Source of the DNA: Tubulanus polymorphus
Lineage: Eukaryota > Nemertea > Palaeonemertea > Tubulaniformes > Tubulanidae
Direction of reading: 5' to 3'
Assembly (NCBI RefSeq): GCF_964204645.1
Contig: NC_134028.1
Location: forward strand, 868,001-932,000
DNA length: 64,000 nucleotides
Each line of letters starts with the position of its first letter. The stretch's first letter is position 1. A program made the position numbers and the translations under genes. Positions 1 to 64,000 of this stretch are shown here, piece after piece. The notes beneath the pieces were generated by a model. That model was not told the origin of the DNA. It saw nothing but the letters and a program-made list of their open reading frames with translations, and did not search any database.

Positions 1-1189
1 TTATTGAAATGCCATTGCAAAACAAGAACATAAAAACACTGAAACTGAACATTATTCAATTAATGGTAAAAAGCTTTCCTAAAAAGATGTTTTGAGGTAT
101 GCGTTTAAAAGTATCGACGTATTCCCGAATACAATAAAACATTCCATCTCAGCGGGGCGTTATACTTCATTTAGAAAGTAGGCCAGCCTCTTCAGGGGCC
201 TGTTGCATAGTCACGGCTTAGATTTAAGACTGGTCTAAGACCAACTAAGTTCTATACTCGATCTTAAGATTTAAGACCACTTTTGGACTTAAGTCACGAC
301 TGTGCAACTGGGCCCAGTAGTCTACCAACTGCGTTCACCATTGAAGGAAATTCACGTTCATTTTATATAATTAAGTTGGTTGATGTTTTGTTTTGTATTT
401 CATTACGTAGTATAACCGTCGGTAAATGGTAAACAAACTTCGTTGCAACCAAGGCTCTGAAAACGACCAGTTTATTTTCATGGCGGCATCATCGCAGCAT
501 AGGAGCAGCGGGGATTTAAATTTTTTGCTATTTAGCTTTCGATCAAGTTTATTCCATATGCCGGGTGTATAAAGGTGACGCTGACTCAGGAACAGCAGTG
601 CAATGTTTGGATTGTTAATCTTAAGCATTTTAGTCAGAGTGAATTCGTGGTTTTATCTGTCAGATTGAAGGTTTTATGTTGAACCGTCGTTTTGTTTCCA
701 ATATCGACAACAAATTCGGCTTTCGTATCTCGTCGACTAACCGAATGCGCTTAACTTCCGAACTATCCTCCGGAATATGGTTCCGATTTACTGAAAATTC
801 GGTTTCGCATAGTTGAACTTAGTTGGAGTCGACTAACTTCAGTAGATAACCGAAGTTGGCCTTTACTGTGGCATGTGAGTATAAAAATTAGTTCACAGAA
901 ATACCGCTGATGATAAACATAGCGGCAGCACTTGACGGTCAAGATCTGACACTGTTCGCCGTTCCTTCTGTGGCATGCGAGATTCCGTACCTCCATAAAG
1001 AATGTTATATTTCATGGCACTAACTCCATATTATCTACTTAGATGCAAAATTGGTGTTTTTTCAATAAGAAAATAATTGAGAATCAAATTCCTATATGAT
1101 TTATGTAACCACAATCGACGTTTCATGAAGAGATTTTAACGGTGGCCGCTACTAAATTGATAACTCATATTTACTTCCGCGTTTGTGAA
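1..1189. other. Intergenic, no gene seen
   Basis: No exon with recognisable protein similarity was found on either strand. The stretch contains one copy of a short inverted-repeat element (195-315). It also has two occurrences of a 'ctgtggcatg' motif (near 868 and 969) that recurs in diverged repeats at 11.7 kb and 61 kb. Short open frames at 371-628 and 763-996 show no family features. Confidence 0.6.
195..315. mobile_element. MITE-like short inverted-repeat element, copy 1
   Basis: The two ends are imperfect inverted repeats. The left end runs ggggcctgttgcatagtc and the right end reads gactgtgcaactgggccc. The interior has the complementary strings cttaagac and gtcttaag, so the whole piece can fold back on itself. 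It has no coding capacity. Related copies occur at 27237-27354, 41093-41235, 48427-48522, 51822-51888 and 53009-53119, which marks it as a dispersed non-autonomous family. No clear target-site duplication could be set by eye. Confidence 0.6.
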
Positions 1190-4100
1190 ATATTCGCATC
1201 TAGGGCAATCTTAAGACCTGCTGCATATGGCGTCACAAGCCCCGAGGCTTGTCACGCCATATTGGGGCCTGACACGCCATGTGGTAAACGTAAAATGAAA
1301 ATCAAATCCTATGCAGGAGATGAAACGTCGACTAAGTCTCGCGGGTTTTTCTTCCGAAGTTGAAATATTCGGTTGGATATTAATTTAACTTAGATGATTT
1401 ACAACGTATTATATATACATAATAAGAACTACATATTACATCGCATTTACACTAAAATGAGTTTTACAGAATAGAAATTGATCGTTGTTTGTTAATCTAA
1501 TGCAGTGTACACACATTTTGAAACACAATTTAAACAATCATATATTTCGCCAGCATATGAAAAATACAAAAACATTACATATATATCTACTGAATGAGTT
1601 TTACAGAATAAAGATTTTAATTAACTATCTTACATTTCAATGAATCATTCATCTATTTCACATGATTTGTTGATCAATTAGTCTAAGAAGAACATGGATA
1701 ATGTTAGAAAAACATATATGGTGAGCCAGGCTCCAATCTAGTGTGATCTGCAGTCATATGGCTCCTAAAATCGCTAAGCCTTCTACATGGCGTGTCAGGC
1801 CCCAAATGTTCTGCAGCCAATATGGCGTGTCAAGCCCCAAATTGTCTACAGAATAGCTTCAATAATTGAAACATGGTTTGTCGAACGGTTTTCTATGGAA
1901 GCAATTAAATTATATGTTTAGTTTCAATTAGTTATATATTGTTCATGATTTGATAATCACAAAACAAATACTGCTAGAAAAACCGCGATTTGTCTTCTAT
2001 ATGGCGTGTCAAGCCCCGAATATTCTGCAGCCAATATGGCGTATCAGGCCCCAAATGGTCTGCAGAATAGCTTCAATTGAAACATGGCGTGAGAGGATCC
2101 GATCAGTTTTCCTATAATTGTCACTAATTATCATAAATATTCAAAGATTTATCATTCTACATGGTTTGTCAATCATTTAGACTTAGAAAGAAAGCAAATA
2201 TTGTTTCAAAAATAGCTCCTCAAATCACGCTGTCTTTCACATGGCGTGTCAGGCCCCAAATGTTCTGCAGTCAATATGGCGTGTCAGGCCCCAAACGGTC
2301 TGCAGAATAGCTTCAATTGAGACATGGCGTGAGAAGACCCGAACGATTTTCCGTACAAACAAATGAATAATTGTCATTGATTATCATAAATATTCAAAGA
2401 TTTATCATTCTACGTGGATTGTCAATCATTTAGACTCAGAACAAAAGGCAAATATTGTTTCAAAAAGCTCCTAAAATCACGCTGTCTTCTACATGGCGTG
2501 TCAAGCCCCAAACGGTCTGCAGAATAACTTCAATTGAGACATGGCGTGAGAGGACCCGATCGATTTTCCGTACAAACAAATGAATAATTGTCATTAATTA
2601 TCGTAAATATTCAAAGATTTATCATTCTCCGTGGATTGTCAGTCATTTAGACTCAGAAAGAAGGCAAATATTGTTTCAAAAATAGCTCCTCAAATCACGC
2701 TGTCTTTCACATGGCGTGTCAGGCCCCAAATGTTCTGCAGCCAATATGGCGTGTCAGGCCCCAAACGGTCTGCAGAATAGCTTCAATTGAGACATGGCGT
2801 GAGAAGACCCGAACGATTTTCCGTACAAATAAATGAATAATTGTCATTGATTATCATAAATATTCAAAGATTTATCATTCTACGTGGATTGTCAATTATT
2901 TAGACTCAGAACAAAAGGCAAATATTGTTTCAAAAAGCTCCTAAAATCACGCTGTCTTCTACATGGCGTGTCAGGCCCCAAACGGTCTGCAGTCAATATG
3001 GCGTGTCAGGCCCCAAACGATTTTCCGTACAAACAAATGAATAATTGTCATTAATTATCATAAATATTCAAAGATTTATCAGTTTGTCAATCATTTAGAC
3101 TTAGAAAAAAGGCAAATATTGTTTCAAAAAGCTCCTCGAATCACGCTGTCTTCTACATGGCGTGTCAGGCCCCAAATGTTCTGCAGTCAATATGGCGTGT
3201 CAGGCCCCAAACGGTCTGCAGAATAGCTTCAATTGAGACATGGCGTGAGAAGACCCGAATGATTTTCCGTACAAACTAATGAATAATTGTCACTAATTAT
3301 CATAAATATTCAAAGATTTATCATTATACATGGTTTGTCAATCATTTAGACTTAGAAAAAAAGGCAAATATTGTTTCAAAAAGCTCCTCAAATCACGCTG
3401 TCTTTCACATGGCGTGTCAGGCCCCAAATGTTCTGCAGTCAATATGGCGTGTCAGGCCCCAAACGGTCTGCAGAATAGCTTCAATTGAGACATGGCGTGA
3501 GAAGACCCGAACGATTTTCCGTACAAACAAATGAATAATTGTCATTGATTATCATAAATATTCAAAGATTTATCATTCTACGTGGATTGTCAATCATTTA
3601 GACTCAGAACAAAAGGCAAATATTGTTTCAAAAAGCTCCTAAAATCACGCTGTCTTCTACATGGCGTGTCAGGCCCCAAACGGTCTGCAGAATAGCTTCA
3701 ATTGAGACATGGCGTGAGAAGACCCGAACGATTTTTCCGTACAAACAAATGAATAATTGTCACTAATTGTCTTAAATGTTCAAAGATTAATCCTTCTATA
3801 TGATTTGTCAATTATTTAGTCTTAGAAAAAAAGCAAATACTGTTACAAAAAGCTCCTAAAACCACGCTGTCTTCTACATGGCGTGTCAGGCCCCAAAGTG
3901 TTCTGCCGCCAATATGGCGTGAGAGTACGCGATCAGTTTTCTATGGAAGCAATTAATTGTCACTAATCATATCTTTAGTTTCAATTAGTTATATATTGTT
4001 CATAATCATAAAGTCTAAGAAAAAAAACAAATACTGCTAGAAAAATCGCGATTTGTCTTCTATATGGCGTGTCAGGCCCCAAACGGTCTACAGAATATAG

Positions 4101-4760
4101 CTTCAATTTACATGGCGTGAGAGGACCCGATCAGTTTTCCGTAGAAATAAATGAAAAATTGTTGACTGATTATCTTAAATTAGTACAATAATCATTAAGT
4201 CTTAGAAATAGGTTTATAAATCGTTGTTTCTATTTTGTTCATATGTAAAAATATACAAAATCGCTTATGTAAATGTAGCTGATGATCTCCTGATCGTCTC
4301 GCACCATAACGGAAACCTGTAAAAAACATATTCGAAGAATTTTACATAAAAATCTTTCGATATATATGCATCTGAATATAGTTATGAAGTAAAAACGGGA
4401 TATAATTTTCTTTCAAAGTGGTTGCACTGAACGGAATACTACAATATAACGTATAAGTACATATTATATTTAGACAATATTTAGTAAGTATATATTTAGA
4501 CAATAAGTTAAGAAAAAATAGAAATTCATTACACATTGACATACCGGTACTTGAAATTATCTCATTCAGGTTTTACACGTCGTATCGGACTTAAAAACGT
4601 GGTCCGTTCGACGCGAACATATATCTTCGTTCCGCGTGAATTATATATAGTCTGCATTTTACTCGGGGCTTGTGACGCCATGTCAGATATGGCGTGACAA
4701 GCCCCGGGGCTTGTGACGCCATGTTCTGCTGATTCTTAAGATTGACTTCACTCAATATTC
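1190..4760. mobile_element. Foldback-like element 1 enclosing a 220/250-bp satellite
   Basis: A 36-bp segment at 1227-1262 recurs in inverted orientation at 4687-4722 with one mismatch. The match continues outward: CAATCTTAAGA at 1206-1216 pairs with its reverse complement at 4734-4744, and an AATATT string lies further out on both sides. Each 36-bp end is itself nearly palindromic (ATGGCGT.ACAAGCC against its complement). The interior is an array whose core, ATGGCGTGTCAGGCCCC, is a variant of the same terminal motif. No transposase frame is visible, so the element would be non-autonomous. Foldback elements and Helitron-derived elements of bivalves ('pearl') also carry internal tandem arrays; assignment to either is open. 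Confidence 0.55.
1720..4135. repeat. Satellite array, units of about 220 and 250 bp
   Basis: Repeats are phased by 'ctgtctt' followed by acatggcgtg, with starts near 2230, 2481, 2701, 2953, 3146, 3398, 3648 and 3866. The spacings are therefore about 251, 220, 252, 193, 252, 250 and 218 bp. Long units carry one extra copy of a roughly 32-bp block (ATGGCGTGTCAGGCCCCAAA plus a ctgcag spacer). The long and short types partly alternate, giving a higher-order period near 470 bp. Edge copies (1720-2230 and 3866-4135) are more diverged, as expected of an array homogenised in its middle. Non-coding. Confidence 0.85.
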
Positions 4761-5106
4761 GAGTCATATCAAACTGCAGAGTGCGCACGGGGCCGTGCGC
4801 AGGAGGCCGCGCGCAGGGGGCCGCTTTAATAAAGTGAAAACCACACGATATTATTTACGAAACGGCAATACATATACATAGTAGTATGCGATATGAAACT
4901 ACTCCTACTTCTACCAATTAATCAAATGCATAACCACCATCAACCAGTTTATGATTTTACCATCGAGATGCGCATAAAATGGTACACTAAGAACAGTATA
5001 CAGAGTATATATTATTTATCAAAATACTCCGCCGAATCTACGAATTTTTATCTATCTGCTGCTGCTGCTGGAGAGGCGCGCAGGGGGCCGCGTGAATTTT
5101 TATCTA

Positions 5107-5107
<1 letters not shown>

Positions 5108-5155
<48 letters not shown>
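5108..5155 (+). repeat. (CTG)16 trinucleotide repeat
   Basis: There are sixteen uninterrupted CTG triplets, preceded by a short CTG tract at 5058-5069. One core motif of the adjacent minisatellite (gcgcagggggccgcg) lies between the two tracts. No coding exon was recognised around it. A long pure tract of this kind is likely to vary in length between individuals. Confidence 0.95.
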
Positions 5156-5157
<2 letters not shown>

Positions 5158-5579
5158 ACATGGAGCATAAAATATAAAACTGCGTTATTGACTCCAAGGG
5201 TTTGTCAAAAAGCTTGTTTCTAATAGATTACTTTGCATTTCTGTTAAACCTACTTGATACGGTACATAATTTACTTTTTGATCTACTGTTTCATTGTTAG
5301 GTTGTTGATTAATTGCCCCGCTATATTTCTATTTGATTCTTAACTATTGTATAATTACGCCCTAGTTTGCTCTCATCATTAAGATTTGTTAAGTTTGTAA
5401 CTGTCTTCATGCTGTATATTAGTGTGCATCACATCTTAATCACAGCTTAATTAATCTCTTTGTTTTATACTGTGTAACAGTGTATTAACCCTAGTTTGTA
5501 CCCCTAATTCCATGTGACGTTAGTTTCTTAGATAAAGAATTGCGAAGTTTCAGTACGATGATAGAAAATGACATGGTTT

Positions 5580-8500
5580 AATAGTTTTACTAAGTTTTAC
5601 TTGTCTTCTGCTGGATAGGTGCGCAGGGGGCCGCGGTTTAATAGTTTTACTAAGTTTTACTTGTCTTCTGCTGGATAGGTGCGCAGGGGGCCGCGGTTTA
5701 ATAGTTTTACTAAGTTTTACTCGTCTTCTGCTGGATAGGTGCGCAGGGGGCCGCGGTTTAATAGTTTTACTAAGTTTTACTCGTCTTCTGCTGGATATGT
5801 GCGCAGGGGGCCGCGGTTTAATAGTTTTACTAAGTTTTACTTGTCTTCTGCTGGATAGGTGCGCAGGGGGCCGCGGTTTAATAGTGTAAATAGTTTTACT
5901 TGTCTACTGCTGGATAGGTGCGCAGGGGGCCGCGTTTTAAAAGTTTTAATAGTTTTACTTGTCTTCTGCTGGATTGGTGCGCAGGGGGCCGCGGTTTAAT
6001 AGTGTAAATAGTTTTACTTGTCTACTGCTGGATAGGTGCGCAGGGGGCCGCGGTTTAATAGTTTTACTAAGTTTTACTCGTCTTCTGCTGGATAGGTGCG
6101 CAGGGGGCCGCGGTTTAATAGTGTAAATAGTTTTACTTGTCTTCTGCTGGATGGGTGCGCAGGGGGCCGCGTTTTAAAAGTTTTAATAGTTTTACTTGTC
6201 TTCTGCTGGATAGGTGCGCAGGGGGCCGCGGTTTAATAGTTTTAATAGTTTTACTTGTCTTCTGCTGGGTGGGTGCGCAGGGGGCCGCGTTTTAAAAGTT
6301 TTAATAGTTTTACTTGTCTTCTGCTGGATAGGTGCGCAGGGGGCCGCGTTTTAAAAGTTTTAATAGTTTTACTTGTCTTCTGCTGGATAGGTGCGCAGGG
6401 GGCCGCGGTTTAATAGTTTTAATAGTTTTACTTGTCTTCTGCTGGATTGGTGCGCAGGGGGCCGCGTTTTAAAAGTTTTAATAGTTTTACTTGTCTTCTG
6501 CTGGATAGGTGCGCAGGGGGCCGCGGTTTAATAGTTTTACTAAGTTTTACTTGTCTACTGCTGGATATGTGCGCAAGGGGCCGCGGTTTAAAAGTTTTAA
6601 TAGTTTTACTTGTCTTCTGCTGGATAGGTGCGCAGGGGGCCGCGTTTTAAAAGTTTTAATAGTTTTACTTGTCTTCTGCTGGATTGGTGCGCAGGGGGCC
6701 GCGTTTTAAAAGTTTTAATAGTTTTACTTGTCTTCTGCTGGATAGGTGCGCAGGGGGCCGCGGTTTAATAGTTTTAATAGTTTTACTTGTCTTCTGCTGG
6801 GTGGGTGCGCAGGGGGCCGCGTTTTAAAAGTTTTAATAGTTTTACTTGTCTTCTGCTGGATAGGTGCGCAGGGGGCCGCGGTTTAATAGTTTTACTAAGT
6901 TTTACTTGTCTACTGCTGGATATGTGCGCAAGGGGCCGCGGTTTAATAGTTTTACTAAGTTTTACTTGTCTACTGCTGGATATGTGCGCAAGGGGCCGCG
7001 GTTTAATAGTTTTACTAAGTTTTACTTGTCTTCTGCTGGATAAGTGCGCAGGGGGCCGCGTTTTAAAAGTTTTAATAGTTTTACTTGTCTTCTGCTGGAT
7101 AGGTGCGCAGGGGGCCGCGTTTTAAAAGTTTTAATAGTTTTACTTGTCTTCTGCTGGATAGGTGCGCAGGGGGCCGCGGTTTAATAGTTTTAATAGTTTT
7201 ACTTGTCTTCTGCTGGGTGGGTGCGCAGGGGGCCGCGTTTTAAAAGTTTTAATAGTTTTACTTGTCTTCTGCTGGATAGGTGCGCAGGGGGCCGCGTTTT
7301 AAAAGTTTTAATAGTTTTACTTGTCTTCTGCTGGATAGGTGCGCAGGGGGCCGCGGTTTAATAGTTTTAATAGTTTTACTTGTCTTCTGCTGGGTGGGTG
7401 CGCAGGGGGCCGCGTTTTAAAAGTTTTAATAGTTTTACTTGTCTTCTGCTGGATAGGTGCGCAGGGGGCCGCGTTTTAAAAGTTTCAATAGTTTTACTTG
7501 TCTTCTGCTGGATAGGTGCGCAGGGGGCCGCGTTTTAAAAGTTTTAATAGTTTTACTTGTCTTCTGCTGGATTGGTGCGCAGGGGGCCGCGTTTTAAAAG
7601 TTTTAATAGTTTTACTTGTCTTCTGCTAGATAGGTGCGCAGGGGGCCGCGGTTTAATAGTGTAAATAGTTTTACTTGTCTTCTGCTGGATGGGTGCGCAG
7701 GGGGCCGCGTTTTAAAAGTTTTAATAGTTTTACTTGTCTTCTGCTGGATAGGTGCGCAGGGGGCCGCGGTTTAATAGTTTTACTTGTCTTCTGCTGGGTG
7801 GGTGCGCAGGGGGCCGCGTTTTAAAAGTTTTAATAGTTTTACTTGTCTTCTGCTGGATAGGTGCGCAGGGGGCCGCGTTTTAAAAGTTTCAATAGTTTTA
7901 CTTGTCTTCTGCTGGATAGGTGCGCAGGGGGCCGCGTTTTAAAAGTTTTAATAGTTTTACTTGTCTTCTGCTGGATTGGTGCGCAGGGGGCCGCGTTTTA
8001 AAAGTTTTAATAGTTTTACTTGTCTTCTGCTGGATAGGTGCGCAGGGGGCCGCGGTTTAATAGTTTTAATAGTTTTACTTGTCTTCTGCTGGATTGGTGC
8101 GCAGGGGGCCGCGTTTTAAAAGTTTTAATAGTTTTACTTGTCTTCTGCTGGATAGGTGCGCAGGGGGCCGCGGTTTAATAGTTTTACTAAGTTTTACTTG
8201 TCTACTGCTGGATATGTGCGCAAGGGGCCGCGGTTTAATAGTTTTACTAAGTTTTACTTGTCTACTGCTGGATATGTGCGCAAGGGGCCGCGGTTTAATA
8301 GTTTTACTAAGTTTTACTTGTCTTCTGCTGGATAGGTGCGCAGGGGGCCGCGTTTTAATAGTGTAAATAGTTTTACTTGTCTGCTGCTGGATAAGTGCGC
8401 AGGGGGCCGCGTTTTAATAGTGTAAATAGTTTTACTTGTCTTCTGCTGGATGGGTGCGCAGGGGGCCGCGTTCTAAAAGTTTTAATAGTTTTACTTGTCT

Positions 8501-9768
8501 TCTGCTGGATAGGTGCGCAGGGGGCCGCGGTTTAATAGTTTTAATAGTTTTACTTGTCTTCTGCTGGGTGGGTGCGCAGGGGGCCGCGTTTTAAAAGTTT
8601 TAATAGTTTTACTTGTCTTCTGCTGGATAGGTGCGCAGGGGGCCGCGTTTTAAAAGTTTTACTAAGTTTTACTTGTCTACTGCTGGATATGTGCGCAAGG
8701 GGCCGCGGTTTAATAGTTTTACTAAGTTTTACTTGTCTACTGCTGGATATGTGCGCAAGGGGCCGCGGTTTAATAGTTTTACTAAGTTTTACTTGTCTTC
8801 TGCTGGATAAGTGCGCAGGGGGCCGCGTTTTAAAAGTTTCAATAGTTTTACTTGTCTTCTGCTGGATAGGTGCGCAGGGGGCCGCGGTTTAATAGTGTAA
8901 ATAGTTTTACTTGTCTTCTGCTGGATGGGTGCGCAGGGGGCCGCGTTCTAAAAGTTTTAATAGTTTTACTTGTCTTCTGCTGGATAGGTGCGCAGGGGGC
9001 CGCGGTTTAATAGTTTTAATAGTTTTACTTGTCTTCTGCTGGGTGGGTGCGCAGGGGGCCGCGTTTTAAAAGTTTTAATAGTTTTACTTGTCTTCTGCTG
9101 GATAGGTGCGCAGGGGGCCGCGTTTTAAAAGTTTTAATAGTTTTACTTGTCTTCTGCTGGATTGGTGCGCAGGGGGCCGCGTTTTAAAAGTTTTAATAGT
9201 TTTACTTGTCTTCTGCTGGATAGGTGCGCAGGGGGCCGCGGTTTAATAGTTTTACCATAGTTTTACTTGTCTACTGCTGGATATGTGCGCAGGGGGCCGC
9301 GTTTTAAAAGTTTTAATAGTTTTACTTGTCTTCTGCTGGATAGGTGCGCAGGGGGCCGCGGTTTAATAGTTTTACTAAGTTTTACTTGTCTACTGCTGGA
9401 TATGTGCGCAAGGGGCCGCGGTTTAATAGTTTTACTAAGTTTTACTTGTCTTCTGCTGGATAGGTGCGCAGGGGGCCGCGGTTTAATAGTTTTACTAAGT
9501 TTTACTTGTCTTCTGCTGGATAGGTGCGCAGGGGGCCGCGTTTTAATAGTGTAAATAGTTTTACTTGTCTTCTGCTGGATAGGTGCGCAGGGGGCCGCGT
9601 TTTAAAAGTTTTAATAGTTTTACTTGTCTTCTGCTAGATAGGTGCGCAGGGGGCCGCGTTTTAATAGTGTAAATAGTTTTACTTGTCTTCTGCTAGATAT
9701 GCGCGCAGGGGGCCGCGTTTTAATAGCGTAGATAGTTATACTTGTCTTCTGCTAGATAGGTGCGCAGG
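5580..9768. repeat. About 70 copies of a 57-60 bp minisatellite
   Basis: Every unit ends in the GC-rich block gtgcgcagggggccgcg and begins with an AT-rich stretch of the type gtttaatagttttactaag. The first five units are exactly 60 bp; later ones are 57-60 bp because of two alternative spacers (tttactaag, tttaatag or tgtaaatag). Runs of several units recur as blocks, for example the gggtgggtgcgc variant, which shows higher-order copying. Units nearly divisible by three give long open frames, but the encoded peptide only mirrors the DNA repeat. The array ends at 'gcgcagggttagggtt', running into TTAGGG-like sequence. Confidence 0.95.
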
Positions 9769-10592
9769 GTTAGGGTTAAATTTAATTTCCTGATGATTCA
9801 TTTCAGCTTATCCAGTTATTATTCGAATGACGTTTTACACAAGGAAGCTCTCGTCTACATCGTTAGCATTTACAATGGACTACCTTATGAAAACAGTGAC
9901 GCAATATGCCGACGGACTGAAGCAAAGTCGTTAGTTGACGTATATAATCTATTTCGAAAATATTACGGTACAGATTAAGAATATTGAAATCGGAAATCAA
10001 GCGATCTATAATATCCATATGTATAAATATTTTATTAAGTCTGTGATCTATAAAATCAAGCGATCTATAAAATCCAGTACAACAAGATACGTGAGCTTCA
10101 ATTTACATGCATGAATATTTAAGTCAGTGATGTGTATGTATTATCGTTATTATGCTATTACCAATTATCGAGCCGCCTCTGATACTTATGATGTTTAAGT
10201 GTCAATCGAATATGTATGTCAAATAAATAAATGAACAGTGAAACTCGCATTTTCTCAGCTTTCATCTTATTTTGGACGACTATTTTTTGCTGTTGAAAAA
10301 CGACGACATGGTGAATGGGAAATTCAGGAGTTTAAAAAACCGAGTTATGTACGTAGAGGACGGCCCCCGGCGCGATTGACCTTAATTTTCATAGTAACAA
10401 TATCAATCCTATATTTACGATTTTGAATTACATGATTAAGCATATATAAAAGTTCTAGCTCAAAAATCAAAATTAAATCAGCTTAATTGTTTTTTCTATT
10501 TAAAAAAGCGAGTTAAAATAAATTTCTGCATTATTGCTAAAAAATCATCGTTTCGTCTAGCATCACATACCAGTTCTCACTTTACAATACCC
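9769..10592. other. AT-rich spacer with one possible terminal exon
   Basis: This lies between the minisatellite and the inverted GC-rich core. A splice-acceptor-like string (gattcatttcag) ends at 9806 and is followed by an open frame to a TAA at 9976-9978. An AATAAA lies at 10222-10227. The 56-residue frame matches no family I recognise. It could be a captured or degenerate terminal exon, or chance. The rest is plain AT-rich sequence. Confidence 0.25.
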
Positions 10593-10642
10593 GGCCCCCT
10601 GCGCACCCATTGAGCGCAGGGGGCCGCAGCGGCCCCCTGCGC
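10593..10642. repeat. GC-rich cruciform-forming inverted repeat upstream of USP
   Basis: GGCCCCCTGCGC at 10593-10604 pairs perfectly with GCGCAGGGGGCC at 10614-10625 across a 9-base loop. The stretch 10614-10642 is also a perfect 29-base odd palindrome with 14-base arms around a central A (10628). The three arms are copies of the array core in alternating orientation. The structure ends 127 bp before the USP start codon, so it lies in its promoter or 5' untranslated region. Confidence 0.9.
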
Positions 10643-10769
10643 ACTCTGCAGACAGACCCCATTCAAATATTCAAGAAATTTCAGGTTTTTATCGAATTCT
10701 GTCAAAATAAGCGGCGTTTATCGGTGTTAATCCTCATGAGGCTGAAGTGTGGAAGATTGTGAGTTGATA

Positions 10770-20452
<9,683 letters not shown>

Positions 20453-20812
20453 ATCGTTGAACTGTTTTCATCGCTGCATTCGACATTTCTCACGTGATAT
20501 CTAGATAAACATGTGCTAACATTACAATGAAATTATCTCAAAAAACGATTTATGTAAAGTTCGTTTATATTGTCTTTAGTATTACAAACATATTGATTGA
20601 TTGCTGGGCATTATCAAACTACATTTCTACAAGTCATAACTTATAGCTTATAACATATCCAGAAATAGAAACATAGTTTCACCTTTCAGCGACCTCATTA
20701 AACATACGTTAATTAATATTCTTCCTGTATTCAATTTAACTGAAAGTTAACTTGTAAATATACATATTGTATATGATGATTTTTACTGCCTCCTATTGGA
20801 TATACAAGATAA

Positions 20813-20818
20813 AATAAA
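20813..20818 (+). terminator. Polyadenylation signal for USP gene
   Basis: An AATAAA hexamer lies 361 bases after the USP stop codon in AT-rich sequence. This gives a short 3' untranslated region. A further AATAAA near 23842 could serve a longer form. Confidence 0.55.
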
Positions 20819-20849
20819 AGTTAATTATTATTTATTCAAAACTCCATGA

Positions 20850-21105
20850 GATGGAAGCCGATAGTATTGAGATATATTAGATAGAAGCCGGTAGTGTTCG
20901 GTAGTATTGAGATATTCTAGATGGAAACTGTTAGTGTTGAGATATTCTAGATAGACGCCGCTACTGTTGAGAGAAGCCGGTAGTGTTGAGATATTCTAGA
21001 TAGACGCCGCCGCTACTGTTGAGAGAAGCCGGTAGTGTTGAGATATTCTAGATAGACGCCGCCGCTACTGTTGAGAGAAACCGGTAGTGTTGAGATATTC
21101 ACATG
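20850..21105. repeat. About 52-bp degenerate minisatellite downstream of USP
   Basis: Four to five copies of gagatattctagatagacgc followed by cgctactgttgagagaagccggtagtgtt. The first copies are shorter and diverged; the last three differ mainly by an extra cgc. Confidence 0.8.
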
Positions 21106-21624
21106 GATATCGTATAACTATTAAATCAAAGGTTCCAATTTTTTTTCTTATTTATGAATTAAAACTTTGCTGTTATTATTATTATAATAAACGCAGCATT
21201 GTTGAATTATTTGCGTCATATCAAAATTATAAATATAATCATGGGTTGATAATGTATCAGTTTGATTACAAGATTTCTTATATATTGTAATTTATGTCAT
21301 TGTTTTATATACATTGTAGTTGTACTCATTATGTTAAACATATCTTTTTGCATATCTCTATCCATAGTTTATACTTTATATACAATTCCAGTCCTAATCA
21401 ATGCAATTAAGGCACCCCCCTCACCTCCCCTTACCTTCCCTCCATGTATGAGTACAAATGTAATGATAGACCCCTTACTGGATTGTGCAATAACGCTGAC
21501 GCTGACACCGCGACGCTATTCATTGATGAAAAGTTTCAGACAGTTTCAGTTGAAATCGTAGTTAACTATTCTAATTATTAAACATTTCTACTGTCCTGGT
21601 TTCCGTTGATATTTATACAAGTTA

Positions 21625-21750
21625 AGGTACATAGCAGGTCAACTGTGGCCAAACCTAGGATTGTAATGGATCAATCAGAGGGTAGTGTTATGATAAAATC
21701 AATGTTTACCGTTAACAGGTGTTTGTTTGATAAGCACTCAATCACAGTCC
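21625..21750. repeat. Duplicated segment, copy A
   Basis: The stretch starting aaggtacatagcaggtcaac and running to ataagcactcaatcaca is repeated nearly base for base at about 23397-23513. Differences are few (ggatca/ggacca, aacaggtg/aaaaggtg). The two copies bracket the 80-bp array. Confidence 0.85.
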
Positions 21751-22679
21751 AATCCGGTGAAATAGTTACCAGTCGATACAACGTGCGAGATGAATAGTAC
21801 TTTATTGGTTAACACCAGGCGCCTCTACAAATCTAGTAATGGGTCCAGGGTCCAAACTGTTGCCTGTTTCACAGATCTATGTGATTATTTTATCGCTTAT
21901 TTCTCTTGTAGCCGTCTTTCTTTATAATAAACGTCCATCTATTTATTTTGTACAATATTTTACACTGTACACGAATTATATTATCATATCGTACCTTTTT
22001 ATTTACTGTAACAGACATTGGTTGCGTGAGTTTAATCGGGATCCGAATTGAACTGTTTTGACCAGCAACATCATGTTTGAAGCTGCATCAAATCCATATT
22101 CATTTTGTGTTAATTATCTATGTTTGATTTATAATGTCTGAGTGACAAAAACAAAGAAATTGTCAAGGTTTTTATGCATCTTCTTTGCTTGATAAATATA
22201 TTTTCAGGGTGTACATTGATTCAGTTGTATTATATATGTTTTATTTCACTAAGTATTTTATATATTGTATCACTATTATATATATATATATGTGTATTCT
22301 TCTTCAATTCTTGTCTGAACGTAAAGATATTTTCATCTTGATGGCAATGAATGGTTCTTGTTAAAAATCAAAATAAATACCCGAAGTGGCATTGGCAGTA
22401 TGTCTGTATACATTGGGGTGATAATATTTTAGTTGTACAGTTAACTGTAGATTGGTTCAAATATCTGATAAACTGTTTTTAAAGCTCATTCATTAGAATA
22501 GCATGTTATTATTGTACTGATATATTGATAAGACTCAATCAACCTACAGGGCTGCTGCTGCTGCTGCAGCTGCTGCTGTTTGGTTGGTTGTTAACCTTGC
22601 CTAACTGAACTATTATAAAAATATTTCATATGCATACTGAATATCAGATATGTTAGTTCATTCTATTTCCTATGGTTCG

Positions 22680-23350
22680 GGGCACTTTGCCTGTGGTCTT
22701 CCCTTTGATCGGAATGGACTAAACCTTGGGTTAGGGTTACATCATATCCTTTGGGTTAATCCATTCTATTCCTAAGGTCCATAGCAGGTCACCAGTGGTC
22801 AACCCCAGTAGTGGAATGGACTAACCCTAGGGTTAGGGTTGAATCACAACCCTACGGTCCAGAGCTGGTGACCAGTGGTCAACCCTAGTAGTGGAATGGA
22901 CTAACCCTAGGGTTAGGGTTGAATCACAACCCTAAGGTCCAGAGCTGGTGACCAGTGGTCAACCCTAGTAGTGGAATGGACTAAACCTAGGGTTAGGGTT
23001 ACATCATATCCTTTGGGTTAATCCATTCTATTCCTAAGGTCCATAGCAGGTCACCAGTGGTCAACCCCAGTAGTGGAATGGACTAACCCTAGGGTTAGGG
23101 TTGAATCACAACCCTACGGTCCAGAGCTGGTGACCAGTGGTCAACCCTAGTAGTGGAATGGACTAACCCTAGGGTTAGGGTTGAATCACAACCCTAAGGT
23201 CCAGAGCTGGTGACCAGTGGTTACCCTAGTAGTGGAATGGACTAACCCTAGGGTTAGGGTTGAATCACAACCCTAAGGTCCAGAGCTGGTGATCAGTGGT
23301 CAACCCCAGTGGTGGAATGGACTAACCCTAGGGTTAGGGTTAAATCATAT
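22680..23350. repeat. 80-bp array with TTAGGG-like palindromes
   Basis: Units are phased by gtggaatggactaaccctag at 22811, 22891, 22971, 23072, 23152, 23231 and 23311. The spacing is 80 bp, except one of 101 bp where a longer unit is inserted. The block 22811-23071 is duplicated, giving a higher-order period near 261 bp. Each unit contains the palindrome AACCCTAGGGTT followed by AGGGTT, resembling telomeric TTAGGG repeats. Related units occur at 32585-32830, so this is a dispersed family rather than a true telomere. Confidence 0.9.
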
Positions 23351-23396
23351 CCTTGGGGCTAGTTCATTCTATTCCCAAGGTAACTTCATTCTATTC

Positions 23397-23513
23397 CTAA
23401 GGCAGGTCAACTGTGGCCAAACCTAGGATTGTAATGGACCAATCAGAGGGTAGTGTTATGATAAAATCAATGTTTACCGTTAAAAGGTGTTTGTTTGATA
23501 AGCACTCAATCAC
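23397..23513. repeat. Duplicated segment, copy B
   Basis: Direct repeat of 21625-21750, immediately after the 80-bp array. Both copies contain ctaggattgtaatgga and cagagggtagtgttatg. Confidence 0.85.
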
Positions 23514-24150
23514 ACATTGTTGAATGTATTAGAAACTTATAAAACATGACATTTTGATTAAAATTTAAGTAAAGGAAATAGAAATTTGTTGTCTATAAAA
23601 AAAAAACTCATAGAATTGATGGGTATCGTGCAAAATCAATATGTGATACATTGTAGATGTTACGTCCAAGTCCAAGAGAGATAATCTATAGATATATCAT
23701 AGTGTACAGTGTATACTGTAGCCTGTACACTGTATACTGTTAGATGTATTGTGATTTTGTGTCGTTCCGTGCCAGAAGTTGAAATAATCATACATAACAT
23801 GTACATTATAATATTACTTACTGTAAATGATTGATATTACTGAATAAATTTATTTATTTATACGGAAATGAAGGTCGTTTAGAGTAGTAAGAGGCTTGGA
23901 ACTCCAGCGAGGGCAGACTTGGAGAGACAGCAGGACTAGGGAAATGGAATAAGGTAGGGATCCTGGTTGCTTGATGCCACAGAGATGGGGACAACAACTG
24001 AACACACAAAGATCGTTATTTCAATTTGAGCAAAATAGAAATGATTTTTTTATTATACAAAGTCAAACAACCTTTATATAGCCTATACGGTATATATTCA
24101 TATCACATCCGATTTCAATATCGGTTTAAAACTCACTATCTTAACAATTT

Positions 24151-24257
24151 TAACAGTATTTACCCTCAATCAATTTAAACGACATACAAGTAGGAATGTA
24201 TGTTAACAGTATCTACCCTCAATCAATTAAAACGACATACAAATTGGAATGTATGTT
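24151..24257. repeat. 53-bp direct duplication
   Basis: Two tandem copies of a unit starting taacagtatttaccctcaat and ending gaatgtatgt. They begin at 24151 and 24204 and differ at a handful of positions. Confidence 0.85.
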
Positions 24258-25793
24258 TATATTATACAGTCACTACTTCAAGTCCTCATTTTGGATAAGT
24301 CGTCACATTAGTGAAGCCTTTTCAGTCCCAAATTGTATTTTGAATTCAATTTACTAAAGTATTAGTTGTCAACATAATGACCTTCACAGTAACGATGACT
24401 TAACGTTGATCATCGAGGTGTACGACACTATATAATGGATGATAAGATCTTCATAACGATGACTGATACAGAAGTGAACTCCATTCAGGGGCAACTCACG
24501 GTCAGTAAAGCCTGCTGCATCATAACTTACAAACACCAACATCTACATGTTTGTGGTTAAAATCACATTCTAAATGTTTAAACAACAATTGTACAAAATC
24601 GATTAAAAGACAATTTGTAAAAGGGTTAATTTGATTGCTCCATGCATCACAACCAATGAAAAAAGACAACCATTTCACACACAACTCGAGGCCTTCAATA
24701 TTTTACATGTCGATCCTGAAGAAGTGGTTCTTTTTCTCTGAGATAAATTCAAGGCTTCACAGTTTTCAGATATGATTAAGTAGATGACAACCAATTTACA
24801 GACAATCGGCAGCAGCAGTTTTTGATATCATTTATATAGGGATAATATTCATTATAATAAATAATTCTATTGGGTGTTTGATTATTCAGGTTATTATATT
24901 ATGATTCTATATAATATTATTGCACTTAATCCTACAAAAGCATTATGATTTTTTAACACCAGGAACTGAGTCTGATAATTGGCAGTTAAATTTGAATTAA
25001 TTTACAATGTTTCAACTGAAATGTCAAATTTTAACTGAATCCACATAAATGGTAGTATGGAAAATTTCCCTAAGCAACAAAATCAATTCAATTGATATCG
25101 TGCTCTAGATTCTAAGTAATGGAATATGAGGATATATAGAATAAACATGTATTATCGAGGCACTGAAAGCATTTAGATAGGAATATAATAAGAATATGGA
25201 CGGATTTATTGTTTCTGCACTTTATAAGTCTGACAGAGAATGAACCTCAAGTGTTTAAGTAGAGTTAGGAAGATTCAATAGATATGTGTTGTATGCAATA
25301 TATGATATATACTCTCAACTAAATCAATGAAAACAATTTGATATAATCTCATATCGGAAAAACTGGCAGCAGGTACATAAAACAGCACTTCAGACAACCA
25401 TTAAACAATACATTAATATTAGGGCACAGTTAAGGAAGTAGGGACCTTCTGAAACCCCTAGCCCCATAGTAACAGAAGACCCTATATCATCTGAAACAAC
25501 CCCCCTAATAGGCTATGATCTCAACAGCCCCAGGAATGGCAGACCCTATTTTCATGTGAAACGCCCCCTTGAAATCATTATGACAGCCCCATATAGTTAA
25601 GGAACCCCAACAAGCTTTAGTTCTATAAGTGCACTGGTATGCATTATAGTTTATAAGTAGAATGGATGAATTGTGAAACTATTAAAGCCTACAGTATAAA
25701 TAATTATAGCAGTTCTTACTCATTATATCATTATTATTATTGTGAATGATAGATGTGAAAATACAGTAAACGAATAGAAGTTTAATGAGTTTT

Positions 25794-28700
25794 TTACTCT
25801 CCGTTCACCGGTGAAGTCGACCTCATCGCGTCTGCTCCCGGTACGATTAAAGTCGGACTATTCTGCGTTTCTCTGTTGTTGGCGTTTGAGTTTCGCGCGG
25901 ACAGCGGTCGAGAGATGGACGTCGGATGAGCGGAATGCGGCCGGGACACGCTTCGTCCTGACAGCGGTCGTTGATCCGGAGATCCTCCGGCACGTCTAGC
26001 AGATGCTGGACTCGCAGTCGTTTTAGCTCTGTTTATCATCTGAGGTGATAACGGTCGATTACTCTACAAAAATATCAAAACAAACAACAATCAATAAACA
26101 TCATATTCAATCTGCTGTTTCCCCCTGTGACCTCGCTATGACCCCTGACCCCTCTGTGACCTCGCTATGACCCCTGACCCCTCTGTGACCTAACTGCGAC
26201 CCCTGATCCTTTATAGATTCTAGAAGGCTTGGAAAAAGCTTGGGATTTCTATCAAATTACAGTCATATGTGTGAGTTATATGAATGTTTATGAAGTGATA
26301 ATCCTAGGATCCTCCATGAGTTCATATCTACATCTGTCTTAACCAATCACTCTCCCTAGAGAAGTCTATGGACTGGATATTGATTATATGATATTTATCC
26401 TTATTTGATAAATAACATGTAGCAGATATCATCATTGTACCTACCCAGCCTACCCATCCATGAAATAGGTTTTTGGGATGGAGTTTAACGTTTCTCCACA
26501 AAATCTTTCCAACAAAGATTATTTAAAGAGTTATTACCAATAAAATAAGACAAAACAACATAGAAATGAATATAATTTTCGATTGAAAGAAATAATTTTT
26601 GTTTGTACGCGATCTTTAAATCACAAGTAAATCATAATCAAAAGAAGGAATTCATAAATATAGTGCAGTGATTGACAGGTTTGCAGTGTAGATGTAACCC
26701 CAACCCCCTTCCTTCAGCACATATAAAGGGAATCAGCTAATCACACGCAGTAAAGCCCAGATAGAAACTCCACTTGGCAAAATGAGAGACATTTAGTCTA
26801 AAGCCGAATGGTTGTATCTGAATATGAGTTTTTGAGTGGTGTTTTATCTTGGCTATACTCATCATGAGCCATGTCTACGTAAAGTCTGAAAACATTTCAA
26901 GACTTGCTCAAGTCAATCAATGTTACTTCTGATGATCCACAATAACCTTTCACTGGTGATAATCAAGCTGCAGTTTTTTCTCACTGAATTTATCAAATTA
27001 TCAGATTCTGGGTAGACACAGCTCTGTACGATACATACATCACAGCATATCATATCAGAATTCAAATCATAAAGAAAAGTTTAGCAGGAAATACTCAGGT
27101 GTTTCATACCTAATGTGATGTAAAGTTTGTGTTGACTAAACTCTGCATATTAAAGACAAAATAGTCAATGAGCGACTGAGTGACATGAGTGAACTTATAA
27201 ATCTTGTCTTTAGGTAGGATCTAGGTTGATGAACAGAGTCCAGTTGCAAAGTCGTGGTCTTAAATCTTAAGACTGGTCTTGTTAGATTGACAATACAGTA
27301 ATTAAGTATTAGACTGGTCTTAAAGCTAAGCTATGACTCTGCAACTGGCCCCAGTAGGTTGATGGCTGGGGCTGGGAGACTGTACGCTGGGACTGCATTA
27401 TCTACGTACTAATAGCAGTGGTGTGGTTTGCTTTGTGTGGAAACTAAAATGTGATGAATTATTCATTTGAATCGTAGACCTCACCTGAGCTGAGGGTAGG
27501 GGTGGAAATCTTTTTGTTTCATTCATCTCCTGTATAAACATGGTTAATACATGTTTTATACATGTACAAATGAGTTATGTACATATGTACTCATGCAAGA
27601 TGACTTAATCAATAATTAAAATCTTTTATGATCTTCAATCTGATGATTATTGCATGCAAGATTTAAGTGAATTGAAAGAGTATAAGGGAGTTCAAACAAT
27701 CATTTCAAATAAAACTATAAGTTGTGATCAAGTTCTACCTACTGGTCTAAAAGACACAGATTTTCTCAATGATTTCTGAAATACAATTTCTTCAATAGCA
27801 ACGATAGGTGGAAAAACCTAAATAAATATCTCTAAATGATGAACAATGCTTCAGGTTAAAGAAAATTCAACTAAGATTAGGTAATGTCTCCATTTTGATA
27901 GTGTTACCTGATTTTGATTGACAGCTGGCAAGCGATCGACACGCCCCTTATAGATGTGACCATCAGCACCTTGAATGTCTAATTCCTCTCTATAAATGAA
28001 AAAGGTTCTGTTTAGTTAAATCTGATCTTCACTTGAGTCATTGTGGACCGGTTTTCATATTTGCGAACTTACTTAAAAGCCTGCACAGGTACTGGTGGCT
28101 CATCTTCCCTGAATAGATTACTGTCAAATACAATAAATAACATGTTATGTTAAACTAGAAATATGCCTCTATTTGGGTAGACTAGTACAAACTCTTACTG
28201 CTGTACAGTTAGAAACCCCTAAGAGTAGTTAATTCTTCATCAAAATACCCCCACAGACCAATTAGTCTTTTTCATGTGAGATTCAATACACAAACGGACG
28301 AACGGATGGACCTGACTCCATCACAAAAATAGATACAGCCTGCTTTGAGATATGGGTAAATAGGAGGGGAAGAATGTTTAAATACCTGAGATGTGTTAAT
28401 CTAGTCACTCGTTTGTGAGGATATGTCATAGTATGGCTGCCTCCACATGGCCTTGCTGTTGAATAAAGCTGCTCGGCGATATCAGGAGCACCAAAACTAA
28501 ATGAAATGAATATATACATTGTACAGCTTATAGGAAAACATTTGCAACAGTTTTTAAACAGTTTATATTTCGAAGAATCCATTATATATAAATCACATGC
28601 AAAATAAACATGATTCAATTGAAATGAGTTGAATGAACGTGAATTCGACATAAAAGAAATAAGAAGGAAAAGCCAAAACTTGTTGAAACTTACGGATTTT

Positions 28701-31700
28701 GAGGTGGGGGTTGCCGGCAAGGGCTTTGAGGAATTAGCTGTTGTTTGTTTGTTGTTCCTTTGCCGAAATGGACTAGATAAGCGTGGAAATCAGCTTTACG
28801 CATACGTGCAACATGTCGCAGGTACAACGCACGCTCAAAATTATTTTGTGCTTTTCCCATATTACAACTATAGGTATAGATGTTAGTAATAAGAAACAGA
28901 CAGTGATAGATGCTAAGTTAGTAACACATACAGTTGTAGGTGTTAGCACGACAGACAGAGAGACATACACACAGACAGTTAATTAGACAGACAGACAGTT
29001 AATTAGACAGACAGATCAATCACAAAGACAGAAGAGGCTGATTATATATAGATGAAAGAAGCTTGTTTAGTGGAGGTGAAACTGTGGAAAAACCATGGAA
29101 GATTTGAATCCATAATCCAGATTTGGAGGATTTCAAGGGTAGCCCTTACTACAGCTATGGAGGAGGGAGGGATTGCACTCCACTGAGCAAACAAAGTTCT
29201 AAATGATCTTGAATGACACCCAAGCATAAGGAGAAACGAAGAATAAGATTGAAATATTAGTTAAGGCTAGGTTAGTAGTAGCAGAGTAAGAGTTTAAGTG
29301 TTTACCCCATTGCTGGTGAAGTTGTTCGTTTGTCTAAAGTTGATTTAGGTGAATTTTGTCTAAATAATGTGCAGTGCAATTAATAATACATTAATACAAC
29401 ACGACATGTCAGAGATAGAAAGTGAGTTTGCAAAGACACACATATAATTGATTAGGTATGTAAATGATATGCAAAATACCTGTTAGATTTATTATAATGT
29501 CCTCTGATTATGAAAACAAATATGAATTAATTTAACTAATTTGCATAAAAAAATGGTTGAATTGAAGCTGACAGTTATAGATTATATGTAAGCTAACATA
29601 TTTAGAGATGGGAATTGTAAGTTATCTATTGGTACTGGGTTGTGTAAATTCTAACAAGTCTCTATATTAATACGCCTAGGATTCTGGTGGTGAATTCACT
29701 TACAGTTTTGCTTGTTGTCGAATCTGTTCTAGTTCAAATGTAGTATAAGGTCTTGAAGAACGATTTCCTGGTAAACCTGATTGGCCGGGAAGAGCAGGGA
29801 TTGGTCTACAACATCAATACAACATTGACAATTATCATAGAATTCAATTATAGCTACATTTTTTTTAAACAAAGTTTGTATCTTACCCATGAGGGAACAT
29901 ATCTACAGGCCGGTCACAAGATATACAATGATATCTTTGAGCCATTTGTCTAGAAATAAAACATCATAAATTTATTAAAGTAGTTAATAAGGAATTGCAG
30001 ACCCAACATAATAAACTTTGATTCAGTCTTAGATAAGGTATTTAACTATGAGATCAAATCTAATTTCTGTAGTTTTATGGAGCTCATAAAATGATCATGA
30101 AAAATACAAACATAAATCAATCTTGGTTAAGTCGACATTGTACGTCACATTAATGAAGTCGCCCTTAATTTTGAGTTTCTAATTCAAATTTACTAAGTGT
30201 AAGTCATCATTTGGATAAGTCCTCAATATTATGATTATCCCAACTAGGATGACTTGAGCAGCAAGTCTTGCTGTAACGTGTTCATTAACTTACTTCCTGA
30301 TACCAGCAGCGTCGTCATCGTTCATATCAGTCATATTCATCCCTTTAATCTTATTGTTCAAAGCTTTCAATCTGCTTTCAAGATAATCTTTTAAAGCGTC
30401 GAGTTCCAATCGATCGATTTTATTATCGATTTCTTTACTCAATTCAGCAATCGCTTGTTTCCATTCTTCGTCCTACAGTTGAATAAACATGTCACACTGG
30501 TCTTAACCTTTTTGAACAAGGAAAAATCGAACTTTAACTCTTAACTTAGATTATATGATCATCATTTATCTTTATCTACTTCAATTTCTCATTGTTAATA
30601 TCATCACCAACATCATCATCCTTTTTAAATCATTTTCTAATTCATTTATTTTTTGGCCCTTCACTCGAGTACAGCCTCCTGGTTCGGTCATTGTCCTTTC
30701 CCCTTTTTCTTATAAACTACAAGTATGTACTATTCTATGTATTTATAAAAAAGAGATTTGTCAAAAACTTACATGTCCATCCAATCTATTGAGTATATCA
30801 TTAATAGCTTTATTAATTTCAGCCACTGTATTCTCAAATACACTACTGTTCAGTTTAGCATCCAACATCTTTTTATCAGCTTTCTGTATCAACAAATTGT
30901 GAGTTTATTATGATGACATAAACTGAAATTCTGAAATTTTGGATTCATCTCAATCTGACTCACCTCTTCCAAACCGTTATCGACATAATCCTTATCAGCT
31001 TTCTTTTCATCTAACTGTTTGGTAACATCCACAAGTTCCTATTGATTGAAAACAAGCATGAAATTACATATATAAACTCAAAGGGCTGGTATAAAAAATC
31101 CGTTGCAATATCATAAGATTTCCTGTGCTAATAATGATAACAATTCATTATTCAAAAGTACAATTTACATCAAAACAATCTCATATAGTTCTTTACAAAA
31201 TAGATCGGAAAAAGTGACTAATCATAAAACTATATGAACTTAAAGAGTAGTAAAAAGACTCATGCATTGATCTTATAACTGACATCATTGTAGACAGACT
31301 TGATGAAGTCGTGAGTTAATTTTACCTCAATTTGTTTAGTTTTGTTGTTGTTCTCGTCCATTAAGAATTGTGTAGTATTGAGCAGTTTATCGATTTCAGA
31401 TTGTAACTGTGCGATAGCTCTATGTGCTCGGTTCAATGCTTCAGTGTCCTACAATCATTAAACATGCATTACGCAATCAAAAAATCGGAAAAACTCTATA
31501 AAGTGGTTGGAATTATAGACTGAGTCTTATCTACAGTTGAACTGAGAGTGAAAATAGCAGAGGATGTTTAAACTAGTTTCTCCATCCATGGAAGAACTAA
31601 CAAAGTCTATCTTCACAATGTTCTAATGATTCCAAAATGAAACTATCATAATTGATATTACAGTTAGTGGCCCTGAATTCAGGTGTTGACAATGATACAT

Positions 31701-34700
31701 CATCAAGATCAAGTTACAATCAAGGGACACATTAATTTACTGTGTATTACATGATAGAATCCAGTTCTACAGTTTTCACAGGCAGGTTACAACCTGCCTC
31801 GGGTGGAGGAGCAAACGCACAACCATACTCGAGTCAAGAGTGACTGTGCATGGTTATTCAAATCTGATAAATTGGATATAATTTTTTAGTCATAACTGTA
31901 GAACTGGGTGTCGAGGTCAGGGTGTACACTATATACATATAAAGATACTATATTCAGTGAGGGAAACACCAAATTCCAAACACTTATTCATTCTACACAG
32001 AGGAGTGAGAGGGAGATTTGCTGAAATAAAATAATTGATATCAGCACCAGTGAATTCGTTTTTTCATAATATATAGGGTATATGTATATATAGGGTACTG
32101 ATAGTGGTGACATCTATGAGACGTTTAAGGAAACAGTAATCACACAATATCATCCTGTCAGGTGTAAAAAGAAAACATGCAGTTTACATATTCAGAGTTT
32201 AACGAGTGACTTGGGACTCGTTTTATCTTTGTGTCACTGGTTTTGCGCTATTTTTAAACTTGTTTACCCTAAATAATGAATAAAACACATATCACAGGGA
32301 CCTAGATACAACATTCTTTCACTGACACAGAGCCATTTACAAATCAATGCTATCTATCAGGGAGAGGTGTAAATTCCTCTGATTGCAAATCAGCAAAGGA
32401 ATTTTTATTGTGTTGGTATTATTCTCTTATCTCGCGTGTGACCAAGAATTTTGGGCAAAGGCCACCAGGAAAACCCCCTCAACATAACCACTCAGGACAT
32501 TTGCTAATGACTCTTATCAGATAGTCAGTGATAGTTAAATTCCAGTTGACATAATACTGGCATTGGTCAGTTCATTACAGTTCCTGGTTGGTGACATCCC
32601 CAAGGCTGGAATGGACTAACCCCAGGGTTAGGGTTTAATCATAATCCTAGGGTTAGTTCATTCTACACCTAAGGTACAGAGCAGGTCACCAGTGGCAACC
32701 CTAAGGGTGGAATGGACTAACCCTAGGGTTAGGGTTAAATCATAATCATAGGGTAAGTCCATCCTGATTCAGAGGTCGAGGTGGTCACCACCTCAAACTG
32801 ACCATACCTATGGTTGGAATGGACTGGCCTATTGGTCATTGGTTTTGATTCAAGATATTTTCACAAGATTCAAGTCACTCTTTTTCCAAATATATAACAC
32901 ATAAAATACATAGAATACATTTAACAAGTCTCTTACTACAGCAGTAGCAGCTGTGGCTGTAGAGTGAATCTTTGAATTCAGAACACACTCTGATGATGAT
33001 AATGATGAAGATGACAATGATTTATTTTCATCTTTGAAGTTTGGTTTTAGTTCTTTTTCATCTTTTGCAAAAGATTCATCGTCATCATCAAAAACAACAT
33101 CGATATCATTATCATTATCAACATGATCTAATTTATCATTATCACGATTATCGTCATGAGAGGTGTGATCTGATTCACGTCGAGAAGGTCTGTCTTCATT
33201 CTCGTGAAAGTTGTTAAAACCCTAAAATAGAATTTAGTTTTGAACTAATTTTTCCCACAGCCAGAACAAAAATAAGAATACTAAGTCAAGTACCGGGTTT
33301 CGGATAATTTCTATACTGGCAAAACTTAAATCGACTTCAATCTAGAGTTTTGTGGTGACTAAGATCTAGATCTAAGATCCCAGCCAGTTGCACAGCTGTA
33401 ACTCAGTCCTTAATGTCCTACCTCTTACTGATAAGTTTTAAGTGGTTAGATTGGATATAGTATCAAGAGTACTATGAGGTTCTAAGCCGTGACTGGTTTC
33501 AAACTAAAAGCATCTGATCAATAGAATACGTGATGAATGGTTACATAAACTCTTTGAATGTTTTATAAGGTAATTACAGTTCATGCACGTCCTGCATGAC
33601 TACAATAGTCTACTGATGATATACAATAGTCTACTGATGATCTACAATAGTCTACTGATGATCTACAATAATCCACTGATGATCTACAATAATCCACTGA
33701 TGATCTACAATAGTCTACTGATGATCTACAATAGTCTACTGATCTACAATAGTCTACTGATGATCTACAATAGTCTACTGATGATCTACAATAATCCACT
33801 GATGATCTACAATAGTCTACTGATGATCTAAAATAGTCTACTGATCTACAATACAAGCTGCAGCCAATGTTTCTTCACGTAATAGATGTTGTAAGTGATG
33901 CTGGTTTTGTTGTTGTTGCTGAAGCTACCAAACTCTTTACTCTAGAATTAGTGACAACTTGTAAATTACACCAAATAACAGCCAATCATTCGTCATCGAT
34001 GCAATTAGACACAAGGTTTTTGGGATATCATTTGTATTATTTCAATATGATGAAATGTAATTCATCAAAACCAGTTTTCAAAGGCTGTTTTAGACAAGTC
34101 GGTGGTGGGTGATATTGGAAGAGAGCCTTTCTTCAAACCATGCAAATAATCGTAGACTGTTATTGAATACCTTGTTATTAGTTGTTAAATCAGACTAGTA
34201 AAAAATTACATAAATTACAACATTATGAATTAAAAGAATGTATTAAATCAGCTCTAGAATCATTAGCGATAAGTTTTATCAGTAATAAACGATTTAAGAA
34301 TATCTATAAATAGTTTTTTTACCTTTTGTCGATTTGCGCTGTCCTGTTTGAACAAAACAAACAAAGCAAAAAATGATTAACCATCAAAGTTAGAATCGAA
34401 TGCATGAAACTAAAACTGAACATAACTTCAACAATTCATGATTGGAAAATGAAACAAAGCTAAAATAAAAAGAAAATGAATTGAAATGTACAGGAACGAA
34501 GAGCCGGTTTTAACAGTTGAGAGTTGACTCTAAATGAAAATGAACTAATGTAGATCTGTGATTGAACAGAGGGTGCGTGTACTGACCCTATCACTTATAC
34601 CAGACTGATGAGCATGTATCAACGAATTCTCAATTTTATCCTGTAATTCACCAAGCAGTTTCTCAACTAGCGCCACCTTATCTTTCATCTGTTGAAATTC

Positions 34701-37700
34701 TTTCATCGAATCGAAGTTCATTTTATGTACTTTCTGCGCGAGTTGTTTTAATTCAGCCGTATTACGAGCGACCATGTTCTGTAGAGCCGCGTACTGTTCA
34801 CCTGTTAATACTCGAGAACTAGCTTTACGTATCACCGCTACCTGACTCGGAATACGCTCTACTTTAGGAGCTGCAGGAACAACAACTTCTTCCGAAACTT
34901 TCTCCATACTTTTCTCCTTCACAACCACTTTAACTTCTTCCTGCTCTGCTGCTGCTGCTGCTGCTGCTGCGTCTAGCTCCGATTCCTGCAGATTTTCATC
35001 ACCAGGTAGCGCTGGTGTTTCCTCAGCACCGGTCACGTCCAGTTCGCTCATCTGCGTCTCTAACGACGACATACTATCGACTACACTTTGTAATAAGTGA
35101 AGTTGTTCATCCATCCCGGCAACTTTCTCGTTCAGGTTCGATAATTCATCGGACGTCGATTCCATTTTATTGATTCGTTCTTTCAAGGCGTTTAATTCAG
35201 TTGTATCTAATTCATGTACGACCTCCTTGATAACGACCTCTTTCACTTTAACCTCACCCTCAGATTGAACCGGTTTGATTAATCTCACTGGTTCTATCTC
35301 CGCGGCTACTGCAGCAGCAGCTGGTACCGGTTTTATTTCTTTAGACGACGGTCTCGATACGGGTTTCACCTCAGCCACGGGCACGCGTTCAGATGGCGCT
35401 ACCGGTGGTGGTGGTGGTGGTGGTGTGATGGGCTAATGTAAGGTGTTAGAGAAGAGAGATGAGGAAAATGAAAAGGATAGCTTTTGAATATTTGTTAGAT
35501 GAAAATAGTGATAATGAAAAGGGATTTTGAATAAGTAAATGATATGAATCAAGGCCTATTTGCTGAGGTTTGTCAGCATTGATATAACATTTAGTTGTCC
35601 TCGGTACAGTACTTACCCTATCACGACTCTTTAATAGTGAATCAACATCTTCTTGTATTTGTTTCAATTGAGCTAAAAGATCATCAGGTACACCTAAAAT
35701 ATACATAAACAAACATAGAAATCATGACCCGGGTCAATAGAAGTTCAAGTTGTGAATGAACAGTAAAAAAACTTACTCAATCCTTCCAGATCTTCCTTAT
35801 CAGCTTTCTTCTTCAGTTCTTCCTGTAAAAATTCATCAAATATTTTTTAATGTCTCAGATTTATTTCATTAGATAGAATTTAAAAAAGAGAAAGGTTGAA
35901 AAGTCTCTCCCTCTCTCCACTTTCTATCACTCACCTCGACGTTATCAACACGAACTTCTAAACTGTCGTGTTTAACCGATAAAACTCCTAGTTTTTCAAG
36001 CATTGCCTGCAGCTCTCTTGATGGTTTACTTGAAGGTGGCCTCACCTATAAACATAATTACCAAAATATTAGAATTCCTACTGAAATCAACTTGTTGCAA
36101 ATCAGTTCAATGAGCTTTGTTGAATGATTAGTTCATTTAGATATAAATACGTATTGATCCAATCGGGTTAATTTCCAATATTTCAAGAGTTTATAATAAA
36201 AATCTATAATGCTAATGAATGATAATTGCACAGAACTCACGGAGCTTAAATACAGTCAATTATTTGATAGAAAAAAGCTTAATATCAGATACCGGGTTTA
36301 ATATAAGTCATTGTTTTATTGAAAAACAGGAAATATTATTGCAAATAAGCGGATAAAGAAATATAAATTCCGTGATTAAGAATGAAAACTGTTTTTTATT
36401 GGCTTCACTCAGGCAAAAATCATACGTAGACTCAAAATTTCCCTTGGGAATGGTAAACATCAACCCTTCTTTCACTGCACCCCTGGGGGAGGAGAGAGCA
36501 TCAAAATTACCAGTATTGCTGGTCACACGCTTCTGAATTACCATGTACATGTAAGAAACATATATACATAATTCTTATATGAAGATTTGACAGTTTGATA
36601 TCCCTGAGGCTGGGTTTATACACAATATAAGTATTTCAGCTCACTACCATGGTAACATGGTATAGTAGGTGAAAATGATACTTTTAAATAATGTCTTTGA
36701 TTTGTTTCAAACTGCGAAATTAAGCTTGTACTGAATCCAGTTACACGGTTCAGGATCCAGACTCAGAATTCTGAATCCAGGTCCACAGTGTAACTGGATC
36801 CTGACTCAGTGGATGAACTGGTGACTGCACCGAATTAAGGGTTAATAATTCAATAATCAAACATCATCATAGAATGAATGAATAATCAAAATGCATAAAC
36901 AACTAATAAACAAATCATCAATAATTAATGAATAGATGGTGATTAATATAGATTATATTGTGGTGGTTTTAAACTCACGTTTTCATACGATCGTGCCACA
37001 TGAACCGCTGACGAGGAGGATGAGGATGTTGTGTTAGAGGTGGATGATGATTTCTGTATGAAACCAGTATCAATAACACCAGACACACACAGAGATAGGA
37101 GACAGAGAGTTAGTGTCAGTTAAAACAGTTAATTAAAACATAAACATTTAGATCCAGTTCCACTATTGTCAGTTGACAAACTAACTATGAAACTGGGGTT
37201 CTGAAAAGTTATTGGTATTAACAGGAAGATACTGATACGTAATACTCTTCTGGTTTAAGGATTCTTGTAAGCTGTAATATGAATCATTACTCGACAATAA
37301 TGAAAAACTATTTTATTCATGAGTTGTAGGTAGGCCTACAACAGGCAGTGTAAGGAGTCTCTCTCGTGTCTAATGGCTTTCACTTAAAATCTTAACAACT
37401 ACATGAAAGAAACCACCCTGTAATCAAATCAAAAGAAAGAATCTTTGAAGTACTTTTAAATTAATTTCTTTATTTCCTATACTGGTTGTTAGGTTAAATA
37501 TTCTACCAGTAAACACATACTGTAGAAGTGACACCTGCGTGAAAACACCTGACTCAACGCAGAAATTTATAGTTTTCCATTTATTTCAAATACGGTTGAA
37601 ATAGAAATGTCATAGCGTAAAGCGTCGTGTGTGTTTATGTGAAAAGTGAAATGGTTTTACAAGATTGAAAGCTGTTTCTTGAATAAATAAAAGAAAAAAT

Positions 37701-40700
37701 CCTGTATTCTATGCGTGTATACAGGTATGAGTCTAGTGGGGGTGATATTGATAATAGACGCTTCTTTATGACTCGTCGTCACAGAGCGTTGAAAACACAA
37801 CAGTCAAAAACAGAAATTATCAGAGTAGTTACTAGGACAAACACCTCACTGTTAATAGAATTCCAGTCACACCTATAGGCTACTGACGTCACTTATATGT
37901 CAAACTATTGTTTTAACTTTCCTATCCAAATTGAACAATAGTCTCATGAAATAATAGAAATTTCATCGCTGTTTTTGCCCAATAAGAAAGAAACCAATCC
38001 TGAAATATTTTCTGGTTGATCTGAAAATAGTTTCCAGACATAAATCAGGAGTAAGGATAGGGTTAGGAGTGAGTGGGTCCTGATTGCAGGCTTACAACAG
38101 AGATTAGAAATTAATGGGAATTTACTTTGTGTGTATTAAACAAAAAAAACGTAATTATCTCATAGTAAATTCAGAGAATGTAAAACGTGCTCGGTGTTGA
38201 AGAATTCATTCATACATTAAATCATAGACCATGAAGTGAAACCATTCAATAGTGTTTTTAGCCTGTGAATGTTTAAGTACAGCTATCATGTATAGAAACA
38301 TAAGCAAATAAATTCTTAAATCCTCCTTTTTCATATTTCAAGAAATATTCAACCTTAAGTCAAATTAAACGGCAGATTACACAGCAGATTATCAATAGAG
38401 TCACAGCCCTTGATCCTTGTCTAACTGTCGCAGGTTTTTAATATTTATAGCAATCTCAAAATAACAATCTAAGAATGGAGAACTTGAACTCTCTGGAAAT
38501 TGTAGTTACTTTTATGTGTTGACATGTTTATTTATAATACATTCATCTTTGAGATCAGCAAAGATACAACATGATCCATTGTAACTGGTGCTGGTGAGTT
38601 TTGATTTCATGCTGTGATATTTCCACGTTTCGAGAGGATGAAATCCAACTGATTTGGATGGCATTTTATCGATAATGATGATTTTATGCTCCTTAAACCA
38701 GAAGAAGTATCTACATGCTCCATGTTAGATATTTATGTTAAGAGTTTGAACAGTCTATTAGTAGAAATCTTCTATATAACTCTAGTTCGGGTGCCAATCA
38801 TAAAGTATGTTTGTAAATAAGGGATGGTACATGGTACATTTTAACAATAAGAAAAGGGGGTAACTTTATGATTGGTCCCTCATTAGTTGTTAGGTAGAAG
38901 TATCTATAACTTACAGGATCTGTTTGCATGGACATTTCTATAACAACACGTTCAGGTGGTTTTAAATCTTCTCGGACGCCCTTTAAAGCATCCTCTAGTC
39001 CTTTCCACGTAACAAATCCTTCATAGAAATCTGGTCCGGGTAGTTGAGTGAACTTATCATTCAATTCATTCTGAAATAAGAAATAAATAGTTGAAATCAT
39101 CAAAGCTTAATGAATACAGTGAAACTTATAGACATGTGGCTATCGATGTCAAATTAGCAAAATAGCTTATTGTAAAATTTTCCTTGAAATGAAGCTTTAA
39201 AAAATATATGTGAAATTCGAACGTTGTGATGAAGCTGATAATCAAAATGACAACTTAAACTTAATTGAATTGGAAATTCAAATTGCGAATCAGGAATAGA
39301 GATGAGTTCATATGATATGATGATTTATACAAGTACAATAAATCAAGTTTGACTGTGGGTTTTTTCAGTTAGTAAACCTTGATGAGGGGCTAGGGTTAGG
39401 GTTCTGTTGATACTATATTGTAGTCTATAAGACTTTATGATGTAAATGAAGTAGTGTATGTAAAACTATATTGAAGTGTTCTCAATTAACATATAATACA
39501 TTATCGCAGTATAAACTGTAGCTCAGTCAGTTTCAGTATCGGTTTTCCGACATCAGAGCGACCTGTCACATGTTATAGTACAATACGTACAGTTAATTGT
39601 CATTACGTCTCAGTAAGTAATTAATATTCAACACTAATCGACCCCCACTAGTGAGAAACATATCAAACATTCCCAGACACAAATTGATTTCCAATCACCG
39701 GTGAATCATATAATCAGTAAATAGTGACCCACGTCAACTAGATATTACAACTCTTACAGTTTTACCCTTAAGTGTTGGTTATAGATCTAATCACCGTCCA
39801 GTTTTACCAACAGTTTAATTTTTACTCATAAAGTTTAAACTCATGAATCGTTAAATATCATTGTGCTGCTATGAATGCTACCAAAAATGCATCATCTTTA
39901 TGTATTTTTGATGCTACAGATCTGGGTTAAATATTGGCTAGTATACTCGAAAAATTCACCACAAGGTTTTACAAAGTCTATGACAATTGGTAAATCTTTG
40001 GACTCAAAAAACTATTGTCTTATTTAATGTTAAAATTGAGAACGAAATATGTTCAAACTGGTCGTTCGAGCAAATGAGTTACGTAGTTCATTTTAATATT
40101 TAGGACTTATCACAGCAGGGAGGGATCTCACTCAACATTTAATTCTAAAAGTTGTTAAGTCCAACATTGAATGACAGAGTGATTATTGACAGTTTAATTA
40201 TACATAGCACTCTATACGAGAGAGTAATGCAGTTAGATTGAATAGAATTTTTTGATGGCCATTTTATTGAATGTAAATACTTATACACATGCCGCAGTAT
40301 ACCTCACTCGACATGTAGTGCATCATTGAAATATCAATTGAGATTTGATTCTCAGTCAGAGAAAAGAACAACATCTCGGTAATTACAGCAGTTCTACTTC
40401 AATGTAACAGTTCTGCAGGCAATGTAACAATTCTGAATGACTTAAAATTAAAGCATAAGAATAACTATGATTTTCTATTAGGCCTACATCATCAGAGTTT
40501 AATTGACAACATAAATTAGCAGGAAATGCAATAGAACTGTACAATGTACTATTACTCAGCTGTGGGGGGGGGGGGGGAGTGTAAGCTTTCTTAGAATTTA
40601 CCATTAAGTTATTTATTGGTTGGGCTGTTTGACGCAATGTTATTGAAACAAATCATTGAAGTCTAAACTATTAGATCATTAACGATAATTATGAGGAATT

Positions 40701-41790
40701 GAATTTATTTCATTGCATGAAATACTTCGAACGACTTACAGTGAGATCCTCGAGTTTCTTTAGTTTATCTTTCAGATCAGAAACATTCAACTGAAAGAAT
40801 ATAAAACACAAGAATACAGGGATACAGTGTGAATAGAGCTGATAAACTGTCAATCAATCATTGAATCAGTTAATAAGCCACGCCTCTTACCTCATCGATT
40901 AATTTCTTGATCGAATCATTGTCATTTCGTAACTTTTGCATTTCATTTAATAAATCCTGAACCATCGACATTAACTAAAAAACAATATAAATCACTAAAT
41001 AAATACTGAAATACTGTTAGAGTTGAGTTGCTTTGAATTATCAGAAAGGGGTAGGCTACATAAAGGTGCTTGTAACAGGAAATCATGCGGGGTTTGTTTC
41101 ATAGTCGAGACTTAAGTCTAAAAAGTCTTAAATCTTATGACTGGTCTTAAGTTGTTAGATTAGCTTGAGAAATACGTAGGATGGTTTTGAGCTGGTCTTT
41201 AGTCTGAGCCATGGCAATGAAACAGACTCCAGTAATTCAGATGACTATAGCTGGGTTTATATAGGAGAGATGAAACTGACCTTCCCAACTCCAGCTTCAT
41301 TAGCATCAACTCGTTTAGTGATCTGCATTGTTTGCCACATATCAGACACGGCTCTCGTGTTCGGGGTTTCCTTCGATCTGTCGAATAATTCCGTGTTACT
41401 CGGCAACCGATTCAACTCGTCTAATTGTTGTTCGATTTTTGAAACCTTCGATTCTAACGCGTGATAATGCGATTTTTTCTTCGGTAGGATTTCATTTCGC
41501 GTTTGATCCCTACTCGCCGCTGGTGACTCCTGTTCTACGTCGGTCTCTTCCAGTCCGCTGTCCTTCGTGTAGGCACTACCGCCGCGCGACGCCAGATCAC
41601 TCTGATCTGGTCTCGGTGTTTTCAGAGTCTCTTCATCCTCCTCTGTTAGTTCAGCTTTAGCCTCAGATATTCCTAGTTTAGATATAACAGCGTGAAGCAG
41701 TGTATGCAACACGTTAAAATTCACAGATCCGACTTCAGGCGTCCCTAGCGCCAGATCAACCATCTCACTGAGTTGTACGGCCGACGGCAT
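25794..41790 (-). CDS. QRICH2: QRICH2-like protein (DUF4795), sperm flagellum
   Basis: QRICH2 is needed to build the sperm flagellum in mammals. Twenty-three exons from 5' to 3' (minus strand): 41790-41281, 40974-40891, 40790-40740, 39070-38915, 37053-36979, 36045-35935, 35822-35777, 35693-35617, 35432-34587, 34343-34323, 34194-34171, 33221-32937, 31448-31326, 31038-30964, 30883-30773, 30472-30294, 29949-29887, 29805-29704, 28867-28694, 28496-28386, 28120-28073, 27989-27908 and 26063-25794. They total 3624 nt, 1207 aa, in frame. The acidic N-terminus is followed by coiled-coil stretches, a Pro run and an Ala-rich, charged 282-codon exon. The DUF4795 part has DDDAAG, then CISCDRPVDM (Cys933, Cys936). 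RPCGGSHT lies at 1053-1060. The C-terminus is basic and Ser/Pro-rich. The 21-nt, 24-nt and 285-nt exons (34343 to 32937) fit by splice sites and phase only and may be alternative. Human QRICH2 is longer because of its Gln-rich region, which is not seen here. Confidence 0.82.
26128..26213. repeat. 29-bp tandem repeat, 3 copies
   Basis: The unit tgacctcgctatgacccctg followed by acccctctg starts at 26128, 26157 and 26186, in the last intron of the QRICH2-like gene. The third copy is diverged. Confidence 0.85.
27237..27354. mobile_element. MITE-like element, copy 2
   Basis: The left end gtccagttgcaaagtcgtgg and the right end ctatgactctgcaactggcc are imperfect inverted repeats. Inside are cttaagactggtctt and agactggtcttaaagc, again complementary. 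It lies in the last QRICH2 intron and belongs to the same family as 195-315. Confidence 0.7.
32585..32830. repeat. Dispersed copy of the TTAGGG-like 80-bp repeat
   Basis: Two to three units with gtggaatggactaaccctag, gggttagggtttaatcataa and cagagcaggtcaccagtgg match the array at 22.7-23.3 kb. They lie in a QRICH2 intron. Confidence 0.8.
33583..33850. repeat. 21-bp minisatellite in QRICH2 intron
   Basis: About twelve copies of ctactgatgatctacaatag(t), some 18 bp long through loss of 'gat'. The 21-base period keeps frames open on both strands (33581-33856); the encoded peptides have no meaning. The array lies about 360 bases upstream, in gene order downstream of the small exon 34194-34171. 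Confidence 0.9.
34948..34972. repeat. Trinucleotide tract coding for poly-Ala in QRICH2-like protein
   Basis: A run of (ctg)n on the + strand inside the large exon 35432-34587 reads on the minus strand as a run of eight Ala between Asp and Glu. The tract sits in a charged, low-complexity segment, so its length may vary without breaking the frame. Confidence 0.8.
40563..40577. repeat. Poly(G) tract
   Basis: A run of about fourteen G in a QRICH2 intron. Similar homopolymer tracts of C or G lie near 12747, 49622, 53325 and 59960. All are prone to sequencing and assembly length errors. Confidence 0.8.
41093..41235. mobile_element. MITE-like element, copy 3 (diverged)
   Basis: The left end gtttcatagtcgagacttaa and the right end gagccatggcaatgaaac can be paired. 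The interior has aatcttatgactggtctta. It lies in the first QRICH2 intron, just 3' of exon 1. Confidence 0.5.
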
Positions 41791-42544
41791 CGTTCAGTTT
41801 TAACAGTTCTTACTAATTAATCTCAATTACAGCATCTCTAATCAACGGTAGAGCAGCAGTGAGAGCGGTGAGAACGGTCTTACTTTACTTCCTGGTTCTT
41901 TCCCGTCCCGGTGTGTTTACATTACAGGCGATTTACTACGAGCTGTCAAACTCGATCACAATTACATCAACAAACCAAGCTTAATTTCATCATCTCTACA
42001 ATCTTTATTTATTTGATGATGTATTTCTAAAAGATTTCAGTTGTTTCCTTTTGAAACGGTAGTTTATAAATACTATTTCAGCGACATAGCACGTAGAACT
42101 ATATTTTTAGCGGATGTACTCAAACCTATCACTCGTAGCAACGACGATGCCGGTGTTTCCCAGCATGACGTCATTATCACTACGGCGGGTGTCACCGACC
42201 GGTGTCACAAATCTGCAAGTGAGTTCGAATCCCGCTTTAAATTGCAGAATTTTGACGCTCGTCCCAAATAGCCGATGTTCGGATCTCACTATTCCAGCTA
42301 CATTAGAAAAGTGGTTCAAATCTTCAAGAACCTAAAAATCGGACTCGGGAAATGAAAATATCAATCCTGAAGAAAAAGTTTCTAAAATGACTTCAACTTT
42401 CTTGTCTAACAGTTGTTTCTCCGTTTCCACGAATGGGTGACTCTAACTCTTTGCTCTATGTAACACATCACGGGCTTCGGTCTAGTAACGATGCATTTGA
42501 AATTAACCACTGCCATTGTTACAATCTTTTTGTAACTGAATACA
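41791..42544. promoter_or_regulatory. Shared divergent promoter region, QRICH2 / coiled-coil gene
   Basis: The 754 bases between the two start codons must hold both promoters. Visible motifs are a forkhead-type TGTTTAC at 41914-41920, an RFX half-site-like GTAGCAAC at 42135-42142, and a perfect cAMP-response element TGACGTCA at 42166-42173. Forkhead (FOXJ1) and RFX sites are typical of ciliary genes, and CRE sites of testis genes driven by CREM. Single motifs of 7-8 bases occur by chance, so function is inferred only. No TATA box is evident. Confidence 0.45.
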
Positions 42545-44334
42545 ATGGCGCCTTCAAGACAAAATCATTTATCGCGCTCTTTATCTTCGGTTTCACGACA
42601 AATCAGAGATGCGTTCACTTCATGCTTCGGGCGAAGTTATTTCCACAGCCGACGAATTGTTTCAGAACCACCAACGAATAGACGCCGTAAACAGCGCGTG
42701 AACCAAGATGATGTCCCAGTACTCGCTACATGGAGCGATCCTGGAGTTAACATCGGCGGGAAGAGAACAGGTAGAATGAACAGGACTGGTGATAGAAATA
42801 CACCGAGAAAGATTCTGTCACAAGAGAGTCATCACGCTGGTGTCATCCGACCTCCGAAATCAAAAGCAAGGTCACACGAAGCCACATCATTAGAACTTTA
42901 TTCAACAGATAGTCAGAAGAACGACCAAGCTAAGATTAATTTTCTTGAAAACAGAAATAAATTTTCTGATCGAGCTCCACTTGATCAACCGTTGAAACCT
43001 CTACGAATAAACCCGTTAATAAAGACGTGTAATGAGGTTTGCGCACCTCACGGCTTCTCTTGGACTCTAATCGCTGCTTCCAACGTCTGCCACGACACTT
43101 CCGGTAATCTCCTACCGAAACGGCTGAACAAGTTGGACATCGAGGAGGAACGAAAACGACTGTCGCAGAAATTGAAGTCGAAAGAAATTCAAGCGAATGA
43201 AAGACGCTCGAAGTTTCTGTTAGATCGACAGATAAGACTCAGGGAGCGAGAACAACACCGTAAACTGGTAAATAGCTCTGTTGTAAGTCTTGGTCAGAAT
43301 TCATCGTCAGTTTTGATAGATACGTGCGCGATTTCACACTGGGTTAATTCTAAAAAATAACGAAAAAGAACCCGGCTTTTTGTATCATGCTTCACAGATA
43401 ATTTGTCATACCGTTAACAAAACAACACATTCAATAAGCTATAGACATTGACCAGAAAGGAAAAAACTTTGTAATGATTTCATAGCACTAACATTATTTC
43501 ATTTTCGAAACACCTCTAATTTGTGTTCGATTCAAACCCGTCAATGTAAAATTCTTTCAAAATCTGTTAGTTTAACTTTTTTTATCAGGATGTTGAAGCA
43601 AAGATTAAAGAAATGCAATTGAAACACGAAGGTAAAATAAAGAAACAACAGGAACGCGAGACAAGAGCAGAAGAGAATCGAGAAGAGTTTATTCGACAAC
43701 GGCGAAAACATGACAGAAGATTGAATACCAGTGATAGTCAGGTATCAGTGAAATACCTGCTTCCGGCCGCAGTTCTGAAATTGTGTAGAGTGCAAATCTC
43801 TGACACGAACCTCTCATTTCAGAATCTTCCTTATTGTGAATCCAAACAAATTGTGTTGCATGTTCTCGTCTACACTGGAAACCTCTGTGACATGGACCTC
43901 TTTTTAATGTTTACAGGGAACCAACGAATACGATGCAATTTGGTTTGATGCAACAAGTATAGAAAGTAACGAAGAACACAGACAGGTTGGTAAGCACAAC
44001 ACTTTTAGAGAATGAGTTGAGTCAGGTTGAGTCAGATTACTGAAATATAGCTGATCCTATAAAATAGACTGGCTCAAATGTATGTTCTGTTATTCAGGAC
44101 AAGGCAAAGGAGGAGAGAGAGACGAAAGAGGAGAGAGAGGAGGTGGAGATGATAGATCGTCTAATTAAAGAAATGCAGGAGAATGATGAAATTGATATTC
44201 TAGCTGTAAAATCAACAGGAGATGACGGTGATCACCACACAGTAAACCACAGCGCAACGAAGCGTCGAACTGCTGTCGATATCGATGTGGATAATTTACT
44301 CGCTGAATTAGATCGAAATTCTGTTTGTTTCTAA
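42545..44334 (+). CDS. Coiled-coil protein, tentatively CCDC15-like
   Basis: Four exons: 42545-43267, 43589-43741, 43917-43985 and 44098-44334. They total 1182 nt, or 393 aa. The start is supported by an in-frame TAA at 42533 and by aca before ATGG. The N-terminal half is basic and disordered. VPVLATWSDPG at residues 57-67 resembles the VPVGAW-EP motif of CCDC15. A charged helix begins near residue 198 (EEERKRLSQKLKSKEIQ) and continues through exon 2 (KIKKQQERETRAEENREEF), as in CCDC15 and related coiled-coil proteins. The C-terminus is acidic and ends near DIDVDNLLAELDR. CCDC15 in vertebrates is a centriole inner-scaffold protein, which would suit its divergent pairing with QRICH2. The family call is from memory and weak; the gene itself is well supported. 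Confidence 0.75.
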
Positions 44335-44746
44335 ATAACGTTAACCCGTATTTATAGTATCTGTTAATTTTGCGTTTAATTAAAATTCAAGTGACACCGA
44401 TTTGAATGGTTTGACACGGCCGTACTGAGTTGATACCGCGGCACTGAGTAAGCAGTAGTCGTACTGCAGTACCGTCGTACGTGGGATCATTTTTTGCCTA
44501 CCCGCCCGTAACGCTGTATTCCCACGACCATGTCAGAAGTCACCCCGTCGTGGTCGGGTAGAATCTATCGAGCTAATTCCAGACGGTAAAGCCGTATGTC
44601 GTACTAGGGGAGCTTCCTTGTGTTTTAACCCCTGCTATTTACTATTATATAGTTTGTTTGCGTTTTTCACGGTTTATCGACGATTCGTTGAATTTGTCTA
44701 TATTTATTTTTTGTTTATTGTATCTTTGTTAATGTGTAAGTTATAG

Positions 44747-44752
44747 AATAAA
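44747..44752 (+). terminator. Polyadenylation signal, coiled-coil gene
   Basis: AATAAA lies 413 bases after the stop at 44334. It is followed by 'tagtcatt' and a GA-repeat (44774-44786). Confidence 0.55.
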
Positions 44753-44904
44753 TAGTCATTATCCATTTGTTAGAGAGAGAGAGAGTTTTATGTTCGAGTT
44801 TACTTTCTGAATTCTATCTCTATTGGGATTGTTCAATCCCCGACAAAATGATTCCAGCGACTTGAAATTCTAAGAGGATTCTGCTTTCACAAACCTTCAG
44901 TGCT

Positions 44905-45004
44905 GCCCCTAAATAAATCATTAGCGGGGAATATGGGAACTAACTTAGTAATCGTACTAATATGTTAGTTCCTATATTCCCCGCTAATGGTTTATTTAGG
45001 GGGC
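44905..45004. repeat. Long near-perfect hairpin (40-bp arms)
   Basis: The left arm 44905-44944 pairs with the right arm 44964-45004. There are two mismatches and one extra G across about 40 bp, and the loop is 19 bases. Arm sequences include aaataaatcattagcgggga and ttccccgctaatggtttatt. It could be a small MITE, or a precursor hairpin for small RNAs if transcribed. Confidence 0.85.
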
Positions 45005-45060
45005 AAAACTTGACGGTCAACACCTCATACAGTTAGACTACGTCATGCGAGTAATCATCT

Positions 45061-45105
45061 GTTAGCGGTTAAGTGTCCCCGGGTTCGAGTCCCTTAGTAG
45101 GATCA
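45061..45105 (+). repeat. tRNA-like B-box fragment
   Basis: GGTTCGAGTCC at 45082-45092 matches the internal B box of RNA polymerase III promoters. It is preceded by gttagcggttaagtgt, which resembles a variable-arm region. No complete cloverleaf with a paired acceptor stem could be drawn. It is probably the tail of a tRNA-derived SINE. Confidence 0.4.
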
Positions 45106-47731
45106 ATTCATTTTTTCTTTTCTGAGCCTTCTTATTTTGTGTAGATATGTCTTTCCTTCCTTGTTTAGAAATGTATTTTTGGAATATGGAACTGTCAGGA
45201 AGTTTGTAGAATTTTCGATGACTTTCGGAAGTGATCCCAGAATTACTGGCGCTCCATCAAGAGGCCAATAATAACAGAACAATGGCACTCATTCGTGCGC
45301 GCGTGCGCACTGAATTGTGATATTTCCAAGCGTTAAATTACCGGACACACCCTTCCCTCCCCTCGCTAACAGTTTCTAAACCTCGTTGAGAATCCTGGAG
45401 CCAGTGAGACTTCAATAATACAAAACATTTAGATGTCATTAGTATTCAACTAAAATTAAGTTTGACCTTTGAACTTCAAAATAATTTCAAAATATGATCT
45501 TGAATCATCAAATCCTTTACTCATTAGTGTCTCTTTGTGTTTGATTTTATCGATTTATCGCTCGTAAACAGAATTTTCTGTAAGATATGAGAATCAATTA
45601 GAACCAGTGCTCGATCATGTGTCTATCCTCGATTGTGGTCACAGATCTGTCGCTACAAATTTATTACCGTTTGCATCTTTTTACACAAAACACGCGTCAT
45701 GACTTAGAAAAACAACAATCAGTTATCATTGAATTTGATTTCTATACGAAATTCACGTAAAAGGCGATTGCTTCCAGCGTGGGTTGCCGGGTAGCCCTTC
45801 TCTTTTTACATAAGTCACGTTCTCTCTGTGGGTGACACTCTATACCGACCTGGGTGGTACTCGGCTACACTGTAGGTTACCGTCAACCGACGACTAATTC
45901 ATCCTTTTGTATTTTGTTCTCGGGTTCCAAATCCCGCTAATATCCACAACGACTTATTGAAAAACACATAAAAGACACAATTTCTAATGTCATCATCAAA
46001 GTCATTTGATGATTTCTTCACGACCCGAATTTCCGTTAGATGTTTCTCTCAAGGATTCAGAGAGTTAGCGCGTTCAGTCGTTGTGTGTTCCGACCCTTTA
46101 TACGGACGGATTCTCAATACGTAACGGGGTGAAATAGCGTTACCCAAACTGACAATAACTAAGTCAATATAGGATTAGTTATACGGTATATTGAATGCGC
46201 GTCTCTGTTTGGTTCGCGCATCTTCTTATGTGGTTTGATTTAGATTCGAGCCCACTCACTCACACGAAGATGAATTAAAGTCAATTTACACTTTATAATA
46301 ATTGTGTAATGTTTTATATCACTGAGTGTCACCAGCTCCGGGCTCCGAGGTAACGTCCCACTTCAACACACCGCATTGAAAAAAACCTTCTTTTCTTGAT
46401 TATCAAAACCCTAAAAATTCTAGATATAGAAAAAAAATCCCACACACTAAGAACGAAAAATCGGGTCTGAAATGGTTCCTTCTTTAGCTAGTAGTTTATC
46501 CAAAACATCGCGAAATATCCTAATAGTCATCTCCAAGAATACTGAATATCACACACATATGAAATATCACGTATATCAAACACGCGGGCTCAGAGTGTTT
46601 TATCAATGGTTAACTTAATTTATTGTATTTATTCTTTTTGAATTAACATAACTTTTAATTGCCACCAAATCGATATGTCTTGTAAACCTACGTAAGAAAC
46701 AATGAAGAGAATTGAATTTAACATCAACATTTAAAATCAATCTCATTTATTTTTTTAAAGTACGCCGAGATAGTGAGAACATGTGAAAATGGAGTCCTTC
46801 CCCAGACTTTACTCCAAGGATGAAGACTTAGTCAAGCCTCGCGTTTAACTGGACTATATACGTATTGGATATCAAAAACGTAGGAATCATTTCTAAAAGG
46901 AAGAATATGAAAGTGAGAAAAGGTCTGGTATTCCGTACACACGGAGGAACTTAGTAGTAACGCGCAATTAATATCCAGATAGGAGTCTAACTGTTCCGCT
47001 AAATTAGTGAATGTGAAGTTGTCGCTGTCACGCATGGGAACAACGTGTATTCTACTCTATACGTGAAACATACTTAAAATAAAATTGCTTTTTCCTGTTT
47101 TTGGAAGTTCTTTCATTCATTGTAAACAAACATCGTTTTTACCCGGCGCGTCTTTTCAATCTCAGCGGGGACGGGAAGAAAAGGGAGAGGGAGAAAGACG
47201 TCTCTCAAGTAGGATTACCATCGACACACTAACGAGGACTTCCAGCGGTCACCCGAGGAGTAGCCAATCAAATACGACCCGTCGTCGAATCGCTGAGAAA
47301 AATCTTACAACTTCACAATCGAATAAAGAAAGTTGATATAAATTAGTTCTCGATTATTGTACGGTGAAGTGGCTACTCTCCTGTCACTTAGGGATTAATC
47401 AAAACTTCTATCTGAATATAATAAGTTAAATTTGACTTGTGGTTGGCCTCCCGAGGAGCTGGTTATATATCTACAGAAAATATTTCATTCAAGAAAGTGT
47501 TGAAGTTTTTGGATGTGGTAGTTGAATACCGAGTGGTTTCGACAATAGTTCCCGGGCGTGTAGCCCGACAGTGGGGATCACTTATACGACAATTCAACGA
47601 TTGCGCATCCTTTGTCTTATCATGCCGTGAAAGTATACAGAAGGATTTCTCAAAATTCAACCGATTAGAAAGCGTTGGCGCCAGATGTGAAACGTTCGTC
47701 TAGACTGGTCGTCTCGAGCTCCGGTTCAACC

Positions 47732-47738
47732 ATAAAAA
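47732..47738 (+). promoter_or_regulatory. TATA-like box of noggin
   Basis: ATAAAAA sits in GC-richer DNA (cataaaaaggcgcgc). If it acts as a TATA box, transcription would start near 47760-47770. This gives a leader of about 170 bases with no ATG before 47930. The placement agrees with the first noggin exon ending at 47945. Confidence 0.5.
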
Positions 47739-47939
47739 GGCGCGCTCCATTTAAGACTGGAGATCGGACGGTATTCATTCGTCGAAGCGAGTGAGTGACG
47801 AAAGCGCTTTCTTCCCCTCCCCCTATCGTCGTAAAAACTATACATTATCAACTCTCGATAGATTAAGATAAAGATCTCCGACCGCAAAAGGTGATACGCG
47901 ACACACCAGACGATTGATACATAGATCATATGGACCGAT

Positions 47940-50807
47940 ATGATGGTGAGTTTTTATTAGATACAACTTTTAGATAGCAATCTCTCATCGGTGATGATAA
48001 TGTCATTGGTTTTTATTGGGACTAATATGAAAGTTATCACGAGATGTTTTGAGGTTTTTTGTATCGGTTTTCTTGAATATGAGAAGACATAAGAAGGAGA
48101 CATAAGATATTGAATGTAATTTGTGAATGAGTTCGCTGTATTTTTTTGCCCTATTTCGATTTCTTACGGAACAGAATACATTTTCGAGAATCATTTTAAA
48201 CTGTTTATTGATTTGAATACAGAAATGAATCGAAATCATTGAATTTCTGGTAGTTTTTTGGATCGAATTGTAACGATTACTACAGTGGAACTGAATCTGG
48301 TTGTGAATAGAATTAGAAAACGTTAATTTTCAAATATTTGATTCGAAAGTCCAATGCATTTTAGCTTCTTTATATTGTATATAACAGTCATTTCACGTGT
48401 AACGATGTATTTTAAAAACCAAAGGCCACCAGTTGCACGGACGTGACATAAATCCAAAAATGATCTTAAATCTTAAGACTGGTTTTAAATGTAAGCAATG
48501 ACAGTGACAGTGACCCCGGTACTGCGCGGTATAGCGTCATACAAACATTGTCTGTAATCAGCGCTGATGTTGTTATTAGTATAATATCTCAACTGACTTC
48601 GTTGTGTGTATTTTAAAAATCCCCTGTTGATGTTCATTGTTCCTTAACGGTTATTATATCTATATATTACTGTACTGATATAACACCAGTACAGTCTGTC
48701 TAATCAAAATGATAATCAGTCACTGGACCCGTTTCTGTTGTTTCTGTCAGTTAAATTTGACCAAACAATTTTTAAAAAATAGATAATTCCTAAAATGATC
48801 AGAAAATTGAAATTCTAATTTAGAAAAAAACTCTCATATAAAATCTACCGCACCTGGATTGAAATATCCAATTTCTAAACCGGTCCAAAACCCAGATCAC
48901 GATTTCATTCGAAAATTTAAAATTTGAGAAACGACTTTTGGACAGAGTCCTCATACATCAGACAATTGATATAGATAATCTGTCGGTGATATCAGTTTAT
49001 CTTTAGGGATGATATAAAAACATGGATTTTTTATGTGAGTGAGTACAGCGCTAGCTGTGTATTTCTTTCATGTTTACCGGGCATTCGATCTGAAATATCA
49101 AATATAAACATTCTAAGAATTGTTGCTCAATAAAATCGATCGTTCAACGAAAGTCGAAGTCGCCGATAAAGAATTTATTAATTGCATCTTGCCGTTTATA
49201 GATTATGAATTATCAATTTATTACCAGGAGGAGTTTGTGGCGAGTGAATGTCTTACCCGCTACGGGCATCAGCGTAAACCCATATACATATAGATTATTG
49301 ATAAATCGGCCGCGTTTGTGGAAAGGAGGGGAGGGGGAGTGAGGGAGAGAGGAGAGAGGAGAGAGAGAAGAGTGTGGGAAGATAGAGAGAGCGCGAAGAA
49401 AGAGTAGAGAAGCAGAGAAAGAAAGAGAGTTGAGAAAGAGTGCTGGAGAGAGAAAGAGAGAGAGCAGTGAGGCAAAGATAGTCGAGAAAGGGGCTGGAAA
49501 GAGAGAGATATTTACTAGTTGTGTCCAGTCGTTTATTGGTGTTTACATGATCAATCATCACTATTAAACGTGACAATTTTCTCTTCTATATCAACACAAA
49601 CAGTCACCGCGGCGTCGTGCTGGGGGGGGGAGGGGGTCTGTGGGGGTTGTCACTCGATCTGTAAATATTACAACTATTTTACAACTTATGACATAAACAT
49701 CAAACATTATTACTCAACTGTTCACTTGAAATCATCTTCACACTGATTTATTTCACTGAAACTGCTCACAATTCATCCTTTTATTGTTTGTTTATTTTGA
49801 ATGAATTTACGGAGAATTTCTCTAAGTGAGATAAGTTTCGTGGAGGGATGCGGGATTCAGGGGTGGTTGAGATTCAGGGATGCGGGATTCAGGGATGGTT
49901 GGGATTCAGGGATGCGGGATTCAGGGGCGGTTGGGATTCTTCAGCCTGTGTGCGACCATGGACTCTAGAAACGATTCGTTTTAGTTCCCTTGCACAGCGC
50001 GAAATGACCAAAGTAAAACAATTTCGTTCAGTAAAAAGAATCGTGTCATTTTCTATATTTTCTCTTTATTTTCAGACTCATCAAGGCATTTTAGCACTAA
50101 CATGTTTGTTAGTTAATGCGTTCTGTTCAGTCACTGACGCGGTTCCTGTTGTAGAAGGAGTTCGATTAGATCGACATTTAGCTACGATGAAACTCGCGAG
50201 AAAACCTGGTTACCGGATGCGACCTTCACCTTCAGATATTCTGCCCCCTCTGGAACTGATCGAGTACCCGGATAAACGATACGACCCGAGTATGAACGAC
50301 CGTAATCCCAGGCGACTACGTAAAATCATCGGTGGACACTATAACGCGGCATTCATGTCCGTGGACCGTCCCGCGGTTCTGAAATCCAATAGTTCGTCGG
50401 TTTACGGGAAAATAACCAAACTGATCAAATATGGCGACGTTTACGTTCCGAAAGAGATAAAGAAATTCGGTCGGATGCCGCTCCCTGGCGGGCATACTCT
50501 GAGACTGCGCACTAGTAGACGAGTTCGTAAAAAGCTAACCCGGTATTTACTAGCCTATACTTACTGCCCGGTGAAATATGAATGGAAAGATTTAGGAATT
50601 CGATTCTGGCCTCGGTGGATACGGACTGGTAGTTGTTATAACGGTCGGTCCTGCTCGATACCGGCCGGTATGAGTTGTAAAGTGAAAGATTCGACCAAAT
50701 TGACGATTCTGCGTTGGTTATGTCGCAAGTGGGAGAACACAACGTGGTCGTGTATATGGATTCAGATTCAGTACCCGATAGTTACATCGTGTTCTTGCGC
50801 CTGCTGA
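47940..50807 (+). CDS. NOG: Noggin, secreted BMP antagonist
   Basis: Noggin binds BMP ligands outside the cell and blocks their receptors, shaping dorsoventral and neural patterning. The main coding exon, 50076-50807, has no in-frame ATG before 50187, well inside the protein. The start is therefore inferred in an upstream exon ending ATGATG|gtgagt at 47945, phase 0. This gives 245 aa (human 232). Residues 3-24 are hydrophobic and read as a signal peptide. RPSPSDILPPLELIEYPD matches the BMP-contacting N-terminal clip. GGHYNAAFM matches vertebrate GGHYDPGFM. The cystine-knot half runs from Cys166 (CPVKYEWKDLGIRFWPRW) to SCSCAC at the end, with nine cysteines as in vertebrate noggin. Two N-glycosylation sequons are visible, NSS and NTT. 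The 2.1-kb intron contrasts with the single-exon vertebrate gene. The first-exon assignment is less certain than the rest. Confidence 0.93.
48427..48522. mobile_element. MITE-like element, copy 4
   Basis: It starts ccagttgcacggacgtgac, then aatcttaagactggtttta, and ends in a degraded right arm (agcaatgacagtgac). Located in the noggin intron. Confidence 0.55.
49319..49512. repeat. Purine-rich (GA)n stretch in noggin intron
   Basis: About 190 bases made almost only of G and A on the + strand, mainly gagagag and gaaagag. The pyrimidine strand gives spurious Ser/Leu-rich frames. Such mirror-like purine tracts can form triplex DNA. Confidence 0.8.
49846..49942. repeat. Short GGATTCAGGG tandem repeat
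   Basis: Three copies of gatgcgggattcaggg followed by a ggttg(a/g)gattcaggg spacer, each about 33 bases. It lies about 130 bases before the acceptor of noggin exon 2. An open frame joins it to noggin, but it is intronic in the preferred model. Confidence 0.75.
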
Positions 50808-51041
50808 TTCACGCGCACAGAAGCGACTGTATAACAAAATTCTGAAAAAAAAAACAAAAAACCTTATTTCCATCTATAGAAATATAGAAAGTGGATATTT
50901 GATATTTCTGGTGGTTCGTTATTCTACCTATTTTACGAATCTTCTATCTCTATTCTGTATTATCGATATTGAAGTATATTCAAACACGGGCGTTATTCAT
51001 ATATTCAAACATCGAGTCGTTGTATATTTTCTGCAATCGCG

Positions 51042-51047
51042 AATAAA
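51042..51047 (+). terminator. Possible polyadenylation signal of noggin
   Basis: AATAAA lies 235 bases after the noggin stop. Further AATAAA hexamers at about 52062-52090 would give a longer 3' untranslated region. Confidence 0.45.
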
Positions 51048-51821
51048 AGAAAGAGAAAGAGTTCTGATTTTAACAGCTATCACGAGTAAACGTGAATCGT
51101 GCCCGGTTTCGCACGTTTTCTGTTTTTATCTTTGGGAATTCGATGACACAAGGCAATTAAACAAGTGAGTGAGTTTTATGCGGGGGGACGCCGCCGAACA
51201 CTTCACGACATCGCGCCGTATATTTATTGTAGAAATAACTGCGATATATTAAAGTTGTGTGATTAGACACTGCGGAGCCGTTTAACCAGTTCGTATCCAT
51301 ACTCGAGTTTGATTTATGCTCGAACATGACGACTGACAGTGTAACAGTAGGGTGTTATATTCATCTAGTAATCATTAAACAGTCGACTGAGATTGAGATT
51401 GTCGCGCTTAATCCTCACATTCTCCAGAAATGCACGTCTGCGCGCCGGCGAGAATAGAAAATTCGGACGTCGAAATTTTGAGAAATTTACGCCGAAAGTT
51501 TTGCGCATAAATTCGTCGAACTCGTGACGTCACTTCCGGTTCGATCGAACTCATTGATTGCGGTCACGATTTTGGAAATGAGTGAATCGCGTTAACCGTC
51601 GGATTCCGATGACAGATGATTTGACATTTGGCGAAATAAATCTCAGAATTTCGTCAGTAATTAGAAAACTTTATAAACTCTATTTACATTTTCTGATAGA
51701 TAGAAAACTCTACGATTTTGACAACCGATATTTCCCGAAATCATGTAAATATAAACGAACTCTGGAGTGGGCCGGCTGTGCAGTCATGATTTTGATCGAT
51801 GCCCTTCTTGTTCTAACAATT

Positions 51822-51888
51822 TAAGACCAGTTTTATTATGATTAAGGGCCACGTTTGACCTCAAATTGACGACTGTGCAACTCGTCCG
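51822..51888. mobile_element. MITE-like fragment, copy 5
   Basis: The right-end sequence gacgactgtgcaactcg is preceded by aagaccagttttatta. Only about half of the element is recognisable. Confidence 0.4.
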
Positions 51889-52295
51889 ACTCCGGGATAC
51901 CCAACTTCGTGTCTGGAAATATCGGAGCCAATAAATTATTGTGAAAAATTTTATTAATTAAATTCTACCTCTTAAAGTTTAAAATGCATTTCGATTTATC
52001 GTGATTATCATCGATATTATCATTAGTGATAATAAAATTTGTAAATAATTGTAAATATTGTAAATAAATGTATTTATTTCGATGAATAAATTCTATGTAA
52101 CTCAACTATAAACAGTAAAACACATGACAATCACGTGGTCATTTTCTAACTGCCCGCGTGACGCCGGAATATTTCTGTATTCAAAAAGGTTTTTCCAACA
52201 AAAATACTTCTGGGCAAAACTAGAACAAAAGAAAAATTGACCTAGTAGGTATATAGCATTAGCCCTTGCCTGTTAAGCCCATAACCCTAACCCTA

Positions 52296-52363
52296 GCGGG
52301 ACTTGAACCTGAGACCTCTAGCGTGTGAGCGGAGCACGCTAACCACTAGACCATTGAACTGGT
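52296..52363 (-). repeat. tRNA-derived element (SINE head or tRNA pseudogene)
   Basis: On the minus strand the A box TGGTCTAGTGGTTA (plus 52340-52353) and the B box GGTTCAAGTCC (plus 52299-52309) are correctly ordered and spaced for a tRNA. A 7-bp stem TAGCGTG/CACGCTA lies where the anticodon arm should be, but its 9-base loop is too large. The acceptor ends do not pair, so a working tRNA is unlikely. The + strand neighbour is aaccctaaccctagcggg, telomere-like. Confidence 0.55.
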
Positions 52364-53008
52364 GGTGACTGGAAAAGCAGTCAGGTTAGCTGGCTCGTGA
52401 CCAGTCAGGTGTGGTGACTACTTGTCAAATGTTCTCTATTTCCACCAACAATCTTTTGTATCAATTTTCTTCACTTGAAAAGGTTTTTCTCCGTCAAAAG
52501 TTGCATTTGATATCATAGCGTTTGAATCAACTGCAGCGAGAGAGCGTGGGACTCAATTTAAGATTGAACCCGCAGTCTAATAATGATCATTAAAACCCAA
52601 TCATTTCACGTCCCATAATTAGCAGAGTTAAACGCGTTATTTGACTTATAAATAGAATGCAGTATCTAACCGAGCGCTTGAGAACCCGAGCGCTGGTCCT
52701 GCCGCGCAAATTAGATACAGGCTCCACCGTGATGTCATCCTACTTGCATCCTACTGCGCCCGCTGGTAACCACCACCAGTCTCCATTATTCACTGTTCAA
52801 ACAACCGAATGATTCAATAATCATTTAATCACATATCACATTATTGTTCCGCAATAGGTAAACAAAGTCACCAGCAGTGAACGTTATAACGTTTAAACAT
52901 CTGTTATATTTAACTAAATGAACTTCGCTTTCATTAAGGAGATAAAAGTACGAACATGTAGAGATAGTATAGAAACATGCGTGTTCTTGATGCGTGTGCC
53001 ATGAAAGT

Positions 53009-53119
53009 AGGGCCAAGTTGCAAGGTCCAATAGTGGTCTTCAATCTTGAGACTGGTTTTACATTATTAGATCGAACTACGGTCGTCTTAAATCCAAGCAA
53101 TGGCTGAGCAACTGGTCCC
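53009..53119. mobile_element. MITE-like element, copy 6
   Basis: The left end gggccaagttgcaaggtcc and the right end gctgagcaactggtccca are inverted repeats. Inside are tcttgagactggtttta and gtcgtcttaaatcc. Confidence 0.65.
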
Positions 53120-53554
53120 AGGACTTCGGACCTATATGTCTTGACTGGGCCCAGGTTCCGCCTACCAGAAATAGGTTTTATCAATTCAACGATGAGCTTG
53201 AGTCAATACTAAACTCAGATCTGCCGCACTGCATGGAGAGAGAGAGGAGCCTTTTATAATAGGGAATCTCATGTGGAAAACAAGTTCTAGTGGAGATGAT
53301 ATGTTCTGTCGGAACTGTTATAGCTGGGGGGGGGGTTGAGAGGGTGCGACTCAGTAACTGACAGGATAAGGGATTGAACGCGTTGGACACGGACATACGT
53401 GCGTCATATCGTAAGCGAACCACTTGTACTCGATGGTAAATCGTTTGATTTGTCCTCAACAATAGATGGCGTCCTAGTTAACAGTGTCTTACAACTGTTT
53501 CTGTAAAAAAACTAAACTCAAAATCCGTCTCTATTTTTACTTAAACAATAAATA

Positions 53555-53560
53555 TTTATT
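53555..53560 (-). terminator. Possible polyadenylation signal of G-gamma gene
   Basis: TTTATT on the + strand is AATAAA on the minus strand, next to a second overlapping AATAAA-like string. It would give the G-gamma transcript a 3' untranslated region of about 1.05 kb. Confidence 0.35.
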
Positions 53561-53869
53561 TTCCATTTACATACAATAATAGAGTGTATACACGACTAGA
53601 TGAAACTCCAAAGAAAATATTTCAAATCATTTTTTAAATCATAACGCATTGTTCTGATGATGGTTCGTAATCTGCCAAATATTTCAAGCCAAAAATCTAG
53701 CGGAATAATTTTCAAATCGACAAATTTCAAGGGAAAATCATTGATTCCATTATATATTTGAAGCGGAAAATCTGCACATACAACAATGGGTAAAACAAGT
53801 AGAACAGCGTCATAATGCTGATTTTATCTCTTTTCTATCTCTAAGGACTCAAACTTCGACCCGTAACTG

Positions 53870-53905
53870 ATCAAGTGATGTGGGTTCGAATCCCTAAACT
53901 GTGAC
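53870..53905 (+). repeat. tRNA-like B-box fragment
   Basis: GGTTCGAATCC at 53883-53893 with a flanking 'gtgatgt' and 'ctaaact'. No full cloverleaf. Probably a SINE remnant. Confidence 0.3.
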
Positions 53906-54613
53906 AACGCTTTTTCTAGATTAATCTGATAAATTTAACATAAACACCTACAACATCAATATCGATAACACGTGTTTAAACGAATGAACTCTTTCAATGA
54001 TTATTAAAACATGCATTTTATACTTCATATCTTACACACTATGTATATTCATAATATATATATATATGTATTAATATTTATAGTACATTATTCATTATTA
54101 CCTCATTATTATTATTATTATTATTATTATTGTTATTATTGATATCAATGGTTTTTATTATTTGTAAAAAAGTTACCAAATCTTTCTAATCTATGCACGT
54201 ATGTACCGATATAAAAATCCATGAATCGCCACTATGACTAATGTTATATTATATCTAGAATTGGTATTCATCTGTATCGAGGTTTTTCAATTAGAATTAA
54301 CTTATGTTTCCATATAACATTTCATATTATGTCTAAACTTTGTTGTTGGAGTTGTGTAGTACATAATGAAGCAACGATAGATTTTGCCAGATTGTCACTA
54401 ACAAATCAAAATCAAAGAATTGTTAGTTACAAGCGATGTTTACTCTCGAAAGTCTCTCTTTTTGATGTAATCTCCTTTTGGGTTGCTGCTTCCTGGATTG
54501 TGGTTCGTAGCTTGATGGTTTGTTGAAGATGTGATTTGTAGCTAGATGCATAGTTGGTGTTCTAAAATCAGTAGTTCATTCTCAATCCTAGATTTATGGC
54601 GTATTGAATATTG

Positions 54614-54722
54614 TTAGACTATGGTGCATTTACTTCTTTCAGCCCAAGGGTTATCCTTTTTGTCTTTTGGCGGAGTCACCAGACCGTCCTTGGCCAGGTT
54701 TCCTTGTACGAATTGGATCATG
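54614..54722 (-). CDS. GNG13: G-protein gamma subunit (GNG13-like), last coding exon
   Basis: Gamma subunits pair with G-beta and anchor the dimer to membranes through a lipid on a C-terminal cysteine. This exon starts after attttcag (acceptor at plus 54723-54724) in phase 2, one base before ATG. It encodes 35 residues and a TAA at 54616-54614. MIQFVQGNLAKDGLVTPP aligns with the conserved L-x-DPLL-TP region of gamma subunits. The end, NPWAERSKCTIV, is close to GNG13 (NPW-EKGKCTIL) and carries the CaaX box CTIV. The exon is too short and has no usual start, so the coiled-coil N-terminal exon(s) must lie upstream on the minus strand. None was identified in 54.73-64 kb, and they may be beyond the window. 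Confidence 0.85.
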
Positions 54723-55435
54723 CTGAAAATAGAACAAAATATCATTTTTATAGATTATTGCTATTGACATCGATAAAGCGTGGAAAGCGTTTTTTGTTTT
54801 CACGTCGTTTTTTTCCCCGATGACAAAAATTACGCAATATTAATTTCTATTCACAGCCGATGAAATATTGGCACCGACATCAAACAATCAGCAACCCCAG
54901 CGCGGTTTTAGAATAAATTCATTAAGACATCTTCTTCGGGCAATGCTCCAAATATTTATGTAAACTTTAAGGACCTCCACAAGAACGAACAAGAACAAGT
55001 AACGTAACCGATAGACAATATCTCAAACTCGCTCGCTCTGATGAAATGGGATGAGGTGAAACGCGAGAAACGAAGAGTTTCTTTTTATTGGTTATGACAA
55101 TATTACACATGATGGACGTCGAAGCAAACAAATTATGCCTTTGTAGATTTTCGAAGGATTATTATGAATTCTAGTACTGGAACATCGCAATCAAAATTCT
55201 AATATAGTTTATTCCTGTCATCTACAAACAGTGATGGGTTTATTGAGAACACGACGTAAAGACGTAATTTAACAAGTCGACCGTGGATCAAGTTGCAATG
55301 ATGAATATGAACTCTGAAGCCGCCACACGACAAACTCGTTTATCGCTGATAAATATGTTACAATCTGTAATACGGTCGTCAACAACTCGTTATGGTTACG
55401 CGTAACTAGTTACATGTACAGTATCCCGTACACAA

Positions 55436-56282
55436 CCGTCTCCACACTCCCTTCCACTCTCTCCCCCATCACTCCTTTCCCCTCTCTCCCCCATCACTCC
55501 TTTCCCCTCTCTCCCCCATCTCTCTCACTCCGTTCCCCTCTCTCCCCATCTCTCTCACTACCTCCCCCTCTCTCCCCATCTCTCTCACTCCCTCCCCCTC
55601 TCTCCTCATCACTCCCTTCCCCTCTCTCCCCCATCTCTCCTTTCCCCTCTCTCCCCCATCTCTCTCACTCCGTTCCCCTCTCTCCCCATCTCTCTCACTA
55701 CCTCCCCCTCTCTCCTCATCTCTCTCACTCCGTTCCCCTCTCTCCCCATCTCTCTCACTACCTCCCCCTCTCTCCTCATCTCTCTCACTCCCTTCCCCTC
55801 TCTCCCCCATCACTCCTTTCCCCTCTCTCCCCATCTCTCCTTTCCACTCTCTCCCCATCTCTCTCACTCCGTTCCCCTCTCTCCCCATCTCTCTCACTAC
55901 CTCCCCCTCTCTCCTCATCTCTCTCACTCCCTTCCCCTCTCTCCCCCATCACTCCTTTCCCCTCTCTCCCCATCTCTCCTTTCCCCTCTCTCCCCCATCT
56001 CTCTCACTCCGTTCCCCTCTCTCCTCATCTCTCTCACTCCGTTCCCCTCTCTCCCCATCTCTCTCACTACCTCCCCCTCTCTCCTCATCTCTCTCACTCC
56101 GTTCCCCTCTCTCCCCATCTCTCTCACTACCTCCCCCTCTCTCCTCATCAGTCCCTTACACTCTCTCCCCATCTCTCCCACTCCCTTCCCCTCTCTCCCC
56201 CATCTCTCCTTTCCCCTCTCTCCCCCATCTCTCCTTTCCACTCTCTCCCCCATCACTCCCTCCCTATTTCTCTCTCCATCTC
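55436..56282. repeat. 30-bp pyrimidine-rich minisatellite
   Basis: The + strand is almost only C and T. It is built on cccctctctccccatctctc followed by tcactccgtt, with a 30-base period (clear at 55687, 55717, 55747 and 55777) plus shorter variants. Because 30 is a multiple of 3, frames stay open on both strands, including one of 323 codons; these are artefacts. Confidence 0.93.
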
Positions 56283-57921
56283 TGAGATGAAAATATTATT
56301 CCCCAATCGTGCATCCATTCTACTAGGAACCCGCTCCGTGTGTGTGTTCCACGTCAGCAATTATTGCGAAGCTGATAACGGTTGAAACGACTGCCTTTTT
56401 GACAACGACTAACACGAACATTCTCAAAGAACAGTAAAGCAACTCGGAAACTAATTAATCTGCACAAGGTTGGCTGACTCTGCGTGCGAACAGTAATTAA
56501 AAATAGCAGGGCAGACGCAATGCAATTACCAGTGTATGTAGTTACACGGAATTCGGCGATAGCAAAATTAATGCAGTGAAAAAATGTCCAGACCGAAGGG
56601 AGAGAGGGAGAGAGGGAGAGAGGGTGAGAGGGGGTAGATAATCTGATTAGTACATACTCGGTACTAAACACGTAAACAATTCATGAAACACCCATCACCA
56701 ATTTATAGTTCCACGTGTAGTCAGGTAGGTGATGGTGATTATGTTGATAGTACTGAAGTCCAAGGTGTGACTTGACCTCTGTCAAACAAACGTATCAATT
56801 GTATTTTTGGCAAAAGCTGAATTTTTGACAAAATGAGAATTCTACATGCACTGTTAATCCTCGCTTGCCAAAGGCTTGCTTAGTTGCCTTCCACTGATGC
56901 GAATAGCAAACTTATTGAATAGTTTCAGTTTTTTAGTTCCTCGAATATCTCTCCGGCTCTGATTGGTCGGTAGGTAGTGGTATCGCGCCTCACCGGACCC
57001 GCTTAGCGATTACTGGCTAGTTTTTCCCGATCTGGTCACGTGTGATCTCGATTAACAGACGGCAGACATAACGGGATGATGTGCGGATGTTTTTTGGCCA
57101 AGTCATTCACATCCCTGAGGGAAACAGAGTCAAACAGAGTCAAACAGATACGCGCTGACAGTCTATAGAAACCAGAGGAAATTATCACAACATCCGACGC
57201 GCGATATGGAAGCCACAAATACCGAATGAAAATGTCATTTGCTCACTGCTATTTTTCTAGGTCTGTTTCGTACAATTGCGTCGTCGTCAAAGACATATTA
57301 TATGATACCTTATAATATGCAAAAGTCTATTGACGCAACAGACAGACGCATTTTTACTGGAGAGATGTAAAAACCGAAAGACATTTTCTATCTCGTGATG
57401 ACAGTTTATTAGATTCTATCCGAAATTCTAATACGTTTTATGCGTTCTTTTCTCGGAACACTTAAACGCGCAATTTTATACGTTTTCACCGCCATTAAGA
57501 ACAAAAATCTTCGAATGACTGAATCTCAGACGGTATTGACAATAACAACGCGTTTTACAGTTTCAAATTGTCGAATATAAACGTTATTTATGATAGCTGC
57601 GTTTAGCAATTAAAGTTTCGTCAGACGTCTCTCGTTATTCGCGATCGTCGAGAATTATGGAAATCAGTAGGACATACGCGATCGATTATAGAGTGGCGAT
57701 CGACGACACTGACTGAGAGGGGACCGATCGTGTGCGCCGTGTGCTGTAACCGTCATGGATCATTAGGGAAATCTCTAAAATTATCCGATGCAGCCGTAGT
57801 TCAGTTTATCCGTCAATCCGACAGTCATCATTCTGTCTGTATTCATTACGGTAAATACATTCGATCATCGACCGGATTTAACAACAGACAGTCAACAGTT
57901 CAACCTCTGTCTATCAGAGAG

Positions 57922-58070
57922 TTTGTCTCTTTCCCTTTTCCTCCATCTCCTCTCCCTCTCTCCTCTCGACCCTCTCCTTGTCTCTCTCTACTCTCCCCTC
58001 TCGCAATCTTTCGTCCGCACCCCGCACCCTGTCTCTCTCTCCATCTCCATCCCCCTCTCCCCCTGGCTTT
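57922..58070. repeat. CT-rich low-complexity tract
   Basis: About 150 bases of irregular ctctctcc/ccctc runs on the + strand, without a fixed period. Confidence 0.75.
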
Positions 58071-59028
58071 CATCACAGCGATGGAAATTCTCTATAATGA
58101 ATTCTTGACGCGAATTGTTTCTATATGACTGACCACCTTTGAAATTATAAGACGGTCGGTATTCCTGAGTAAGGTCTACGGAGCGTGTTACCTAAGTGTG
58201 TTGAGTTCAGTTGACATATCAGTTGTGACGTGGCAATTTCGCGCGGTGAAATGGCGACATTCCTTGCGAACCTATCTGTCAGTTTGATTACTTACTGTGA
58301 TGTGTCTTTACGTGTAATTGTGTGTATTTTTTATTTCGTACGGTTGGTTTTTTTTTACACACCGACGCCAAAACGAGCGCGCACTCGACAACGCCACGTT
58401 GTATTATACCTATGGCTAAAAGACACACTTTGCTCTTTTAAAAGGTTAGAATTACTGGTGGCAACGTTGGGTTTGACATTTGACAGCATCGAGGAGGGAA
58501 GTGAAGAAACAATGATGAAACCGACGCGAAGGCATCTGATATATTGTGATCTTAGCGCGGAATTCATCTCGGAAGTGAAGTAATCGAGTCAATCAGACAC
58601 CATATTGCCACGTCATAGCGCTTTGGGCAGTGAGCTGAATATTGATTGCAGTGTCCGCACCGTGTCGTCTCTAATTCATTGTTTGTTTTCAGCTCAATAG
58701 AAAGGGCTTTAATAATTGTGAACCCGTCGATCATGTGTTGAAATCAATGCTATATTCATTCGATGCTATGCTTTGATATCTCATCAGTGAGTTATAATTG
58801 ACGAACCTATTGATATTGATCCACGCTCTTCTTCCTTATCAATTCCAATAATTCGAAGCAGCCTTGGATCGAAGGCTATCGAATTCTCAGTAGATGTCAA
58901 CGTGTACCAGAATATCCAGTATTTCAGCAGATGATGTCAAGGCCAAGTTTAAACTAACCGCGATATGTTATCGGTATAAGTGATTGAATGCGTGAATAAA
59001 TGACCTATAGTTGCTTTTTGTTTTAGCC

Positions 59029-59106
59029 CGCCCGAACCGTTTCAGCCAGAACCGGTTCAGCCCGAACCGTTTCAGCCCGAACCGGTTCAGCCCGAACCGG
59101 TTCAGC
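59029..59106. repeat. 15-bp palindromic tandem repeat, 5 copies
   Basis: The unit ttcagcccgaaccgg starts at 59041, 59056, 59071, 59086 and 59101. Junctions between units create AACCGGTT palindromes in most copies. Confidence 0.9.
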
Positions 59107-60039
59107 GCTCATAACGTGCAATGTACGTATCTTACAACGAAGGTCTATTCGATTTTAACGATTTAAATTCAAGAAATTACAGAGCCGATATAAAATCGAT
59201 GGTTCGGCGCGTGTTCTAGGTTTTGGTGTCATGTTCAGACCTAAATGAGGCAGTTACCCCAAAAATTCATCAGTTTATTAAGACACATGCAATAGCACCT
59301 TCCAACTAGGAACATAGAGTTACAAAATACGTTAGACATGAAGTTGATTCTGTGATGTATAAGGGTCCTATCACGTGTATAACTCATGATTAACACTGAT
59401 TCAACAAAACGATTTTCTGTCAAATGAAACGTAAACTACAAGTGTCTTTGTCTGCGCCCTTGTTGTAGTAAACAAGCGAGATTTCTCTCTCTCTCTAGTG
59501 ACGCGTCCTGACTAAATGAACCCTCGATCTAAAAGCTTTTTTCACGCCAGTACCTGATTTACGCATACAATGCTGCTGAGTGATAAAGAGGACTCGTTCT
59601 CGTAGTTTGAAGGACCCATCGTTTTATATTCGCATAAATACATCGATTCATGAATATTCATTGGCTAGTGTTGGTACTGGCACTTCAGATTATATGAGCA
59701 CGTTCAATATAAGGTAGTAATGAGACAAGGAAGGCCTCCGAGCTTAATTCTTTCAATATCGAATTCCAAAATACAAATTTGCCAAAAATATCAGATTGCT
59801 GAAATTTTAGTCTTCGCATAGCGATGGCAAATGGAGCATTATACATGATGCAGGTCTATAGAACAAATTCAGCATAACTTTGAATATAACTGATTTTTTA
59901 TTTGAGTAAATGCAAGTTCCTCTGTTTGGTGGTCGAGATGTCCAATTGTGGGTGGTGTCCCCCCCCCCCCCGGAAATTGGCTACGATATCATGATATTCC
60001 GGGATTTTCAAAAAGAGAGCATCGGAGTACCCTGATTTC

Positions 60040-60095
60040 ACGGTATGGAAGTTGCCCGCGATACCATCCGGTTCGAATCCCAGCCGAGGTAGGAT
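60040..60095 (+). repeat. tRNA-like B-box fragment
   Basis: GGTTCGAATCC at 60070-60080, preceded by cgcgataccatcc and followed by cagccgaggtagga. No A box or cloverleaf was found. Probably a SINE remnant. Confidence 0.35.
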
Positions 60096-60964
60096 AATTT
60101 GAGGATTGGTCTTTACCGCAAGTATCTTTTTGATGAAGTGTGTACCTTTAACGCCAGGTAGCGTGTTACAGTTCATATGCTTTGATCTATCTACGTTTTT
60201 AATCATGTTCCGTTCGCCGAGTTCTCCATCCACAGTTGCTAAGGGCACCGACGGGACAATGTAACGGAATACTATGAGAGAAGTTATCAATTTCCATCGT
60301 TTGTCAGCTTCCCAAAGAGCTACAGAGGCTGTCTCCCGACGAGTAGTATGATATACGGGAACCTGTGTCGAAACGACTACCGCGCGAGAGCTTCAAGGTT
60401 ACTCGTATCATTCCCAAATGGGAATAAACGCTTTCGATATTCTATGCAGTTGATTTATGAATCTGTCAATCTGTATTTTACAAATCGTGTTGGCGTGTTA
60501 CCGCTTAGAAACCGCTTCTCAAAACGATAAAATCTTTGATAATTCCGCCGTTAGTTTCGATGTATTTCCGTCAGCAGATTTACTGGGTATGTTTGGACGG
60601 GTCACGTGACTCTAAAGATATACAAGTTCCAATCGATGACACCTCAATTTCAACACATATCCTCCGCGAAAATACCATCAGGTTTTTATTATCAACCGAA
60701 CGTCTGTTTAATTGAACTCCTCTGGGGTAAAACAACCTCCTCACACTTTCCCTTAAAAGCATCACGAGAAGGCGTGGCATATATGCGCTATATAGGTAAG
60801 AACATGTTGCCATGGTGATTAAAAACTAGTTCCCTCTTCTTTTTACCGATAATGTTGTTTTCCGCTTCTTGGAATCTGATTTCGTAGAAAACCGAAAAAC
60901 GGCTGAAATTTAACACGAGTTTGCGCTGCATCCAGTGGGTGTGAAGTATCAACTAGAGTTTGTG

Positions 60965-61255
60965 GAGATACAGGCACCGTTTCTGTGGCAAGCGAGGATT
61001 CTGTAAGGATCCGCCAGGTGGTGTCTTCATAGTTTATTCCACATTTCAATTAAATTCGAATCAACTTTTCCCGTCATTAAATCAATTTTCAGTGAAATCT
61101 ATACCAAACACTGAGTGTGAAAGCGAATACTGATGACTGATGACTTGTTTGATTATATTTGGATTTAGGGGCTAAAAAATCCAGTTCAAAGTTCATTGTT
61201 CAAATCGTTGATGAACCAAGTGTATTGTTGCGCCATCTGGTGTGTGTGACCGATA
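60965..61255. repeat. Diverged dispersed repeat (relative of 11.7 kb copy)
   Basis: Matches 11740-11990 in order and orientation (ctgtggca.g.gagg, catttca, attaaatcaat, tttgattatatttg, aaatccagttcaaa). The two copies differ by many substitutions and small gaps, so it is old. Confidence 0.5.
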
Positions 61256-62309
61256 CTTCATTGAGATGATTACCACCATGAATCGCTAGGTTTTTTACGG
61301 TTTCTTGAATTCCTCACCAGACCTGTCGACACTTAAACACCATTCTCTATAAACGACACACCGACTGCGCATGTGCCGGCTGTATCGTTCCGCTAATCAA
61401 ACTGTAATGCGGTTTATTTGGAAATTCAAATAAATCGTGACGTCTCCGGAAGTCGTTATTTAACGGTAAATACAGCGAGCAACTAAATTATCAAACATAC
61501 ATCACAAAGCGTGATTAGGAATATATAGCTGTCTCAGCAGTTAATGGGAAAATAACACGAACGGTGCTTTAGTAGTCATCAAGTTTTAATGGTTCTCTTG
61601 CTGCACATACGACGATCTGTCTTTAGGATCAACCGGCTTCGCAAAATGTGCACGTAGCATCCAAGGCCACGTAATTGAACAACGGTGGCTCTTTCCTACA
61701 CAGGAGATGCATTTTTATATTTCTTCCAAACTACTTATACAAAGTGTAAATTTGAACACGTTTTCTGTTCGGGTCCGATGGGATTTTTAAAATTCAGAAA
61801 TCTATCGACATTTTGTCGAATATTCATTCTATCGATTGAAGAGTATTCTCGGAGGATTCCATTCGACAATACGAGTGTATGAATTCATGTTTTCCTTTTT
61901 TGTTGTCAAAATGCGATGTAAATTGCGAGATGGAAGTCGTATTTATCGGGTCAGGCGCCAGTAGGTTTGTAAATACTGAGGGTAAGTTCTGGATGGAGTA
62001 TGTTGACTAGGAGGAGCGATGAACCGGACGTGTACTTCACGGCACCGTTACCGGATAATGATTTTGTTTGTATAATCATTTATTCAGCTGCCTGCTCTTC
62101 GTTACCTTTCTGTCACACTCATTAAGTGTGATTTTTAGCGGCTTAGTTTTTCCATCTGCACCAGTGACATTGCTAACCCTACGGCCGATGGATTCGAATT
62201 TCGGCCAAAACATAGAATTACTACTCTAAAACTTGTATATAGTTGACAAATTATTTGAAAGCAAATCGCACAATGTGTCTCAGGAAATTTCTGCGAAGCG
62301 TCCCCCGTC

Positions 62310-62466
62310 TCTGCTCCGAGCGAAGCTTCCTTCCTCCGGCCCCGGTCTCTGCTCCGAGCGAAGCTACCTTCATCCGGTCCCTGGTCTCTGCTCCGAGCGA
62401 AGCTTCCTTCCTCCGGTCCCCAATCTGTGCTCCGAGCGAAGCTTCCTTCCTCCGGTCCCTGGTCTC
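62310..62466. repeat. 39-bp tandem repeat, 4 copies
   Basis: The unit ctctgctccgagcgaagctt followed by ccttcctccggtccctggt occurs four times with small changes. As 39 is a multiple of 3, two frames stay open through it (62233-62514 and 62243-62494). No protein family is suggested. Confidence 0.9.
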
Positions 62467-62621
62467 TATACTGGCCTTTACCGTGTCATCATAAATTCAA
62501 GTGGCTGTGTTTGACTTGTAAGTGGTTATACGTGATTCACTCTCACAGATTGGTGGTCATTTAATTTAACCGTCGACTAATCAGATTTACCACTGATAAT
62601 TAAATCGGTGCAGTCGACATC

Positions 62622-62680
62622 ACAGACACCGCAGACACCGCAGACACCGCAAACACCGCAGACACCGCAGACACTGCCAG
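62622..62680. repeat. 9-bp tandem repeat (cagacaccg)
   Basis: Five to six copies of cagacaccg with single changes. Confidence 0.85.
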
Positions 62681-62762
62681 CTGCACCGCGCGCGGCCACC
62701 AGTGAAAATATCTACAACTCGTATCCATCATGTACATCATAATTAATGAACGGATACCGATG

Positions 62763-62884
62763 GTGCTTGTGCTGCTGCTGGTGCTGGTGCTACTGCTGCT
62801 GCTGGTGGTGCTGCTGCTGGTGCTGCTGGTGGTGCTGGTGCTGGTGCTTGTGCTGGTGCTGGTGGTGCTGGTGCTGGTGCTGCC
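62763..62884. repeat. Imperfect (CTG/GTG) triplet array
   Basis: About forty triplets, a mix of gctg, ggtg and cttg, on the + strand (ctgctgctggtgctggtgct style). It gives spurious poly-Leu/Val and poly-Ser/Thr frames on the two strands. Confidence 0.9.
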
Positions 62885-63037
62885 GTTACTGAAGTTGATC
62901 GGAACTGAAATATCCGGCAACGTTTGAACTGTTCAGATTTATTGACTGGATTTCTGATGGACAGAGTATTGATTATGTTAGCCCCTTATGTTATAATAAC
63001 TTGATTGAACTCGGCATGTATAATTATAATATCTCCG

Positions 63038-63225
63038 AGTACCTGCGGGGAACTGCGGAGAACCGAGCGGAATATCTGTCGGAGTATCTCGGAGAACCTC
63101 GGAATATCTCGGAGTATTTTGGAATATCTGGGAAAACCTCATCGGAGTACCTCGAAGTATGTCGGAGTATCTCGGAGTATTTCGGAGTATCTCCTCGGAG
63201 AACCTCGGAGTGCTACGGAGTAACT
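63038..63225. repeat. Degenerate tandem repeat of TCTCGGAGTAT
   Basis: Many copies of (t)ctcggagtat and ctcggagaac, 8-14 bases apart, without a strict period. Non-coding. Confidence 0.8.
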
Positions 63226-63574
63226 CGTCCATTTCAATCAAGTCCACTAACTTTAATCTTGACGAATGATATGATATTGGCGCCTTTACTGAAACCGCTG
63301 ACACTGTGTTAATCAGCGCTAGACCGTGAATCCTCTCCCCCTCTATCCCCCCTGTCTCTCTCCGTCTCGCTCTCCCTCTAGGGTTTTGATGATCGATGTT
63401 TAGAACTATTTTAATTTTCGAAAGGCCACAGCATCATCAGTGTTGGATTAATGGATAAAAATGATACCACTCGAGCAACGTTTTTTTCCACTATTAATCC
63501 TAGTCGATCTGTCATCACTGTATCGACGCGGCGGCCCTGTCCTAAATAACTACTTAATTAGGCACATTGAAGCT

Positions 63575-64000
63575 CGTTGCATTCAGCCACAGTGTGGTCC
63601 TGTCTCTGGTCCACTGATATATTGATACATTCAGCCACAGCGTGGTCCTGTCTCTGGTCCACTGATATATTGATACATTCAACCACAACGTGGTCCTGTC
63701 TCTGGTCCACTGATATATTGATACATTCAACCACAACGTGGTCCTGTCTCTGGTCCACTGATATATTGGTACATTCAACCACAACGTGGTCCTGTCTCTG
63801 GTCCACTGATATATTGATACATTCAACCACAACGTGGTCCTGTCTCTGGTCCACTGATATATTGATACATTCAACCACAACGTGGTCCTGTCTCTGGTCC
63901 ACTGATATATTGATACATTCAACCACAACGTGGTCCTGTCTCTGGTCCACTGATATATTGATACATTCAACCACAACGTGGTCCTGTCTCTGGTCCACTG
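63575..64000. repeat. 48-bp minisatellite running off the window end
   Basis: The unit cattcaaccacaacgtggtc plus ctgtctctggtccactgatatattgata is 48 bases. Nearly nine copies lie before the window edge, with the first two more diverged (cagccacag). The unit contains the near-palindrome ccacaacgtgg. A period divisible by 3 gives overlapping open frames on the minus strand at 63554-63998; these are artefacts. The right boundary is unknown. Confidence 0.93.

What the first reader, a model, noticed from the sequence alone, without database searches (positions are those of the whole stretch)
1190..4760. Satellite array bounded by inverted copies of its own core (element 1)
The 36-bp ends (1227-1262 and 4687-4722) are inverted with one mismatch. 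Homology continues outward through CAATCTTAAGA at matching distance. The motif of those ends is also the core amplified inside as a 220/250-bp satellite. An element whose terminal repeat seeds an internal array suggests a foldback or Helitron-like non-autonomous transposon, possibly an undescribed family.
Basis: partly seen in the sequence, partly recalled or inferred. Interest (0 to 1): 0.75.

Follow-up and report, generated by a model that had tools for sequence, protein, structure and literature searches.

The report
Array-carrying transposon that captures receptor genes
The repeat array in this stretch is the inside of a DNA transposon that duplicates 8 bases of target when it inserts; a long relative carries what looks like its transposase gene, and another copy has swallowed pieces of two host receptor-gene regions.

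Summary
The same two ends pair at 28 further loci of this genome. Of 27 copies with both ends readable, 21 have perfect 8-bp target-site duplications (TSDs), 2 near-perfect, 4 none in place. Of 16 joined-flank sites searched, 3 have a paralogous empty site. Two copies on different contigs differ at 1 of 2,767 bases. So it is mobile, but neither Helitron nor foldback.

A 10.6-kb copy with the same ends carries the array beside a multi-exon gene: a transposase-like domain, a CxC4 cysteine cluster of KDZ transposases (just under Pfam's cut-off; over it in relatives), OTU-like and PHD domains. Best reading: a non-autonomous member of a KDZ (Kyakuja-Dileera-Zisupton)-related family whose array repeats the motif of its ends. 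The catalytic domain did not match the Pfam KDZ model, so placement stays open.

Unexpectedly, one copy's middle is 7.2 kb of host DNA from two loci 1.16 Mb apart, each with a receptor (GPCR) gene, joined into the array; another holds a 0.8-kb receptor fragment. New variant of a known kind.

The parts
1189..1196 (.). left copy of the 8-bp target-site duplication, AATATTCG
   Evidence: identical to 4754-4761; 21 of 27 copies have a perfect 8-bp TSD, cross-copy control 0 of 702
1197..4753 (+). whole non-autonomous element, 3,557 bp
   Evidence: ends conserved to the base and flanked by TSDs in the paired copies
1197..1216 (+). left terminus CATCTAGGGCAATCTTAAGA, holding the 11-bp subterminal inverted repeat at 1206-1216
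1227..1260 (.). left near-palindrome (two array-core halves head to head)
   Evidence: DNA fold z -3.9
1264..1280 (-). inverted core copy next to the left palindrome
1787..4080 (+). array: 18 cores ATGGCGTGTCARGCCCC in one orientation, spacings mainly 35 and 217-218 bp
4662..4681 (-). inverted core copy inside the right end
   Evidence: 20/20 complementary to 1227-1246
4689..4722 (.). right near-palindrome, inverted partner of 1227-1260
   Evidence: DNA fold z -6.1
4734..4753 (+). right terminus TCTTAAGATTGACTTCACTC, subterminal inverted repeat at 4734-4744
4754..4761 (.). right copy of the 8-bp target-site duplication

Best explanation
The window holds a non-autonomous DNA transposon. Shown: discrete ends, 8-bp TSDs at AT-rich targets, paralogous empty sites, and a near-identical pair at two sites. 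Inferred: a transposase acting in trans, made by long relatives such as the 10.6-kb copy on contig C11 and related to KDZ (Kyakuja-Dileera-Zisupton) enzymes, binds the palindromic core at both ends, cuts the element out and inserts it with an 8-bp stagger. The internal array repeats one half of that end palindrome, so it probably offers extra transposase-binding sites, and perhaps control of the transposase gene, which lies next to it in the long copy. Shown: array length differs between closely related copies by unit-sized or several-hundred-base steps. Inferred: by unequal exchange or slippage in repair. Shown: in one copy the middle of the array is replaced by host DNA from two receptor-gene loci, with 4-bp, 2-bp and no micro-homology at the three joints. 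Inferred: template switching while a break in the element was repaired.
For: Ends co-occur: 41 left-end and 70 right-end rows (many of the latter self-inverse; both lists capped at 40 scored candidates), giving 28 pairs besides the window. TSDs: 21 of 27 perfect, 2 with 1-2 mismatches; cross-copy control 0 of 702; consensus about NAAAWTTN, 73% AT against 60% in the flanks. Empty sites: 3 found among 16 junctions searched: 148/151, 93/105 and 122/155 identical across the junction with one copy of the target, which has one mismatch in the last two. L001 and L009: 2,767 bp, 1 mismatch, no gap, different contigs and TSDs. Long copy L025+26: same ends, TSD AAAACTTT, array, and a 248-aa domain on the minus strand with 36 matching rows in the genome; CxC4 26.0 bits, E 9e-6, cut-off 26.9; PHD 29.5 bits over cut-off; OTU below cut-off in two successive frames covering profile positions 2-42 and 42-106. 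Three contig-C12 copies share that gene at 89-92%, the array and the right end. CxC4 lies within 3 kb of this domain at 9 of 13 CxC4 matches of the genome, 3 of the 9 over the cut-off. Capture.
Against: The 248-aa domain and its relatives match no transposase model in Pfam; PF18758 (KDZ) matches 20 places, none at these loci; hhalign of the two small alignments gives probability 0.3%; a profile search of solved structures gives nothing usable (best E 1.1). My calling it a transposase rests on its context and on recalled similarity to fish HMGXB3-like/Zisupton proteins, not on a database hit. CxC4 in the long copy itself is just under the cut-off. The long copy matches the window element closely only near its ends (first 550 bp 64% identical; right 0.94 kb about 84%), so it is a relative, not the parent. 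4 of 27 copies lack a TSD in place; 2 more of the 29 have decayed left ends. The window's own empty site was not searched. No binding, transcription or transposition was measured.
Confidence: 0.78

Rival explanations
1. A Helitron/Helentron-type rolling-circle element (such elements often carry central tandem arrays and subterminal inverted repeats).
For: Central array and short subterminal inverted repeats, as reviewed for Helitrons/Helentrons (passages of PMC12628747); hairpins at the ends; Helitron proteins exist in this genome.
Against: Precise 8-bp TSDs in 21 of 27 copies and three empty sites with a single target copy; the ends are CA...TC, not Helitron's TC...CTAG (recalled); 0 of 58 Helitron_like_N matches lie in the 29 copies; a long copy carries a different gene.
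Confidence: 0.02
2. A foldback element of the P/Galileo/Tetris type, with the array as part of long inverted repeats.
For: Tetris of Drosophila virilis has about 220-bp tandem repeats, a 37-bp stretch shared between terminal domain and array, and 8-10 bp TSDs (passages of PMC4079207). Galileo has transposase-binding sites in its tandem repeats (abstract of PMC3688188).
Against: No long inverted repeats: the inverted parts here are 11 bp plus end palindromes, and the 18 array cores of the window copy all point one way. The gene of the long copy shows no P-element or THAP model in Pfam and has CxC4 instead.
Confidence: 0.05
3. Same transposon, but mobilised by another 8-bp-TSD superfamily (for example hAT), with the KDZ-like gene a passenger in one long copy.
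For: 8-bp TSDs are also usual for hAT and P (passages of PMC12730594 and PMC3706591); no catalytic-domain match to KDZ.
Against: The gene occurs with the array and right end in at least four long copies (L025+26 and the C12 copies L039-L041, though the latter share flanks and may be segmental duplicates), at 89-92% identity; the terminal CATCTAGGG does not look like hAT ends (recalled).
Confidence: 0.13

Closest known systems
Zisupton and the KDZ (Kyakuja-Dileera-Zisupton) DNA transposons
   Same: 8-bp TSD (Zisupton and the Dileera family cited), multi-exon gene, KDZ-associated cysteine cluster, non-coding ends; KDZ elements of fungi carry extra genes (passages of PMC12730594 and PMC9297572).
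   Different: The catalytic domain does not match PF18758; ends lack terminal inverted repeats (Kyakuja also lacks them but makes 7-bp TSDs); an internal array of the end motif; animal receptor-gene cargo.
Tetris (Drosophila foldback transposon with TIR-220 array)
   Same: about 220-bp units, array related to the terminal domain, variable unit number, 8-10 bp TSDs (abstract and passages of PMC4079207).
   Different: Tetris has long TIRs containing the arrays, no known autonomous copy, and large stand-alone arrays; here there is one array, 352 of 390 core matches lie in the fetched copies, and a coding relative is found.
Galileo (P superfamily)
   Different: THAP transposase and long TIRs; neither seen here.
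Transduplication in Turmoil-1 of C. elegans and Pack-type elements of plants
   Same: DNA transposon carrying fragments of host protein-coding genes (abstract of PMC2572040; passages of PMC13317346).
   Different: Turmoil-1 has them in its inverted repeats; here 7.2 kb from two loci replaces the middle of the array in one copy, in a different kind of transposon.

Membership tests
Cut-and-paste-type DNA transposon (class II, TSD-forming) | fixed-length target-site duplication at precise ends | tested here: met
   21 of 27 perfect 8-bp TSDs, 2 more with 1-2 mismatches, 4 not in place; control 0 of 702
Cut-and-paste-type DNA transposon (class II, TSD-forming) | empty sites with a single target copy | tested here: met
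   3 found among 16 of 23 junctions searched; 7, including the window's, not searched
Cut-and-paste-type DNA transposon (class II, TSD-forming) | terminal inverted repeats | tested here: inconclusive
   no inverted repeat in the outer 9 bases; 11-bp subterminal inverted repeat from base 10 and inverted palindromes inside
KDZ (Zisupton-like) | KDZ transposase domain PF18758 | tested here: not met
   no match in the long copy or in the relatives scanned; 20 matches elsewhere in the genome; hhalign probability 0.3% on shallow alignments
KDZ (Zisupton-like) | KDZ-associated CxC cysteine cluster in the transposase gene | tested here: inconclusive
   CxC4 26.0 bits, E 9e-6, against a cut-off of 26.9 in the long copy; over the cut-off in three relatives' loci; 9 of 13 genome matches beside this gene
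KDZ (Zisupton-like) | 8-bp TSD (Zisupton; 7 bp in Kyakuja) | tested here: met
KDZ (Zisupton-like) | catalytic activity / RNase H-like fold | not tested
   no structure job was submitted: the tool's stated list of accepted sources does not name loci cut from genomes
Helitron/Helentron | no TSD; TC...CTAG or Helentron-type ends; Rep-helicase gene | tested here: not met
   8-bp TSDs; CA...TC ends; 0 of 58 Helitron_like_N matches in the 29 copies
Foldback | long inverted repeats made of or containing the tandem repeats | tested here: not met
   longest arm pair 43 nt in the window element; array cores in one orientation
hAT | hAT transposase gene between these ends | not tested
   no hAT model was searched in the genome; Pfam scans of frames of the long copy showed only a weak zf-BED

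The most novel reading that the evidence does not exclude
A deep, so far unmodelled animal branch of the KDZ transposons in which an array of transposase-binding sites is also the zone where host genes are taken up, so that the family works as an animal counterpart of plant Pack elements and shuffles chemoreceptor-like GPCR genes between loci.
Probability: 0.3. Interest if true: 0.75.

Novelty: new variant of a known kind. Interest (0 to 1): 0.52.

Why it matters
It links three things usually described apart: a transposon's ends, a satellite-like array made of the same motif, and uptake of host genes into that array. Copies with 6 to 31 core matches and nearly identical ends, plus a coding relative, make it testable whether array sites drive mobilisation. 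Capture of two receptor-gene regions is a clear animal example of gene transduplication by a DNA transposon, in a genome rich in such receptors (136 and 150 matching rows at the limits).

Tried and rejected
Helitron reading: rejected on TSDs and on the Helitron_like_N search. Foldback reading: rejected on inverted-repeat anatomy. Stand-alone satellite: not supported, since 352 of 390 core matches lie in 39 fetched sequences; of the 100 places that one search listed, I counted by eye 99 inside known copies and 1 (C2:31164956) outside. Direct KDZ catalytic match: sought and not found. Relatives in viral contigs: 42 pattern matches, none confirmed. Other window copies: a BLAST of the element against the rest of the window gave no row. 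Shared 8-9 kb cargo of L027+28 and L029+30: no long non-repetitive frames; only the 143-aa receptor frame of L029+30 was Pfam-scanned, function unknown. Species: not identified.

Papers: Zisupton listing (30 of 65 papers shown); further listings (69 shows 10 of 43) showed no title or abstract start describing an array-bearing KDZ/Zisupton derivative or GPCR capture by one; the library holds open-licence papers only, and the original Zisupton paper was seen only as a citation.

Full report
Setting. The window is G000:C4:868001-932000 of an unnamed 268-Mb genome in 77 contigs, twelve of them large in what I saw (and contig lengths). Hundreds of rhodopsin-family receptor matches make an animal likely; the species was not identified.

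What is there. Genome searches with each end gave 41 left-end rows and 70 right-end rows, the second list swollen by self-inverse hits and both capped at 40 scored candidates. Pairing by coordinate and strand within 15 kb gave 29 loci including the window. Of the 41 left rows, 29 are paired; 2 belong to a complex locus (L035) and 1 is an inverse hit in it; 4 were fetched without a right end being seen in the stretch taken (L036, L058-L060); 5 were not followed.

Boundaries and TSDs. In 27 of the 29 pairs both ends could be read by a fuzzy motif. The element starts CATCTAGGGCAATCTTAAGA and ends TCTTAAGATTGACTTCACTC. The 8 bases on either side are identical in 21 of 27, differ by 1 in L022 and 2 in L020, and do not match in place in L002, L014, L019 and L029+30 (in the last, GAAAGAAT recurs 10 bases further out). 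Comparing left flanks of one copy with right flanks of another gave 0 matches in 702. The 21 TSDs lean to A at positions 2-4 and T at 6-7, 73% A+T against 60% in the flanks. The two remaining pairs (L031+32, L033+34) have decayed left ends.

Mobility. Joined flanks of 16 of the 23 copies with a TSD were searched in two batches; the second batch was crowded by one repeat, and the third batch of 7, with the window's own site, was not run. Three paralogous empty sites appeared: for L001 (148/151 identical over the junction, exact target), L016 (93/105, one mismatch in the target) and L004 (122/155 with gaps, one mismatch in the target; a repeat family). L001 and L009 on contigs C4 and C1 are both 2,767 bp, differ at one base without gaps, and have different flanks and TSDs. 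This shows that the array travels as part of the unit.

The array. Core spacings across copies are dominated by 35 bp (105 times) and 216-218 bp (77 times). Short copies run from 1,852 to 6,421 bp with 5 to 31 core matches including those in the end palindromes. The window copy and L010 differ mainly by 252-bp and 447-bp gaps; window and L014 by one 951-bp gap. L015 holds three long duplicates that reach into its right part. The core is confined largely to these elements: 352 of 390 genome matches lie in the 39 sequences fetched.

The coding relative. L025+26 (C11, 10,622 bp, TSD AAAACTTT) has the same ends: 100% over 93 bases on the left and 99% over 116 on the right. Inside, on the minus strand, are open frames: a 502-aa frame with weak zinc-finger matches, a 75-aa frame with CxC4 (26.0 bits, cut-off 26.9), a SAP-like frame below cut-off, a 248-aa domain without any Pfam match, two OTU-like frames below cut-off that continue each other, and a PHD finger over cut-off. 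The array lies between the upstream side of these frames and the right end. Exon joints were not determined. Three C12 copies (L039-L041) share the gene (89-92%), array and right end, but also the flank beyond the right end with each other, so they may be segmental duplicates, and their left ends were not seen.

What the gene is. The 248-aa domain has 36 matching rows in the genome, including two loci with a 622-aa frame that continues into a Josephin-like stretch just below cut-off and that have CxC4 34.2 bits and PHD frames nearby. CxC4, described by Pfam as associated with KDZ transposases, has 13 matches in the genome at E up to 1; 9 lie 1.0-1.7 kb from a locus of this domain (loci merged by hand), 3 of the 9 over the cut-off, and two pairs among the nine look like recent duplicates. 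The other four, three of them over the cut-off, are elsewhere. Against KDZ proper: no PF18758 match here and no hhalign support. I recall similar fish proteins annotated HMGXB3-like or Zisupton; no call confirms that. So 'KDZ-related' is my reading; '8-bp-TSD transposon with an associated CxC4 gene' is the firm part.

Captured host DNA. L023+24 (C8, 9,422 bp, TSD CAGAAATT) has ordinary ends and array on both sides (99% to the window), but positions 1208-8429 are host DNA: 1,990 bp at 99.0% to C6:7939632-7941621 and 5,263 bp at 98.7% to C6:6775521-6780775 in reverse. Both hold rhodopsin-family receptors: the first gene is cut short at its 3' end, while the frame of the second is identical over 274 residues to its source. 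The joints share CAGT, share TG, and have two extra bases. No element end was listed at either C6 locus (capped), and a 90% paralogue lies beside the first one, so the direction host-to-element is the simpler one. L029+30 has 0.8 kb at 92% to the receptor locus C7:3646643-3647443, sitting exactly between other cargo and the right-hand array. Whether a copy moved after capture is not shown: each receptor capture is known from one copy. L027+28 and L029+30 share 8-9 kb of other cargo at 86-95% at two sites, which suggests that cargo-bearing copies can move.

Mechanism, step by step. Shown: precise ends, TSDs, empty sites, movement, unit-wise array change, host cargo. Inferred: transposase identity, binding to the core, a role of the array, repair-based capture. 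Galileo gives a measured precedent for binding sites in internal repeats (abstract only, PMC3688188).

Novelty. Array-bearing non-autonomous transposons and gene capture are each known (PMC4079207, PMC12628747, PMC2572040; abstracts or passages). I saw no title or abstract start describing their combination in a KDZ-related element in the searches, in an open-licence library and with capped listings. Hence new variant of a known kind.

Noticed in passing
window 5577-9769: 59-bp minisatellite, about 71 copies, 93% matches, starting some 800 bp right of the element; its unit holds GTGCGCAGGGGGCC, which also occurs at 4781-4823 beside the element.
   Followed up: no
window 22711-23347: Tandem units of 80-262 bp that contain AACCCTAGGGTTAGGGTT, telomere-like.
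   Followed up: no
L035 (G000:C1:8695500-8698000): Two element ends lie head to tail, only 16 bp (CTGTGAATGCTGTGAT) apart: one element beside or into another.
   Followed up: partly
L027+28 and L029+30 (C5:1721570-1732982, C1:25984488-25998017): Two older copies share 8-9 kb of non-coding cargo with a minisatellite; origin unknown.
   Followed up: partly
L042 and L043 (C4:1322000-1330500, C6:16124200-16132700): Nearly identical (99.8% over 8.46 kb) relatives of the transposase-like gene, with Josephin-like, PHD and CxC4 stretches; their ends were not reached.
   Followed up: partly
L002, L003, L031+32: Copies that contain long frames resembling reverse transcriptases by eye, probably later retroelement insertions; no domain search was run.
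   Followed up: no
L015 (G000:C2:22647305-22654331): Longest array-only copy; a segment of array plus right-hand unique sequence is present three times.
   Followed up: partly
L001 left and right flank (C4:12658367-12661753): The target of this copy is the centre of a 32-base palindrome (TTCCAATATACGCAAATTTGCGTATATTGGAA).
   Followed up: no
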